64,000 bases of DNA from Levilinea saccharolytica. GTDB taxonomy: Bacteria > Chloroflexota > Anaerolineae > Anaerolineales > Anaerolineaceae. The stretch covers positions 62,001 through 126,000 of the forward strand of contig NZ_LGCM01000045.1 of the NCBI RefSeq assembly GCF_001306035.1. The letters are read 5' to 3'. Position numbers and translations under genes: made by a program. The notes under the pieces are model-generated. The model ran no database searches. It had not been told where the DNA came from and saw nothing but the letters and a program-made list of their open reading frames with translations. Positions 1 to 64,000 of the stretch are shown in pieces (positions within the stretch are counted from its first letter, which is position 1; every line of letters starts with the position of its first letter).

Positions 1-1295
1 GACTGCAAAATGCGCTGCACCTTGGCAGAAGCCCAGGTGAGGCGGCGCTGCAGCTCAGGATCCAGCGGCAGCCCCTCAGCGCGGCTGCGCATGACCTCGG
101 CCGTGTCCGCATCCGAAAGCATACCGGCTTCGACGGCCAGCTCTTCCTGGGTAGGCTCGCGCCCCAACCCCTGCACCATCGAGCGCTGCACGCGCAGCAG
201 GCGCGTGATGGCCTCAAAGAGGTGCACAGGGATGCGGATGGTGCGCGCCTGTTCGGCGATGTAGCGGCTGATGGATTGGCGAATCCACCAGGTGGCGTAG
301 GTGCTGAACTTGAAACCGCGGGTGGGGTCAAACTTGGTCACCGCGCGCAGCAGCCCCAAATTGCCCTCCTGGATCAGATCCAGGAAAGAGATGCCGCGCC
401 CCAGGTAGCGTTTGGCGATGCTGACCACCAGGCGCAGATTGGCGCGGATGAGGGTCTGGTTGGCTTCTTCGGCCCGCCAGCGGATTTCTTCCAGGTCAAT
501 TTCAATCTGCGATTCGGTGGGCGGATTGGCCTCAAAGAAGGCCAGATCCGGCAAAGTGCCTTCCTTTTGCAGGTAGCTGAGCAGCTCAGCGGCCTTATAG
601 GTGGGGAACAGGTACAGGTGAATAAACACCGCGAAGAGCAGCCGCACCAGGGTTTCCCAGGCGGCGTCTTTGCCCCATTGGCCGTTATCCAAAAAGTGGC
701 GCAGGTACGAAGGCGTCTCGCTGTGCCATTGGCGGCGCAGCATCTGCGCTTCGGAAAGCATCAGGCTTAAATCCGGCAGATCCTGCCGCGATTGAATCAT
801 AGCCTCCTGGGCAGCCGTCCAACTGGCCAAAAGCTCTTCCACCACGGCCGTATATACGCTCAGGTAGTGCCCCGCCACGCCAGCCGTGGGCTGCACGCGC
901 TTGCGCAGTACGATGAGCACCTGTTCAGCCTCAATGCGCGTGGCCAGGCGGAATTCGCTGTCGGCGTCCAGCAGGTTGATCTGCCCGATCTCTTTTAAAT
1001 AGAGGCGGACGGGGTCCTCAGACAGTTCCACCGCCAGATTGGGGTCTTCCAGAATGTTTAACGGGTCTTCCAACCCCACTTCGGCCCAATCTTCGCTGGT
1101 TTGGGCCAGAGACTGCTCATCGGGCTCTTCTTTTTCCAGAATCTCTTCGTCACCCAGGGCGGTTTTTGGCTTGGCGGCGGCTTTTGCACCGGCGCGTGCT
1201 GGGCGGCGGGCCTGACCGGCGGCGGGCGCTTTTTTGCGCTGGCCGGGCTTCGCAGGGGTAGGGGGAGTTTCGGAAGCGGTTCGTTTTCGCGGCAT
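1..1295 (-). CDS. rpoD: RpoD sigma factor, partial mirror copy cut at window edge
   Basis: Mirror copy of the primary sigma factor gene at 22196-23830. Only the first 431 residues are present: the basic N-terminal tail, region 1.2, region 2 and most of region 3. Region 4, which reads the -35 element, would lie beyond base 1. The first 431 codons are identical to the full copy. The missing 3' end reflects where the palindrome or the contig stops and is not evidence of a degraded gene. Confidence 0.93.
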
Positions 1296-1301
1296 GGCTT
1301 A

Positions 1302-1310
1302 ACTATACCA
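1302..1310 (-). promoter_or_regulatory. Extended -10 of rpoD, mirror copy
   Basis: Mirror of 22181-22189. It reads TGGTATAGT on the minus strand and ends six bases before the ATG, so the rpoD message may be leaderless. Confidence 0.5.
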
Positions 1311-1328
1311 TAACACTTTGTAAAGGAT

Positions 1329-3248
1329 TTAATCGGGCTGGATTGGCTTTTGCAGGGCGCTGTCCAGCAGTTGGCGGGTGCGGTGATACTGCACCACAAT
1401 GGCGTAATAGGTGCGCAGGCTGTCGTCGCCCTGCTCTTCCAGATCGCGCTGCATGAGCTGAATTTGATCAATGGCGCTGTTGATGCGCACCAGGCGCAGG
1501 CTGAGCAGCGAGCGGGCCAGGTCTTCCAGACACTCTTCGGCGGTGGGTTCTCCAAAGGGCAGCGGGCGGAGCATATCCTCCAGGGTTTCGCCCAGGCTCT
1601 CCGGCGCGTGTTCGCGCACATAGTGATGGGCGTCCATTTGATCCTGCTCCACCCCTTGCAGCAGCAGGCGCGAAAGGGTCTGAAAATCGCCGCGCTCAAA
1701 ATCTTCGGGGGCCAGGGGGGGCAGCTTGGAGGCATGCAGGTGGCGGTTGAGCAGGAACAGGGTTTCGGGCTGGCGCATCAGCAGGCGCAGGATATGATGT
1801 TCCAACTCCTGGGCGCGCAGGGCCGAGGTGGGCAGCAGCACGGGGGTCTGCGGGCGGGCGCTTTGGGCCGGGGAGGACTTGCGGCGGCGGCCAGAGGGGG
1901 CTGGACGCGCAGCAGGCCGCCCGCCCAGCAGGGAACGCTCGTCCACACGCAGCAGGCGCGCCAGGCGCTGGCGGTAAGCCTCGCGTTCCACCATATCGGG
2001 CACGTCCTCCACCAGGGGCAGCACCTGGGCAGCAATTTCGCTCTTGACTTTGGCGTCGTCCAGATCGCGGCCAGCGGCCAGGGTATCCATCACGTGCACC
2101 ACAATGGGCTGAGCCGCATCCAAAATGGCCTGCCACTCCGCCGGGTTGCGCAGCACCACCTCATCCGGGTCCATGCCGGGGGGCAGGCGCGTGACGCGCA
2201 CATCCGCGCTGAGGCGAGCCTCCTGCCGGATCAGCCCGCGGGCATCAAAAACCAGCTCGGTTTCGTGATCCAGAGCCTGACGGGCAATCTCCAGCCCGCG
2301 CAGGGTGGCTTTTTCACCGGCGGCGTCGGCATCCAAGGCCAGGACGATGCGGCGGGTGAGGCGTTTGAGCAGGTGCAGCTGAGCCTCGCTCAGGGCCGTG
2401 CCCATGGGGGAGACGGTGTTGCGGAAACCCGCCTGGTGCAGGGCGATGACATCCAGATAGCCTTCCACAATCACCGCCTGATCCTTGACGCGGATGTCTT
2501 TGCGGGCCAGGTCGAGGGCGTAGAGCAGGCTGCCCTTGTCAAACAGGGGCGTTTGCGGCGAATTGAGGAATTTGGGGATGTCGTTGGGGTCCAAAATGCG
2601 CGCGCCGAAGCCGGTCATGCGCCCGCGCGAATCGCGAATGGGGAAGGTCACGCGGTTGCGGAAGCGGTCGTACACCCGACCGGTGTCGGGCGATTCGCTC
2701 AGCAGGCCGGCCTGCAGCATCTCGGCCTGGCTGAAGCCCAGGGCCATGAAATGCTGGCGGGCGGCGTCCCAACTGGCGGGGGCGTAGCCCAGCCCAAAGG
2801 TCTGGATGGTCTCGTCGGTCAGCCCGCGCTTATGTAAATAGTCCAGGGCGGGGCGCCCGGCGTCGCTGTGCAGCAGGTGGTGGTTGAAAAATGCGGCGGT
2901 CTGCTCCAGCAGATCGCGCAGGCGGTCGTTCTGCTCATCGGCGGCTTCGCGTTCGGGGGTGCGCGCTTCGAGGGTGACGCCCGCGCGCTGAGCCAGAAAT
3001 TCAAGGGCCTGGCTGAAATCCCAGCCCTCTTTCTTCATAACGTATTTGAAGATGTCGCCGCCCTCGTTGCACTGGCCGAAGCAGCGCCAGGTGCCTGAAT
3101 CGGGGAAGACCACAAAGGCAGGGGTGCGCGTGTTTGGATGGAAGGGGCAGAAGCCGGTGTAGCTCTTGCCAGACCGGCGCAGCTTCACCGATTCGGAGAC
3201 CAGGTCCACGATATCCAAACGCGCTTTGATCTCGTCCACAGCCGTCAT
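1329..3248 (-). CDS. dnaG: DNA primase DnaG, mirror copy
   Basis: Exact mirror of the dnaG gene at 20243-22162, encoding the same 639-residue primase with a CHC2 zinc finger and Toprim core. The full description is given at the right-arm copy. Transcription runs toward the rpoD copy at 1-1295, as in the right arm. Because the two genes are identical, this is most likely the same chromosomal gene seen twice. Confidence 0.95.
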   Translation of the reverse strand: MTAVDEIKARLDIVDLVSESVKLRRSGKSYTGFCPFHPNTRTPAFVVFPDSGTWRCFGQCNEGGDIFKYVMKKEGWDFSQALEFLAQRAGVTLEARTPEREAADEQNDRLRDLLEQTAAFFNHHLLHSDAGRPALDYLHKRGLTDETIQTFGLGYAPASWDAARQHFMALGFSQAEMLQAGLLSESPDTGRVYDRFRNRVTFPIRDSRGRMTGFGARILDPNDIPKFLNSPQTPLFDKGSLLYALDLARKDIRVKDQAVIVEGYLDVIALHQAGFRNTVSPMGTALSEAQLHLLKRLTRRIVLALDADAAGEKATLRGLEIARQALDHETELVFDARGLIRQEARLSADVRVTRLPPGMDPDEVVLRNPAEWQAILDAAQPIVVHVMDTLAAGRDLDDAKVKSEIAAQVLPLVEDVPDMVEREAYRQRLARLLRVDERSLLGGRPAARPAPSGRRRKSSPAQSARPQTPVLLPTSALRAQELEHHILRLLMRQPETLFLLNRHLHASKLPPLAPEDFERGDFQTLSRLLLQGVEQDQMDAHHYVREHAPESLGETLEDMLRPLPFGEPTAEECLEDLARSLLSLRLVRINSAIDQIQLMQRDLEEQGDDSLRTYYAIVVQYHRTRQLLDSALQKPIQPD

Positions 3249-3279
3249 GCGCAGCGCCCCTCCAGAGAGCGCCTTGGGA

Positions 3280-3308
3280 ATTATAGACTCGCGCTGCCGG
3301 ACATGCAA
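3280..3308 (-). promoter_or_regulatory. dnaG promoter, mirror copy
   Basis: Mirror of 20183-20211: TTGCAT, 17-base spacer, TATAAT on the minus strand. Confidence 0.7.
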
Positions 3309-3358
3309 GCCCCAAACGTCGTGCGCGCTCCCTGCTCTAAAAGAGTGTTCTCCCCACC

Positions 3359-3585
3359 ATCTGCGGATCAATAGATTTATGGTTTCATCTGCGAAATCTG
3401 CGTAATCTGCGGATCAATAGATTTACGGTTTTATATGCGTCATCTGCGTAATCTGCGGATCAATAGGTTTAAGGTTTCATCTGCGTCATCTGCGTAATCT
3501 GCGGATGATTAGGTTATTGGTTTTATCTGCGAAATCTGCGAAATCTGCGGATGATTAGATTTAAGGTTTAATCTAGGTCATCTAG
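3359..3585. repeat. 46-bp tandem repeat, mirror copy
   Basis: Mirror of the array at 19906-20132. It fills most of the gap between dnaG and the SH3 lipoprotein gene. See the right-arm entry for the period and sub-repeat structure. Confidence 0.9.
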
Positions 3586-3589
3586 AAAA

Positions 3590-3618
3590 TTGATCGCACC
3601 GCGGGCTTTGTGTACAAT
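3590..3618 (+). promoter_or_regulatory. Lipoprotein promoter, mirror copy
   Basis: TTGATC at 3590-3595, 17-base spacer, TACAAT at 3613-3618, then six bases before the ATG at 3625. The message may be leaderless. Confidence 0.7.
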
Positions 3619-3624
3619 GGTCGT

Positions 3625-5064
3625 ATGCCCAAACAATCCCCCCTCCAAACCCTGATCCTCTCCCTGGCGGCCTGCCTGCTGGCGGCCAGCTGCGTCCCCA
3701 GCGTCCCCTGGCCGGAGGACGCGCCCACCGCGCCCCCTGCCCAAACCAGACCCGTCACCCAGCCGCCAAACAGCCTCCCCCCACAGCCCCAGGAAAGCCC
3801 CACCCCGGCCCCCACAGCCGACCCGCAGTCCTGGGTGTGGACGGTGAACGAAGCTGAAATGACCGTCCTGCGCGTGGACCCCGCCAGCAATCAGGTGGAC
3901 GGCGTGGTGGAATTGAACGGCGTCCCCGCCCTGGTGGCGGCGGGCGAGGGCAGCGTTTGGGCGCTGGAACAGGGCTGGCAGGAGCGCAGCCATGTGGTGC
4001 GCATGGATCCCGGCCGCCCAGATGTGATCGGTCGCTTCCCCGTGGCGCAGGGCAGCGCCGTCAGCCTGGCGGTGGGCCGCGGGGTGGTGTGGGTGGGGGT
4101 GGCCGAGCCGCTCACCGGCACGCGCGCCCCGGATGAGCCGGATTACAGCCTGCCGGGCGGCCTGCTGCGTTTGGATGCTGCCACCGGCCAGGAGATGGGC
4201 TATTCGCGGCGCTATTCGGTGCCCATGCAGATTCTGATCGAAGACCCCTTTTTATGGACTCTGGAATGGTTCAGCGTGCACACCCAGCTGCAGCGCGTGG
4301 ATTTGACCAACGGCCAGCTGATCACCCTGCCCTCCGCGGTGGATTCACCCGCGGCGGTACACCAGTTCGCCCGCATGGCGCGCGGCCCGCTGGGGCTGTG
4401 GGCGCTTTCCATGGACCCGCGCTCGCGCTTTGTGTATGAATTGGACCCCCTCACCGGCCGCATGGTGCGCCTGCTGCCCGTGGGCGCGCAGGAGAACGAT
4501 AACCCCCTGGATCTGCTGGCCGTGGACGGCTCGCTGTGGGTGGTGCTGCGCAGCGGGAAACTGGTGCAATTGGACGCCGCCCGCGGGGATCTTCAGCGCA
4601 CGGTGCAGATTCGCGACGGCATGGAAAGCGTGCAGTACGCCGCCGGTGCGCTGTGGCTGGAGAACCGCACAGAAGCCGAGCTGTACCGCGTGAACGTTCA
4701 GAGCGGCCAGTTGGAAGCCGTCATCTCCACCGGCCCCAAGCAGCCCGCCACCCCCACGCCCTTGCCGCGCGAACGGCCTGGCCCATCCTGCAAACCGGCC
4801 AAACCCACCCGCCTGCAGGTGGGCGGGCGCGCCGTGGTGAAGGACGAACCGCCCCTGCCCAACCGCGTGCGCTCTGAACCCAGCCTGGGTTCCAAGATCA
4901 TCGGGGAGATTGCCCCAGGGGACGGCATGGTGCTGTTGGAAGGGCCGGTGTGCGCGGGGAATTGGCTGTGGTGGAAGGTGCAGGCCGACGGCAGCGGGCT
5001 GGTGGGTTGGACCGCGGAAGGGGACGATCAGGACTATTGGCTGGTTCCCGTGAAGCAGCCGTAA
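3625..5064 (+). CDS. SH3-domain lipoprotein, mirror copy
   Basis: Exact mirror of 18427-19866. It is a 479-residue lipoprotein with lipobox LLAASC, a Pro-rich linker, a beta-propeller-like middle and a C-terminal bacterial SH3-like domain. See the right-arm copy for the full description. Confidence 0.85.
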   Translation: MPKQSPLQTLILSLAACLLAASCVPSVPWPEDAPTAPPAQTRPVTQPPNSLPPQPQESPTPAPTADPQSWVWTVNEAEMTVLRVDPASNQVDGVVELNGVPALVAAGEGSVWALEQGWQERSHVVRMDPGRPDVIGRFPVAQGSAVSLAVGRGVVWVGVAEPLTGTRAPDEPDYSLPGGLLRLDAATGQEMGYSRRYSVPMQILIEDPFLWTLEWFSVHTQLQRVDLTNGQLITLPSAVDSPAAVHQFARMARGPLGLWALSMDPRSRFVYELDPLTGRMVRLLPVGAQENDNPLDLLAVDGSLWVVLRSGKLVQLDAARGDLQRTVQIRDGMESVQYAAGALWLENRTEAELYRVNVQSGQLEAVISTGPKQPATPTPLPRERPGPSCKPAKPTRLQVGGRAVVKDEPPLPNRVRSEPSLGSKIIGEIAPGDGMVLLEGPVCAGNWLWWKVQADGSGLVGWTAEGDDQDYWLVPVKQP

Positions 5065-5082
5065 CGCGCGGCGGGGTGCGAC

Positions 5083-5469
5083 CTAATCCGGGCCGTCTTC
5101 GGCCTGCGGCCCGCCCATGGGACAGCGCGGCTGGATGCGCTGCGGGTCGCAAAAAGCCCCAAAGGCCTGACGCAAATTCTCCAGCGCCTCCGGGTTGGGT
5201 GAATAGTACACCCAGCGCGCATCGTGCGCGTCGCGTTCCACCGTCACCAAACCGGCTTCACGCAGCACTCCCAAATGGTGCGAGATCAAATTGGGCGCAA
5301 TTTGCAGCGCTTCTCCCAGGTCGTGGTTCGACTGTACCCCCTCGATGATCTTTTCCAGCAGCAGCAGCCGGTTTGGCTCGCTGATAGCTTTCAGCTCGCG
5401 GGCAAACTGGTTGATGTCCTCTGAAGAAAAAACGGATGATTCCATGCGCAGCCCCTGAACGGTGGTCAT
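5083..5469 (-). CDS. ArsR-family regulator, mirror copy
   Basis: Exact mirror of 18022-18408, a 128-residue winged-helix regulator lying downstream of the tungsten-enzyme genes. Its candidate -10 (TATAAC on the minus strand, 5477-5482) ends seven bases before the start codon. Confidence 0.88.
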   Translation of the reverse strand: MTTVQGLRMESSVFSSEDINQFARELKAISEPNRLLLLEKIIEGVQSNHDLGEALQIAPNLISHHLGVLREAGLVTVERDAHDARWVYYSPNPEALENLRQAFGAFCDPQRIQPRCPMGGPQAEDGPD

Positions 5470-5530
5470 TACAAGGGTTATAGCGCGTTTGGGCGTGTTT
5501 CTCTAGTGAGCTTATTAACCCCAAAAGCGG

Positions 5531-5923
5531 TTATTGTTCCTGATCTTCGCCCCGCGAGTCTTCATCCCCATGCTGGTGATGCAGCAGGCTTTCCGGGTTT
5601 TCAGCCACAGCCTGACGCATGGCCTCGGTCATGGCCGCCCCGTTGCGGTATTGGAAAGGCCACATGGATTTGAGATCAAACAAGGCCACGCGGTCGCCGT
5701 CTTCAAAGACATGTCCCAGATCCGGCTGGAAACCCGGCAGGGCCGAGAGATTCCCATTAACAAAGGTGATGCCGCGCTCCTGCGTGGGCAGGTGCAGCAT
5801 CGCTAGCAGGTCGCCCATACTGGCTCCCGCGGGCAATTCAGCATTGACCCGGGCAAAGCCGATCTGGCTGGGATCCGTCCCATATTTACGCAGCACCCCA
5901 TACAACCACACATCCAGTTTCAT
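5531..5923 (-). CDS. MoaD/ThiS-like protein with C-terminal extension, mirror copy
   Basis: Exact mirror of 17568-17960. It is a 130-residue ubiquitin-fold protein without a terminal Gly-Gly; details are at the right-arm copy. Confidence 0.75.
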   Translation of the reverse strand: MKLDVWLYGVLRKYGTDPSQIGFARVNAELPAGASMGDLLAMLHLPTQERGITFVNGNLSALPGFQPDLGHVFEDGDRVALFDLKSMWPFQYRNGAAMTEAMRQAVAENPESLLHHQHGDEDSRGEDQEQ

Positions 5924-5929
5924 ACTGGG

Positions 5930-6169
5930 TTAGCCTCCTCCAACGGGTGGAAACAGCCCAATTTCATCTTGATCGTGCAGGACAAAATCCGGCTCTTGAT
6001 AAATGCCGTTGACATAGGCCAGCTTGACCTCGTCTTCCGGCAGGCGGTAATGGGCCATGACGTCGCGCACCCGCGCCCCTTCGGGCAGCTCCAGCGAGAG
6101 GGTCACGCCGATTTTGGCTTCGGGCACGAAGCGGCGTAAGGTAGCGAACAGGCGCACATAAACTTGCAC
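5930..6169 (-). CDS. MoaD/ThiS-family sulfur carrier, mirror copy
   Basis: Exact mirror of 17322-17561: 79 residues, GTG start, C-terminal PPVGGG. Details are at the right-arm copy. Confidence 0.85.
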   Translation of the reverse strand: MQVYVRLFATLRRFVPEAKIGVTLSLELPEGARVRDVMAHYRLPEDEVKLAYVNGIYQEPDFVLHDQDEIGLFPPVGGG

Positions 6170-6179
6170 AGTTCAGGCC

Positions 6180-7367
6180 TCACGGACAGCGGACAATATC
6201 CTGCGCCCACAGACAGTCGGCGCAGGAGGGGTTCGGCCCCCAACAGGCATTGTTTTCCAGGCGCAGATCGCAGGTCTCGCGCAGGTCGCAGTCGGGGCAG
6301 GAGGGGAAATGAAAGGCACGCACGGCGCTGCGGTAGCGGGTGTACTCCTCGCTCATCCAAATATCCGCCAGAGACGACTGGTGCACATTGCCGAAGGTGT
6401 GGCGGCGCACCTCTTTTTCGATGCCGTCAATGGTGTAGTAGTGATAGCTGTGCGACAGGGCATAGCAGGGCGAAACGCCCCCATCCCAGCCGATGACGAT
6501 GGAATAATCGTGGACAAAGCGGCAGTGGGGCTCGCCCCCCCAGTGCATGCGCGGCAGCTCGGTGATGCCCCATTTCATCCAGGCGTCCGAACGCACCGGC
6601 CACCCGCCGGATTTGAGCGGCGCGATGGGTTCATAGCCGTAGAGCTTTTCCTGGTTCATCTCCGCCGTGTAGGGCAGCACGTTGGAAACCACCGCGCGCG
6701 CCACCCCCAGCCGTCCGGCCAACTCGGCCAGGCTGTCCAGCTCGGCCACATTGCTTTTCATGGCCACAAATTCGACCCCCAGTGTGGGCTGAACCGCCCC
6801 GGCCTGACGCTTGGCTTCGTTCAGGCGCTGAATATTTTCCAGCACCTCGGCCAGCTGCGCCCCGCGCACATCCGCATAGGTGTCCGGCTGGATGCCGTCA
6901 ATGGAAACCACCACCTGGCTGACCCCCAGCCGCACCAATTCGCGGGCGATGCGGTCGTCCAGCAGCAGCCCGTTGGTCCCCAAAGTGACCATCAAATTGC
7001 GCTCGCGCAGCTTTTCGATGATCTCCAGAATGCGCGGGTGCACCAGAGGTTCGCCAAAGCTGGTCAGCACCACCTGATCGAGAGCGGGGAAAGCGGGCAG
7101 GTCCGCCAAAATGCGCTCGAAGGTGTCGCGCTTCATGTGTGCGCTGGGATCCACCCAGGAATGGCGGATGCAGGTCTGGCAGTTGAGATTGCAGGCGGTG
7201 GTGACTTCGATATACAGCTTGCGGACATCTGGGCGGCGAGGGTGCAGGATGAGATCGCCGTCGCGCTCATCCAGCCAGTATTCAGCCTGAGGCTCCAGGC
7301 GGCGGCGGTTGAGAAAATCCGCTGGAAGGTGAAAACGGCCGTGTTCATCGGGGGTCAATTTGGGCAT
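6180..7367 (-). CDS. Radical SAM/SPASM tungsten-enzyme maturase, mirror copy
   Basis: Exact mirror of 16124-17311. It is a 395-residue radical SAM protein with an AbrB-like N-terminus, CxxxCxxC cluster motif and Cys-rich SPASM tail. Details are at the right-arm copy. Confidence 0.9.
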   Translation of the reverse strand: MPKLTPDEHGRFHLPADFLNRRRLEPQAEYWLDERDGDLILHPRRPDVRKLYIEVTTACNLNCQTCIRHSWVDPSAHMKRDTFERILADLPAFPALDQVVLTSFGEPLVHPRILEIIEKLRERNLMVTLGTNGLLLDDRIARELVRLGVSQVVVSIDGIQPDTYADVRGAQLAEVLENIQRLNEAKRQAGAVQPTLGVEFVAMKSNVAELDSLAELAGRLGVARAVVSNVLPYTAEMNQEKLYGYEPIAPLKSGGWPVRSDAWMKWGITELPRMHWGGEPHCRFVHDYSIVIGWDGGVSPCYALSHSYHYYTIDGIEKEVRRHTFGNVHQSSLADIWMSEEYTRYRSAVRAFHFPSCPDCDLRETCDLRLENNACWGPNPSCADCLWAQDIVRCP

Positions 7368-7401
7368 GGAGCGCTCCTGAGTCTACCGGTAAAATGCGCG
7401 T

Positions 7402-7437
7402 GGAAAGGAGAGGGGCTGGTGCGCCCCTCTCCTTTCC
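7402..7437. promoter_or_regulatory. 15-bp intercistronic hairpin, mirror copy
   Basis: Mirror of 16054-16089, a perfect 15-bp stem with a 6-base loop between the AOR and radical SAM genes. Confidence 0.85.
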
Positions 7438-7455
7438 CGGAGGGTATACAGCAGC

Positions 7456-9219
7456 TTACATTTCTTTAAAGACCGAATCCAGAGCCTCATCCGGCACATC
7501 AAAGACCTGATTATGCGGGGGCAGCGGTTCGAGGTGCATGAATTCGGGCAGGCGGTCAGCTTCGGCTTTGATGCCGGCAGCTTCGTTGAAGGCGCGTTCC
7601 ACCTTCAGCACTTCGGCGCCGTAAGCCACCACATCGTCTGCGCTCCAGTTGGTACCCAGCACGCCGTTGCACTCCTGGATGAAGCCTTCGAAGCCGCTGG
7701 CGATGTCGAGGATGGGGAAGGCGATGAACAGGCAGTGGCCGGAAGAGTCAATGAAGGCGGTGGTGGCCTGGAAAGCGCGGCTGAGGGCGGCTTTGCCTTC
7801 GGGGCTGAGCGGATCCTGCTTGCCGCTGACGCCCAAAATTTCAGGGCAGATGGTGTAACCAGCGGTGTGGTCAGCGCCCATGGTGGTGGTGGCGTAAGTG
7901 ATGCCAATGCCCTTCACGGCGCGCGGCTCATAGGCGGGCATGGCCTGGCCTTTGACGGTGGGCACGCGGCGCACGCCCAGCAGTTTGCCTGCCACTTCGG
8001 CCCCGCCGCCCAGCATCTTGCCGGTAGGCGTGCCTTTGCCCATCTCATGAATCAGCTGGATGGCGCCCTTGCTGTCGCCGAAGGGGATCACCCCGCCTTC
8101 CATAGCCACGCCCAGGGTCACGCCGGTTTCGATAGTGTCCAGGCCGTACGCGTTGCACAGATGCACCATGGTGGCGATGTCGTCCAGGTCGTCCACGCCC
8201 AGGTTGGCGCCCAACGCCCAGGTGGATTCGTACTCGATACAGGAAGCGCGCTCGCTCTTGTCGGGGTTGAAGAGGGTATTGGAACATTGGATGATGCAGC
8301 CGGGGGAACAGGCGTGGTTGTACACCTCTTTGCCGGTGCGCTCTTTGTTGGTTTCAAAGATGGCTTCGCCAGCGGTCTTGGGGGCGCCGTCAAAGCGGCC
8401 CGCCGAGAAATTGCGGGTGGGCAGGCCGCCCGCTTCATTAAGAATGTTGACCAACACAGCCGTGCCGTAGGTGTTCAGGCCGCCCTTGGGCTTGGAGATG
8501 GGGTGCGTGCGGATGGCGTCAATCATCTTCTTGCGGCCTTCGTCAAAGAGGGCCTTATCGACAATTTCCACACCCGGCGAACCTTTTTCGTTCAGCACAA
8601 TGAATTTGAGCCGCTTGGAGGCCATCACCGCACCCACGCCGCCGCGTCCGGCGTAACGGCTGGGGCGCTTGGCCTGGTCGTTGAAGACGATGCCGGAGTT
8701 ACCGTAGCCGTATTCGCCCGCGTTGCCGATGCTGGCAATAGAAATGCGGCCCTCAAAGCGCTGGTAAATCATCGGGTAGGATTCGTACACATCCTTGCCG
8801 GTGTATTCGCTGGCGTCAAAGAATTCCACCACCGGTTTTTGAGCGTCTTTATCCCAATGGATAAAGGTTCCCCAGAATTTGTCTGTATCTTGGGGCAGAC
8901 CTTCCACAATCAGGGCGCGAATGCGCATGCTGGCCAGATCGGGTCCCCAGGAGGTTCCGGCATTGGCTTCTTTAATACCGCCGGTGAGCGGCGATTTGCA
9001 GCCGACCGAGATGCGGGCAGAGGTGGGAGCCGGCGTGCTGGTGACGATGCCCGCCGAAAAGACCAGTTTGTTGTTGGGGCCGAGCGCGTGGCACAGCGGC
9101 GGCACTTCTTCCGCCACAATTTTTGAGGTCAGGGCGCGTCCGTAAAGAGTACGGAAGCGTTCTGGGACGGCTTCCCATTTGGACGTGCGGTCTGTCATGT
9201 TAATGCGTAAGATCCACAT
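7456..9219 (-). CDS. aor: Aldehyde:ferredoxin oxidoreductase (tungsten), mirror copy
   Basis: Exact mirror of 14272-16035, encoding the same 587-residue tungsten-pterin oxidoreductase. See the right-arm entry for cofactor motifs and context. Confidence 0.93.
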   Translation of the reverse strand: MWILRINMTDRTSKWEAVPERFRTLYGRALTSKIVAEEVPPLCHALGPNNKLVFSAGIVTSTPAPTSARISVGCKSPLTGGIKEANAGTSWGPDLASMRIRALIVEGLPQDTDKFWGTFIHWDKDAQKPVVEFFDASEYTGKDVYESYPMIYQRFEGRISIASIGNAGEYGYGNSGIVFNDQAKRPSRYAGRGGVGAVMASKRLKFIVLNEKGSPGVEIVDKALFDEGRKKMIDAIRTHPISKPKGGLNTYGTAVLVNILNEAGGLPTRNFSAGRFDGAPKTAGEAIFETNKERTGKEVYNHACSPGCIIQCSNTLFNPDKSERASCIEYESTWALGANLGVDDLDDIATMVHLCNAYGLDTIETGVTLGVAMEGGVIPFGDSKGAIQLIHEMGKGTPTGKMLGGGAEVAGKLLGVRRVPTVKGQAMPAYEPRAVKGIGITYATTTMGADHTAGYTICPEILGVSGKQDPLSPEGKAALSRAFQATTAFIDSSGHCLFIAFPILDIASGFEGFIQECNGVLGTNWSADDVVAYGAEVLKVERAFNEAAGIKAEADRLPEFMHLEPLPPHNQVFDVPDEALDSVFKEM

Positions 9220-9283
9220 AGCTTCCTCCACTGGATGGAACATAAAAAGAGGGGCTTTCTTTTGGGCGGGGATGGAGCGAGGG

Positions 9284-9372
9284 AAAAGAAAAAGCGCGCC
9301 TCCTGGGGTGGGCAGGGCGCGCAAAAAAACGCAAAGTGACCCTGCTCCGCAGCAGTTGGGGGTCTCCTTTGC
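9284..9372 (-). terminator. Tandem intrinsic terminators in AOR leader, mirror copy
   Basis: Mirror of 14119-14207, two hairpins each followed by a T-rich run on the minus strand, between the AOR promoter and its start codon. Confidence 0.8.
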
Positions 9373-9475
9373 ACACTGGCAGGCGATGAGAATTGCTCCT
9401 CATGCCCTATCGTTCTCCTATCCGAGACGGAATCAGAGAATCGGAGAGTTTTCAATTGAAGCTCACTACTGTTTC

Positions 9476-9530
9476 ATTATACAGACGAAGAGACACAAAT
9501 GTCAACCGAAATTGAATCAATTTTGGTTGA
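9476..9530 (-). promoter_or_regulatory. AOR promoter and palindromic operator, mirror copy
   Basis: The -35 (9500-9505) and -10 (9476-9481) are mirror images of 13986-14015. The 29-bp palindrome 9502-9530 overlaps the -35 hexamer. Confidence 0.8.
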
Positions 9531-9622
9531 TCATTGCTGTCGGGCGGTATGCGGAGCAGCCTTACGCCTTCCAGGGTACAATACTATCAAGACCGCATGG
9601 ACGAAGGAGGAAGAAGAGGCTC

Positions 9623-11032
9623 ATGAGACCCTGGTACCGTTCGCTCATCAAGCCCCTGCCGCCGGAGGATTGCAACGCGGTGATCGCCGAAGTCACACCG
9701 GCGGCCTCGCCCGGTTTTGATTACTTCCTGCTGGTGGTGCTGTCCTGCAGCATCGCCACCCTGGGGTTGATTACCGATTCGCCTGCGGTGATCATTGGGG
9801 CCATGCTCGTGGCTCCGCTGATGTCGCCCATTATCGGTATCGGCCTGGCTTCGCTGACCGGCAACACGCGGCTGCTGCGCAATGCGGCCTCGGCCCTGCT
9901 GCGCGGGGCGCTTTTAGCAGTGGCGCTGGCCGCGCTGATGACCCTGCTCAATAACCTGCTGCCCTTTTTCAGCATCCAAGAGCTGCCGCGCGAGGTGATG
10001 GCCCGTACCCGTCCCAGTCCCATTGATCTGGTGATCGCCTTCGCCGGCGGGGTGGCGGCGGCTTATGCCATGACCCAGCCAAATATCTCTGCGGCCCTGC
10101 CGGGGGTGGCCATTGCCACGGCCCTCATGCCCCCGTTGTGCACGGTGGGGATTGGGCTGGCTTTGCAGCGCTGGGATGTGGCGGGAGGGGCGCTGCTGCT
10201 GTTCATCACCAACGCCGTGACCATCGCATTTGCCTCGGTTTTGGTGTTTTTCCTGCGCGGCTTTTCATCCAATTTGCGGCTAAAAAACGGCTCTCTCCCC
10301 CGCAGCCTGGTGCTTTCGGCCGCCCTCACCGGCCTGCTGCTCATCCCCCTCACCTTTTTCAGCGTCAAATTCTTCCGCGAGGCCTCCGCCAACCGCCTGA
10401 TCCAATCCGTGGTCATGCGCGAGGTGGAAAATTTGAGTGGGGCGGAGCTGGTGGAACTGGAGGTGAACCGCAACGGCACCAAACTGGATATGCTGCTGAC
10501 TGTGCGCACGGGATCTTCGCTGCGCTATGAGCAGGTGGTGGCCCTGCAGAAGGCCATCGTGGAGGGCCTGCATCAGCCGGTATCTTTAAAGGTCAGCCAG
10601 GTGATCGCCGAAAATTTAGATCCGCTTATCCCGCCCACGCCGACCTTCACCTTCACCCCTGGCCCCAGCCCAACTGCCACGTACACGCCCACCGCCACCG
10701 CCACGTCCCTGCCCACGGCCACCGCCCTGCCCACGCACACCCTCACACCCCTGCCCAGCGGCACACCCACGGCCACAGCTACCCCCGCCGAGGGCTTGGT
10801 GGTGCGGGTGGGGCTGCCGGAGATGCGCATCGTGCAGTTCCCTGGCGGGCCGAGCATTGGTCCTTTGCTCCCCGGACAAAAACTGACTCGGTTATACGGG
10901 CGCGAGACGTTCAACGGGCTGACCTGGGTGGAAGTGCGCGACGCAGAAGGGCGAATCGGCTGGATTCCAGAAATTTACCTGCGCCTGATCCTCCCCACTC
11001 CCACCCGCACGGTCACAGCCAGCACACCTTAG
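9623..11032 (+). CDS. DUF389 membrane protein with SH3 tail, mirror copy
   Basis: Exact mirror of 12459-13868. The start at 9623 is chosen because GAAGGAGGAAG lies just upstream. See the right-arm copy for the domain layout. Confidence 0.85.
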   Translation: MRPWYRSLIKPLPPEDCNAVIAEVTPAASPGFDYFLLVVLSCSIATLGLITDSPAVIIGAMLVAPLMSPIIGIGLASLTGNTRLLRNAASALLRGALLAVALAALMTLLNNLLPFFSIQELPREVMARTRPSPIDLVIAFAGGVAAAYAMTQPNISAALPGVAIATALMPPLCTVGIGLALQRWDVAGGALLLFITNAVTIAFASVLVFFLRGFSSNLRLKNGSLPRSLVLSAALTGLLLIPLTFFSVKFFREASANRLIQSVVMREVENLSGAELVELEVNRNGTKLDMLLTVRTGSSLRYEQVVALQKAIVEGLHQPVSLKVSQVIAENLDPLIPPTPTFTFTPGPSPTATYTPTATATSLPTATALPTHTLTPLPSGTPTATATPAEGLVVRVGLPEMRIVQFPGGPSIGPLLPGQKLTRLYGRETFNGLTWVEVRDAEGRIGWIPEIYLRLILPTPTRTVTASTP

Positions 11033-11034
11033 CG

Positions 11035-11916
11035 TTACGGCCCCGCCGCGGGACGGGCAAACACCAGGGTGTAATAGCCTTTAAAGGGGCTGCCGGGCAC
11101 ATAGGCATAGGCCATGCCAACCTCGGTCACTTTGGCGCTGAGGATATTGCCGCGGTGCACGGGGCTGTTCATCCACCACTCCCAGGCTCCCTGGGCGTCG
11201 CCGCCAAAAGCCGGGTCGCCCACATAGATATTTTCAGCGGCGGCAGCGGCCTTGTAGCCCTGATCGCGGATGCGCGTGTTCCAGGTGGAGCCGTTGGAGC
11301 CGGTGTGATCCACAAATTGATTGCAGCCCATATCGGCGCTGTGCACGGCGGCGGCGGCGTCTAACGCGCTTTGGCGGGTCAGCCCGGCCAACCCCTCGGC
11401 GGCGCGGGCGGCGTTGATCCAGGTCAGCAGGTTGGCTTCTGCCTGGGGGTCGGTTTGCGGGCTGCACCCCGGGGGCAAAATCACCGGGCTGTCCCCGCCC
11501 ACCACGGGCACGAGTGCGCCGTTTTCATCATAGATGCTCACCCCAATTTTGACCCAAAACAGATCCTTCCCGCCGCTGTTGGTGCCAAAGCGCGTGCCGT
11601 AGGGGTCCTGGAACTGCCAGTAACCGGTGAAGGCGCCGCCGCTGGCGGGCGAAACCATGTTCACCGACACCTCCACCACCTCCCCCGGCGCAGCGGGCGG
11701 CAGGGGGTTGGTGAAGGCCGCGCCCATGGGGTCGCCGGAGTGAAATACCACCGCGTAATTGGCTCCCCAGGTACAGGTTCCCTTGTTTTGAAAGCGCCAG
11801 GTTTTGACAAAGGGCACATTTTGTTTAAAAGCGGTCCCATCGGGGATGGTGACATCCTCCAAATAAACGGCCATATCGGTGCAGCCTTTGGGCGGCAGGC
11901 TGGTGGAGGTGGGTTG
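11035..11916 (-). CDS. NBR1-Ig-like plus CAP-domain secreted protein, 5' end cut at fold-back junction
   Basis: This is the longer of two partial copies. Reading down from 11916 it encodes an Ig-like domain of the NBR1 type (motifs NVPFVKTWRFQNKGTCTW and VEVSVNMVSP) followed by a CAP/SCP domain with AENIYVG and the family signature SPVHRGNIL. The open frame continues upstream to 12120, but residues encoded above 11916 are antisense of the gene's own inverted copy, so they are not native. The true N-terminus, presumably a signal peptide or lipobox, is missing. CAP proteins are extracellular; the function here is unknown. It converges on the DUF389 gene with a 2-base gap. Confidence 0.75.
   Translation of the reverse strand, partial: QPTSTSLPPKGCTDMAVYLEDVTIPDGTAFKQNVPFVKTWRFQNKGTCTWGANYAVVFHSGDPMGAAFTNPLPPAAPGEVVEVSVNMVSPASGGAFTGYWQFQDPYGTRFGTNSGGKDLFWVKIGVSIYDENGALVPVVGGDSPVILPPGCSPQTDPQAEANLLTWINAARAAEGLAGLTRQSALDAAAAVHSADMGCNQFVDHTGSNGSTWNTRIRDQGYKAAAAAENIYVGDPAFGGDAQGAWEWWMNSPVHRGNILSAKVTEVGMAYAYVPGSPFKGYYTLVFARPAAGP
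11575..11916. other. Asymmetric 342-bp centre of the palindrome
   Basis: Unique sequence between the two arms. On the minus strand it encodes the Ig-like domain in frame with the CAP domain to its left, so the join at 11574/11575 is native. The right edge 11916/11917 is the novel join, where the sequence turns back onto its own complement. Confidence 0.9.
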
Positions 11917-12456
11917 GGCGGGAAGGATCTGTTTTGGGTCAAAATTGGGGTGAGCATCTATGATGAAAACGGCGCACTCGTGCCCGTGGTGGGCGGGGAC
12001 AGCCCGGTGATTTTGCCCCCGGGGTGCAGCCCGCAAACCGACCCCCAGGCAGAAGCCAACCTGCTGACCTGGATCAACGCCGCCCGCGCCGCCGAGGGGT
12101 TGGCCGGGCTGACCCGCCAAAGCGCGTTAGACGCCGCCGCCGCCGTGCACAGCGCCGATATGGGCTGCAATCAATTTGTGGATCACACCGGCTCCAACGG
12201 CTCCACCTGGAACACGCGCATCCGCGATCAGGGCTACAAGGCCGCTGCCGCCGCTGAAAATATCTATGTGGGCGACCCGGCTTTTGGCGGCGACGCCCAG
12301 GGAGCCTGGGAGTGGTGGATGAACAGCCCCGTGCACCGCGGCAATATCCTCAGCGCCAAAGTGACCGAGGTTGGCATGGCCTATGCCTATGTGCCCGGCA
12401 GCCCCTTTAAAGGCTATTACACCCTGGTGTTTGCCCGTCCCGCGGCGGGGCCGTAA
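11917..12456 (+). pseudogene. CAP-domain protein, 5'-truncated copy
   Basis: Second copy of the gene at 11035-11916, missing the Ig-like domain. The native part starts at the fold-back join and encodes the end of the Ig-like domain and the whole CAP domain. An open frame extends upstream to 11371 on this strand, but that part is the antisense of the other copy and gives an implausible His/Gly-rich translation. The truncation is created by the palindrome junction and may not exist in the organism. Confidence 0.8.
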
Positions 12457-12458
12457 CG

Positions 12459-13868
12459 CTAAGGTGTGCTGGCTGTGACCGTGCGGGTGGGAGTGGGGAG
12501 GATCAGGCGCAGGTAAATTTCTGGAATCCAGCCGATTCGCCCTTCTGCGTCGCGCACTTCCACCCAGGTCAGCCCGTTGAACGTCTCGCGCCCGTATAAC
12601 CGAGTCAGTTTTTGTCCGGGGAGCAAAGGACCAATGCTCGGCCCGCCAGGGAACTGCACGATGCGCATCTCCGGCAGCCCCACCCGCACCACCAAGCCCT
12701 CGGCGGGGGTAGCTGTGGCCGTGGGTGTGCCGCTGGGCAGGGGTGTGAGGGTGTGCGTGGGCAGGGCGGTGGCCGTGGGCAGGGACGTGGCGGTGGCGGT
12801 GGGCGTGTACGTGGCAGTTGGGCTGGGGCCAGGGGTGAAGGTGAAGGTCGGCGTGGGCGGGATAAGCGGATCTAAATTTTCGGCGATCACCTGGCTGACC
12901 TTTAAAGATACCGGCTGATGCAGGCCCTCCACGATGGCCTTCTGCAGGGCCACCACCTGCTCATAGCGCAGCGAAGATCCCGTGCGCACAGTCAGCAGCA
13001 TATCCAGTTTGGTGCCGTTGCGGTTCACCTCCAGTTCCACCAGCTCCGCCCCACTCAAATTTTCCACCTCGCGCATGACCACGGATTGGATCAGGCGGTT
13101 GGCGGAGGCCTCGCGGAAGAATTTGACGCTGAAAAAGGTGAGGGGGATGAGCAGCAGGCCGGTGAGGGCGGCCGAAAGCACCAGGCTGCGGGGGAGAGAG
13201 CCGTTTTTTAGCCGCAAATTGGATGAAAAGCCGCGCAGGAAAAACACCAAAACCGAGGCAAATGCGATGGTCACGGCGTTGGTGATGAACAGCAGCAGCG
13301 CCCCTCCCGCCACATCCCAGCGCTGCAAAGCCAGCCCAATCCCCACCGTGCACAACGGGGGCATGAGGGCCGTGGCAATGGCCACCCCCGGCAGGGCCGC
13401 AGAGATATTTGGCTGGGTCATGGCATAAGCCGCCGCCACCCCGCCGGCGAAGGCGATCACCAGATCAATGGGACTGGGACGGGTACGGGCCATCACCTCG
13501 CGCGGCAGCTCTTGGATGCTGAAAAAGGGCAGCAGGTTATTGAGCAGGGTCATCAGCGCGGCCAGCGCCACTGCTAAAAGCGCCCCGCGCAGCAGGGCCG
13601 AGGCCGCATTGCGCAGCAGCCGCGTGTTGCCGGTCAGCGAAGCCAGGCCGATACCGATAATGGGCGACATCAGCGGAGCCACGAGCATGGCCCCAATGAT
13701 CACCGCAGGCGAATCGGTAATCAACCCCAGGGTGGCGATGCTGCAGGACAGCACCACCAGCAGGAAGTAATCAAAACCGGGCGAGGCCGCCGGTGTGACT
13801 TCGGCGATCACCGCGTTGCAATCCTCCGGCGGCAGGGGCTTGATGAGCGAACGGTACCAGGGTCTCAT
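12459..13868 (-). CDS. DUF389 membrane protein with Thr/Pro linker and SH3 tail
   Basis: This 469-residue protein begins MRPWYRSLIKPLPPEDCNAV, preceded by a strong GGAGG ribosome site. Residues about 30-250 form a DUF389 membrane core: several hydrophobic segments, one carrying GAMLVAPLMSPIIGIGLA, which is characteristic of the family. After a soluble alpha/beta stretch comes a linker rich in Pro-Thr repeats (about residues 335-390), then an SH3-like domain containing RLYGRETFNGLTWVEVRD. The role of DUF389 is not established. The SH3 tail suggests contact with cell wall or surface polymers. It is divergent from the AOR gene and convergent with the CAP gene. Confidence 0.85.
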   Translation of the reverse strand: MRPWYRSLIKPLPPEDCNAVIAEVTPAASPGFDYFLLVVLSCSIATLGLITDSPAVIIGAMLVAPLMSPIIGIGLASLTGNTRLLRNAASALLRGALLAVALAALMTLLNNLLPFFSIQELPREVMARTRPSPIDLVIAFAGGVAAAYAMTQPNISAALPGVAIATALMPPLCTVGIGLALQRWDVAGGALLLFITNAVTIAFASVLVFFLRGFSSNLRLKNGSLPRSLVLSAALTGLLLIPLTFFSVKFFREASANRLIQSVVMREVENLSGAELVELEVNRNGTKLDMLLTVRTGSSLRYEQVVALQKAIVEGLHQPVSLKVSQVIAENLDPLIPPTPTFTFTPGPSPTATYTPTATATSLPTATALPTHTLTPLPSGTPTATATPAEGLVVRVGLPEMRIVQFPGGPSIGPLLPGQKLTRLYGRETFNGLTWVEVRDAEGRIGWIPEIYLRLILPTPTRTVTASTP

Positions 13869-13960
13869 GAGCCTCTTCTTCCTCCTTCGTCCATGCGGTC
13901 TTGATAGTATTGTACCCTGGAAGGCGTAAGGCTGCTCCGCATACCGCCCGACAGCAATGA

Positions 13961-13989
13961 TCAACCAAAATTGATTCAATTTCGGTTGA
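13961..13989. promoter_or_regulatory. 29-bp palindromic operator over the AOR -35
   Basis: Two 14-base arms, TCAACCAAAATTGA and TCAATTTCGGTTGA, surround a single central T and are inverted repeats with one mismatch. The right end overlaps the -35 hexamer of the AOR promoter (13986-13991), a position expected to give repression when occupied. The binding protein is unknown; the nearby ArsR-family protein is one candidate. Confidence 0.75.
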
Positions 13990-14015
13990 CATTTGTGTCT
14001 CTTCGTCTGTATAAT
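13986..14015 (+). promoter_or_regulatory. AOR promoter
   Basis: TTGACA at 13986-13991 and TATAAT at 14010-14015, both exact consensus, separated by 18 bases. The predicted transcription start is near 14022, which leaves a leader of about 250 bases before the AOR start codon. Confidence 0.85.
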
Positions 14016-14021
14016 GAAACA

Positions 14022-14118
14022 GTAGTGAGCTTCAATTGAAAACTCTCCGATTCTCTGATTCCGTCTCGGATAGGAGAACGATAGGGCATGAGGAGCAATT
14101 CTCATCGCCTGCCAGTGT
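14022..14118 (+). ncRNA. Structured 5' leader of AOR, possible cofactor-sensing element
   Basis: The first part of the leader contains local inverted repeats: TCTCC (14044-14048) with GGAGA (14073-14077), and ATGAG with CTCAT around 14088-14105. With the downstream terminators it resembles a transcription-attenuation leader. A molybdenum/tungsten-cofactor riboswitch is an obvious hypothesis given the gene, but I could not match it to the known Moco motif by eye. An independent small RNA ending at the terminators is also possible. Confidence 0.45.
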
Positions 14119-14168
14119 GCAAAGGAGACCCCCAACTGCTGCGGAGCAGGGTCACTTTGCGTTTTTTT
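14119..14168 (+). terminator. Intrinsic terminator 1 in AOR leader
   Basis: GCAAAG (14119-14124) pairs with CTTTGC (14155-14160), GACC with GGTC, and CTGCT with AGCAG around a GCGG loop. A run of seven T follows at 14162-14168. Confidence 0.8.
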
Positions 14169-14207
14169 GCGCGCCCTGCCCACCCCAGGAGGCGCGCTTT
14201 TTCTTTT
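14169..14207 (+). terminator. Intrinsic terminator 2 in AOR leader
   Basis: GCGCGCC (14169-14175) pairs with GGCGCGC (14191-14197), followed by TTTTTCTTTT. It directly abuts terminator 1, so most transcripts should stop before the AOR gene unless antitermination occurs. Confidence 0.82.
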
Positions 14208-14271
14208 CCCTCGCTCCATCCCCGCCCAAAAGAAAGCCCCTCTTTTTATGTTCCATCCAGTGGAGGAAGCT

Positions 14272-16035
14272 ATGTGGATCTTACGCATTAACATGACAGA
14301 CCGCACGTCCAAATGGGAAGCCGTCCCAGAACGCTTCCGTACTCTTTACGGACGCGCCCTGACCTCAAAAATTGTGGCGGAAGAAGTGCCGCCGCTGTGC
14401 CACGCGCTCGGCCCCAACAACAAACTGGTCTTTTCGGCGGGCATCGTCACCAGCACGCCGGCTCCCACCTCTGCCCGCATCTCGGTCGGCTGCAAATCGC
14501 CGCTCACCGGCGGTATTAAAGAAGCCAATGCCGGAACCTCCTGGGGACCCGATCTGGCCAGCATGCGCATTCGCGCCCTGATTGTGGAAGGTCTGCCCCA
14601 AGATACAGACAAATTCTGGGGAACCTTTATCCATTGGGATAAAGACGCTCAAAAACCGGTGGTGGAATTCTTTGACGCCAGCGAATACACCGGCAAGGAT
14701 GTGTACGAATCCTACCCGATGATTTACCAGCGCTTTGAGGGCCGCATTTCTATTGCCAGCATCGGCAACGCGGGCGAATACGGCTACGGTAACTCCGGCA
14801 TCGTCTTCAACGACCAGGCCAAGCGCCCCAGCCGTTACGCCGGACGCGGCGGCGTGGGTGCGGTGATGGCCTCCAAGCGGCTCAAATTCATTGTGCTGAA
14901 CGAAAAAGGTTCGCCGGGTGTGGAAATTGTCGATAAGGCCCTCTTTGACGAAGGCCGCAAGAAGATGATTGACGCCATCCGCACGCACCCCATCTCCAAG
15001 CCCAAGGGCGGCCTGAACACCTACGGCACGGCTGTGTTGGTCAACATTCTTAATGAAGCGGGCGGCCTGCCCACCCGCAATTTCTCGGCGGGCCGCTTTG
15101 ACGGCGCCCCCAAGACCGCTGGCGAAGCCATCTTTGAAACCAACAAAGAGCGCACCGGCAAAGAGGTGTACAACCACGCCTGTTCCCCCGGCTGCATCAT
15201 CCAATGTTCCAATACCCTCTTCAACCCCGACAAGAGCGAGCGCGCTTCCTGTATCGAGTACGAATCCACCTGGGCGTTGGGCGCCAACCTGGGCGTGGAC
15301 GACCTGGACGACATCGCCACCATGGTGCATCTGTGCAACGCGTACGGCCTGGACACTATCGAAACCGGCGTGACCCTGGGCGTGGCTATGGAAGGCGGGG
15401 TGATCCCCTTCGGCGACAGCAAGGGCGCCATCCAGCTGATTCATGAGATGGGCAAAGGCACGCCTACCGGCAAGATGCTGGGCGGCGGGGCCGAAGTGGC
15501 AGGCAAACTGCTGGGCGTGCGCCGCGTGCCCACCGTCAAAGGCCAGGCCATGCCCGCCTATGAGCCGCGCGCCGTGAAGGGCATTGGCATCACTTACGCC
15601 ACCACCACCATGGGCGCTGACCACACCGCTGGTTACACCATCTGCCCTGAAATTTTGGGCGTCAGCGGCAAGCAGGATCCGCTCAGCCCCGAAGGCAAAG
15701 CCGCCCTCAGCCGCGCTTTCCAGGCCACCACCGCCTTCATTGACTCTTCCGGCCACTGCCTGTTCATCGCCTTCCCCATCCTCGACATCGCCAGCGGCTT
15801 CGAAGGCTTCATCCAGGAGTGCAACGGCGTGCTGGGTACCAACTGGAGCGCAGACGATGTGGTGGCTTACGGCGCCGAAGTGCTGAAGGTGGAACGCGCC
15901 TTCAACGAAGCTGCCGGCATCAAAGCCGAAGCTGACCGCCTGCCCGAATTCATGCACCTCGAACCGCTGCCCCCGCATAATCAGGTCTTTGATGTGCCGG
16001 ATGAGGCTCTGGATTCGGTCTTTAAAGAAATGTAA
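14272..16035 (+). CDS. aor: Aldehyde:ferredoxin oxidoreductase (tungsten)
   Basis: A 587-residue member of the AOR family, which oxidises aldehydes to carboxylic acids (or works in reverse) using a tungsten bis-pterin site and one [4Fe-4S] cluster, with ferredoxin as electron partner. The start is chosen for the MWILRINM N-terminus typical of the family and the site TGGAGGAAGC just upstream. Cluster ligands are likely C304, C308 and C312 (C-x3-C-x3-C, one residue longer in the first gap than the classic C-x2-C-x3-C) plus C496. The EYE motif at 329-331 and the pterin-binding segment YAGRGGVGAVMASK (about 189-202) are present. Length is close to the family norm. It heads a cluster with a maturase and two sulfur-carrier-like proteins and is controlled by an elaborate promoter and leader. 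Substrate unknown. Confidence 0.93.
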   Translation: MWILRINMTDRTSKWEAVPERFRTLYGRALTSKIVAEEVPPLCHALGPNNKLVFSAGIVTSTPAPTSARISVGCKSPLTGGIKEANAGTSWGPDLASMRIRALIVEGLPQDTDKFWGTFIHWDKDAQKPVVEFFDASEYTGKDVYESYPMIYQRFEGRISIASIGNAGEYGYGNSGIVFNDQAKRPSRYAGRGGVGAVMASKRLKFIVLNEKGSPGVEIVDKALFDEGRKKMIDAIRTHPISKPKGGLNTYGTAVLVNILNEAGGLPTRNFSAGRFDGAPKTAGEAIFETNKERTGKEVYNHACSPGCIIQCSNTLFNPDKSERASCIEYESTWALGANLGVDDLDDIATMVHLCNAYGLDTIETGVTLGVAMEGGVIPFGDSKGAIQLIHEMGKGTPTGKMLGGGAEVAGKLLGVRRVPTVKGQAMPAYEPRAVKGIGITYATTTMGADHTAGYTICPEILGVSGKQDPLSPEGKAALSRAFQATTAFIDSSGHCLFIAFPILDIASGFEGFIQECNGVLGTNWSADDVVAYGAEVLKVERAFNEAAGIKAEADRLPEFMHLEPLPPHNQVFDVPDEALDSVFKEM

Positions 16036-16053
16036 GCTGCTGTATACCCTCCG

Positions 16054-16089
16054 GGAAAGGAGAGGGGCGCACCAGCCCCTCTCCTTTCC
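16054..16089 (+). promoter_or_regulatory. Perfect 15-bp hairpin between AOR and maturase genes
   Basis: GGAAAGGAGAGGGGC (16054-16068) and its exact complement (16075-16089) flank the loop GCACCA. No T-run follows directly. It may stabilise the AOR message 3' end or reduce read-through into the maturase gene, so that the abundant enzyme and the catalytic maturase are made in different amounts. Confidence 0.8.
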
Positions 16090-16123
16090 ACGCGCATTTT
16101 ACCGGTAGACTCAGGAGCGCTCC

Positions 16124-17311
16124 ATGCCCAAATTGACCCCCGATGAACACGGCCGTTTTCACCTTCCAGCGGATTTTCTCAACCGCCGCCGCCTGGAGCC
16201 TCAGGCTGAATACTGGCTGGATGAGCGCGACGGCGATCTCATCCTGCACCCTCGCCGCCCAGATGTCCGCAAGCTGTATATCGAAGTCACCACCGCCTGC
16301 AATCTCAACTGCCAGACCTGCATCCGCCATTCCTGGGTGGATCCCAGCGCACACATGAAGCGCGACACCTTCGAGCGCATTTTGGCGGACCTGCCCGCTT
16401 TCCCCGCTCTCGATCAGGTGGTGCTGACCAGCTTTGGCGAACCTCTGGTGCACCCGCGCATTCTGGAGATCATCGAAAAGCTGCGCGAGCGCAATTTGAT
16501 GGTCACTTTGGGGACCAACGGGCTGCTGCTGGACGACCGCATCGCCCGCGAATTGGTGCGGCTGGGGGTCAGCCAGGTGGTGGTTTCCATTGACGGCATC
16601 CAGCCGGACACCTATGCGGATGTGCGCGGGGCGCAGCTGGCCGAGGTGCTGGAAAATATTCAGCGCCTGAACGAAGCCAAGCGTCAGGCCGGGGCGGTTC
16701 AGCCCACACTGGGGGTCGAATTTGTGGCCATGAAAAGCAATGTGGCCGAGCTGGACAGCCTGGCCGAGTTGGCCGGACGGCTGGGGGTGGCGCGCGCGGT
16801 GGTTTCCAACGTGCTGCCCTACACGGCGGAGATGAACCAGGAAAAGCTCTACGGCTATGAACCCATCGCGCCGCTCAAATCCGGCGGGTGGCCGGTGCGT
16901 TCGGACGCCTGGATGAAATGGGGCATCACCGAGCTGCCGCGCATGCACTGGGGGGGCGAGCCCCACTGCCGCTTTGTCCACGATTATTCCATCGTCATCG
17001 GCTGGGATGGGGGCGTTTCGCCCTGCTATGCCCTGTCGCACAGCTATCACTACTACACCATTGACGGCATCGAAAAAGAGGTGCGCCGCCACACCTTCGG
17101 CAATGTGCACCAGTCGTCTCTGGCGGATATTTGGATGAGCGAGGAGTACACCCGCTACCGCAGCGCCGTGCGTGCCTTTCATTTCCCCTCCTGCCCCGAC
17201 TGCGACCTGCGCGAGACCTGCGATCTGCGCCTGGAAAACAATGCCTGTTGGGGGCCGAACCCCTCCTGCGCCGACTGTCTGTGGGCGCAGGATATTGTCC
17301 GCTGTCCGTGA
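16124..17311 (+). CDS. Radical SAM/SPASM tungsten-oxidoreductase maturase
   Basis: This 395-residue protein starts with a SpoVT/AbrB-like segment (residues about 5-45), then a radical SAM domain with C59-x3-C63-x2-C66 (CNLNCQTC) and the GEPL motif. The C-terminal third has many cysteines (CPDCDLRETCDL, CADCLW), typical of a SPASM domain binding extra Fe-S clusters. It matches the family of radical SAM maturases encoded beside tungsten-cofactor oxidoreductases. Its exact chemistry is not established for that family; a role in maturing AOR or its cofactor is inferred from the neighbourhood. The ribosome site AGGAGC lies 8 bases before the ATG. It is 88 bases downstream of AOR and 10 bases upstream of the sulfur-carrier gene. 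Confidence 0.9.
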   Translation: MPKLTPDEHGRFHLPADFLNRRRLEPQAEYWLDERDGDLILHPRRPDVRKLYIEVTTACNLNCQTCIRHSWVDPSAHMKRDTFERILADLPAFPALDQVVLTSFGEPLVHPRILEIIEKLRERNLMVTLGTNGLLLDDRIARELVRLGVSQVVVSIDGIQPDTYADVRGAQLAEVLENIQRLNEAKRQAGAVQPTLGVEFVAMKSNVAELDSLAELAGRLGVARAVVSNVLPYTAEMNQEKLYGYEPIAPLKSGGWPVRSDAWMKWGITELPRMHWGGEPHCRFVHDYSIVIGWDGGVSPCYALSHSYHYYTIDGIEKEVRRHTFGNVHQSSLADIWMSEEYTRYRSAVRAFHFPSCPDCDLRETCDLRLENNACWGPNPSCADCLWAQDIVRCP

Positions 17312-17321
17312 GGCCTGAACT

Positions 17322-17561
17322 GTGCAAGTTTATGTGCGCCTGTTCGCTACCTTACGCCGCTTCGTGCCCGAAGCCAAAATCGGCGTGACCCTCTCGCTGG
17401 AGCTGCCCGAAGGGGCGCGGGTGCGCGACGTCATGGCCCATTACCGCCTGCCGGAAGACGAGGTCAAGCTGGCCTATGTCAACGGCATTTATCAAGAGCC
17501 GGATTTTGTCCTGCACGATCAAGATGAAATTGGGCTGTTTCCACCCGTTGGAGGAGGCTAA
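17322..17561 (+). CDS. MoaD/ThiS-family sulfur carrier
   Basis: A 79-residue beta-grasp protein starting at GTG (MQVYVRLFATLRRFVPEA) and ending PPVGGG. The terminal glycines are what MoaD/ThiS proteins need to be adenylated and carry sulfur as a thiocarboxylate for pterin-dithiolene synthesis. Beside a tungsten oxidoreductase it most likely supplies sulfur for the tungstopterin, or plays a related assembly role. It ends 6 bases before the next gene. Confidence 0.85.
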   Translation: MQVYVRLFATLRRFVPEAKIGVTLSLELPEGARVRDVMAHYRLPEDEVKLAYVNGIYQEPDFVLHDQDEIGLFPPVGGG

Positions 17562-17567
17562 CCCAGT

Positions 17568-17960
17568 ATGAAACTGGATGTGTGGTTGTATGGGGTGCTG
17601 CGTAAATATGGGACGGATCCCAGCCAGATCGGCTTTGCCCGGGTCAATGCTGAATTGCCCGCGGGAGCCAGTATGGGCGACCTGCTAGCGATGCTGCACC
17701 TGCCCACGCAGGAGCGCGGCATCACCTTTGTTAATGGGAATCTCTCGGCCCTGCCGGGTTTCCAGCCGGATCTGGGACATGTCTTTGAAGACGGCGACCG
17801 CGTGGCCTTGTTTGATCTCAAATCCATGTGGCCTTTCCAATACCGCAACGGGGCGGCCATGACCGAGGCCATGCGTCAGGCTGTGGCTGAAAACCCGGAA
17901 AGCCTGCTGCATCACCAGCATGGGGATGAAGACTCGCGGGGCGAAGATCAGGAACAATAA
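17568..17960 (+). CDS. Second MoaD/ThiS-like protein with C-terminal extension
   Basis: A 130-residue protein preceded by the strong site GGAGGAGG. Residues 1-85 resemble a MoaD/ThiS beta-grasp fold (FVNGNLSALPGF, FEDGDRVALFD), but instead of ending in Gly-Gly it continues with a charged tail (ending HHQHGDEDSRGEDQEQ). It cannot act as a classical thiocarboxylate carrier unless processed. It may be a scaffold or partner of the first MoaD-like protein or of AOR. That role is inference from position only. Confidence 0.72.
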   Translation: MKLDVWLYGVLRKYGTDPSQIGFARVNAELPAGASMGDLLAMLHLPTQERGITFVNGNLSALPGFQPDLGHVFEDGDRVALFDLKSMWPFQYRNGAAMTEAMRQAVAENPESLLHHQHGDEDSRGEDQEQ

Positions 17961-18008
17961 CCGCTTTTGGGGTTAATAAGCTCACTAGAGAAACACGCCC
18001 AAACGCGC

Positions 18009-18014
18009 TATAAC
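18009..18014 (+). promoter_or_regulatory. Candidate -10 of the ArsR-family gene
   Basis: TATAAC ends seven bases before the ATG at 18022, consistent with a leaderless message. No good -35 hexamer is visible at the proper distance. Confidence 0.45.
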
Positions 18015-18021
18015 CCTTGTA

Positions 18022-18408
18022 ATGACCACCGTTCAGGGGCTGCGCATGGAATCATCCGTTTTTTCTTCAGAGGACATCAACCAGTTTGCCCGCGAGCTGA
18101 AAGCTATCAGCGAGCCAAACCGGCTGCTGCTGCTGGAAAAGATCATCGAGGGGGTACAGTCGAACCACGACCTGGGAGAAGCGCTGCAAATTGCGCCCAA
18201 TTTGATCTCGCACCATTTGGGAGTGCTGCGTGAAGCCGGTTTGGTGACGGTGGAACGCGACGCGCACGATGCGCGCTGGGTGTACTATTCACCCAACCCG
18301 GAGGCGCTGGAGAATTTGCGTCAGGCCTTTGGGGCTTTTTGCGACCCGCAGCGCATCCAGCCGCGCTGTCCCATGGGCGGGCCGCAGGCCGAAGACGGCC
18401 CGGATTAG
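18022..18408 (+). CDS. ArsR-family winged-helix regulator
   Basis: A 128-residue HTH protein. Residues 20-95 show the ArsR pattern: FARELKAISEPNRLLLLEKI, the recognition segment PNLISHHLGVLREAGLV and the wing VERDAHDARWVYYS. The C-terminus has cysteines (AFCDP, RCPMGG) that could bind metal or sense redox state. It lies 61 bases after the second MoaD-like gene on the same strand, so it may be co-transcribed or driven by its own -10. The palindromic operator upstream of AOR is a possible target. An internal ATG at 18046 is an alternative start. Confidence 0.88.
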   Translation: MTTVQGLRMESSVFSSEDINQFARELKAISEPNRLLLLEKIIEGVQSNHDLGEALQIAPNLISHHLGVLREAGLVTVERDAHDARWVYYSPNPEALENLRQAFGAFCDPQRIQPRCPMGGPQAEDGPD

Positions 18409-18426
18409 GTCGCACCCCGCCGCGCG

Positions 18427-19866
18427 TTACGGCTGCTTCACGGGAACCAGCCAATAGTCCTGATCGTCCCCTTCCGCGGTCCAACCCACCAGCCCGCTGC
18501 CGTCGGCCTGCACCTTCCACCACAGCCAATTCCCCGCGCACACCGGCCCTTCCAACAGCACCATGCCGTCCCCTGGGGCAATCTCCCCGATGATCTTGGA
18601 ACCCAGGCTGGGTTCAGAGCGCACGCGGTTGGGCAGGGGCGGTTCGTCCTTCACCACGGCGCGCCCGCCCACCTGCAGGCGGGTGGGTTTGGCCGGTTTG
18701 CAGGATGGGCCAGGCCGTTCGCGCGGCAAGGGCGTGGGGGTGGCGGGCTGCTTGGGGCCGGTGGAGATGACGGCTTCCAACTGGCCGCTCTGAACGTTCA
18801 CGCGGTACAGCTCGGCTTCTGTGCGGTTCTCCAGCCACAGCGCACCGGCGGCGTACTGCACGCTTTCCATGCCGTCGCGAATCTGCACCGTGCGCTGAAG
18901 ATCCCCGCGGGCGGCGTCCAATTGCACCAGTTTCCCGCTGCGCAGCACCACCCACAGCGAGCCGTCCACGGCCAGCAGATCCAGGGGGTTATCGTTCTCC
19001 TGCGCGCCCACGGGCAGCAGGCGCACCATGCGGCCGGTGAGGGGGTCCAATTCATACACAAAGCGCGAGCGCGGGTCCATGGAAAGCGCCCACAGCCCCA
19101 GCGGGCCGCGCGCCATGCGGGCGAACTGGTGTACCGCCGCGGGTGAATCCACCGCGGAGGGCAGGGTGATCAGCTGGCCGTTGGTCAAATCCACGCGCTG
19201 CAGCTGGGTGTGCACGCTGAACCATTCCAGAGTCCATAAAAAGGGGTCTTCGATCAGAATCTGCATGGGCACCGAATAGCGCCGCGAATAGCCCATCTCC
19301 TGGCCGGTGGCAGCATCCAAACGCAGCAGGCCGCCCGGCAGGCTGTAATCCGGCTCATCCGGGGCGCGCGTGCCGGTGAGCGGCTCGGCCACCCCCACCC
19401 ACACCACCCCGCGGCCCACCGCCAGGCTGACGGCGCTGCCCTGCGCCACGGGGAAGCGACCGATCACATCTGGGCGGCCGGGATCCATGCGCACCACATG
19501 GCTGCGCTCCTGCCAGCCCTGTTCCAGCGCCCAAACGCTGCCCTCGCCCGCCGCCACCAGGGCGGGGACGCCGTTCAATTCCACCACGCCGTCCACCTGA
19601 TTGCTGGCGGGGTCCACGCGCAGGACGGTCATTTCAGCTTCGTTCACCGTCCACACCCAGGACTGCGGGTCGGCTGTGGGGGCCGGGGTGGGGCTTTCCT
19701 GGGGCTGTGGGGGGAGGCTGTTTGGCGGCTGGGTGACGGGTCTGGTTTGGGCAGGGGGCGCGGTGGGCGCGTCCTCCGGCCAGGGGACGCTGGGGACGCA
19801 GCTGGCCGCCAGCAGGCAGGCCGCCAGGGAGAGGATCAGGGTTTGGAGGGGGGATTGTTTGGGCAT
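18427..19866 (-). CDS. SH3-domain lipoprotein with propeller-like core
   Basis: A 479-residue protein starting MPKQSPLQTLILSLAACL with lipobox LLAASC, then a Pro/Thr-rich linker (about residues 25-65). The middle (about 70-360) has repeated strands such as VWTVNEAEMTVLRVDP, SVWALEQ and LWVVLRSGKLVQLD, suggesting a beta-propeller. The C-terminal 90 residues look like a bacterial SH3 domain (VRSEPSLGSKIIGEIAPGDG). It is probably tethered to the outer face of the membrane. Function is unknown. The start at 19866 is favoured over 19881 because the -10 hexamer ends six bases before it. Confidence 0.82.
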   Translation of the reverse strand: MPKQSPLQTLILSLAACLLAASCVPSVPWPEDAPTAPPAQTRPVTQPPNSLPPQPQESPTPAPTADPQSWVWTVNEAEMTVLRVDPASNQVDGVVELNGVPALVAAGEGSVWALEQGWQERSHVVRMDPGRPDVIGRFPVAQGSAVSLAVGRGVVWVGVAEPLTGTRAPDEPDYSLPGGLLRLDAATGQEMGYSRRYSVPMQILIEDPFLWTLEWFSVHTQLQRVDLTNGQLITLPSAVDSPAAVHQFARMARGPLGLWALSMDPRSRFVYELDPLTGRMVRLLPVGAQENDNPLDLLAVDGSLWVVLRSGKLVQLDAARGDLQRTVQIRDGMESVQYAAGALWLENRTEAELYRVNVQSGQLEAVISTGPKQPATPTPLPRERPGPSCKPAKPTRLQVGGRAVVKDEPPLPNRVRSEPSLGSKIIGEIAPGDGMVLLEGPVCAGNWLWWKVQADGSGLVGWTAEGDDQDYWLVPVKQP

Positions 19867-19872
19867 ACGACC

Positions 19873-19901
19873 ATTGTACACAAAGCCCGCGGTGCGATCA
19901 A
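19873..19901 (-). promoter_or_regulatory. Promoter of SH3 lipoprotein gene
   Basis: On the minus strand: TTGATC (19901-19896), 17 bases, TACAAT (19878-19873), then six bases to the ATG at 19866. The expected transcription start coincides with the start codon. Confidence 0.72.
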
Positions 19902-19905
19902 TTTT

Positions 19906-20132
19906 CTAGATGACCTAGATTAAACCTTAAATCTAATCATCCGCAGATTTCGCAGATTTCGCAGATAAAACCAATAACCTAATCATCCGCAGATTACGCA
20001 GATGACGCAGATGAAACCTTAAACCTATTGATCCGCAGATTACGCAGATGACGCATATAAAACCGTAAATCTATTGATCCGCAGATTACGCAGATTTCGC
20101 AGATGAAACCATAAATCTATTGATCCGCAGAT
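19906..20132. repeat. 46-bp tandem repeat between lipoprotein and dnaG
   Basis: The sequence CCGCAGAT recurs at 19941, 19987, 20033, 20079 and 20125, exactly every 46 bases. A degenerate unit precedes the first. Each unit contains three 9-base sub-repeats of the form CGCAGATNN followed by an AT-rich half (GAAACCTTAAACCTATTGAT in one unit). The whole unit is conserved, so there are no spacers and it is not a CRISPR array. It occupies the gap between two divergent promoters. Confidence 0.92.
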
Positions 20133-20182
20133 GGTGGGGAGAACACTCTTTTAGAGCAGGGAGCGCGCACGACGTTTGGGGC

Positions 20183-20211
20183 TTGCATGTCCGGCAGCGC
20201 GAGTCTATAAT
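20183..20211 (+). promoter_or_regulatory. dnaG promoter
   Basis: TTGCAT (20183-20188), 17-base spacer, TATAAT (20206-20211). The expected start is near 20218, giving a leader of about 25 bases with TGGAGGGG before the ATG at 20243. Confidence 0.8.
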
Positions 20212-20242
20212 TCCCAAGGCGCTCTCTGGAGGGGCGCTGCGC

Positions 20243-22162
20243 ATGACGGCTGTGGACGAGATCAAAGCGCGTTTGGATATCGTGGACCTGGTCTCCGAAT
20301 CGGTGAAGCTGCGCCGGTCTGGCAAGAGCTACACCGGCTTCTGCCCCTTCCATCCAAACACGCGCACCCCTGCCTTTGTGGTCTTCCCCGATTCAGGCAC
20401 CTGGCGCTGCTTCGGCCAGTGCAACGAGGGCGGCGACATCTTCAAATACGTTATGAAGAAAGAGGGCTGGGATTTCAGCCAGGCCCTTGAATTTCTGGCT
20501 CAGCGCGCGGGCGTCACCCTCGAAGCGCGCACCCCCGAACGCGAAGCCGCCGATGAGCAGAACGACCGCCTGCGCGATCTGCTGGAGCAGACCGCCGCAT
20601 TTTTCAACCACCACCTGCTGCACAGCGACGCCGGGCGCCCCGCCCTGGACTATTTACATAAGCGCGGGCTGACCGACGAGACCATCCAGACCTTTGGGCT
20701 GGGCTACGCCCCCGCCAGTTGGGACGCCGCCCGCCAGCATTTCATGGCCCTGGGCTTCAGCCAGGCCGAGATGCTGCAGGCCGGCCTGCTGAGCGAATCG
20801 CCCGACACCGGTCGGGTGTACGACCGCTTCCGCAACCGCGTGACCTTCCCCATTCGCGATTCGCGCGGGCGCATGACCGGCTTCGGCGCGCGCATTTTGG
20901 ACCCCAACGACATCCCCAAATTCCTCAATTCGCCGCAAACGCCCCTGTTTGACAAGGGCAGCCTGCTCTACGCCCTCGACCTGGCCCGCAAAGACATCCG
21001 CGTCAAGGATCAGGCGGTGATTGTGGAAGGCTATCTGGATGTCATCGCCCTGCACCAGGCGGGTTTCCGCAACACCGTCTCCCCCATGGGCACGGCCCTG
21101 AGCGAGGCTCAGCTGCACCTGCTCAAACGCCTCACCCGCCGCATCGTCCTGGCCTTGGATGCCGACGCCGCCGGTGAAAAAGCCACCCTGCGCGGGCTGG
21201 AGATTGCCCGTCAGGCTCTGGATCACGAAACCGAGCTGGTTTTTGATGCCCGCGGGCTGATCCGGCAGGAGGCTCGCCTCAGCGCGGATGTGCGCGTCAC
21301 GCGCCTGCCCCCCGGCATGGACCCGGATGAGGTGGTGCTGCGCAACCCGGCGGAGTGGCAGGCCATTTTGGATGCGGCTCAGCCCATTGTGGTGCACGTG
21401 ATGGATACCCTGGCCGCTGGCCGCGATCTGGACGACGCCAAAGTCAAGAGCGAAATTGCTGCCCAGGTGCTGCCCCTGGTGGAGGACGTGCCCGATATGG
21501 TGGAACGCGAGGCTTACCGCCAGCGCCTGGCGCGCCTGCTGCGTGTGGACGAGCGTTCCCTGCTGGGCGGGCGGCCTGCTGCGCGTCCAGCCCCCTCTGG
21601 CCGCCGCCGCAAGTCCTCCCCGGCCCAAAGCGCCCGCCCGCAGACCCCCGTGCTGCTGCCCACCTCGGCCCTGCGCGCCCAGGAGTTGGAACATCATATC
21701 CTGCGCCTGCTGATGCGCCAGCCCGAAACCCTGTTCCTGCTCAACCGCCACCTGCATGCCTCCAAGCTGCCCCCCCTGGCCCCCGAAGATTTTGAGCGCG
21801 GCGATTTTCAGACCCTTTCGCGCCTGCTGCTGCAAGGGGTGGAGCAGGATCAAATGGACGCCCATCACTATGTGCGCGAACACGCGCCGGAGAGCCTGGG
21901 CGAAACCCTGGAGGATATGCTCCGCCCGCTGCCCTTTGGAGAACCCACCGCCGAAGAGTGTCTGGAAGACCTGGCCCGCTCGCTGCTCAGCCTGCGCCTG
22001 GTGCGCATCAACAGCGCCATTGATCAAATTCAGCTCATGCAGCGCGATCTGGAAGAGCAGGGCGACGACAGCCTGCGCACCTATTACGCCATTGTGGTGC
22101 AGTATCACCGCACCCGCCAACTGCTGGACAGCGCCCTGCAAAAGCCAATCCAGCCCGATTAA
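20243..22162 (+). CDS. dnaG: DNA primase DnaG
   Basis: A 639-residue primase that makes RNA primers at the replication fork. It begins MTAVDEIKARLDIVDLV. The CHC2 zinc finger contains CPFH and WRCFGQC, so the last pair is C-x3-C instead of the usual C-x2-C. The Toprim core is seen in VIVEGYLDVIALHQAGF and VLALDADAAGEKATLRG. The C-terminal helicase-binding region is divergent, after a basic Pro/Arg-rich linker near residues 440-475. An upstream in-frame ATG at 20120 is rejected because the promoter lies downstream of it. dnaG is followed 33 bases later by rpoD, the remains of the classic dnaG-rpoD operon without rpsU. Confidence 0.96.
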   Translation: MTAVDEIKARLDIVDLVSESVKLRRSGKSYTGFCPFHPNTRTPAFVVFPDSGTWRCFGQCNEGGDIFKYVMKKEGWDFSQALEFLAQRAGVTLEARTPEREAADEQNDRLRDLLEQTAAFFNHHLLHSDAGRPALDYLHKRGLTDETIQTFGLGYAPASWDAARQHFMALGFSQAEMLQAGLLSESPDTGRVYDRFRNRVTFPIRDSRGRMTGFGARILDPNDIPKFLNSPQTPLFDKGSLLYALDLARKDIRVKDQAVIVEGYLDVIALHQAGFRNTVSPMGTALSEAQLHLLKRLTRRIVLALDADAAGEKATLRGLEIARQALDHETELVFDARGLIRQEARLSADVRVTRLPPGMDPDEVVLRNPAEWQAILDAAQPIVVHVMDTLAAGRDLDDAKVKSEIAAQVLPLVEDVPDMVEREAYRQRLARLLRVDERSLLGGRPAARPAPSGRRRKSSPAQSARPQTPVLLPTSALRAQELEHHILRLLMRQPETLFLLNRHLHASKLPPLAPEDFERGDFQTLSRLLLQGVEQDQMDAHHYVREHAPESLGETLEDMLRPLPFGEPTAEECLEDLARSLLSLRLVRINSAIDQIQLMQRDLEEQGDDSLRTYYAIVVQYHRTRQLLDSALQKPIQPD

Positions 22163-22180
22163 ATCCTTTACAAAGTGTTA

Positions 22181-22189
22181 TGGTATAGT
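22181..22189 (+). promoter_or_regulatory. Extended -10 of rpoD
   Basis: TGGTATAGT is a TGN-extended -10 that ends six bases before the rpoD ATG. There is no convincing ribosome site in the gap, so a leaderless message from this promoter is plausible, besides read-through from dnaG. Confidence 0.55.
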
Positions 22190-22195
22190 TAAGCC

Positions 22196-23830
<1,635 letters not shown>

Positions 23831-23844
23831 TTTTGTCCTCTCAA

Positions 23845-23875
23845 AGCCGCACTTCACCGAGAGTGCGGCTTTTTT
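23845..23875 (+). terminator. rpoD terminator
   Basis: AGCCGCACT and AGTGCGGCT form a perfect 9-bp stem with an 8-base loop, followed by a T-run. Confidence 0.9.
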
Positions 23876-23944
23876 ATCGCCTGCGGTGGGTCAATTTGCA
23901 GATTTGTAATGTTGGCTTGCACTTAGCGGGCATACAATTAAAGA

Positions 23945-24078
23945 TGGTTGGGCGGGCGCGGGAATGAAATGGGCGCGGGAATGTAATGGGCGCGGGAATG
24001 TAATGGGCGCGTCTCAGACGCGCCCCTACGACGCGCCCCTACGACGTGCGCCTACGACGTGCCCCTACGACGCCTGAC
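23945..24078. repeat. GC-rich short-period repeats and hairpin
   Basis: The gap 23831-24189 holds the rpoD terminator, then three copies of TGGGCGCGGGAATG with small variations, a hairpin GGGCGCGTCTCAGACGCGCCC, and about four imperfect copies of a 13-base unit containing CCCTACGACG. No coding potential is convincing here. Closer to the protease gene (24080-24189) I see only a plain upstream region with GAGGGG before the ATG. Confidence 0.8.
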
Positions 24079-24189
24079 GGCGGTTTGCAATGACAAATGG
24101 CTATGATTTGCAGCACCCACCTTGGATACCCCGCGCCCAACGCGCGCGATATGATCAGCTTGATCATTCTATCTAACCTGTGAGGGGTC

Positions 24190-27100
24190 ATGAAAACTTC
24201 CCTGCTGCGTAAAGCCGTGCTCTTTGGAGCTCTGGCCGCCCTGCTTTTCTCTACCATCAACGTATCCGCCCAGCCGCAGCCCGCGGCAGGCCCAGCGCAA
24301 GCCGCCTTGCCCACCTGGGTGCTGGAGATGGATCTGCCCATCCCGCAGGCCGAAGCCGAGGAGCGCGGCGGGGCTGAGGCCGCCCGCCAGATGCTCTACG
24401 ACCTGGCCGCCGAGCGCGCGGACGGTTTCGCGGCCTCTCTGGCCGTCAGCAGCCCGCGTGAAACTGCGGAAGGCTGGGAATATACCCTGCGCATGGAAGG
24501 GCAGAGCGATTTCGAGGCCCTGCGCCAATTGCTTTACGCCCAACTGGGCAGCGAGTTTGACTTCTTGGGCGGGCCGATTGACCTGAGCCTGGCGCTGCCC
24601 GAAGGCAGCGTGCGCCGGGTGGAGTTGCTGTTGGAAAGCCGCCCCACCACCGGCTACGCCTGGGATCTGACCGCCAGCGCGCAGGAAAGCTGGGCTTTGC
24701 GCCAGCCGCCGCAGAACGCCTACCGCAGCGGCTCGCTGGGCGCGCCCGCCGTGAGCACCCTTTCCATTAAGGCAGCTGGGTTTGGCGGCCGCCCGCTGAG
24801 CTTGCAGTACCGCCGTTCTTTCGAAGCCCAAAACGCCACCCGCCGCCTGTGGATCGAGGCCGCGGCCTTGCCCGAAACCCTCAACCTGACCAGCCCGCTG
24901 CCCGCCCCCGATTTCTCCGTGCCTCCGCTGACCGCGCCGGCCGCGAAACCTTCGGTTGAAGCCCAGGACGGGGACAGCATCCGGTCCCTTCCCGCCTCTT
25001 TCGATTGGCGCACCCAGGGGGTGGTCACCGCTGTGCGTAACCAGGGCGGCTGCGGCAGCTGCTGGGCCTTTGGCACTGTTGGACCGTTGGAATCAGCCCT
25101 GCTGATCCATGAAAACCTCACCACCGATCTTTCTGAGCAGTACCTGGTATCCTGCAACCAGAGCGGTTGGAGCTGCAGCGGCGGCTGGTGGGCGCATGAC
25201 TATCACATGGATACCTACGGGGCCAACAGCAACCCCCCCGGCGCGGTGTTGGAATCGGCCAAGCCCTACACCGCCACCAACGGCACCTGCGGCGCGGTGT
25301 ATAACCACCCCTATACGCTTTACAGTTGGAACGAAGTGGATCCCTATGCCTATATCCCTTCGGTCGAAAAGATCAAGCAGGCCATTTATGAATACGGTCC
25401 CATCAGCGCCAGTGTGTGCGCCGAGGGCTTTGGCGGCTATTCTAACGGCGTGTTTGACACCAATTACACCTGTTACAACAGCAGCGGGCAGGAGGTGGCT
25501 GTTAACCACGGCATCGTCCTGGTGGGCTGGGAAGACGCCACCCAAAGCTGGATTTTACGCAACTCCTGGGGCACCACCTGGGGCGACAGCGGCTACATGC
25601 GCATCCGCTGGGGGGTGAACAACGTCGGCTACGGCGCGGCCTACATCCTCTATGAGGAGCCTCCCGCTCCCAGTAATGACGATTTCGACTCGCCGGAGCT
25701 GATCCAGAGCTTCCCCTACACCCACACCCAGACCGTGGACAGCGCCTCCACCGCCGCCGACGACCCCATCATGGCCTACGGCATCAAAGGCTACAAGACC
25801 CTCTGGTTCCGCTACACCCCCAGCCAGGACGGCACCCTCACCGTGGACACTCAGGGCAGCAATTATGACACCATGCTGGGGGTGTGGACGGGCAGCCGTG
25901 GCAGTTTGACCCTGCGGGCGTTTAATGATGACATCACTTCGGGCTCCAACCTACAGTCGCGTGTGGAACTGGCCGTCACCGCAGACACCCCCTACCAGAT
26001 TGAGGTCGCCAATTACAGCGATGCCGGCGGTTCGCTGACCCTTAACGCCAGCTTTGTGCCCGCTGGGGCTCCTTGTTACACCCTGAGCGCCAGCGCCAAC
26101 CCCGCCCTGGGCGGCAGCGTGCAGGCCAACCCCGCCCCCAACTGCGGCAGCAAATACACCGAGGGCACCGTGGTGACCCTCAGCGCCAGCCCGGCGGACG
26201 GCTACACCTTCACCAGCTGGGGCGGCGACGCCAGCGGCACGGAGGCCACCGCCAGCGTGACCATGAACGCCGCGCGCACGGTGAGCGCCCAATTCACCGC
26301 CGAACCCGCCGCCCCCAAGGACTGGACCTTCATGGTCTTCCTGGACGGCGACAACAACCTGGAGCCTTACGCCATCGCGGACTTTTTGGAGATGTCAGCG
26401 GTGGGTTCCAACGCCGATCTTAACATCGTGGTGCAGATGGACCGTATCAGCGGTTACGACACCACCTACGGCAACTGGACCGACACGCGCCGTTTCTACG
26501 TCACCCCCGGCATGACCCCCCTGGCCGCCAACGGCACCAGTTTGGGCGAGGTGAACATGGGCAGCCCCGAGGCGCTGACCGATTTTATCTCCTGGGCGGT
26601 CACTAATTACCCCGCAGAACATTACGCCGTGGTGCTGTGGGATCACGGCGACGGCTGGCTGCAGGCTTCTCCCGAAGTGGTGCTCAAATCCATTCTGAGC
26701 GACTCCACCGACGGCGACCATCTGCAAATGCCGGAGCTGCGCCAGGTGCTTTCGGCCGCGGCGGCTCAAATCGGGCATCCCATAGATCTGCTGGGCTTTG
26801 ACGCCTGCTTGATGGCCATGACCGAAGTGGATAACCAGATCATCCCCTACGCTTCGGTGCGCGTGGGCTCAGAGAAAACCGAACCCGGCAACGGCTGGCC
26901 CTACACCCCCATCCTCAGCGCCATCACCAGCAACCCGGCCATCACCGCCGCTGCTTTGGGAACCCAGATTGCGGAGAGTTACTACACCTCCTACTTGAAT
27001 TCCGAAACCCAGGCGGCGGTGGACCTGGGTGCGCCCTACACCGCCCTGAACACCGCCACGCACAACCTGGCCCAGGCGCTCATCACGGCCGCGCCCGACC

Positions 27101-29244
27101 ACGCCGGGGAGATCATGGAAGCCCGTCTGGCCGCCCTGGAATTTGACCTGGACGGTTACATTGACCTCTACGATTTCGCCGCCCAGGTGCAGGCTAAGGT
27201 GACGGACACGGCGGTGCAAAACGCCGCCCAGGCCGTGCAGACGGCCGTCAGCGCGGCGGTCATTCACAACCGCGCCCAATACGCCGCGGCGCACGGAATC
27301 AGCATTTTCTTCCCCGTCCGCGAAACCTCGTCCATCATCCATTACGACGGCTCGGCGGGTATCTTGCAGTTCACCGCCAACACCGCCTGGGATGAATGGC
27401 TGCACACCTTCTACGACACCCCTCTGCCGGCCCCGGCCAACGACCTGCCGGCCAACGCCGCGGTCTTCACCACCCTGCCCTACACGGCCAACCAGGTCAC
27501 CTACGGGGCGGGGGTTGAAGATTCCGGCGCCGCCAACGACAATACCATCCCCATTTCGGCCACCGTCTGGTACAAATTCACCGCCTACGCCAGCGGAACC
27601 ACCACCGTCCACACCAGCGGCAGTGATTACGACACCGTTCTGGCTTTGTTCCGCATGGAAAATGACAGCCTGGTGAAAATAGGTGAGAATGACGACGTCA
27701 GCAGCAGCGACCCCACCTCGCGCATCTCCTTCCAGGCCGCGGCCGGCAGCACCTATTACTTCCGCATCGGCGCGTACGGCCTGAATGGGGTGGGCGGTGC
27801 GCTGAAATTCAGCGCGAGCGGCCCGGCCTTGGAATGTTACACCCTCACCACCAGCGTTCAGCCGCTGGAGGGCGGGCAGGTGCAGGTCAGCCCTGAGCCC
27901 AATTGCCCTATTGCAGGCAAATATCTGAAGAACACCACCCTCACCCTCACCGCCGTGCCCGCGGAGGATTACCGCTTTGGCGGCTGGAGCGGCACGTATC
28001 AGTCCCTTAACAACCCCTTCCAGGTGATTTTGAACAGCGACGCCGCCGTGACGGCCGCCTTTGGCCTGCCTCCGGATAACGACACCCCTGCGGGGGCGGT
28101 GCTGCTGGAAACGCCGGGCGGGATTCGCGAATCGCGCTTTGTGCAGTCGGTGGATTTTGCCACGGCTGACCCGGGCGACCCCACCTACACCATCCAGAAG
28201 AAACCATTCCAGGGCTACCGCACCGTCTGGTATCAGATTTCACCTTTCGCCAGCGGGACGCTGAAGGTGAATACCTTCGGCAGCGACTACGACACGGTTT
28301 TGGGGGTGTGGACGCGCACCGCGGACCAATGGACGCGGGTGGCATGGAATGACAACCGCCCCAACCAGAAGAAGAATTCTTCGGTGAGCCTGACGGTGAA
28401 CCCGGGCACGACCTACTATGTGGAAATTGCCGCCAAGAGCGACACCGCCAAGAACCTGGTGGTCAGCACCAAATTCACGCCGCGCAAGGCCTCCAACAAC
28501 CTCATCGCCTACGGCCGCCTGGTGCGCGACAGCCTGACGGGAACGGATTTCCAGCGCAGTGACGACGTGTACGCCGCCACCACCAGCCTGCTCGACCCGG
28601 TTTTCCCCGGTATCGGCCAGGGCCAGCGCAGCGTGTGGTACCGCTTTACCCCACTGCGCAGCGGCACGCTGACCGTCAGCACGGAGGGCAGCCAGTATGA
28701 TACCCTGTTGGGGGTGTGGTACGGCTCGCGCAGCGCCCCGCAGCTGGTGGCCTGGGATGACAACGGCGGCGCGGAGGGCACTTCCCGCCTGTCGGTGGAT
28801 CTGGTCGGCCGCGTCACGTATTATATCGAAGTGGCCGCCGCCCCTGGCGCGCTGGGCTCGAATCTGAACTTCCAACTCCAGTTTGCGCCCGCCGCGGCGC
28901 TGACCGAGAACCATTACGAAGCCGACCTGGGGAACCTGACCACCCTGGGGCTGTGGGAGGACAGCGGGGCTTTGCTGACCTCTTCGGCCCCGCGCGCCAG
29001 CGCCGGGTTGAATTTTGAGGGCCGCCAGATCCGCCTGGCCTACAGCCGCCTGCCCCTGGGGCTGGGCAAGCTGCGCGTCAAGGTGGACGGCGTGACCCTG
29101 ACCACCCTGAATCAATCCAGTTCGCTGGTGCAGGAGGACGGCCTGGTATGGACCAGCAAGCTGCTCAAAGCCGGGGAGCACACCCTCACCCTGGAAAGCG
29201 TCAGCGGTGAGGTTAACCTGGATTGGATCGAGGTGCTGCCGTAG
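24190..29244 (+). CDS. Secreted multidomain protease: chagasin-like, papain (C1A) and clostripain (C11) domains
   Basis: A 1,684-residue protein with a signal peptide (residues 1-27). Residues about 135-225 resemble a chagasin (I42) cysteine-protease inhibitor: motif RPTTGYAWDL, then GFGGRPLSLQYRRSFE. Residues about 267-490 are a papain-type protease with catalytic Q285, C291 (GGCGSCWAFG), H440 (NHGIVLVGW) and N458 (NSWGTTWGDSGY). A PPC-like beta domain follows (about 495-622), then a Cys-containing InlB/B-type repeat (627-705). Residues 709-1075 are a clostripain-like protease with H819 (WDHGDGW) and C873 (GFDACLMAMTE). After that come a second PPC-like domain, another B-type repeat and two more PPC-like domains, each with YDT(M/V/L)LG-type motifs, and a C-terminal beta domain. 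It probably acts outside the cell on proteins. The inhibitor domain may keep the papain domain latent. No sortase or anchoring motif was seen. Confidence 0.88.
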   Translation: MKTSLLRKAVLFGALAALLFSTINVSAQPQPAAGPAQAALPTWVLEMDLPIPQAEAEERGGAEAARQMLYDLAAERADGFAASLAVSSPRETAEGWEYTLRMEGQSDFEALRQLLYAQLGSEFDFLGGPIDLSLALPEGSVRRVELLLESRPTTGYAWDLTASAQESWALRQPPQNAYRSGSLGAPAVSTLSIKAAGFGGRPLSLQYRRSFEAQNATRRLWIEAAALPETLNLTSPLPAPDFSVPPLTAPAAKPSVEAQDGDSIRSLPASFDWRTQGVVTAVRNQGGCGSCWAFGTVGPLESALLIHENLTTDLSEQYLVSCNQSGWSCSGGWWAHDYHMDTYGANSNPPGAVLESAKPYTATNGTCGAVYNHPYTLYSWNEVDPYAYIPSVEKIKQAIYEYGPISASVCAEGFGGYSNGVFDTNYTCYNSSGQEVAVNHGIVLVGWEDATQSWILRNSWGTTWGDSGYMRIRWGVNNVGYGAAYILYEEPPAPSNDDFDSPELIQSFPYTHTQTVDSASTAADDPIMAYGIKGYKTLWFRYTPSQDGTLTVDTQGSNYDTMLGVWTGSRGSLTLRAFNDDITSGSNLQSRVELAVTADTPYQIEVANYSDAGGSLTLNASFVPAGAPCYTLSASANPALGGSVQANPAPNCGSKYTEGTVVTLSASPADGYTFTSWGGDASGTEATASVTMNAARTVSAQFTAEPAAPKDWTFMVFLDGDNNLEPYAIADFLEMSAVGSNADLNIVVQMDRISGYDTTYGNWTDTRRFYVTPGMTPLAANGTSLGEVNMGSPEALTDFISWAVTNYPAEHYAVVLWDHGDGWLQASPEVVLKSILSDSTDGDHLQMPELRQVLSAAAAQIGHPIDLLGFDACLMAMTEVDNQIIPYASVRVGSEKTEPGNGWPYTPILSAITSNPAITAAALGTQIAESYYTSYLNSETQAAVDLGAPYTALNTATHNLAQALITAAPDHAGEIMEARLAALEFDLDGYIDLYDFAAQVQAKVTDTAVQNAAQAVQTAVSAAVIHNRAQYAAAHGISIFFPVRETSSIIHYDGSAGILQFTANTAWDEWLHTFYDTPLPAPANDLPANAAVFTTLPYTANQVTYGAGVEDSGAANDNTIPISATVWYKFTAYASGTTTVHTSGSDYDTVLALFRMENDSLVKIGENDDVSSSDPTSRISFQAAAGSTYYFRIGAYGLNGVGGALKFSASGPALECYTLTTSVQPLEGGQVQVSPEPNCPIAGKYLKNTTLTLTAVPAEDYRFGGWSGTYQSLNNPFQVILNSDAAVTAAFGLPPDNDTPAGAVLLETPGGIRESRFVQSVDFATADPGDPTYTIQKKPFQGYRTVWYQISPFASGTLKVNTFGSDYDTVLGVWTRTADQWTRVAWNDNRPNQKKNSSVSLTVNPGTTYYVEIAAKSDTAKNLVVSTKFTPRKASNNLIAYGRLVRDSLTGTDFQRSDDVYAATTSLLDPVFPGIGQGQRSVWYRFTPLRSGTLTVSTEGSQYDTLLGVWYGSRSAPQLVAWDDNGGAEGTSRLSVDLVGRVTYYIEVAAAPGALGSNLNFQLQFAPAAALTENHYEADLGNLTTLGLWEDSGALLTSSAPRASAGLNFEGRQIRLAYSRLPLGLGKLRVKVDGVTLTTLNQSSSLVQEDGLVWTSKLLKAGEHTLTLESVSGEVNLDWIEVLP

Positions 29245-29269
29245 CGGGCTGAGGCAGCGCAAAAATGAG

Positions 29270-29300
29270 CGTAAGGGCGAGGTACTACCTCGCCCTTACG
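29270..29300. repeat. 31-bp perfect palindrome downstream of protease gene
   Basis: CGTAAGGGCGAGGTA and its exact complement are separated by one base. It may act as a transcript 3' end, although no T-run follows. Confidence 0.7.
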
Positions 29301-29351
29301 GGGTTAATCCGCGAAATTTATTCATGATTCCATTTCCCTTGTATGTGAAAA

Positions 29352-29380
29352 TTGCCACCAATCTGGACATGTGATATACT
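29352..29380 (+). promoter_or_regulatory. nuo operon promoter
   Basis: TTGCCA (29352-29357), 17-base spacer, TATACT (29375-29380). The expected start is near 29387, about 30 bases before nuoA. Confidence 0.82.
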
Positions 29381-29418
29381 CATTACACACAAATAAGACC
29401 TATCCGGTAAGGATTCCT

Positions 29419-29765
29419 ATGATCGAACATTATCTCCCCCTGTTTGTCATCTTGGGCCTGGCGGTCTTCGTCGGGGTTTTGGTGGTCGTCTTAGGGACCA
29501 TTTTCGGCCCCAAACGCCCCACCGAACGCAAATCCTCCCCCTATGAATCCGGCATGGTTCCCTACGGCCCCGGCCGCCGCCGCATGTCTGTGCGCTACTA
29601 CCTGGTGGCGGTGCTCTTCATCCTGTTCGATATTGAGGTCATCTTTGTCTTACCCTGGGCGGTCACCTTCCGCGACCTGGGCATGCCCGGCCTGTGGCTG
29701 ATGATCGTCTTCCTGCTGGTTTTAGAGGTAGCCTACGTGTACGCCTGGAAGAAAGGAGCGCTCGA

Positions 29766-29775
<10 letters not shown>
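29419..29775 (+). CDS. nuoA: NADH-quinone oxidoreductase subunit A
   Basis: A 118-residue membrane subunit of complex I with three hydrophobic helices. Family features are the conserved loop PYESGMVP and [13 protein letters not shown]. It is first in the 14-gene operon. The start MIEHYLPL is preceded by GTAAGGA. The last 10 bases overlap the nuoB start, suggesting coupled translation. Confidence 0.96.
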
Positions 29776-30248
<473 letters not shown>

Positions 30249-30284
30249 TACCCCTGCCTGCACCCTTCTCCCGATCGAAGATGG

Positions 30285-30806
30285 ATGATGCCGATGAACG
30301 AAAATCTCCAAGCTGCTGTTGATGCGATTCAGGCCGAGTTCGGCGCCAGTCTGCAAACCTTTCGCGGCGAGCACACCCTGATCCTCGCCCGCGAACAGAT
30401 CGCGGCTGCTGCCCAGGCCCTGCGCGACCGCTTCCAATTTGAGATGCTGGTGGATGTGACCGCGGTGGATTATTGGCCCCAAGAAGAACCGCGCTTCCAC
30501 GTCATTTACCAGTTCAACTCCGTCAGCCACCACGGCCTGCTGCGCGTGCGTGTGCCCCTTTCGGCGGCAGAACCGAAAGTGCCCACGCTGGAGGGCGTGT
30601 ACCCCGGCGCCAACTGGTATGAGCGCGAGGTGTGGGACATGTTCGGGATCCAATTTGAGGGGCATTCCGATCTGCGCCGCATCATCATGCCCTACGACTG
30701 GGTGGGCCACCCCCTGCGCAAAGATTACCCCCTGGGCTATGAAGAAGTCCAGTTTACCTTTAATTTTGACGACATCAGCCTGCGCAAGCCGCACCCCAAA
30801 GAATAG
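30285..30806 (+). CDS. nuoC: NADH-quinone oxidoreductase subunit C
   Basis: A 173-residue peripheral subunit (30-kDa type), separate from NuoD. The conserved region is YPGANWYEREVWDMFGI followed by GHSDLRRIIMPYDWVGHPLRKDYPLG. Three in-frame ATGs lie close together (30285, 30288, 30294); the exact start is uncertain and MNENLQAAVD at 30294 is equally plausible. The following gene begins 15 bases later. Confidence 0.95.
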   Translation: MMPMNENLQAAVDAIQAEFGASLQTFRGEHTLILAREQIAAAAQALRDRFQFEMLVDVTAVDYWPQEEPRFHVIYQFNSVSHHGLLRVRVPLSAAEPKVPTLEGVYPGANWYEREVWDMFGIQFEGHSDLRRIIMPYDWVGHPLRKDYPLGYEEVQFTFNFDDISLRKPHPKE

Positions 30807-30821
30807 GCTGGAGGAGCGTTC

Positions 30822-32051
30822 ATGACCGAAATCCGCGAAGTCAGTGTGGATGAACTCCGCCATCTGGTATCCGACCGCGCCCGCAGCGGCGAGACCATGC
30901 TGCTCAACATGGGCCCGCAGCACCCCAGCACCCACGGTGTGCTGCGTTTGCTGTTGGAGCTGGACGGCGAAACGGTGGTCAGCTGTATTCCCGACATTGG
31001 ATTCCTGCACACCGGTGTGGAAAAGAACATGGAATCCAAGAATTACCAGCAGGCTGAGGTGATGACAGACCGGTTGGATTACCTCAACCCCATCGGCAAC
31101 AACCTGGTGTACAGCCTGGCGGTGGAGAAGCTGCTGGATCTGGACGTGCCGGAGCGCGCCCAGGTGATCCGTGTGATCCTGGCCGAGCTGACCCGCATCA
31201 ACTCGCACCTGGTGTGGGTGGGCACTTCGGCTCTGGATCTGGGGGCCATGTCCCTCTTCCTGTACGCCATGCGCGAGCGCGAGCTGATTCTGGACATCTT
31301 TGAGATGTGCGCGGGCCAGCGCATGATGACCACCTACGTGCGGCCGGGCGGTTTGTGGCGGGATGTGCCGGTGGAATTTGAGGCCGCTGTGCGCGATTTT
31401 CTGGCCCTCATGCCCGCCCGGTTGGACGAATACGAGCGCCTGCTGAACAATAACCCCCTCTTCCTGGAACGCACCAGCCAGATTGGGATCATCTCGAAAG
31501 AGGACTGCCTGCGCTATGCCGCTACCGGCCCGGTGCTGCGCGCCGCCGGCATGGCCTATGACCTGCGCAAAGCCCGCCCCTACAGCGGCTATGAGACCTA
31601 CGATTTCGACATCCCCACCGAGACCGCCGGGGATGTGCGCGCGCGCTACCTGGTGCGCATGGCCGAGATGCGCCAGTCCCTGCGTATCATTCAGCAGGGC
31701 ATGGACCGCCTGCCCTACGGGCCGGTGCGCTCCAACAACCGCAAATACGTGCCCCCACCGCGCTCTGAGATCGGCGTCAGCATGGAAGCCCTCATCCACC
31801 ACTTCAAGTTGTGGACGGAAGGCTTTTCGGCCCCGCAGGGGTCGGTGTACGCCACCATTGAATCGCCCCGCGGCGAGCTGGGCGTGTTCTTAGAAAGCGA
31901 CGGCGGCCCCAAGCCCTACCGGGTGCACTTCCGCACCCCCACCTTCCCCAACCTGCAAATTATGCCGCTGCTCAGCCGCGGTCATTTTGTGGCGGACGTG
32001 GTGGCGATCATTGGTTCCATTGATATTGTTCTGGGAGATGCTGACCGGTGA
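30822..32051 (+). CDS. nuoD: NADH-quinone oxidoreductase subunit D
   Basis: A 409-residue subunit that forms the quinone pocket with NuoB. The hallmark NMGPQHPSTHGVLRLLLELDGE is present (quoted in part: GPQHPSTHGVLR). The site TGGAGGAG precedes the ATG. It overlaps nuoE by 4 bases. Confidence 0.97.
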   Translation: MTEIREVSVDELRHLVSDRARSGETMLLNMGPQHPSTHGVLRLLLELDGETVVSCIPDIGFLHTGVEKNMESKNYQQAEVMTDRLDYLNPIGNNLVYSLAVEKLLDLDVPERAQVIRVILAELTRINSHLVWVGTSALDLGAMSLFLYAMRERELILDIFEMCAGQRMMTTYVRPGGLWRDVPVEFEAAVRDFLALMPARLDEYERLLNNNPLFLERTSQIGIISKEDCLRYAATGPVLRAAGMAYDLRKARPYSGYETYDFDIPTETAGDVRARYLVRMAEMRQSLRIIQQGMDRLPYGPVRSNNRKYVPPPRSEIGVSMEALIHHFKLWTEGFSAPQGSVYATIESPRGELGVFLESDGGPKPYRVHFRTPTFPNLQIMPLLSRGHFVADVVAIIGSIDIVLGDADR

Positions 32052-32557
32052 ACGAGCTGCTGAGCAAATACCCCCAAGAAGTCCAGCGCATCCTGGCGCG
32101 CTACCCGGCTGAGCGTAAACGCTCGGCGGTTATGCCGCTCCTCTTCCTGGCGCAGGCCGAGAAGAACTACATCACCCCGCAGGCCATCGCGGAAATCGCC
32201 GAAATTGCGGAGGTTTCTGCCACCGAGGTGGCTTCGGTGGCTGGTTTTTACACCCTCTTCCACGAAGAGCCGGGCGGGCGTTACCGCATTCAGGTGTGCA
32301 CCGATTTGCCCTGTGTGCTGCGCGGCGCAGACCGTTTTTTGCAGGAACTGAAGGCCTACCTGGGCATTGAGGTCGGCCAGACTACCGCTGACGGCATGTT
32401 CAGCCTGGAAGAGGTCAAGTGCCTGGCGGCCTGCCACCGCGCGCCCATGTTCCAGCTGCAAGGGGATGGGCAAATCACCTACCACGAAGACCAAACCCTC
32501 GAAACCGTGCGCGCCCTGGTGGAAGAGCTGCGCGCGCGGGCTGGAAAGGAGGCCTAG
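32048..32557 (+). CDS. nuoE: NADH-quinone oxidoreductase subunit E
   Basis: A 169-residue thioredoxin-fold subunit of the NADH module with a [2Fe-2S] cluster (N1a type). Ligands are C84 and C89 (CTDLPC) and C125 and C129 (CLAAC). It starts at GTG inside the nuoD stop region (GTGA overlap), so it is translationally coupled. The stop lies two bases before the nuoF ATG. Confidence 0.95.
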   Translation: MNELLSKYPQEVQRILARYPAERKRSAVMPLLFLAQAEKNYITPQAIAEIAEIAEVSATEVASVAGFYTLFHEEPGGRYRIQVCTDLPCVLRGADRFLQELKAYLGIEVGQTTADGMFSLEEVKCLAACHRAPMFQLQGDGQITYHEDQTLETVRALVEELRARAGKEA

Positions 32558-32559
32558 GC

Positions 32560-33804
32560 ATGGGTCAATATCTCCTCCTGCGCCACCGAGAAATACCCAA
32601 CCTGCACCAATTGGACGTGTACCGCGCCCACGGCGGTTTTGAGGCTTTCCGCAAAGCCGTCACCAGCATGACCCCCGCGGATGTGCTGGCGGCGGTCAAA
32701 AATTCGGGCCTGCGCGGGCGCGGCGGTGCGGGCTTCCCCACCGGCATGAAATGGGCTTTTCTGCCCAACGACCGCTGGCCGCATTACGTGGTGGCCAACG
32801 CGGACGAATCCGAACCGGGCACGTTTAAAGACCGCGAGCTGCTGGAATCCAACCCTTACCAGTTCCTGGAAGGGCTGATGCTGGCTTCTTACGCGGTGCA
32901 GGCCAACCAATCTTACGTGTACCTGCGCGGCGAATTCTGGGCGCTGGCCCAAAAGCTGGACGGCTGTATCGCCGAGCTGGAAAAGGCCGGGCTGCTGGGC
33001 GAAAACCTCTTCGGCACGGCCTACCACCTGCGCCTGGCCACCCACCTGGGGGCCGGAGCCTATATCTGCGGTGAAGAAACCGCCCTGCTGGAATCGCTGG
33101 AAGGCAAGCTGGGTCAGCCGCGGCTGCGCCCGCCCTTCCCCGCCACCCACGGCCTGTACAACAGCCCCACCGTGGTCAACAACGTGGAAACCCTGGCGAA
33201 TGTGCCCCTGATTGTGGAACACGGCCCGGATTGGTACCGCTCCTTCGGCACCGAGAAAAGCCCCGGGGTCAAGATCTTCTCGCTGTCGGGCTGCGTGAAC
33301 AAGCCGGGCAACTATGAGCTGCCCCTGGGCACGCCCTTCCGTGAGCTGATCTTCCAGCACGGCGGCGGCATCCCCAACGGCGGCCAGGTGAAGGCCTTCA
33401 TGTCCGCCGGGGCTTCGTCCACCATCGTGGCCGCGGATGACGCCGCCCTGGACACGCCCATGGATTACGAATCCACGCAGAACAATCTTAACGCCCCCCT
33501 GGGTTCGGCCTCGGTCATCATCCTGGATGACACCGTGAACATGGCCGACCTGGTGCAGAAGACGGTGCATTTCTTCAAGCACGAATCCTGCGGAAAATGC
33601 ACCCCCTGCCGCGAAGGAACCTTCTGGATGAACCGCCTGGCCACCCGCATCGCCGCGGGGCAGGGCAGCGAAAAGGATGTGGATCTGCTGGCGGCGGTTG
33701 CCCGTCAGATGCAAGGCAAATGCCTGTGCGCCCTGGGTGAATTTTCCACCATGGCGGTCGTTTCTGGCATCGAGAAATTCCGCGAGGATTTTCTGCACAA
33801 ATAA
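32560..33804 (+). CDS. nuoF: NADH-quinone oxidoreductase subunit F
   Basis: A 414-residue subunit that binds NADH, FMN and the N3 [4Fe-4S] cluster. It shows the FMN/NADH motif RGRGGAGFPTGMKW (residues 52-65), CGEETALLESLEG (about 170-182) and the cluster motif SCGKCTPCREGT near residue 345 with a later Cys in KCLCALGEF. The start MGQYLLLRHRE is supported by AAAGGAGG just upstream. An in-frame frame extends to 32419 but overlaps nuoE and is not used. Confidence 0.97.
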   Translation: MGQYLLLRHREIPNLHQLDVYRAHGGFEAFRKAVTSMTPADVLAAVKNSGLRGRGGAGFPTGMKWAFLPNDRWPHYVVANADESEPGTFKDRELLESNPYQFLEGLMLASYAVQANQSYVYLRGEFWALAQKLDGCIAELEKAGLLGENLFGTAYHLRLATHLGAGAYICGEETALLESLEGKLGQPRLRPPFPATHGLYNSPTVVNNVETLANVPLIVEHGPDWYRSFGTEKSPGVKIFSLSGCVNKPGNYELPLGTPFRELIFQHGGGIPNGGQVKAFMSAGASSTIVAADDAALDTPMDYESTQNNLNAPLGSASVIILDDTVNMADLVQKTVHFFKHESCGKCTPCREGTFWMNRLATRIAAGQGSEKDVDLLAAVARQMQGKCLCALGEFSTMAVVSGIEKFREDFLHK

Positions 33805-33857
33805 AGCCCACCGCGCGCCCACCGGCGCTGACCGGAGCGCGAAGGAGTTGAGAATTA

Positions 33858-36365
33858 ATGGCGAAAATGGTAACGCTCAGCATAGATGATCAGACCGTAA
33901 CCGTCCCCGCCGGAACGCTGGTGGTGGATGCGGCCAAGAAGATTGGCAACGACATCCCCGTGTTCTGCTACCATCCTAAGATGGAACCGGTGGGCATGTG
34001 CCGCATGTGCCTGGTGGAAATCGGCCGCCCGGTGATGGACCGCGCCAGCGGACAGCCCGTGCTGGAGCCGGACGGCAAGCCCCGCATCCAGTTTGCCCCC
34101 AAGCTGGAGACGGCCTGCACCACCCCCGTTTCGGAGGGCATGGTGGTTCTCACCGAAAACCAAAAGGTGACCGCGGCCCGCAAAGAGGTGTTGGAATTTC
34201 TGCTCACCTCGCACCCCCTGGACTGCCCCATCTGCGACAAGGGCGGCGAATGTCCGCTGCAAAACCTGACCCTGGCCCACGGCCCCGGCGAAAGCCGCTT
34301 CCTCTTTGACGAGAAAATGCGCCAGCAGAAGCATGTGCCCCTGGGCGAGCTGATCTTCCTCGACCGCGAACGCTGCATCCAATGCGCGCGCTGCGTGCGC
34401 TTCCAAAGCGACATCGCCGCCGACCCTGTGTTGGGCTTCAGCCAGCGCGGGCGCTCGCTGGAGATCATGACCCATTCTGAGCCGGGCTTTGATTCGATCT
34501 TCTCCGGCAACACCACCGACATCTGCCCGGTGGGCGCGCTGACCACCGCCGATTTCCGCTTTGGCGCCCGCCCCTGGGAACTGAAATCCGCCGCCTCGCT
34601 GTGCAACCACTGCCCGGTGGGCTGCAACCTGACCTACAACGTACGCCGCGAGGCCCGTTCGGACGGCAAGTCCGTCATCAAGCGCGCCCTGCCGCGCCAA
34701 AACGAGGCCGTCAACGAGATTTGGATCTGCGACAAGGCCCGCTTTGTGTATCACTACACCGAAAGCCCCGAACGCCTTTCCACGCCCCTGGTGCGCAGGA
34801 ACGGCGAGCTGACCCCCGCCTCGTGGGACGAAGCCCTGGAGGCCGCTGCCCAGGGTCTGCGCAGCGCCGGTGAAAAGCTGGTGGTGCTGGCGGGCGGGCG
34901 GCTGAGCAACGAAGACCTGTTCAACCTGCACGCCCTGGCCGCCGCACGCAAAGGCCGCGCCGTGCTGTACAGCGATATGGCCGGCGGCGACCTGACCGCT
35001 CAAGTGGGCCTGGCCCCCGGCAGCAACCTGGCCGATCTGGGCGCGGGTTCGGTGGTGCTGGTGGCCGCCAGCGATCTGCACGAAGAGGCCCCCCTGTGGT
35101 GGCTGCGCATCAAGCAGGCCGCCCAGCGCGGAGCGCGGCTGATCACCCTGGGCGCCCGCCCGACCCGGCTGGAGGCATTTGCCAGCCTGCGCCTGCGCGC
35201 CGATTACGGCCAGCAAGCCCAGGCCCTGGCCAGCCTGCTGGAACCGGCTGGGCTGGAAGGGGATTTCCGCGAGGCCGCCGAAGCCCTGCGCAGCGCCGAA
35301 AATGTGGTCATTTTCTTCGGCAGCGACGGGGTTGAACTGGCCGAATCCGAGGCTTTGGCCCGCGCCGCCGCCGATTTGCTGGTGCACACCGGCCACACCG
35401 CCCGCCCCAACAACGGGCTGGTGGGGGTTTGGCCGCACGGCAACACCCAGGGCGCCTGGGACATGGGCTTCCACCCGCAGGCCCCCGCCGAACTGGCGCA
35501 CAGCCTGGCGGGCGCGGGCGGGGTGCTTTTGGCTGGGGCCGACCCGGCGGGCGACGACCCCGCGCTGGCGGCTGCCCTGGAGCAGGCCGGGTTTGTGGTG
35601 GTGCAGGAGCTGTTCCTGACGGAAAGCGCGCGCCGGGCTGATGTGGTGCTGCCCGCCGCGGCTTATACCGAGCGCGAAGGCACCTACACCTCCGGCGAAC
35701 GGCGCGTGCAGCGCTTTTACCCCGTCACCCCGCCGCGCGCCAATGCCCGCCCCGATTTCGTCATCGCCGCCCAGTTGGGCACGGGTCTGCTGACGGATGT
35801 GGAAGGCCGCGCCGCCGCCCTGGTGATGCAGCGCATCGCCGCTCAGATCCCCGCCTACGCCGCGATCAGCTACCAGCGCCTGGCCGAAACCCAGGAGCAG
35901 TGGCCCATCATCGGGCGCAAAGACCTGTATTACGGCGGCACGTCGTATGAGAATACCCAGGGGTTGGGCGTGTCTCTGCCCCTGCCGGAGATGGTGAGCC
36001 TGCCCGCGCCCAAGGCTTACGCGCCCGCGCCGGTCCCTGCCGGGGCTTTGCGCCTGGTGCGCTTCAGCCGCCTGTACGACCACGGCAGCCTGGTGCGGCA
36101 TTCCCCGCTGATCGGTCAGCGCCTGGCGGCCCGCGCCGTCTGGCTGCACCCCAGCCTGCTGGTGCAGTTGGGCGTTCAGCCCGGCGAGGAAGTGGAAATA
36201 ACCGCCGGGGATGAGATCCTGCGGCTGCCCGCGGCGGCGGATGAAAACCTGCCGCTGAATGCGGCTGGCCTGCCGCGCAGCGCGGGTTTCCCCACCCCCA
36301 ATGTGCCGTGGGTGGTCGTGCGTGTACCGGCGCCTGTCCCCAGCGGGCAGGCTAACAAGGAGTGA
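33858..36365 (+). CDS. nuoG: NADH-quinone oxidoreductase subunit G
   Basis: An 835-residue subunit carrying several Fe-S clusters. The N-terminal [2Fe-2S] uses C37, C48, C51 and C87, the last shifted by an insert. The His-ligated [4Fe-4S] uses H119, C123, C126 and C132 (SHPLDCPICDKGGECPL). Next come RCIQCARCVRF and ICPVGALT. The rest is a molybdopterin-oxidoreductase-like fold starting with CNHCPVGCNLTYN, which in complex I normally holds no molybdenum. The ribosome site GAAGGAG precedes the ATG. Confidence 0.96.
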   Translation: MAKMVTLSIDDQTVTVPAGTLVVDAAKKIGNDIPVFCYHPKMEPVGMCRMCLVEIGRPVMDRASGQPVLEPDGKPRIQFAPKLETACTTPVSEGMVVLTENQKVTAARKEVLEFLLTSHPLDCPICDKGGECPLQNLTLAHGPGESRFLFDEKMRQQKHVPLGELIFLDRERCIQCARCVRFQSDIAADPVLGFSQRGRSLEIMTHSEPGFDSIFSGNTTDICPVGALTTADFRFGARPWELKSAASLCNHCPVGCNLTYNVRREARSDGKSVIKRALPRQNEAVNEIWICDKARFVYHYTESPERLSTPLVRRNGELTPASWDEALEAAAQGLRSAGEKLVVLAGGRLSNEDLFNLHALAAARKGRAVLYSDMAGGDLTAQVGLAPGSNLADLGAGSVVLVAASDLHEEAPLWWLRIKQAAQRGARLITLGARPTRLEAFASLRLRADYGQQAQALASLLEPAGLEGDFREAAEALRSAENVVIFFGSDGVELAESEALARAAADLLVHTGHTARPNNGLVGVWPHGNTQGAWDMGFHPQAPAELAHSLAGAGGVLLAGADPAGDDPALAAALEQAGFVVVQELFLTESARRADVVLPAAAYTEREGTYTSGERRVQRFYPVTPPRANARPDFVIAAQLGTGLLTDVEGRAAALVMQRIAAQIPAYAAISYQRLAETQEQWPIIGRKDLYYGGTSYENTQGLGVSLPLPEMVSLPAPKAYAPAPVPAGALRLVRFSRLYDHGSLVRHSPLIGQRLAARAVWLHPSLLVQLGVQPGEEVEITAGDEILRLPAAADENLPLNAAGLPRSAGFPTPNVPWVVVRVPAPVPSGQANKE

Positions 36366-36372
36366 GGTGCGC

Positions 36373-37383
36373 ATGGATGCTGCATTAATCTGGGAATGGG
36401 TCATCAAGTCCCTTTTCATCATCCTCTTCATGACCGCGGGCTTCGCCTACGTCACCCTGCTGGAACGGCGCGTGCTGGCGCGCATGCAGGTGCGCATCGG
36501 CCCCAACCGCGCCGGGCCGTTTGGCCTGCTGCAGCCGGTGGCAGACGGGGTTAAGCTGATCTTCAAAGAGGAATTGATCCCGGCCTACGCCGACAAATTT
36601 GTCTTCGTCCTTGCGCCGGTGCTCACCGTCATCCCCGCGCTGATCATCACCGCCGTGGTCCCCTGGGGGCCGCAGGTGATGCTCTTTGGGCGGCCTGTGC
36701 CCCTGTATCTGGTGGACCTTAACATCGGCGTGCTCTACATCGTGGCCGTCACCTCCATCTCCGTGTACGGCATCGCCCTGGCGGGGTGGTCTTCCAACAA
36801 CAAATACGCCACGATGGGCGGTCTGCGCGCCACAGCGCAGATGATCAGCTACGAATTGGCCCTGGGTCTGGCCATGCTGGCGCCGGTGATGATGGCCGGC
36901 TCGATGAGCATGGTGGACGTGGTGGAAAGTCAGCGCACCCTGCCCTTCATCGTCCTCCAGCCGGTGGCCTTTCTGATTTACTTCATGTCCTCCCTGGCGG
37001 AGATCAACCGCGCCCCCTTTGATATGCCCGAAGCCGAGCAGGAGCTGACCGCCGGGTATCACACCGAATATTCCGGCATGAAGTTCGCCCTGTTCTTCAT
37101 GGCTGAATACATCAAGATGATCGCCGTGGCCATGATCGGCTCCACCCTCTTCCTGGGGGGCTATGCCTGGCCGCTGCCGCCCGAATGGTTGGGGGGCTTT
37201 GCCGGGCCGATCAACCTGTTGGCCAAGGTATTGGTGTGGCTGTTTGTCATCATCTGGCTGCGCGCCACCCTGCCGCGCATCCGCTACGACCGGCTGATGT
37301 TCTACGGCTGGAAGGTGCTCTTCCCGGTCGCCCTGGTCAACATTGTGATCACAGCCGTTGTGATTGTATTGGTAGGAGGTTAA
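36373..37383 (+). CDS. nuoH: NADH-quinone oxidoreductase subunit H
   Basis: A 336-residue membrane subunit with about eight helices that links the quinone site to the proton-pumping arm. Conserved loops include [39 protein letters not shown] (a 20-residue match to the family) and [13 protein letters not shown]. The start [10 protein letters not shown] follows AAGGAG. Confidence 0.97.
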
Positions 37384-37386
37384 GCG

Positions 37387-37878
37387 ATGATCGAAGGACT
37401 GTGGACCACGCTGAAAGCCTTTTTCAGCAAGCCGGTGACGATCTCATACCCTGAAGAGAAGCGCCCCGTGCGCGTGCGCTTTAAGGGACGCCACACGCTG
37501 AAGCGCTATGACAACGGGCTGGAAAAATGCATCGGCTGCGCCCTGTGCGCTGCCGCCTGCCCCGCGGACGCCATTTTTGTGGAAGCCGCCGAAAACACGG
37601 ATGCGGCGCGCTATTCCCCGGGTGAGCGCTACGCCAGCACCTATGAAATCAATATGCTGCGCTGCATCTTCTGCGGCTTTTGCGAAGACGCCTGCCCCAC
37701 CGAAGCCATTGTGCTGGGGGATAACTACGAGCTGTCTTTTGTGGACCGCGCCGCCTCCATTTACACCAAAGATCTGCTTCTGGAGCCGGTGGCGGAAGGC
37801 GGCCAACTGACCCCCCAAGAGACCCCGCCGGGTGTGTTCACCCGTTCGGTGCCGGCCATGCAAGACCCCAGCGACTAA
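37387..37878 (+). CDS. nuoI: NADH-quinone oxidoreductase subunit I
   Basis: A 163-residue ferredoxin-like subunit with two [4Fe-4S] clusters (N6a and N6b). First set: C48, C51, C54, C58 (CIGCALCAAACP, where C58 belongs to the partner cluster). Second set: C93, C96, C99, C103 (CIFCGFCEDACP). It starts three bases after nuoH with TAGGAGG as ribosome site. Confidence 0.97.
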   Translation: MIEGLWTTLKAFFSKPVTISYPEEKRPVRVRFKGRHTLKRYDNGLEKCIGCALCAAACPADAIFVEAAENTDAARYSPGERYASTYEINMLRCIFCGFCEDACPTEAIVLGDNYELSFVDRAASIYTKDLLLEPVAEGGQLTPQETPPGVFTRSVPAMQDPSD

Positions 37879-37892
37879 AAGGAAGGAATCCC

Positions 37893-38444
<552 letters not shown>

Positions 38445-38448
38445 AACC

Positions 38449-38748
38449 ATGCCGTTGGGTTACTACCTGGCTTTGTCGGCTGTCATGTTCGTCATCGGCA
38501 TTGTGGGCGTGCTGGTGCGCCGCAACGCCCTGATCGTCTTCATGTCCTTGGAATTGATGTTTAACGCCGCGAACCTGCTGTTTGTCACCTTTGCCGCCTA
38601 TTACGGCACCATCATCGGCCAGATTTCAGTCTTCTTCGTGATGACCGTGGCCGCGGCGGAGGTGGCGGTGGGGCTGGCGCTGATGGTGGCTATTTTCCGC
38701 ACCAAGCACAGCATTGATGTGGACCAGATGAGCAGCCTGAAAGGCTGA
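38449..38748 (+). CDS. nuoK: NADH-quinone oxidoreductase subunit K
   Basis: A 99-residue membrane subunit with three helices, homologous to MrpC. The two membrane glutamates important for proton transfer are present at E35 ([11 protein letters not shown]) and E71 ([11 protein letters not shown]). Length is typical. Confidence 0.97.
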
Positions 38749-38795
38749 TCCAACTGCACCCGCTGCGGCGGGTGTCTTGGACACGGGAGAGGAAC

Positions 38796-40784
<1,989 letters not shown>

Positions 40785-40803
40785 GCCGCGGGAGAGCGAA
40801 CCG

Positions 40804-42300
40804 ATGACTATGGTTTTGAATCCAATCCTTTTGATGACCTTTTTCCCGCTGGTGGGGGCTGCCGTCATTTTGTTCTTCAAATCGGAGCAAAAATCGGCCA
40901 TCCGCTGGACCGCTCTGATCACCAGCCTGGTGACCTTTGGGCTGTCGCTGTGGGTGCTGGCCGCATACGGCCGCCAGGACGTGGGCATTCACCGCCTGTG
41001 GTTCCGCATCGCCGGTCTGCCCATCCACTTCCACATGGCCGTGGACGGCCTCAACATCCTCATGGTGCTGCTGACCACCTTCCTGACCCCGCTGGCTGTG
41101 CTTTCCACCTGGAAAGCGGTGGAAGAACGGGTCAAAGGCTTCATGATCTTCTTCCTGCTGCTGGAAGTGGGCATGCTGGGCGTGTTCCTGGCGCTGGATC
41201 TGGTGCTGTTCTACATCTTCTGGGAATTCACCCTCATCCCCATGTACTTCCTCATCGGCCTGTGGGGCGGCGAACGGCGCATCTACGCCGCCGTCAAGTT
41301 CTTCCTGTTCACCATGGCCGGATCGGTGATCATGCTGCTGGCCATCCTGTACCTGGGGTGGAACGCCAAGACCTTTGATCTGCCGGCCCTGCTGGCCGCT
41401 CGCGACAGCTTCGCCGCCGCGCAGATCCCGCTGTTTGCGGCCTTTGCCCTGGCCTTCGCCATCAAAGTGCCCATGTGGCCGCTGCATACCTGGCTGCCCG
41501 ATGCGCATGTGGAAGCGCCCACCGCCGGTTCGGTCATTTTGGCGGGCGTGCTGCTGAAGATGGGCGCATACGGTTTCCTGCGCTTCAATTTGCTGCTCTT
41601 CCCCCAGGCCAGCCTGCAGTTGGCTCCCTGGATGGCGGGGCTGGCTGTGATCGGCATCCTCTACGGCGCGGCGGTGGCGTACACCCAAAAGGATGTCAAA
41701 AAGCTGGTGGCCTATTCCTCGGTCAGCCATCTGGGCTTCGTCATGCTGGGCATCTTCGCCCTGAACGCTGAAGGCCTGAGCGGGGCCATTTTGCAGATGG
41801 TGAACCACGGTCTGAGCACCGGCGCGCTGTTCCTGATGGTGGGCTTCCTCTACGAGCGCCGCCACACCCGCCTGATGGAGTCCTTTGGCGGCCTGTGGAA
41901 GAGCGTCCCCGTTCTGGCGGCCCTGGCCCTCATCGTCAGCCTGTCCTCGATGGGCCTGCCGGGTCTGAACGGCTTCGTGGGCGAGTTCACCATTCTGACG
42001 GGGGCCTTTGGCTCGGCGGCGTTGGGCAGCCCCTGGTTTGCGGGTCTGTCCACCCTAGGCGTCATCCTGGCAGCGGTCTACCTGCTGCACATGATGGAAA
42101 AGGTCTTCCTCGGCCCCATCACCCACGCGGAAAACCGCAGCCTGCCCGATCTCAGCCCGCGCGAACTGGCGGTGATCCTGCCGCTGCTGGTGGTGATTTT
42201 CTGGATTGGCCTGTATCCTAAGCCCTTCTTTGGGCTGATCGAACCCGGCGTCGCCCAGATCCTCGCGGCGGTTCAATCTGCGGCCCTGGCGCTGCATTAA
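40804..42300 (+). CDS. nuoM: NADH-quinone oxidoreductase subunit M
   Basis: A 498-residue antiporter-like proton-pumping subunit with about 14 helices. Conserved pieces are FYIFWEFTLIPMYFLIGLWG, MWPLHTWLPDAHVEAPTAGS and KKLVAYSSVSHLGFVMLG. The start MTMVLNPILL follows CGGGAGAG. It lies 19 bases after nuoL. Confidence 0.96.
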   Translation: MTMVLNPILLMTFFPLVGAAVILFFKSEQKSAIRWTALITSLVTFGLSLWVLAAYGRQDVGIHRLWFRIAGLPIHFHMAVDGLNILMVLLTTFLTPLAVLSTWKAVEERVKGFMIFFLLLEVGMLGVFLALDLVLFYIFWEFTLIPMYFLIGLWGGERRIYAAVKFFLFTMAGSVIMLLAILYLGWNAKTFDLPALLAARDSFAAAQIPLFAAFALAFAIKVPMWPLHTWLPDAHVEAPTAGSVILAGVLLKMGAYGFLRFNLLLFPQASLQLAPWMAGLAVIGILYGAAVAYTQKDVKKLVAYSSVSHLGFVMLGIFALNAEGLSGAILQMVNHGLSTGALFLMVGFLYERRHTRLMESFGGLWKSVPVLAALALIVSLSSMGLPGLNGFVGEFTILTGAFGSAALGSPWFAGLSTLGVILAAVYLLHMMEKVFLGPITHAENRSLPDLSPRELAVILPLLVVIFWIGLYPKPFFGLIEPGVAQILAAVQSAALALH

Positions 42301-42314
42301 CGGAGAGTGACGCG

Positions 42315-43760
42315 ATGACACTGAACGATCTGATCACGATCCTTCCTCTGGCCTTTTTAGCGGCCTGGGGTGTGCTGCTGCTGCTGGTGGATCTGTGGAT
42401 CCCCGCCAACCGCAAGGGCCTCACCGCTATCTTGGCGGCGGGCGGGTTGGCCGTGACCCTGGGCCTGACCCTGGCGCGCGGGCAGCACAGCCTGGAAGCC
42501 TTTAACGGCATGGTCTCTGTGGACGGCTTTGCCGTCTTCCTGGATGTAATCTTCCTGGGCAGCGGCCTGGCGGGCATTGCCCTGGCTTATGACTACCTCA
42601 AGCGCACGCACATCGAACGCGGCGAGTATTACTCCCTGCTGCTCTTCACCGTGGCGGGCATGATGCTGATGACCTACGCCAACGATCTGGTCATCGTCTT
42701 CCTGGCCCTGGAGCTGCTCTCGCTGCCCCTGTACGTTATGGCTGGCTTTGCGCGCTTGCAGCTTTTGTCTGAAGAAGCCGCCCTCAAGTACTTCCTCATG
42801 GGGGCCTTCTCCTCCACCTTTGTGCTCTACGGCGTGGCCCTCATCTTCGGCGCCACCGCCCGCACCGATCTGCCGGGGGTGGTGGCGGCGGTGCAGGGCG
42901 GAACGGCCAACCCGGTCTTCTTCTTGGTGGGTGCGGCCATGCTGCTGGTGGGCTTTGGCTTCAAATCCGCGGTGATGCCCTTCCACATGTGGGCGCCGGA
43001 CGTGTACCAGGGTTCGCCCTCCTCCGTGACGGCCTTCATGACCGTGGGGGCCAAGGCCGCTGGTTTCGCCGCGCTGCTGCGCGTGTTTGTGGTGGCCTTC
43101 CAAAGCATCTCAGCAGATATGACCCCCATCTTGTGGGCGTTGGCCGCCCTGACCATGTTTGGCGGCAATATCCTGGCCATCGCCCAATCCAACATCAAAC
43201 GTATGTTGGCCTATGCCAGCATCGCCCAATCTGGCTACATGCTGATGGCCTTTGTGCCTTACGGGCAGGGAGCCGTGCTCAAAGACACCATCGCCGCCAT
43301 GCTCTTCTTCCTGGTGACCTATTCGCTGGCCACCTTGGGGGCCTGGGCGGTGGTGATTGCTCTGGAAAAAGAGGAAAACAAAGACCTGGAGATCGCCGAT
43401 TACGCCGGGCTGGGGCGCAAATACCCCTGGCTGGGCGCGGCCATGACGGTCTTCATGCTGTCCTTCACCGGCATGCCCCTCACTTTGGGCTTCTGGGGCA
43501 AATTTTACCTGTTCAGCACCGCGGTGGAAGGCGGTTTCACCGGCCTGGCCCTGGTGGGCCTGCTGACCTCGCTGATCTCGGCTTACTACTACCTGCGCGT
43601 GGTGGTGTACATGTTCATGAAACCCGGCGAACCCACCCTCACCCAGGACCCCTGGATTCAGCTCACCGCCCTGGTGTCGGCTTTCCTGGTGGTGGCGCTG
43701 AGCCTGTTCCCCGGCCCTCTGCTGGATTACGCCTCGGCCGCGCTGATGCTGCTGCGCTGA
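42315..43760 (+). CDS. nuoN: NADH-quinone oxidoreductase subunit N
   Basis: A 481-residue antiporter-like subunit and last gene of the operon. It shows FLALELLSLPLYVMAGF, MPFHMWAPDVYQGSPSSVTA and KRMLAYASIAQSGYMLMAF. The ribosome site is CGGAGAG. With nuoA-M it completes a standard 14-subunit complex I, so the organism respires NADH or reduced ferredoxin to a quinone. Confidence 0.96.
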   Translation: MTLNDLITILPLAFLAAWGVLLLLVDLWIPANRKGLTAILAAGGLAVTLGLTLARGQHSLEAFNGMVSVDGFAVFLDVIFLGSGLAGIALAYDYLKRTHIERGEYYSLLLFTVAGMMLMTYANDLVIVFLALELLSLPLYVMAGFARLQLLSEEAALKYFLMGAFSSTFVLYGVALIFGATARTDLPGVVAAVQGGTANPVFFLVGAAMLLVGFGFKSAVMPFHMWAPDVYQGSPSSVTAFMTVGAKAAGFAALLRVFVVAFQSISADMTPILWALAALTMFGGNILAIAQSNIKRMLAYASIAQSGYMLMAFVPYGQGAVLKDTIAAMLFFLVTYSLATLGAWAVVIALEKEENKDLEIADYAGLGRKYPWLGAAMTVFMLSFTGMPLTLGFWGKFYLFSTAVEGGFTGLALVGLLTSLISAYYYLRVVVYMFMKPGEPTLTQDPWIQLTALVSAFLVVALSLFPGPLLDYASAALMLLR

Positions 43761-43782
43761 GGACTCTGCGTTGACTCACAAC

Positions 43783-43812
43783 GGCCCGCCCACCCCCGGC
43801 GGGTCGTTTGAT
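43783..43812 (+). terminator. Candidate terminator after nuoN
   Basis: CCCGCC and GGCGGG (extended by two outer pairs, one a G-T) form a GC-rich stem around CACCCCC, followed by GTTTGATT. The T-run is short. Confidence 0.55.
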
Positions 43813-43834
43813 TCTCGCCGACCGGAAAACACGG

Positions 43835-43840
43835 TACAAT
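43835..43840 (+). promoter_or_regulatory. Candidate -10 of glycosyltransferase gene
   Basis: TACAAT ends eight bases before the ATG at 43849. The -35 at 17 bases (TTCTCG) is weak. Confidence 0.45.
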
Positions 43841-43848
43841 TGGAGCCG

Positions 43849-45738
43849 ATGAAAACGCGACTCGCCCGTTGGCCCCTGGAAAGCCTTGCCCCGCTGCTGC
43901 TCTTCGCCGCTTTGCTGGCGGCGCCCCTGCCCTGGCTGAAAACCGCCGGAGGGGCAGCGCGCACCGATTTCAGCGTGCCTTTGCTGCTCAGCGCTGCCCT
44001 GCTCTACGGTGCCCTGCGCCTGCCGGGGCGCTGGCGAAACGCCCTCAGCCTGTCCGTCACCCTGGCGGCGTACGCCCTGGCGCTGGTGGGGCTGTGGGCC
44101 AACGGTCTCAGCGAAACCGCCGTGGTCAGCGGGCTGCTGCCCTGGAACGACGCCGCTTCGTATTATCAGGACGCGCTGCGCCTGCTGCAAGGCAGCCCCG
44201 TCACCAGTTTTTCGGCGCGCCGTCCGCTCTTCGCGGGGACGCTGGCCCTGCTGCTGACCGTCACCGGCGGGCATCTGCAAGCGGCCCTGGCGGCGCTGAC
44301 CTTGCTGATGGCCCTCAGCGCCCATGCCTTCACACGCGAAATTCAGCGCACCCACGGCCCGGCCGCTGCGGCGGCCTCCTGGGCGGTGCTGTTCTTGTTT
44401 GCCCGGCGCTTCACCGGCATCGCCCTGACCGAATCGGTGGGCTTTTCGCTGGGGGTGCTGGGGCTGGCCCTTTTGTGGCGCGGCGCGGCCCACCAACGCC
44501 TCTGGCACGCCGCGGCGGGTTTGCTGACCCTGACCCTGGCCCTCAACGCCCGCGCTGGAACCTTCTTTGTGCTGCCCTTGCTGCTGCTGTGGCTGGGCTG
44601 GGCTTTCCGCGGGGTGCGCCGCTTTGCCTGGAGACCCGTGCTGTGGGGCGGGCTGGCGGTGGCTTTGGGCTTTGCCCTCAATTTCGCCGTGCTGCGGGTG
44701 GTGGCCTCGCCCACCTCGGCGGCTTTTTCCAACTTTTCGTTTTCGCTCTACGGCGTGTCGGTGGGGGGCAAGGGCTGGACGCAGGTCTTCCGCGATCACC
44801 CAGAGGTGGCCAACCTGCCGGAGCCGCAGCGTTCGCAGACGGTGTACGCCCTGGCCCTGGATGAAATTCGCCGCCAACCGTTGAATTTTGCGCGCGGCGC
44901 GCTGCGCCAATGGCAATTATTCTTTACCGATCCCTGGTTTGGGGTGTATTCCTATGTGGGCGGCGAGAACCCGCGCCTGCAGACGGCCGCCTGGCTGGGA
45001 CTGTATGTGCTGTGGGGGTTGGCCCTGGTGCGCGCTCTGCGCCGCCCGCCGCAGCCCATCCCCTGGTTGGTGCTGGCGGTGTGGGTGGGGGTGCTGCTCT
45101 CGGTGCCCTTTGTGCCCCCGGAAGATGCGCACAAAATGCGCCCCTACGCCGCCACCATCGCCGTGTTTGCCTGGCTGCCCGCCCTGGGAACCGCCGAGCT
45201 GCTGCGCTGGCTGCGCCTGGAGGCCTGGGAAAGCCGCGCCCTGGGCGAAACCCCGCCCATGAACCGACTGCCCGGCGCGGTGCTGGCCCTGGCGGGGCTG
45301 GTGGTGCTGGCGGGGCCGCTCAGCCTGCTGATGGGGCATGCGCCTGCTCCCCTGCCGGAATTGACCTGCCCCGCCCCGCAGGAGTCGGCGGTGGTGCGTT
45401 ACCAGCCGGGGACATTCATTCAGCTCATCCCCAAAAGCGACTTGCGCCCGGACGTGCTGCCCAGCTTCCACACGGAGCTGTTCCGCCGTCAGGTGCACAA
45501 CCTGCCCAACAGCGAAGCCGCGCTGCATTTTGAAAGCCTGAAGGCTCCGGCCTGGGTATGGCTGGATGTGGACCGGCGCACGCTGAAACGGGTGTGGGTG
45601 GTGCTGGACGAACCGCCGCCCGCGCCGGAACAGGCCGCCTGGCTGGGCGTGTGCGGGTCGTTGCTGGAGACCCCCGACAGCGCCGAAAAGCCCTTCCTTT
45701 TCCGTGTGCAGCGGGTGATCTGGGCGCAGCCGCGCTAA
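43849..45738 (+). CDS. GT-C (family 39-like) membrane glycosyltransferase
   Basis: A 629-residue polytopic membrane protein. Its N-terminal helix is followed by an extracytoplasmic loop with WNDAASYYQDALRLLQG near residues 100-116, then RRPLF. This is the Asp-containing loop typical of dolichyl/undecaprenyl-phosphate sugar transferases (PMT/ArnT type). About ten further helices follow, with a soluble C-terminal region of 130 residues. The acceptor is unknown. The start is chosen because a -10 hexamer lies just upstream; a TTG 26 codons earlier lies in the terminator region. It converges with the next gene, their stop regions overlapping by four bases. Confidence 0.75.
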   Translation: MKTRLARWPLESLAPLLLFAALLAAPLPWLKTAGGAARTDFSVPLLLSAALLYGALRLPGRWRNALSLSVTLAAYALALVGLWANGLSETAVVSGLLPWNDAASYYQDALRLLQGSPVTSFSARRPLFAGTLALLLTVTGGHLQAALAALTLLMALSAHAFTREIQRTHGPAAAAASWAVLFLFARRFTGIALTESVGFSLGVLGLALLWRGAAHQRLWHAAAGLLTLTLALNARAGTFFVLPLLLLWLGWAFRGVRRFAWRPVLWGGLAVALGFALNFAVLRVVASPTSAAFSNFSFSLYGVSVGGKGWTQVFRDHPEVANLPEPQRSQTVYALALDEIRRQPLNFARGALRQWQLFFTDPWFGVYSYVGGENPRLQTAAWLGLYVLWGLALVRALRRPPQPIPWLVLAVWVGVLLSVPFVPPEDAHKMRPYAATIAVFAWLPALGTAELLRWLRLEAWESRALGETPPMNRLPGAVLALAGLVVLAGPLSLLMGHAPAPLPELTCPAPQESAVVRYQPGTFIQLIPKSDLRPDVLPSFHTELFRRQVHNLPNSEAALHFESLKAPAWVWLDVDRRTLKRVWVVLDEPPPAPEQAAWLGVCGSLLETPDSAEKPFLFRVQRVIWAQPR

Positions 45739-47729
45739 GGCCGGAAAAAGCCGTCGGGTGAATGCGAGTACACGCTCAGCCGCCACAGCATCAGGCGCTG
45801 ATCGGGCCCGCCGCGGTAGCGCAGACGCACATAACGAAATTCCCCCTGCTGGGCCAGCGGGTACTGGTAGACCGTCTCCGACACGGTGCGCCGGCGGCCC
45901 GCATCCCCGGCGCGTGAATCATAAACCACCTGCCAGGCTCGCCCGTCGGCCGAAGTCTCCCAGCGGTAATCGCTGAACACCGCCGCGATGCCCCGCCCCT
46001 CGCCCTGATAACCGGATTTCACTTCCAACACGCTGGCCCGCCGCACATGCCCTAAATCGAGGGTCAGGGTCAGCGGCCCGCTGTTGCCCGCCTGGGCAAA
46101 GCGCTCATCCGCGAAGCCGCGCAGCGCCCATTCGATCCCCGTCTCTTCCGTAAATGCCGCTGCCCCCTCCGCCACCTGGGCGCTCCGGGCGTAATCCTGG
46201 GGCTGGAAGGCCCACAGCAGGCTGACCCCGGCGAAAAGCCCGCCTGCCATCAGCAGGGCGGCTGCGTAGCGTCCGCCGGAACGCAGACGAGCTTCGGCGG
46301 ACGGGTCGGGGGCGCGTCCCGGGGAAAATTTCAGCAGCAGGTAGAACATCACCACCGGCAGGATGTGCAGAACGGCGCGGTTGGCCGAATCGCCGATGCC
46401 GTAGCGGTAGGGGTCGCGCAGCCCGCTCTCCGTCATCAGGAACAGGAAAAACACGCCGATCCCCAGGCTGAAGATGCGCTCGGCGGGCAGCGCGGGCTGG
46501 GTCAGGGCCAGCAGACCCAGGCCCAACACCACCAGCCACAGCGGCCCCCACCACCAGCCTTTGAAGAGTAGGTTATCGGCCGTCACCCGCAAACTCTGGA
46601 GCATGGTCTGCGGCGCGGCCAGGGTGAAGACAGCAAAGGCCAGCCCCACCGCGGCCAGTTCCACCCAATGCAGGCGCGGCAGCCAGACGCGCGCCAGGCT
46701 GGGCCAGCGCTGCGCCGCTGCCAGCAGCAGGGCAAAGCCCGCCAGCGCAGCCAGGATGAAGGCCGCGTTCCCAGCATTGAGGTAGTTCGTGCCGCTGGGG
46801 CCAAAAAACAGGATGCGCCCCATCCACAGGCCCGCCAGCGCTAAAAACGGCGCGCATACCCGCAGCAGCCGTGCGGGGGGCACCGCGCCCAGGCTGAGGA
46901 AGACCGCCAGCGAAAGTAGCCCGTAGAGGGCTCCGTCAATGCGCGTCAGGCTCAGGCCGGTGAAGGCCGCCGCGGCCAGCCCCAGCCAACCCGCCTCGGG
47001 TTCGCGCTGCGCCCACCACAGGCTGACCATGCCGGTGAACAGGAATGCGGCGGCCGTCAGATTGTCGTGAATGTGCCCGCTGTGGAAGAGAAACAGGTAA
47101 CTGGCGGCAAAGCCCCCCAGGGTCAACCCGGCCGCCGTGCGGGCCGTGCCCGCCTGTGCGCCCAGCGCGCGCAGGCTGCGCACGCCCAGGGTCAAAAACA
47201 GGGTGCACAGCGACAGGGCCGTCAGCGGCTGGTGCAGAACGTGATATTCCGCCCCCACCCAATAGGCCGCGGCTTGCAGCGACACGGGCAGCAGGCTGTT
47301 GCCCTGCAAATTGGCCTGCACCGACGCGGAAAGGCCGTCGAGCACCAGGGCACGGCCGGTCAGAATTTTGACTACACTGTCGCCGGTGGCCTGCGAGAAG
47401 TTGAAGCGTGTGCCCAGAGCGGCCAACAGGGTGAAGAGCAGCCCGCTCCCGGCCAGGACCAGCCCTTGCGCGCGGCTCAGGTTCAGCTCGCCGCGCCGCC
47501 GCGCCCAGAGCAGCGCCGCCAACCCCACCGCCGCCGTCCCCAACCCGGCTGAGATCAGGGTGTAGGGGATGCCTAGCACCAGGATCACTGCCGTCACCGC
47601 GGCCCAGGCGGCCGCGCCCAGCAGATAGGCCGAGCCTGCCAGCACACCCAGCGGCAGCCGCCGCCCAGCCGCCAGCCCCAGGCTCAGCCCCACCAGAAAC
47701 AACCCCACACTCAAGCCGATCAGGTTCAA
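45735..47729 (-). CDS. Large membrane protein with discoidin-like C-terminal domain
   Basis: A 664-residue protein with about 14 hydrophobic segments over residues 1-520, then a soluble C-terminal domain (about 540-660) resembling an F5/8-type (discoidin) carbohydrate-binding fold: LTLDLGHVRRASVLEVKSGY, WETSADGRAWQVVYD and GEFRYVRLRYRG. A loop RFNFSQATGDSVVKI near residues 110-125 could be a GT-C-like extracytoplasmic loop. The TTG start at 47729 is preceded by GGGGGAGG. It is probably co-transcribed with the gene 13 bases upstream. It is likely part of surface polysaccharide or glycoprotein synthesis; this is inference. Confidence 0.72.
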   Translation of the reverse strand: MNLIGLSVGLFLVGLSLGLAAGRRLPLGVLAGSAYLLGAAAWAAVTAVILVLGIPYTLISAGLGTAAVGLAALLWARRRGELNLSRAQGLVLAGSGLLFTLLAALGTRFNFSQATGDSVVKILTGRALVLDGLSASVQANLQGNSLLPVSLQAAAYWVGAEYHVLHQPLTALSLCTLFLTLGVRSLRALGAQAGTARTAAGLTLGGFAASYLFLFHSGHIHDNLTAAAFLFTGMVSLWWAQREPEAGWLGLAAAAFTGLSLTRIDGALYGLLSLAVFLSLGAVPPARLLRVCAPFLALAGLWMGRILFFGPSGTNYLNAGNAAFILAALAGFALLLAAAQRWPSLARVWLPRLHWVELAAVGLAFAVFTLAAPQTMLQSLRVTADNLLFKGWWWGPLWLVVLGLGLLALTQPALPAERIFSLGIGVFFLFLMTESGLRDPYRYGIGDSANRAVLHILPVVMFYLLLKFSPGRAPDPSAEARLRSGGRYAAALLMAGGLFAGVSLLWAFQPQDYARSAQVAEGAAAFTEETGIEWALRGFADERFAQAGNSGPLTLTLDLGHVRRASVLEVKSGYQGEGRGIAAVFSDYRWETSADGRAWQVVYDSRAGDAGRRRTVSETVYQYPLAQQGEFRYVRLRYRGGPDQRLMLWRLSVYSHSPDGFFRP

Positions 47730-47742
47730 AGCGTCCTCCCCC

Positions 47743-48888
47743 TCATTCCCAGGCGCAGGGGTACACCAGCAAATGATCCGCCGTCAGCGCCTCCAGGCAG
47801 ATACGGACTGCGTCTTCGGCGGGCGTCACGCGCAGCAGGGTGTAGCGCTGCCATAGGCCGCTGTCGGGATTGCGGATGGATAGGGTATCCTGGGGGCGTT
47901 CAGCCAGGGCTTCCAGGCGGCTCACTGGCGGTGCCTCCGTGGCGCGAGCTTCCACACCGGCCAGACGCCCGGCGTAGGTCAGTTTTTCTGCGCCCAGGCT
48001 CAGTTCGCGGGCCAGTTCGGGCCGAACCACCAAGGTGCTGCCCGCAAAGTGATCGCTCAGGTAGACCAGCAGCGGGTAGGTGGCGAACTCGTAGCCCTCA
48101 TCCGTGATCAGCTCCATCAGGCTGTTGTCGGGCTGGCGGTCGAGGTGGTAGTAAGAAAAAGTGTTGGTGTCGTAGAAGCGCGCCGCATGGGTTGTAGTTA
48201 ATGCCCAGACCGCCGCCATGAAGATCAGCGGTGTGAGGCGCAGCCAGCGACCGCCCCAAAGGAGCAGCCCGGCCAGCCACAGCCCGCTGCCCAGCCACAG
48301 GGACGCGCCCAGGAGGGGATGTTGGGTGAAGAGGAAATAGCTCATCTGCTGGGGGGTGACCGCACCGGAGAGAAACAACGTCCCCACCCCCACCAGCAGA
48401 CCCCCACCGCCCCAGGCGAGGATGCGGCGCTGCGCGGGGGTCAGGCCGGTCTGCGCGGGCTGCGGCCCCAGCGGGGTTTGGCCTGCGCCGGAGGCCAGGA
48501 GCCAGCCCGTGAGGGCGGTGAGGGCGCCCCACACGGTCAGGAAGGCGCCCGCCGGGCGCAGCCGCAGGGCAAAGGGCTGCACGGCCGCGGAATAGGCTTC
48601 CGGCGGCAGGGAGAGGATCACCACAGTGATCAGATGGAGCAGCCAGCCCAGGGCTGCCCCTGCCCAGACCCAGCTGGGGCGCAGATGGTCCACAAAGCCG
48701 CTCAGCCGCGGCCAGCCCTGGCGCAGCCCCCAGGCGAACAGGGTCAGGCCCGCCGTCAGCAGGGCAAAGGCAGCCGCGCCGGCCCAGGCGATGGTTGTGC
48801 GGCCTTGCCCCCAAAAGGCAGCCGCAGTCCACAGCGCCGCGGCGGCGGCTGCGGCGGCATATAGGCTCCAGGCGGTACGGTGGTGCAT
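47743..48888 (-). CDS. Polytopic membrane protein of unknown function
   Basis: A 381-residue protein starting MHHRTAWSLYAAAAAAAALW with about nine hydrophobic segments over residues 5-255, then a soluble C-terminal part with DEGYEFATYPLLVYLSDHF and an ending HLLVYPCAWE. I do not recognise the family. GGGAGG lies 12 bases before this ATG. An in-frame ATG at 48927 (MAEFHTPGR) is possible, but a -10-like TATACT (48935-48930, minus strand) lies three bases ahead of it. The pair with the next gene suggests a joint membrane or envelope function. Confidence 0.65.
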   Translation of the reverse strand: MHHRTAWSLYAAAAAAAALWTAAAFWGQGRTTIAWAGAAAFALLTAGLTLFAWGLRQGWPRLSGFVDHLRPSWVWAGAALGWLLHLITVVILSLPPEAYSAAVQPFALRLRPAGAFLTVWGALTALTGWLLASGAGQTPLGPQPAQTGLTPAQRRILAWGGGGLLVGVGTLFLSGAVTPQQMSYFLFTQHPLLGASLWLGSGLWLAGLLLWGGRWLRLTPLIFMAAVWALTTTHAARFYDTNTFSYYHLDRQPDNSLMELITDEGYEFATYPLLVYLSDHFAGSTLVVRPELARELSLGAEKLTYAGRLAGVEARATEAPPVSRLEALAERPQDTLSIRNPDSGLWQRYTLLRVTPAEDAVRICLEALTADHLLVYPCAWE

Positions 48889-49019
48889 GTGTGCGAACTG
48901 CCTCCCAGGGGTGTGGAATTCAGCCATGAAGTATACTACCCCTCTTTTCGATCCGTTGGTTTCATTTTGTGGGGTTAATTGTATAATTAACCCTGGCGGT
49001 TCGCCCAGCCCTGTCCTCG

Positions 49020-49790
49020 CAGCCTTGATCCGGTAGGGTGCGCTCGCTTTTTGAACGCACCACGCCCCAAAGGGATCCGTACCTTTTGTGGGAGAGACTG
49101 CTTCGGCCGGGAAGGTCACCCGGCCTCGCAGTGACACTTCTTGGTGTCATCGCGAGCCGTGAAGCGGCGTGCCCTCGCACTTCGAGGGCGCGGCGATCTC
49201 TTCCCTCAGGGTGGAGACTGCTTCGGCCGGAAAGATCATCCGGCCTCGCAGTGACAAGGTAGGCTGAAGGGATCTGCTCTTTCTGGGTAGAGACTGCTTC
49301 GCCCCCAAAGAGCGGGGGCTCGCCCTCAAAAGGCGAGGGCAAGCAGTGACACTTCTTGGTGTCATCGCGAGCCGCAAAGCGGCGCGGTGATCTCTTCCCT
49401 CAAGGTGGAGACTGCTTCGGCCGGGAAGCCCCGGTAGGGTGCGTTCGTTGTCTGAACGCACCACGCCCCAAAGGGATCCGTACCTTTTGTGGGAGAGACT
49501 GCTTCGGCCGGGAAGGTCACCCGGCCTCGCAGTGACATAGTAGGCTGAAGGGATCTGCTCTTTTTAGGTAGAGACTGCTTCGACCCGAAAACCCATCGGG
49601 TCTCGCAGTGACATGTCAATGTGAAGCGGTCTGCTTTTCTGAGGTGGAGACTGCTTCGCCCCCAAAAGGCGGGGGCTCGCCCCCAAAAGGCGGGGGCTCG
49701 CAGTGACATGGTAGGCTGAAGGGATCTGCTCTTTTTAGGTAGAGACTGCTTCGTCCTCAAAAGGCGAGGGCAAGCAGTGACATCAATGGC
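49020..49790. repeat. Cluster of eight related intergenic repeats
   Basis: The gap 48889-49838 is filled by imperfect copies of a unit starting AGACTGCTTCG and ending CTCGCAGTGACA or CAAGCAGTGACA. Copies begin at 49095, 49215, 49291, 49409, 49496, 49572, 49648 and 49743; several steps are exactly 76 bases. Between the two ends lies a variable inverted repeat (for example CGGCCGGGAAGGTCACCCGG). Two longer modules also recur: one containing CACGCCCCAAAGGGATCCGT (about 49063 and 49464) and one containing CTTCTTGGTGTCATCGCGAG (about 49136 and 49351). Any reading frames here are repeat-derived and not genes. Confidence 0.9.
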
Positions 49791-49838
49791 AGGTTCGCGG
49801 CCGCAACGGACCGCACTCTTTCCCAACACAGGTGAGCG

Positions 49839-51890
49839 TTGCACAACTTCTTACTGCGCATTGCCCGGCTGTTCAACCGCGGCGAAACTTCAAAAGGCTT
49901 TCAGGAGCGAGGGGAAAACGTCACCGAGGCCTTTGCCCTGCTGTACACCGCCCCGCTGGCCCTGGCGGGTGTGGTGTGGCTGATCCTGGCCACCGACCTG
50001 GAAGCCCTCCCAGAACAGATTTTTTACCTGCTGGGGCTGCTGGCGTTATTTTTCCTCTTTGAGCAGTACGATTTCTACACCTATTATGAAATCCAGCCCG
50101 GCAACTACGCCTCGTGGCAGGAGAACCTGTGGAGCCTGGTGCATTGGCCGGCGGTGCTGGTTTTTGGCCCCAACGGGCTGTGGCCGTTTGTGCTGTGGGC
50201 CATCTTCAGCCAGATTCTGCGCTGGCGCCGCGACCGCATTACCCGCTCCAGCCTCAACATCGCCTGGAACCTGACCCTCGACCTCACCCGCGCGGTGCTG
50301 CTGGCCCTGGCGGCCCTGAGCATTTACCCCTTAATCGGCGGCAGCGTGCCCATGACCGGCCTCACCCGCCGCAGCGTGTTCCCGGCCCTGGGCATCAGCC
50401 TCATCTGGCAAATCCTGTCTTTCCTGCTGTGGCTGCCCTACCTGTGGCAGACCGCCAATTTTAACGCCCGCATGCAGAAGGGTTCCTCGATATTTTGGCG
50501 TTTTTCGCTCATGACCACCGGCTGGCACCTGCTGGTGATGCCCTACGCGGTGCTGCTGGCGGGCCTGTTCGTGCAAAACGGCCTGGGTGCCTATCTCTAT
50601 TTGCTCAGCGGCACCCTGCTGGTCAGCCTGATGGCTAATCAGCTCAGCCGCGCCGCTGACCGCAGCCACATGCGTTCGCGCGAGCTGGGTGAGCTGGAAC
50701 GCCTATCGCAGGCCTTGCTGCTGGCTCCGCCGGACGCCTCCACCCTGCCGCAGGTGCTGCAGCAGCATATCCCCAGCATGTTCGCCAGCTGTTACGTGGA
50801 CATTCGTTTGTTCAACGGGGAGACCCTGTTCCGTTCGGATCACGACAGCCCCGCCGCGGATGAGACCTTTTGGGATTGGGCGCGCAGCGCGGAGCAGTCG
50901 CGCGTGTTCCCCCTGGACAGCGTGCTGCCCTGGAACCAGACCCGCTCCCGTTCGGCGGTGGTGACCGTGCCGATCGTTTTGAAGGATCACCCCGCGCCTA
51001 TCGGCGCCCTGTTCCTGGCGCGCCAACGCTCTGCCGAGCAAATTGACGCCACCGTGCCCGCGGCGCAGTCCCTGGCGGCGCAGATTGCCGCTGCGCTGGA
51101 CGCCGCCCGCATTTACGCCCGCACCCTGGCCCACCAACGCGTGGAGCAGGAATTACAGCTGGCCGGGGAGATTCAGGCCAGCCTGCTGCCCGATGAACTG
51201 CCCGCTCTCAAAGGCTGGGATTTCAGCGCCGCCCTGCTGCCCGCCCGCGAAACCTCAGGCGATTTTTACGACATCATCCCTCTGCCCAACGGACGGGTGG
51301 CCCTGGTGATCGCCGACGTGGCCGATAAGGGCATGGGCGCGGCCCTGTATATGGCCCTCAGCCGTACCCTCATTCGCACCTATGCCGTGGCTTACCACAC
51401 CCGCCCCGACTATGTCATGCGCGTGGCCAACCAGCGCATCCTCAAAGATACGCGCGCCGATCTGTTTGTGACCGTGTTTTATGCCGTGCTCGACCCCATC
51501 AGCGGCGAAATGACTTACTGCAACGCCGGGCACAACCCCCCTTGCTGGCTGCGCGCGGATTCCAGCGATACACCCTTGCTGCGCCGCACAGGCATCCCCC
51601 TGGGCATCTATGAGGATGTCACCTGGGAGCAGGTCAGCGTGCGCTTGCAGGCCGGAGACCGTCTGGTGCTGTACACCGACGGCATCACCGAAGCGCAGAA
51701 CGCCGCTCAGGAATGTTTGGGGGATGAACCTTTCTACGAGCTGCTGAAAACCCTGCGCGGCCAAAGCGCCGCGGCCATTCACCAGGCGGTTTTAGAAGCC
51801 GTGGCGGCGCACAGCGGCGGCGTGGACCAATCCGATGACATCACCCTGATGGTGGCGGCCTGCGACGAACTGGGCAGCCCCGCCGAATGA
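49839..51890 (+). CDS. Membrane-anchored SpoIIE/RsbU-type protein phosphatase
   Basis: A 683-residue protein. Residues about 35-275 contain roughly six hydrophobic helices. A GAF-like region with regulatory potential follows (about 285-425), then a coiled linker QRVEQELQLAGEIQASLLPD and a PP2C-type SpoIIE domain (about 455-675). Metal-binding aspartates sit in ETSGDFYDIIPL, VIADVADKGMGAAL and LYTDGITEAQN. Such proteins dephosphorylate anti-anti-sigma factors in partner-switching pathways. No partner kinase or STAS protein is encoded nearby. The TTG start has AGGTGAG four bases upstream. It converges with the MFS gene, one base apart. Confidence 0.88.
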   Translation: MHNFLLRIARLFNRGETSKGFQERGENVTEAFALLYTAPLALAGVVWLILATDLEALPEQIFYLLGLLALFFLFEQYDFYTYYEIQPGNYASWQENLWSLVHWPAVLVFGPNGLWPFVLWAIFSQILRWRRDRITRSSLNIAWNLTLDLTRAVLLALAALSIYPLIGGSVPMTGLTRRSVFPALGISLIWQILSFLLWLPYLWQTANFNARMQKGSSIFWRFSLMTTGWHLLVMPYAVLLAGLFVQNGLGAYLYLLSGTLLVSLMANQLSRAADRSHMRSRELGELERLSQALLLAPPDASTLPQVLQQHIPSMFASCYVDIRLFNGETLFRSDHDSPAADETFWDWARSAEQSRVFPLDSVLPWNQTRSRSAVVTVPIVLKDHPAPIGALFLARQRSAEQIDATVPAAQSLAAQIAAALDAARIYARTLAHQRVEQELQLAGEIQASLLPDELPALKGWDFSAALLPARETSGDFYDIIPLPNGRVALVIADVADKGMGAALYMALSRTLIRTYAVAYHTRPDYVMRVANQRILKDTRADLFVTVFYAVLDPISGEMTYCNAGHNPPCWLRADSSDTPLLRRTGIPLGIYEDVTWEQVSVRLQAGDRLVLYTDGITEAQNAAQECLGDEPFYELLKTLRGQSAAAIHQAVLEAVAAHSGGVDQSDDITLMVAACDELGSPAE

Positions 51891-51891
51891 C

Positions 51892-53136
51892 CTAATCGCG
51901 CGGGTCTTCCCCCTGCCCGGCGGCGGGTGGATTCGGGGCGCGCAGTTGGGGGCGGATGAGACCCAGGACGGGGGTGAGCAGCGCCGAGGAACTGAGCAGC
52001 GCCGCCGTGATGGAAACCTGCTGGGCCACCAGCCCCACCAGCGGCCCGCCGCCAATCTGCCCGATGGCGTCCACCTGACTGCTCATGGAAAGCACGGTAG
52101 CGCGCACCTGTGAATCCAGGCGCTGGTTCACCCAGGCGGTGTACAGCGGCTCCACCCAATTGCGCAGCACCGAAATGATCAAATACAGCAGCAGCGCGGC
52201 TGGAAGCCAACGCGTCACGGCAAAACCCGCCAGGCTGAGCACAATCCCCGCGCTGGCCGCCGCGATCCAACCCGCCAGACTGCGCAGGCGGGTCACATCC
52301 ACGCGGCGCTGCACCATCTCCACCGCGGCCACCGAAAGCAGCATGGCCGTCCCGCGCAGCAGGCCCATCCACACCACCGGTTCGGCCCACGGAAAGCTGT
52401 AATTTTGCAGCAGGTGCGCCACCCACAGACGGTCAAAGCCCTCGCTGTACAGGCCGTAAAACAGCCCAATCCACAAGATGGCGCGCAAGGCCGGGCGCTG
52501 ACGAACCGTGCGCAGGCCGCCGCGGAAGGTCTCGAACATATTGCCCCAGGTGGTGCGCTCGGCGCTGGGGGTGGGCTTAAAGCCGTTTTCGGGCATGGTG
52601 AAAATCAGCCCCAGCCCCAGCAAGGCCATCAGCGCACCGCAGGCCACCAGCGGAAAGGCCAGGTTGACCCGCCCCAAGAGGGTTCCGGCCGCGATGCCCG
52701 CCAGGCCGGTGAGCATTTCCAGTTGGCGCGCCCGCAGGAAGGCCTGGTTGGCGCGTTCTTCGCCGATCTCATCGCTGATCCAGGCTTGCAGCGCCCCGCT
52801 GGTGAAGGTGTAGCCCACCCCCCACAATACCTGGGCCAGCAAGATGGGCACAAAAAAGGGCAGCAGCCCTTCGGTGATGAAGCCCGCTCCCACCAGAAAC
52901 AGGCCGATGATGATGGACAGGCGGCGGCTGAAGCTGTCGGCCACCACGCCGGTGGGCACTTCGAAGAGGAACACCGCCGCCTCCAGGGTGGTGCCCACCA
53001 GCACCAGCTGCAGCGGGTTGAGCCCCGCCACGGTCACCTCGTACAGGCTGGCGACGGTGAAGGCCATTGAAAAACCGAAAGCGGTCAGACCGCTGTAGAT
53101 TAAGAACAGGGGGTAGGCTGCGGTGCGTTTTATCAA
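51892..53136 (-). CDS. Major facilitator superfamily transporter
   Basis: A 414-residue protein with about twelve helices. The loop between helices 2 and 3 has the MFS signature in the form PTGVVADSFSRRLSI. The TTG start at 53136 has only a weak ribosome site. It follows the DUF92 gene by 24 bases on the same strand and may be translated from the same message. Substrate unknown; the sequence is closest in style to drug- or solute-efflux MFS proteins. Confidence 0.82.
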   Translation of the reverse strand: MIKRTAAYPLFLIYSGLTAFGFSMAFTVASLYEVTVAGLNPLQLVLVGTTLEAAVFLFEVPTGVVADSFSRRLSIIIGLFLVGAGFITEGLLPFFVPILLAQVLWGVGYTFTSGALQAWISDEIGEERANQAFLRARQLEMLTGLAGIAAGTLLGRVNLAFPLVACGALMALLGLGLIFTMPENGFKPTPSAERTTWGNMFETFRGGLRTVRQRPALRAILWIGLFYGLYSEGFDRLWVAHLLQNYSFPWAEPVVWMGLLRGTAMLLSVAAVEMVQRRVDVTRLRSLAGWIAAASAGIVLSLAGFAVTRWLPAALLLYLIISVLRNWVEPLYTAWVNQRLDSQVRATVLSMSSQVDAIGQIGGGPLVGLVAQQVSITAALLSSSALLTPVLGLIRPQLRAPNPPAAGQGEDPRD

Positions 53137-53160
53137 GAGGATGTGTCCAAAAATGGGATC

Positions 53161-53991
53161 TTAAAAGACAAACCACAGGGCAGCGGCCAGCGCCCCGCTG
53201 AGGGTGCACAGGGTGTTGACCCAGTCGTTGCCCAGCCAGCTCAGGCCGCGCAGGCGGGTGGTGGGCGTGCCGCACAGGTGCAGGGGATGGCGCTCGGTCT
53301 CTTTGCCGCAGGCCGGGCAGTGATAAATGGCCTGCAGGGTGGCGCCCAGGAGCGAATCCACCAGGCTGCCGGCCAGACCCGCTAGGGTCACGGCCGCCAG
53401 GGCCGCGGCGATCTGCTCCCAGCCCAGGGCCAAAAGACCCCCAGGCCAAAACAGCACCGCCAGCAGGGCGATGAACAAGGCCCCGCTGCCGGCCGCCAGC
53501 GTGCCAGCCGCGCTGATGCCGCCGGAGGTGCCGCGCTCCACGCGCTGGCCGGTGGTGATCAGCCGCGGCGCGCTGCGGCTCAACACGCCCAATTCGGTGG
53601 CCCAGGTGTCCGCGTTAGCGGCGGCCAGCGCCCCGGCAAAACCGGCCCACGGCCAAAGCGCCTGTGGAAAGAGCACATGCAGGATCACGAACAGACCGGC
53701 GATGCCCCCGTTGGCGGCCACCTGGGCGTAATCGCGCTGGGAACCTTTCGAAAATTTCTCGTTGAGGGCTTCCTTGCGGCGGCCCGCGAAGCGCGACAGC
53801 CCGCTGGAAGACACAAAAAAGCCCACCAGCAGCACCGCCCAGCCCAAACCACCCAGGCCAAACACCACCGTGCCCAAAACGGCCGCGGCCAGCGCCCCCG
53901 AACGGCTGAGGCTGCGCGCGCGGTAGGCCGCCAGGGCGATGACCACGGCGGCTGCCAAACCGATGACCAGTTGTATCGCGTTGATCTTCAT
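53161..53991 (-). CDS. DUF92 membrane protein (phytyl-phosphate kinase-like)
   Basis: A 276-residue integral membrane protein with about seven helices. Family features are RARSLSRSGALAAAVLGTVV, AANADTWATELGVLS and GISAAGTLAAGSGA. The plant and cyanobacterial DUF92 protein VTE6 phosphorylates phytyl phosphate; whether this one does is unknown. A TGN-extended -10 (TATAAT on the minus strand, 54020-54015) lies about 24 bases upstream of the ATG. Confidence 0.85.
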   Translation of the reverse strand: MKINAIQLVIGLAAAVVIALAAYRARSLSRSGALAAAVLGTVVFGLGGLGWAVLLVGFFVSSSGLSRFAGRRKEALNEKFSKGSQRDYAQVAANGGIAGLFVILHVLFPQALWPWAGFAGALAAANADTWATELGVLSRSAPRLITTGQRVERGTSGGISAAGTLAAGSGALFIALLAVLFWPGGLLALGWEQIAAALAAVTLAGLAGSLVDSLLGATLQAIYHCPACGKETERHPLHLCGTPTTRLRGLSWLGNDWVNTLCTLSGALAAALWFVF

Positions 53992-54014
53992 GGGCGTGTC
54001 ACCTTTCGGGCCCG

Positions 54015-54024
54015 ATTATAACAG
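54015..54024 (-). promoter_or_regulatory. Extended -10 of DUF92-MFS operon
   Basis: On the minus strand the sequence reads TGTTATAAT, a TGN-extended -10. The start would lie about 17 bases before the DUF92 ATG. Confidence 0.5.
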
Positions 54025-54042
54025 GCCGGAGCGTCAGAGATG

Positions 54043-54076
54043 AAAAAACTCCCCTGGCGTTTTGGGCCGGGGGAGT
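54043..54076 (-). terminator. Terminator of the gene at 54095
   Basis: On the minus strand ACTCCCC pairs with GGGGAGT, followed by TTTTT. Confidence 0.8.
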
Positions 54077-54094
54077 CGGTCGGTTCACAATCGG

Positions 54095-54592
54095 TCAGCC
54101 GTTGGCGGGGCCGTTGTAGAAAATCGGCAGGAAGAAGGTCCAGGCCAGCACCGCCAGCGAACCGATCCAGGAAATATGCACGCCGTAGGCGGCGAAGGGG
54201 CCGCCCAGGGTGTAGACCCAGATGATGAAGGACACGGCGGAGATGACCACATGCCACCAATCCACCGCCAGTTTTTTCTTGGGGTCTCGTGTGCCGAAAA
54301 TGCGCAGCAGCACCACGCCGACGAGGCAAATGACCGACCACACCAGCAGGCCCACCTTTTGCTCGCTGGGGATCAGGCCGCTGCCCACCAGGTAGAGGCT
54401 GATGGCTTCGCCGGGCAGCAGCTTGGTGAGCTTTTCCAGGAAAAATTCGAACTGCTCTTTGGTGCTGGCGGCCGGAGCCGCAGCCGTGACGGGCGCCGCG
54501 GCCGCCGCTGACCCGGGGCGGTCGTGCCGCCGGGCGGCGGCTTCTCTTCGGGCGGTAACAGCAGGGCTGACAATACGATAGGGTGCAGACAT
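54095..54592 (-). CDS. Small membrane protein, unknown function
   Basis: A 165-residue protein starting MSAPYRIVSP, with a basic and then Ala/Pro-rich first 50 residues, a short amphipathic stretch KEQFEFFLEKLTKLLPGEAI, and four hydrophobic helices. I do not recognise a named family. GGGAGG lies six bases before the ATG, and a TGN-extended -10 (TATACT, 54667-54662 on the minus strand) lies about 70 bases upstream. It has its own terminator, so it is a single-gene unit. Confidence 0.7.
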   Translation of the reverse strand: MSAPYRIVSPAVTARREAAARRHDRPGSAAAAAPVTAAAPAASTKEQFEFFLEKLTKLLPGEAISLYLVGSGLIPSEQKVGLLVWSVICLVGVVLLRIFGTRDPKKKLAVDWWHVVISAVSFIIWVYTLGGPFAAYGVHISWIGSLAVLAWTFFLPIFYNGPANG

Positions 54593-54721
54593 CCACAACC
54601 TCCCTGTTGACTAAACCCTGCCCGTCCGCGGGCGGCAAGGCAGGCTGGACACTTCAGAATCAGTATAGCACAGCGCTGAAAAAACACGCGCTGAAGGAGG
54701 GCATGAGTCACCAGGGGAAGG

Positions 54722-55624
54722 TTACAGCAGCAGAATCAGCACCGCCGCGAAGAGCAAAATCCCCGCCGCCACACTGCTGATCCACAGCAGGTAGGCTACC
54801 GGGCGATTTTCGGGCAGGCGAAAGAAAAACAAACCCAGGAGTAAATTAAAGCCGTAGGTCAGCGCGCCCAAGACCGGCAGCAGCAGCGCTCGTTCCGGCG
54901 GCCCGGCTTGCAGGGGCAGGCCGCGAGCGTCGTAGCCCAAAGCCACCGGCCCATGCCCAGGGATGAGTACCCCCGCGGTGATGAACATCACCACCATCAC
55001 CCCCAGCCCCGCGGCCAGCAGAACGCGCGCAAAGGGCTCGCCCCACACGTTCTGCACAAAGGCCGCCGGACGAGCGGAAAGCGGCTCGATGGGCGAGAGG
55101 CTGCCCATTTCCATCACCCGCTGAAAGGCGCTGAGGAATTCGCGCGGGTCTGCCGGAGAGATGACGTACACCTGCTGGCGGGTGGCCACCAGGATGAGCG
55201 TTTCGGCGTCCCCGGCCAGGTACTCCACCAGCCCCAGGCCCTCCACCATGCGCCGCCCCAAGATGCCCCCCGGCAGCGATAGCCCCGGCAGCGGCAGGGC
55301 ATAGCCCAAATCCGCCGCGGAAAGCACCCATTCAACTTCCGGCAGGGGAATATCCTCGCCGCGCAGCCCCCAACGCAGCTTCAGCCCGTCGCGCTCCAAC
55401 GTGTAGCTGGCCCGCAGCAGGGCGTAGCCGCGGTAGGCCGCTAGAACCGCCGGGGGCAGCAGCAGCACCGAGAGGAGCAGCAGCAGCACAAAATAGGCCC
55501 CCACGGCAGCCTGGGTGGCAAAGTACAGGCTGCCCGCGCTCACCCCCAACAGCAGCAGGGCCAGGCCAAAATGCAGCAGCAGGCCCTGGCGGCGAACGGG
55601 GGTGAAAATCTGTGCTTCGGACAT
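54722..55624 (-). CDS. PH-like membrane protein
   Basis: A 300-residue protein with two N-terminal helices (about residues 15-75), a bacterial PH-like domain (about 80-180: YTLERDGLKLRWGLRGEDIP, LILVATRQQVYVISPADPRE) and helices at the C-terminus (about 195-300). It begins 11 bases after the DegT-type aminotransferase stop on the same strand, so the two are probably co-transcribed. Function unknown. Confidence 0.72.
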   Translation of the reverse strand: MSEAQIFTPVRRQGLLLHFGLALLLLGVSAGSLYFATQAAVGAYFVLLLLLSVLLLPPAVLAAYRGYALLRASYTLERDGLKLRWGLRGEDIPLPEVEWVLSAADLGYALPLPGLSLPGGILGRRMVEGLGLVEYLAGDAETLILVATRQQVYVISPADPREFLSAFQRVMEMGSLSPIEPLSARPAAFVQNVWGEPFARVLLAAGLGVMVVMFITAGVLIPGHGPVALGYDARGLPLQAGPPERALLLPVLGALTYGFNLLLGLFFFRLPENRPVAYLLWISSVAAGILLFAAVLILLL

Positions 55625-55635
55625 ACTCGCTTTGC

Positions 55636-56820
55636 CTACAGACAGCTCGCCAACGTGCGGCAGACGGCGTCTACCTGTTCTTCGCTCATCTTGCCGGAAA
55701 ACGGCAGGGCCAGACCGCGCTCGCCCAGGTCTTCTGTCACCGGGAAGTCGCCGCGGCGGTAGCCGAAACGTTCCATCATGTAGGGCTGCAAATGGATGGG
55801 AGAGAAATAGGGCCGCACCGGTACGCCGCGCGCCCCCAGCCGTTCGGCCAGGGCTGCCCGATCGGCGCCCCGCGCCAGACGGATGACATACACAAACCAG
55901 CTCACCCGCGTGGTGGAAGGGATCAGCACGGGGGCTTCCACGCCAGGGATCTCGGCCAGACGCTCAGCGTACCAATCCGCCACCTGTTGGCGGGAGGTGA
56001 GCAGCTCGTCAATGCGCGCCATCTGGGCCGCGCCCAGGGCCGCCGAGAGTTCATCCAGGCGGTAGTTGTAACCCAGGTAGGTGTGTTCCAGCCAGGTGTC
56101 GCCGGGGGCGCGCCCCTGGTTGCGCAGGGCCTGCATCAGCGTGCTCATGCGCTCGTCGTCGGTGATCACCAGGCCGCCCTCGCCGGTGGTGATTTGCTTG
56201 TTGGGGTAAAAGGCAAACACCCCGCAGTCGCCCAGCGTCCCCGCCGGACGGCCCTTATACTCGGCCCCCAGGGCTTCGCAGGAATCTTCGATCAGGCTCA
56301 GGCCGTGGCGGGCGCTGATGCCGCGCAGGGCGTCGTAATCGGCGGGCTGACCAAACACGTCCACCGCCAGCAGGCTTTTCAAAGCCCCGGGCGCTTCGGC
56401 CCCGGTGCGCGGCAGCCAGCGCTGGGCCGCCGCCCCGCCCGCCTGTAAATCCTGGGCAGCCTGGGCGGTCTGTTCGACGTCCATGTTGCCGGTCACGGGG
56501 TCCACATCCACAAACACGGGCACGGCCCGTTCATAGAGCAGCGCGTTGGTAGAGGCCACAAAGGAGAAGGGCGTGGTCAGCACGCGGTCTCCGGCGCCCA
56601 CCCCGCAGGCCAGCACACACAGATGCAGCCCGGCCGTGCCGGAATTCACCGCCAGGGCGTGGCGGCTGCCCGTGAAGCGCCGAAACGCCTCTTCAAAGGC
56701 CCGAATCTGCGGCCCCATGCTTAAATTGGGGGTCTGCAAAACGCTCAGCACCGCCTGGCGTTCGCTCTCGGTCAGATCCGGGGACGACATGGGAATGCGT
56801 GGGGGAGCTTGATAGTCCAT
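55636..56820 (-). CDS. DegT/DnrJ/EryC1 (ArnB-type) sugar aminotransferase
   Basis: A 394-residue PLP enzyme of the kind that transaminates nucleotide-linked keto sugars. Visible features are NSGTAGLHLCVLA (cofactor phosphate binding), VDVFGQPADYDAL, IEDSCEALGAEYKG and the catalytic lysine K208 in FYPNKQITTGEGG. It probably makes an amino sugar for surface polysaccharide. The ATG is seven bases after a TAAAAT -10-like hexamer (56833-56828, minus strand), so the message may be leaderless. Confidence 0.92.
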   Translation of the reverse strand: MDYQAPPRIPMSSPDLTESERQAVLSVLQTPNLSMGPQIRAFEEAFRRFTGSRHALAVNSGTAGLHLCVLACGVGAGDRVLTTPFSFVASTNALLYERAVPVFVDVDPVTGNMDVEQTAQAAQDLQAGGAAAQRWLPRTGAEAPGALKSLLAVDVFGQPADYDALRGISARHGLSLIEDSCEALGAEYKGRPAGTLGDCGVFAFYPNKQITTGEGGLVITDDERMSTLMQALRNQGRAPGDTWLEHTYLGYNYRLDELSAALGAAQMARIDELLTSRQQVADWYAERLAEIPGVEAPVLIPSTTRVSWFVYVIRLARGADRAALAERLGARGVPVRPYFSPIHLQPYMMERFGYRRGDFPVTEDLGERGLALPFSGKMSEEQVDAVCRTLASCL

Positions 56821-56856
56821 GAGGCTGATTTTACACCTTTTTTGGCGCTTAAAAGC

Positions 56857-56895
56857 AAAGGCCGGGCATGACCCCGACCCTGGCTTTATCTTCTG
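56857..56895 (-). terminator. Candidate terminator after the small membrane protein gene
   Basis: On the minus strand AAAGCCAGGG pairs imperfectly with CCCGGCCTTT around a short loop, followed by GCTTTT. The stem has a bulge, so this is tentative. Confidence 0.4.
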
Positions 56896-56907
56896 AATGA
56901 CAGCGGA

Positions 56908-57321
56908 TTAGATCAACGCCAACAGCGGGGCGACGCGGCTGAATTCGTTCATGAGCTGATCGAAATCCATCATGCCCGTGCTGAACACCACCAGGGGCAC
57001 AACCACGCAGCAGCAGCACAGCAGCACCAGGACCACAATCAAGATGATCCACAGGGTCTTGTTGCTTTTCTTCTCTTCAACGGGCGGAACAGCGGGGGGA
57101 GTATAATCATTCATTTTTGCCTTCTCCTTTGGGGTATCGGATGAAACCGGGGGGACTTCTTCGGGCGGCAGCGGCTCTTCCCATTGGGGTTTGGGGGCAG
57201 AATCCGCCGCGTCCGGTGCTGCTTTCTCTACTTTGGGAGCGAAGACCGTCGGGCTGCTGTTGGAGGGCGTTTCCGGCGGCACAGGCGGGTCGGTATCACG
57301 GGGGTCTTTATACTCGCTCAC
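56908..57321 (-). CDS. Small single-span membrane protein, Pro-rich
   Basis: A 137-residue protein with a GTG start preceded by AGGAGGAG. Residues 1-85 are polar and rich in Pro, Glu and Asp (KDPRDTDPPVPPETPSN), followed by one strong helix with an unusual run of four cysteines (VLVLLCCCCVVVPLVV) and a short amphipathic tail. No known family recognised. It begins eight bases after the DUF4190 gene on the same strand. Confidence 0.7.
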   Translation of the reverse strand: MSEYKDPRDTDPPVPPETPSNSSPTVFAPKVEKAAPDAADSAPKPQWEEPLPPEEVPPVSSDTPKEKAKMNDYTPPAVPPVEEKKSNKTLWIILIVVLVLLCCCCVVVPLVVFSTGMMDFDQLMNEFSRVAPLLALI

Positions 57322-57329
57322 GGCTCCTC

Positions 57330-57695
57330 CTAGGGGACGTAGTAAAAACTGCTGTTGATCTCGTTCATGAAGGGCAGCATGCACAGGGGCGCAGAGATGG
57401 CCCCGGCGAAGATCAGCACGCCCAGGCACAGACCAATCAGCGCTAGAATGATATTGGCGTAGCCCAAAACCAGGCCAATGGTGGCCATGCCGTCACCGCT
57501 CACCCGGCCGTAGGATTTTTTGATCTCCCCTTTGGCCACATGGCCAAAAATGACCGCCAACAGCCCTCCCAGGCCGAACACACCCAGCCAGCCCAAAATG
57601 CCGCAGATCAGGCTGATGATGGCCGAACTGCTGGTGGTCACCGCCACGGGCGGGGGATATTGGGCGTTTGGGGGCGGATATGGAACCTGTGACAT
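57330..57695 (-). CDS. DUF4190 membrane protein
   Basis: A 121-residue protein with a Pro/Tyr-rich N-terminus (PYPPPNAQYPPP) and three hydrophobic segments. The pattern SLICGILGWLGVFGLGGLLA, FGHVAKGEIKKS and GLVLGYANIILAL is typical of DUF4190. Function unknown. The ribosome site GGGAGGTG is clear. Confidence 0.82.
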   Translation of the reverse strand: MSQVPYPPPNAQYPPPVAVTTSSSAIISLICGILGWLGVFGLGGLLAVIFGHVAKGEIKKSYGRVSGDGMATIGLVLGYANIILALIGLCLGVLIFAGAISAPLCMLPFMNEINSSFYYVP

Positions 57696-57728
57696 CCGTG
57701 CACCTCCCTCTCTGATTAAGATGATTGA

Positions 57729-58298
57729 TTAATGCGCGGCCGCAGTACGGTTACTGCGCCGCCAGAACCACCAGATGACACCGGCCGTCAACAGCACCAA
57801 CAGGCAGGCGATCACCACTGGGATGACCACCGCCAGGATGGAGATCAGGGTGGAGGTCAGGTCTTCCAAAATGCTCACGGGCACATTGCCCGCGCCGCCC
57901 GTGGCTGCGGTGACCGCTGGACGGACCGCCCCGGCCTTGACCGCATGTACGCCGCCCGCCACCAGCAAGCCCATGCCCATCGCCAGGATGGGGTGGATGT
58001 CGGTGATGACGTTGGCGCTGGCCGCAAAGGCCACCGCCCCCGCCGCCGGGCGCACGAAGGTCTGAATGGCGTCGTTGATGTGATTGACCGCCGGAAATTT
58101 ATCCGCAAAAAATTCTACCAACGACAGGACCACCAGAATGCCGATGATCCACCAACTGCTGAGGGTATCCCACGGAGCGCGCAGGGTGATCAAGTTGGTA
58201 AAACGCGCCAACAAAGCCACGATGAGCAGCGGGATGTAGGCATTCAGCCCGGCGCTGGCCGATAAGCCAAAAGCGGTGAAAATGCCCAAAACTTCCAT
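57729..58298 (-). CDS. DUF4126 membrane protein
   Basis: A 189-residue protein with four to five hydrophobic segments and the DUF4126 N-terminus FGLSASAGLNAYIPLLIVAL, followed by LVEFFADKFPAVNHINDAIQ and RPAAGAVAFAA. Function is unknown. It follows the DUF2085 gene by 21 bases with GGGGAGG as ribosome site, so the two are likely co-transcribed. Confidence 0.83.
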   Translation of the reverse strand: MEVLGIFTAFGLSASAGLNAYIPLLIVALLARFTNLITLRAPWDTLSSWWIIGILVVLSLVEFFADKFPAVNHINDAIQTFVRPAAGAVAFAASANVITDIHPILAMGMGLLVAGGVHAVKAGAVRPAVTAATGGAGNVPVSILEDLTSTLISILAVVIPVVIACLLVLLTAGVIWWFWRRSNRTAAAH

Positions 58299-58319
58299 CT
58301 TCTTCTACCTCCCCAGCCC

Positions 58320-59141
58320 TTACAGGCCGGAAAAGAACCCGTTCCAGCTGCCCGTCAGCCAGTAGCGGGCGTAATCCAGCACGCCGGTTTGCAGCATGGC
58401 CACGAAAAAGCCCGCCGCCAACAGACCCGCCGCCTGACCCCAACGGGTGTAGGCGTTTTCTTTCTTCAAGACCAACGTCCACATCACACTGTAAATCAGG
58501 GTCAAGATGATCACCACCGTTAGCGCCGAGAGCAGCGCCAGCGGGTACAGCAAGATCGGATTCTCGCTCCACACCGCCGCGTCCACCACCAGCACCGCCG
58601 CCGTCAGAACGGCCATGTCGCGCCAGCCGGTCAATGCCGGGCGCGGGTCCCAGTCTACCCACAGGTTCTGGTTGACCAGCGGCACCAGCAGCGCTGCCAT
58701 GCCCAACCCCATGCCCGAACCGGTCAGCAGCCGCAGCAGGTTGTGCGACTCGTACACCTGCGGTATGTTCGGAAAGAACTGCACATACGAGTTCAGCCCG
58801 TCCACGCCGAAGGCCGCCACGAACAGCCCCAACACGGCCACCACCCGCCAGGGCGGCATGCCGCCGCGTTTTCCCAGCCGGAACTGGTAGATCATGCCCA
58901 CCAGCGCGCCCAGGTACATGCCGGAACAGCGCGCGCACAGGGGCACGGGGCGGTCGTCGAGGAAAAAGGAGCGCTGCGGAATGCGGTGGCAGACGGCATA
59001 CCCCACCGCATCGGCCTTGCCCAGCAAACCGGGCGGAGTCAGCGCCAGCCACACCCCCAAAACCAAAAGGGCCGCCGCAAACGGGAGGTAGCGTAGGAAT
59101 GGGAATGTGCGGCGCTGGGGCTGGGTTGGCGTTTCTTCCAT
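58320..59141 (-). CDS. DUF2085 membrane protein
   Basis: A 273-residue membrane protein with about seven helices. The DUF2085 signature is CHRIPQRSFFLDDRPVPLCA followed by RCSGMYLGALVG, whose cysteines and histidine suggest a metal or redox site. It starts MEETPTQPQRR. The promoter TTGCGC-N17-TATAAT lies immediately upstream, its -10 ending eight bases before the ATG. It is divergent from the DUF3048 gene. Confidence 0.85.
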   Translation of the reverse strand: MEETPTQPQRRTFPFLRYLPFAAALLVLGVWLALTPPGLLGKADAVGYAVCHRIPQRSFFLDDRPVPLCARCSGMYLGALVGMIYQFRLGKRGGMPPWRVVAVLGLFVAAFGVDGLNSYVQFFPNIPQVYESHNLLRLLTGSGMGLGMAALLVPLVNQNLWVDWDPRPALTGWRDMAVLTAAVLVVDAAVWSENPILLYPLALLSALTVVIILTLIYSVMWTLVLKKENAYTRWGQAAGLLAAGFFVAMLQTGVLDYARYWLTGSWNGFFSGL

Positions 59142-59149
59142 TATGGTTC

Positions 59150-59178
59150 ATTATAGAGGTGAATGGGCCTGCGCGCAA
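59150..59178 (-). promoter_or_regulatory. DUF2085 promoter
   Basis: On the minus strand: TTGCGC (59178-59173), 17 bases, TATAAT (59155-59150), eight bases to the ATG at 59141. Confidence 0.75.
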
Positions 59179-59183
59179 GTGCA

Positions 59184-59212
59184 TTGGCACGCGCCACAAA
59201 ATCGGGTATGAT
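59184..59212 (+). promoter_or_regulatory. DUF3048 promoter
   Basis: TTGGCA (59184-59189), 17-base spacer, TATGAT (59207-59212). The start would be near 59219, shortly before AAAGGAGAT and the TTG start at 59236. Confidence 0.78.
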
Positions 59213-59235
59213 CCCCTTCAGTAAAGGAGATCCGC

Positions 59236-60390
59236 TTGAACCCTCTGCAGACTTTTGCCAAAACCATGCTGGCGGCTGCTCTGCTGCTGGGGGCTTGTGC
59301 CCCCGCGCCCGCCGCTCTTGCCCCCACCGCCGCCCCCGGCCAGCCCGCCGCACCCGCCGCCAACCCCGCTTTGCCCAGCCCCACCCTGGGCCCCACGGCT
59401 GCGCCCTCGCCCAGCGGCCCAGCGCTGAACCCCCTCACCGGCCTGCCCCCGGCCGCGCCAGAGCTGCTGCTGCGCCGCCCGGTGCTGGTGAAGGTGCAGA
59501 ATGTGCCGCGCGAAGACCGCCCGCAGTGGGGCCTTTCGCAGGCCGATCTGGTGTTTGAATACTACATAGAATACGGCGACACGCGCTTTGCGGCCCTCTT
59601 TTACGGCCAGCAGCCCACCGCCGTGGGTCCCATCCGTTCCGCCCGCCATATTGATATCCCCCTGGTGCAGATGTACAAATCCTTTCTGATCTTTGGCGGC
59701 GCGTACGATGAGCTGTTTGACCTGCTGTTGGAATCTGATTTTCAGGAGCGCCTGATCCGCGAAGGCCCCAACACCGCCCCGGCCCTCTTCCGTTACGATC
59801 CCACCGGCCGCAACAGCCTGCTGGTGAACCTCAGCCTGCTGCCGGAGGTTTACCAGCGCTACGGCATGGATGACAGCCCGCAGGAGCTGAACGGCATGGT
59901 CTTCAGCGCCGCGCCGCCCGCGGGGGGTGAAAAAGCCGAGCGCGTGTTTGTGCGCTTTTCGGGCGGCATGTACAACCGTTGGGATTACGACCCCGCCAGC
60001 GGGCGCTATTTGCGTTTCGCCGACGCTCAGGACGACCTGAACCGCGACAAGCCGGTGTACACCGCCGCCGTGGACCGCGCCAACGGTCAGCCGATCGGCG
60101 CGGAGAATGTGGTCGTGCTGTGGGTGCCGTATGAGCGCGTTAAGGCCGGGGCCGAGGTGTATCAGGCCGAACTGCTGGGCAGCGGCCCGGCGGACCTGGC
60201 CCGCGACGGCCAGCTCTTCCGCGTGCGCTGGCAGCGTGACGCGGCGGAAGATGTGCTGCGTCTGGTGGATGAGAGCGGACAGCCCGTGCCCATGAAACCC
60301 GGCCAGACCTGGTTCTCGCTGTTGGAGGATGACAGCGCCGTGCGCCAGGAGGGCGCTGACTGGGTTTTCACTTTCCAACCGGTGCCGTAG
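59236..60390 (+). CDS. DUF3048 lipoprotein
   Basis: A 384-residue protein with signal peptide and lipobox LLLGAC, then an Ala/Pro-rich linker. The DUF3048 domain starts at NPLTGLPPAAPELLLRRPVL and contains VGPIRSARHIDIPL and YDELFDLLLES. The TTG start is supported by AAGGAGAT. Related proteins (YerB type) are cell-surface lipoproteins of unknown biochemical role. It stands alone with its own promoter and terminator. Confidence 0.88.
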   Translation: MNPLQTFAKTMLAAALLLGACAPAPAALAPTAAPGQPAAPAANPALPSPTLGPTAAPSPSGPALNPLTGLPPAAPELLLRRPVLVKVQNVPREDRPQWGLSQADLVFEYYIEYGDTRFAALFYGQQPTAVGPIRSARHIDIPLVQMYKSFLIFGGAYDELFDLLLESDFQERLIREGPNTAPALFRYDPTGRNSLLVNLSLLPEVYQRYGMDDSPQELNGMVFSAAPPAGGEKAERVFVRFSGGMYNRWDYDPASGRYLRFADAQDDLNRDKPVYTAAVDRANGQPIGAENVVVLWVPYERVKAGAEVYQAELLGSGPADLARDGQLFRVRWQRDAAEDVLRLVDESGQPVPMKPGQTWFSLLEDDSAVRQEGADWVFTFQPVP

Positions 60391-60443
60391 CCTCGCTTTG
60401 CGCTGATCCCTGGCGGATGCAATAAAACCCAGGTTAAACCCAA

Positions 60444-60479
60444 CCGAGGGCCTGCACGCGCAGACCCTCGGATTTTTTT
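60444..60479 (+). terminator. DUF3048 terminator
   Basis: CCGAGGG (60444-60450) and CCCTCGG (60465-60471) form a 7-bp stem, followed by seven T. Confidence 0.9.
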
Positions 60480-60494
60480 GATTTTTCCCGCGGG

Positions 60495-61631
60495 TTATTC
60501 CTGCCAGCTCTGGATGAGGGCGGCCACGAGGGCGGTGCGTTCGGCCAGGGACGGAACCATAATGAATTCGCGGTCCGAATGGGCGCCGTCGCCCACCGCC
60601 CCCAGACCGTCCAAGACGGGCACGCCCAGCGGGGCGACAAAATTGGCGTCCGAAGCGCCCCCCACGGCTTCTTCGTTCAGGAAAAAGCCCAGCTGCACCG
60701 CCAGGGCGAAGGCTTTGGCGTAGCAGACTTCCATCAAGGTGTCGCGCGGCATGGGCGGGCGGTTCAGCTCGTAGCGCACGCGCACTCCGGTTCCCACCAC
60801 CTGGGGGGTGCGGCTGCGCGCCCATTCCTCCAGGCGGAGGGCCTCTTCCATCTGCGTCACACGGAAATCCACCTCGGCCTCAGCCGCATCGGGGACCACG
60901 TTGCTGCGCGTGCCCCCGCGGATGACCCCCACGTTCACGGTGGTGCCCCGGCTGTAATCCGTGAGGGCCTGGGCGGCCAGGATGTGGTGGGCCAGCTCTT
61001 CGATGGCGTTGCGCCCCTCGGCGTGGGCTGCCCCGGCGTGCGCTGCCGTCCCCTGGGTCTCGATCCTCAGGTCGCCGACCCCCTTGCGCGAGGTCTTGAT
61101 GGCTCCGCTGGGGGTGGCCGGTTCCAGCACCAGCACGGCCCGCGCCTGTGCAGCCAGTTTTTCAATCAGCGCCCGCGATGACGTGCTGCCGATTTCTTCA
61201 TCGGAGTTGATCAGCAGCTGCACGGGCAGGCCCGGCCCGCCGGGGGTTTCGTGCAGCGCGCGCAGCGCGGTGACGGCCATGGCGATGCCGGCCTTCATAT
61301 CCAGCACGCCTGGCCCATAGGCCCGCTCTCCCTCCACGCGGAAGGGCCTTTGCGCGGTGGTGCCCAGGTCAAACACGGTGTCCATGTGGCAAAGGATCAG
61401 CAGCGGGCGATCATCCCCGCCCCAGCGGTAGAGCAGATGGTTTCCGCTTTGCGTCTGTGGAAAGGTTTCCACCGTGCCGGGCAGGCCGCCCAAAATCTCC
61501 GCCAGCCGCCGTCCCAGGGCGTCCACGGCGGGTTTCTCGGTGGAGGGCGATTCGCAGTTCACCAGCTCGCCCAGCAGCGCCAACATTTCCGCCTCACGGC
61601 GGGCAAAGAACTCAATGGGCAGGTGTGACAT
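60495..61631 (-). CDS. M20-family amidohydrolase, probable N-succinyl-amino acid hydrolase
   Basis: A 378-residue zinc peptidase of the CPG2/ArgE type. Metal and catalytic residues are H82 and D84 (LCHMDTVF), D111 (GVLDMKAG), E145/E146 (NSDEEIGS) and a dimerisation-domain His in HAGAAHAEGRNA. The start MSHLPIEFF follows AAGAGGAGAG; the gene overlaps the upstream GNAT gene by 20 bases. As the third gene after a MenC/NSAR enzyme and a GNAT protein, it probably removes the succinyl group from N-succinyl-L-amino acids. A general carboxypeptidase role is the alternative. Confidence 0.85.
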   Translation of the reverse strand: MSHLPIEFFARREAEMLALLGELVNCESPSTEKPAVDALGRRLAEILGGLPGTVETFPQTQSGNHLLYRWGGDDRPLLILCHMDTVFDLGTTAQRPFRVEGERAYGPGVLDMKAGIAMAVTALRALHETPGGPGLPVQLLINSDEEIGSTSSRALIEKLAAQARAVLVLEPATPSGAIKTSRKGVGDLRIETQGTAAHAGAAHAEGRNAIEELAHHILAAQALTDYSRGTTVNVGVIRGGTRSNVVPDAAEAEVDFRVTQMEEALRLEEWARSRTPQVVGTGVRVRYELNRPPMPRDTLMEVCYAKAFALAVQLGFFLNEEAVGGASDANFVAPLGVPVLDGLGAVGDGAHSDREFIMVPSLAERTALVAALIQSWQE

Positions 61632-62448
61632 GATGTCTCTCCTCTTGTTTTTCCAATAAATAGGCCGGGCCGCCCACACGGGTGAAGCCGGTAAGGGCGT
61701 AGCCGCGCTCAAAATAATGCAGAAAGAGCTGGCGGCTGTGCAGGCGCCATTCCAGGGCGAGCTGAGGGTCGTTGTCGGCCAGGCGGGTGAAGCGCTCTGG
61801 CAGGCGCAGCAGCAGCCGCGGCGCAGTCAAGCCCAGATAAAGCGCAGTGGGCTGACCGTCGGCCACCACGTTCACCGGCTCGGCGTCCGCAAAGCCCGCA
61901 TCCGGCGGGGTGCCCAGGGCCAGGGCTGCCGTCCGCGGGCTGGCCAAGGGCCAATCCACCAGCAGCCGGTCGGTGGGCGCACCGCTGTCAATGCCCTGCA
62001 TGGTGCCGTAATAATCCACCAGATATTCGCGGCTGGAGGCCCCCAGGTGGCGGATGTTCAGCTCGGCGTTCTCCGCCCGCAGCGGGTCCACCGTCCACTG
62101 CACCAGGGTCACGCCGCGCTCCAGGCACCAATCGCGCTGGAACCATTTGAGGGCCGCACCAATGCCCTGGCCGCGCCATTCGGGCAGCACCGCCAGGCGG
62201 TGAGAATGCTGCACCTCCGGCTCACGCGTGGGCAGGCTGAAGCTGAAGCCCACCATGCGCCCGTCCGGCGCAAAAGCCCCCGCCACCAGCCCCCCGCTGA
62301 ATTGGACGGCGATGAGCACCTCTTTGCACTCCGGGTAGGTATCGGCCCCCCACACGGCCAACTGCACCTGTTCGGCCTCCACCATCTCACGCGCCCCGGC
62401 CAGCTCGCGCAGGGTCAATTTGCCCCGTGAGGTGTCCAGCTCTCTCAT
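61612..62448 (-). CDS. GNAT acyltransferase (COG3375-like), probable D-amino acid N-succinyltransferase
   Basis: A 278-residue protein with a GNAT core. The acyl-CoA pocket motif is [20 protein letters not shown], followed by [20 protein letters not shown] and YLVDYYG. The start at 62448 overlaps the stop of the MenC-type gene by four bases (ATGA), so translation is coupled. In the known N-succinylamino-acid racemase pathway a GNAT enzyme succinylates D-amino acids; that role is inferred from family and gene order. Confidence 0.8.
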
Positions 62449-63551
62449 GGGCGGAATTCCTCGCGCGACAGGGTGAGCTGATCGACATAGGCCATGTCCA
62501 GGGTCACGCCAATGCCGGGGCCAGCAGGAACGGGCATCATCCCGTTTTGGGTCTCCAGGGCTTCGTTGACCAGGTCGCGCTTCCAGTAGCGGCTGCTGGA
62601 GCTGGTGTCGCCGGGCTTGCGGAAGTTTTCCAGGGTGGCCAGGTGGATATTGTGGGCCCGCCCCACCCCGCTTTCCAACATGCCGCCGCACCACACCGGC
62701 GCGCCAAAGGCCGCGGCCACGTCGTGTACGCGCCGCGCCTCCAACAGGCCGCCCACCCGCCCAACTTTAATGTTAATCACCCGCCCCGCGCCGGATTCGA
62801 GGGCCTTGCGCGCATCCGCCGCGCTTAAAATGGATTCATCCAGGCACAGCGGGGTGCGGATTTGGGCCTGCAGTTTGGCGTGGTCGTGCAGATCGTCATA
62901 GGCCAGGGGCTGTTCCATGTAATCCAGGTCAAAGGCATCCAGGGCGCGCAGGGTGGGCAGGTCGCTGAGGGTGTAAGCCGAATTGGCGTCCACGGTCAAA
63001 TCGGCCTGCGGAAAAGCCTCGCGCACCGCCGCCACCACATGCACATCCCAGCCCGGCTTGATTTTGAGCTTGACGCGCTTGTAGCCCTGGGCCAAATGCG
63101 CCCCGGCCAGGTCGCGGGTGGCCTCTGCCGAGGGCTGAATGCCCAGGCTGACCCCCACGGGAATTTGCGTGCGCGTGCCCCCCAACAGCCGGTAGAGCGG
63201 CAGGCCCAACTGCTTGGCCCACAGGTCCCAAACGCCCATCTCCAGCATGGCCTTGGTCATGCGGTTGCCCCGAAACGGCGCCAGACGCTCCATCACCTCC
63301 TGGGGGTGCTGCAAATCCACCCCCAAAATGCGCGGCAAAAAGACTTCGCGCAGCAGGGCCAGCGCGCCGGGGATGAACTCCTCGCGGAACATGGGCTGGG
63401 GATCCATGACCCCTTCGGCCAGCCCCTCCAAGCCCTCGCCAAACAGGCGCAGCAGCGGCACGTATTTGTCCGTTTCCACGCCAAAGGAGGTTTCAAAGGG
63501 GTGCAGCAGCTGCAATTTGACAATGCGAATTTCGGCTCGTTCGATTTTCAT
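62445..63551 (-). CDS. menC: o-Succinylbenzoate synthase / N-succinylamino acid racemase (enolase superfamily)
   Basis: A 368-residue member of the muconate-lactonising subgroup. Catalytic lysines K163 ([11 protein letters not shown]) and K262 (NIKVGRVGG) and metal ligands D188 (VDANSAY), E213 (MEQPL) and D238 (LDESI) line up, with an offset of at most one, with the Amycolatopsis OSBS/NSAR enzyme. It could make o-succinylbenzoate for menaquinone, but no other men gene is nearby, and the GNAT and M20 partners favour racemisation of N-succinylamino acids. The symbol menC denotes the family. Promoter TTGCCC-N17-TACAAT lies upstream. Confidence 0.88.
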
Positions 63552-63602
63552 GAGGGGCTATCCTGTGGTTCACAAATTCACCGGCGCAGCGGTGTCATCT
63601 TG

Positions 63603-63631
63603 ATTGTAGCGGAGATTGGAGCGGGGGGCAA
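63603..63631 (-). promoter_or_regulatory. Promoter of the menC-type operon
   Basis: On the minus strand: TTGCCC (63631-63626), 17-base spacer, TACAAT (63608-63603). The start would be near 63596, about 45 bases before the ATG. Confidence 0.72.
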
Positions 63632-63666
63632 ACCCTATACATCCTGAACCATGAGGTTTTGTTAAC

Positions 63667-63695
63667 TTGACTTTTCGCATCGGATCAGGGATACT
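63667..63695 (+). promoter_or_regulatory. Promoter of photolyase leader
   Basis: TTGACT (63667-63672), 17-base spacer, GATACT (63690-63695). The expected start is near 63702. The gap 63552-63944 is otherwise filled by the divergent promoter and the leader elements listed next. Confidence 0.72.
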
Positions 63696-63765
63696 ACTAT
63701 CAATGGGGCACGCCTTTACACCCCCGCACGCATGCCATCTTTACGAACAGGAGGTGATGTCAACA

Positions 63766-63819
63766 ATGGATAGTAGTTATCAACCCAGCGCTGCGGCATC
63801 CCTCCTGGCTTCTGTTTAG
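63766..63819 (+). CDS. 17-codon leader ORF
   Basis: Encodes MDSSYQPSAAASLLASV, with the near-perfect ribosome site AGGAGGTGATG ending six bases before the ATG. The strong site and the position between promoter and terminator suggest it is translated. It has no runs of a single amino acid that would mark classic amino-acid attenuation. The stop codon falls in the loop of the following hairpin. A stand-alone small peptide is the alternative. Confidence 0.55.
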   Translation: MDSSYQPSAAASLLASV

Positions 63820-63836
63820 CCAACTGATGCCGCAGC
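63790..63836 (+). promoter_or_regulatory. Hairpin overlapping the leader ORF
   Basis: GCTGCGGCATC (63790-63800) and its exact complement (63826-63836) form an 11-bp stem with a 25-base loop. The 5' arm lies inside the small ORF, so a translating ribosome would keep the stem open. Confidence 0.75.
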
Positions 63837-63845
63837 CAAACGGAA

Positions 63846-63873
63846 GGCCGCCCACCTTGGGCGGTCTTCTTTT
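63846..63873 (+). terminator. Intrinsic terminator before photolyase gene
   Basis: CCGCCCA and TGGGCGG pair around CCT (two further outer pairs, one G-T), followed by TTCTTTT. It lies between the leader promoter and the photolyase start, so it either ends a small RNA or serves as an attenuator. Confidence 0.85.
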
Positions 63874-63944
63874 AAACAGCCCACATTCCCACCCCCGCGG
63901 GTTTGCTCGCGGACGCGGCTCTTACACTGCATTGGGAGGCACCC

Positions 63945-64000
63945 ATGACCGATACTGTCCTTTGGTGGCTGCGGCGCGATCTGCGCCTGGAAGATAACCC
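63945..64000 (+). CDS. phr: Deoxyribodipyrimidine photolyase, 5' fragment
   Basis: Only the first 18 residues lie in the window (MTDTVLWWLRRDLRLEDN), cut by the window end. The segment LRRDLRLEDN matches the start of the DNA photolyase/cryptochrome family (W-x-R-R-D-L-R-L-x-D-N). The site GGGAGG lies seven bases before the ATG. These enzymes use FAD and light to reverse pyrimidine dimers. The subclass cannot be told from this fragment. Confidence 0.82.
   Translation, partial: MTDTVLWWLRRDLRLEDN

Follow-up and report, generated by a model that had tools for sequence, protein, structure and literature searches.

What controls the gene for aldehyde ferredoxin oxidoreductase (AOR) in Levilinea saccharolytica, and what might the RNA made ahead of it sense? 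AOR is a tungsten enzyme, and its gene in the window (the whole stretch of 64,000 nucleotides analyzed here) is preceded by a structured leader of about 250 bases, as the original prediction had stated. On balance, we favor the explanation that the AOR operon is under a compact ON riboswitch of the Moco/Tuco type, which would most likely sense the tungsten pyranopterin cofactor (Tuco). The features concerned are collected in Table 1.

Table 1 Features of the AOR locus, in window coordinates.
Feature	Position	Strand	Basis
Inverted copy of 13961-14300, probable assembly artifact	9191..9530	-	exact reverse complement
Palindrome, putative operator over the -35	13961..13989	.	self-complementarity; G000/G001 comparison
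Sigma-70-type promoter, TTGACA-N18-TATAAT	13986..14015	+	promoter scan; related leaders
Compact Moco/Tuco-family aptamer, ~85 nt (putative)	14044..14128 (model match 14042-14130)	+	family match; covariation
P1 5′ strand UCUCC, pairs with 14124-14128	14044..14048	+	15-copy alignment
P2: outer 14051-14055/14074-14078, inner 14060-14063/14067-14070	14051..14078	+	15-copy alignment
P4, GCAA (GNRA) loop 14095-14098	14085..14109	+	alignment; loop script
P5, two pairs 14111-14112/14119-14120	14111..14120	+	15-copy and 76-match alignments
Terminator 1, predicted expression platform	14119..14168	+	stem -18.8 kcal/mol
AAAGGAG, common to aptamer 3′ side (14124-14127 = P1) and terminator 1 5′ arm	14121..14127	+	
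Second hairpin with T-rich tail	14169..14202 (hairpin 14169-14197)	+	sequence, folding; by eye in this genus only
Orphan Shine-Dalgarno-like AGGAGG	14187..14192	+	22/27 leaders
Shine-Dalgarno GGAGG of AOR	14262..14266	+	sequence
AOR (AFOR_N, AFOR_C)	14272..16035	+	domain and structure matches
Tungsten cofactor oxidoreductase radical SAM maturase	16124..17311	+	TIGR04317, over cut-off
MoaD/ThiS-like small protein	17568..17960	+	weak evidence
ArsR-family regulator	18022..18408	+	domain matches

The AOR operon and its promoter region

The closest solved structures to the AOR product were aldehyde:ferredoxin oxidoreductases, and the maturase behind it matched TIGR04317 with 422 bits against a cut-off of 380. 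The predicted structure of the small protein that follows (pLDDT 77.7) was nearest to MoaD, SAMP1, and ThiS, with weak E-values of at least 0.004. Of 31 genomes, 8 (its own among them) encoded a homologue; one homologue (L136:5124-5531) was located directly behind a compact copy of the RNA described below.

The promoter had been described as fully consensus, and this was confirmed: the -35 hexamer (13986-13991) and the -10 hexamer (14010-14015) are separated by 18 nt and match at 12 of 12 positions. With a looser threshold (9/12), the scan of 13000-17000 returned one promoter-like site against a shuffle mean of 1.1. Among 28 related leaders (defined below), 22 had a site of at least 10/12 in the ~150 nt preceding the RNA, as compared with 4.2% of shuffles; the promoter type is thus conserved among them. 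Transcription would start near 14022. The palindrome reported to overlap the -35 was likewise found, with 26 of its 29 positions self-complementary (13 of 14 arm pairs). In G001, which belongs to the same genus, both arms were changed together (TCAACC/GGTTGA versus TCAATC/GATTGA), and in the two genomes searched (G000, to which the window belongs, and G001) the palindrome was present at this site only. It is a plausible operator, and the ArsR-type protein encoded downstream might, speculatively, bind it. A gene for a DUF389 membrane protein (12459-13868, minus strand) diverges from AOR, with the AOR promoter in the intergenic region between them; the palindrome could act on both genes. Elsewhere in the window, a perfect 29-nt hairpin (29271-29299, 28 of 28 arm positions) is unrelated to the operator.

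The original prediction was silent on the inverted copy, of which 13961-14300 is the exact reverse complement. The window lies on contig C64 (160,531 bp), a fold-back with 131 mismatches in 72,255 base pairs compared about its center, all of them at C64:73575 or nearer the center. Window 1-23490 (C64:1-147490) forms a perfect fold-back palindrome with arms of ~73.5 kb and a 342-nt spacer, which is probably a false join. In G001, the sequence that corresponds collinearly to the left arm and spacer continues with no fold-back; in G000, this continuation is located on contig C30, with 91% identity. The first 37 bases of C30 equal window 12022-12058 in the right arm and then diverge, ~105 bases outside the spacer, as would be seen where an assembly graph branches. 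The fold-back is very probably an assembly artifact and the true continuation seems to be on C30; a less likely alternative is that some of the population carries a true inverted duplication.

The leader RNA and its relation to RF01055

Upstream of AOR orthologues, identity around 14044-14128 was 76-85%, and beyond this segment little of the leader aligned in relatives except G001. Fifteen copies shared a single fold, consisting of P1, a two-part P2, a GNRA-capped P4, and a P5 of two pairs, in which 99.0% of the cells pair and 43 cells were double-changed versus 13.9 in shuffles. In alignment A3 of 76 matches, which was fitted to the structure and so leans towards it, two-sided changes were observed in 20 of 26 pairs, and 391 cells were double-changed versus 97.9 in shuffles; P5 was present in all 76. 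The structure string of our model R1 has the P4 bulge one column off; the pair counts for the 15 copies use the corrected string, and the R1 searches of the order, the GTDB stretches, and the RF01055 loci all rest on the shifted one. The folding energy of the region was unremarkable (z -1.27 and -1.69) and is not counted as evidence. The segment 14044-14128 encodes a conserved, structured, and covarying RNA, and the stems expected in the AOR leaders of relatives were found.

These results bear on plain repression, in which a regulator would bind 13961-13989 and the leader hairpins would be incidental. The position of the palindrome over the -35 and its symmetric changes in G001 suit such a scheme, which conservation of the leader RNA across phyla with covariation makes very improbable as the whole account; an operator may act in addition to the switch.

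The RNA was closely linked to AOR genes. Of the 11 best AOR orthologues, among which the window's own is counted, 9 had it and 2 (G021 and G030) were without it. Among 101 genomes of the family, 12 contained an exact pattern of its first half, and none contained the reversed control. A search of 400 genomes of the order with R1 yielded 30 matches in 27 genomes. The 25 matches with scores of at least 69 bits, which include both fold-back copies of G000, were all in sense orientation just upstream of AOR; the other five (39.7-43.1 bits) were longer or intermediate forms. The 28 related leaders are these 30 matches minus L089 (a fold-back duplicate) and L107, L108, L109, and L111 (40.9-43.1 bits, no AOR), plus G001, G005, and G013, with L112 kept; for the counts on 27 leaders (AGGAGG and P1 energetics), G019 was left out for Ns. 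The suggested separate small RNA of about 150-185 bases did not hold up against this distribution. With a strong promoter and a terminator, a terminated transcript of ~147 nt would indeed be made; since the strong matches in the order were invariably sense and just upstream of AOR, with no free-standing copy among them, we give a trans-acting role hardly any credence.

Some of the other forms had different neighbors. L112 (1501-1590, minus strand, G010) is an intermediate form that scores 46.9 bits with RF01055; it is followed by a ferredoxin-type gene and by a second AOR distinct from the first, and its terminator is likewise built on AAAGGAG. The RNA of L111 precedes an Oxidored_molyb gene. 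L107 (G560), L108 (G076), and L071 (G011) are P3-less RF01055-type RNAs before an ABC_cobalt-type permease gene (the Pfam match is for L107 only, and L108 was assigned by its near-identical sequence); this permease is perhaps an unrecognized tungstate or pterin transporter.

A degenerate pattern over GTDB contigs gave 74 stretches, 73 of which were matched by R1; the remaining one (L160) looks like coding sequence and was dropped. Fifty-seven of the 73 copies were compact and 16 longer, and the plausible copies were mostly from Chloroflexota and Bacillota. Compact copies occurred in Chloroflexota, Bacillota (including Maledivibacter halophilus, Lutispora saccharofermentans, and Clostridium bovifaecis), Actinomycetota, a Caldisericaceae MAG, and one untitled bacterium; Anaerolinea thermolimosa and Bellilinea caldifistulae are further named strains with the RNA. 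The longer forms include those of Ignavibacteria, Spirochaetes, Leptospiraceae, and an Acidobacteriota MAG. AOR was encoded within 4 kb downstream of 46/57 compact and 6/16 longer copies, or 40/45 and 6/15 when at least 1 kb of downstream sequence was available. Five compact copies were exceptions without an AOR call: L132, L138, close to which a short frame matches AFOR_C (E 1.7e-11), and L149, L150, and L155, which precede a molybdopterin oxidoreductase split after ~192 codons, a split compatible with a selenocysteine formate dehydrogenase. Two loci contained two divergent RNA copies each (L133, 190-278 on the minus and 512-600 on the plus strand; L182, 4941-5038 on the minus and 5175-5270 on the plus strand), where two divergent genes may each carry a switch.

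Over its full length, the model of RF01055, the Moco/Tuco family, aligned with 14033-14139 (26.5 bits; E 7.7e-5 for 111 nt and the whole library). The window copy is under the Rfam gathering cut-off of 36 bits, and three orthologue copies are over it (G004, 40.2; G102, 39.9; G096, 39.4 bits). The homology sought in the original prediction was therefore found, with the window's own copy below the cut-off. A scan of the window at the gathering cut-off gave no match, and RF01055 was listed neither at E≤10 over 401 nt of the window nor at E≤5 over the loci of six relatives; it matched in the 111-nt scan only, presumably because the filters are laxer on short input. Among 20 loci drawn from the 28-leader set, RF01055 was listed in four (46.9, 39.9, 39.4, and 35.3 bits) and passed the cut-off in three, which amounts to a blind spot of annotation. 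Conversely, when 20 RF01055 loci from the phylum were searched with R1, 10 matched at E≤10; four of these (L070, L082, L071, and L077, all P3-lacking as read by eye) had E-values of at most 5.4e-6. The moaA RNA of E. coli gave no match to R1 at E≤10. RF01055 was found in 33 of 201 genomes sampled from the phylum, G000 not being among them. Moco-II (RF01713) was not listed at E≤10, its presence in the library being assumed from the accession in PMC2864571.

The leader RNA has a P1 of CUCC/GGAG with GA and AAA flanks, a GNRA-capped P4, a short P5, and no P3; it lies upstream of Moco/Tuco genes and is linked to a tungsten enzyme. An imperfect script called the P4 loop GNRA in 50 of 57 compact copies; the loops, given here as description, were mostly GCAA or GUAA and not GAAA. 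A simple motif test for a tetraloop receptor in P2 was positive in 2 of 57 compact copies, and the window copy lacks this receptor. A first test of association between GAAA loop and receptor was rejected and its significant P discarded, as the loop finder had caught the GCAA of GCAAAGGAG; a stricter test was not significant (P 0.47). We conclude from the sequence comparisons that the leader RNA very probably belongs to the Moco/Tuco family, within which it appears as a divergent P3-less relative of RF01055, homologous yet under the curated score and receptor-less. We call it a variant of the Moco/Tuco kind because it has the core in common with RF01055, fails the curated score, and lacks the receptor. 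The tentative idea of a tungsten- or molybdenum-cofactor RNA thus gains support from the RF01055 homology and from the conserved, covarying stems upstream of AOR.

The predicted expression platform

The segment AAAGGAG belongs both to the aptamer, at its 3′ side, and to terminator 1, in the 5′ arm. Across 72 copies (L125 was left out for Ns), the best terminator paired at least 4 of the 7 AAAGGAG bases in 42, as compared with 21 of 720 shuffles. At least 3 of the 7 were paired in 47/56 compact and 6/16 longer copies, leaving 9/56 compact copies without a terminator of the shared type; all these counts required -12 kcal/mol or better. By predicted folding of 27 leaders, the mean probability of P1 fell from 0.91 in the aptamer alone to 0.03 with 75 more bases, and enforcing P1 cost more than 2 kcal/mol over the best fold in 26 of 27 (7.4 for G000). 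The automatic search found no shared terminator in G001, G052, G043, and G019 and a weak one (2/7 bases) in G520 and G487; in G001, of the window's own genus, and in G052 the best terminator was placed elsewhere, and the incomplete sequence of G019 had none. Judged by sequence and energy only, the closing stem of the aptamer and the terminator are mutually exclusive.

Because the 3′ strand of P1 is the 5′ arm of terminator 1, and a ligand holding P1 would permit read-through, the RNA is predicted to be a transcriptional ON switch, which we consider likely. In our model, the strong sigma-70-type promoter would transcribe the operon through the riboswitch. When the cofactor, most likely Tuco, is present, the aptamer would be stabilized and P1 (UCUCC/GGAGA) would hold GGAG, such that terminator 1 could not form; RNA polymerase would then read into AOR, the radical-SAM maturase, and probably the small genes behind, the presumed extent of the operon. 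When the cofactor is missing, AAAGGAG would become the 5′ arm of terminator 1, and transcription would stop at about 14162-14168. The enzyme would thus be made only when its cofactor is present. Such ON logic would suit an enzyme that cannot work in the absence of its cofactor; the E. coli RNA, in contrast, is believed to turn off production of the cofactor (PMC2408646, in the part available). We infer the ON direction in the cell as well as the start and end sites. Transcription attenuation, proposed originally, is supported by the conserved, covarying stems upstream of AOR, its transcript ends being predictions.

Alternatively, the RNA might bind no pyranopterin and serve as an attenuator or OFF switch that responds to another factor, such as an RNA-binding protein or the apo-enzyme. 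Some other RF01055-type loci would agree with this: among 23 of these (weak or long hairpins included, L062 and L082 left out), eight had a separate downstream terminator, which would fit OFF control, seven a shared one, and eight none. Homology to RF01055 and the invariant core argue against this alternative, as does the use of the P1 strand by the terminator in 47/56 compact copies, which fits ON control; we hold it to be quite improbable.

Two abutting terminators had been described. Both hairpins are present in the window, but they are not one conserved device: by eye, the second was found among the related leaders only in G000 and, in a weaker form, in G001, and it looks lineage-specific. 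The automatic scan skips it, because its outer arms are separated by 15 nt, more than the scan allows for a loop. Between the terminator and the AOR start, AGGAGG occurred in 22 of 27 leaders versus 1.4% of shuffles, in G000 within the second hairpin. A small reading frame behind it was dropped, since no shared start or frame was seen by eye. The motif resembles the STAB-SD 5′ stabilizer of cry3A mRNA, as described in the available text of PMC4113751, in being a leader AGGAGG that seemingly starts no reading frame; it differs in being known here from sequence and in lying within a hairpin in G000.

The proposed ligand and known Moco RNAs

The tungsten form of the cofactor seems a better candidate ligand than the molybdenum form, and we hold this with reasonable confidence, because P3-less forms are tied to tungsten use (PMC2408646, in part) and because of the genes found here. 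In the available text of that study, P3-less Moco RNAs were linked to tungsten use in 17 of 19 organisms, and sensing of the tungsten cofactor by them was proposed in 2008, binding of the cofactor itself being a proposal there. The same riboswitch with the same ON logic might instead respond to the molybdenum cofactor, metal-free molybdopterin, or a bis-MGD form. The RF01055 homology would agree with this, since the E. coli RNA of this family responds to Moco but not to Tuco (PMC2408646, in part), and so would the three compact copies that precede a formate-dehydrogenase-type molybdopterin oxidoreductase rather than AOR, a point against our metal assignment. The missing P3, whose absence is tied to tungsten use (same source), the tungsten enzyme AOR near 46/57 compact copies, and a tungsten-cofactor maturase in the operon make a molybdenum-type ligand unlikely.

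With Tuco as the preferred ligand, we suggest tentatively, with slightly less than even confidence, that the compact copies form a separate riboswitch class, a dedicated ON sensor of the tungsten cofactor. Its members would be minimal P3-less, receptor-less Moco aptamers, present in several phyla and largely invisible to Rfam, that license synthesis of the tungsten AOR. If this is true, an RNA of ~85 nt could show how RNA tells the tungsten from the molybdenum cofactor. The short conserved RNA, its tight link to a tungsten enzyme, the simple terminator readout, and its presence in named strains make the ligand question directly testable.

In the open-licence literature, supplements apart, the compact form was not found described, and Fig. 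S4 of PMC2408646 may hold related forms; nor did we find there a riboswitch on AOR beyond PMC2408646 or a later test of its tungsten-cofactor proposal. Moco riboswitches are reported, in the available text of each source, upstream of moaA and moaC in Dehalogenimonas (PMC13390414), and in Acetobacterium bakii two Moco RNAs are described close to genes for molybdopterin (PMC6239172). A 2024 paper still called the exact metabolite of Moco riboswitches unidentified (PMC10845959, in part), and in 2025 the E. coli Moco riboswitch was inferred to modulate transcription termination (PMC12121620, in part).

Among known systems, the P3-lacking 'Tuco' subgroup of RF01055, as far as it is presented in the available text of PMC2408646, has in common with the compact form the CUCC-GA...AAAGGAG closing region, P2, the CGAUA-GG junction, a GNRA-capped P4, a 2-bp P5, the lack of P3, and a position upstream of pyranopterin-related genes; known RF01055 RNAs with GCAA loops are likewise without the receptor (same source). 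The compact form differs from RF01055 in its shorter P2 without a receptor of the usual type, its predominant loops, its P5 of GC/GC instead of CC/GG, its scores mostly below the Rfam cut-off, its tie to AOR, and a terminator built on the P1 strand. The Moco riboswitch of E. coli moaA shares family and fold core with the window RNA and, according to the available part of PMC2408646, differs in having P3, in OFF control of cofactor synthesis, and in a ribosome site within P1.
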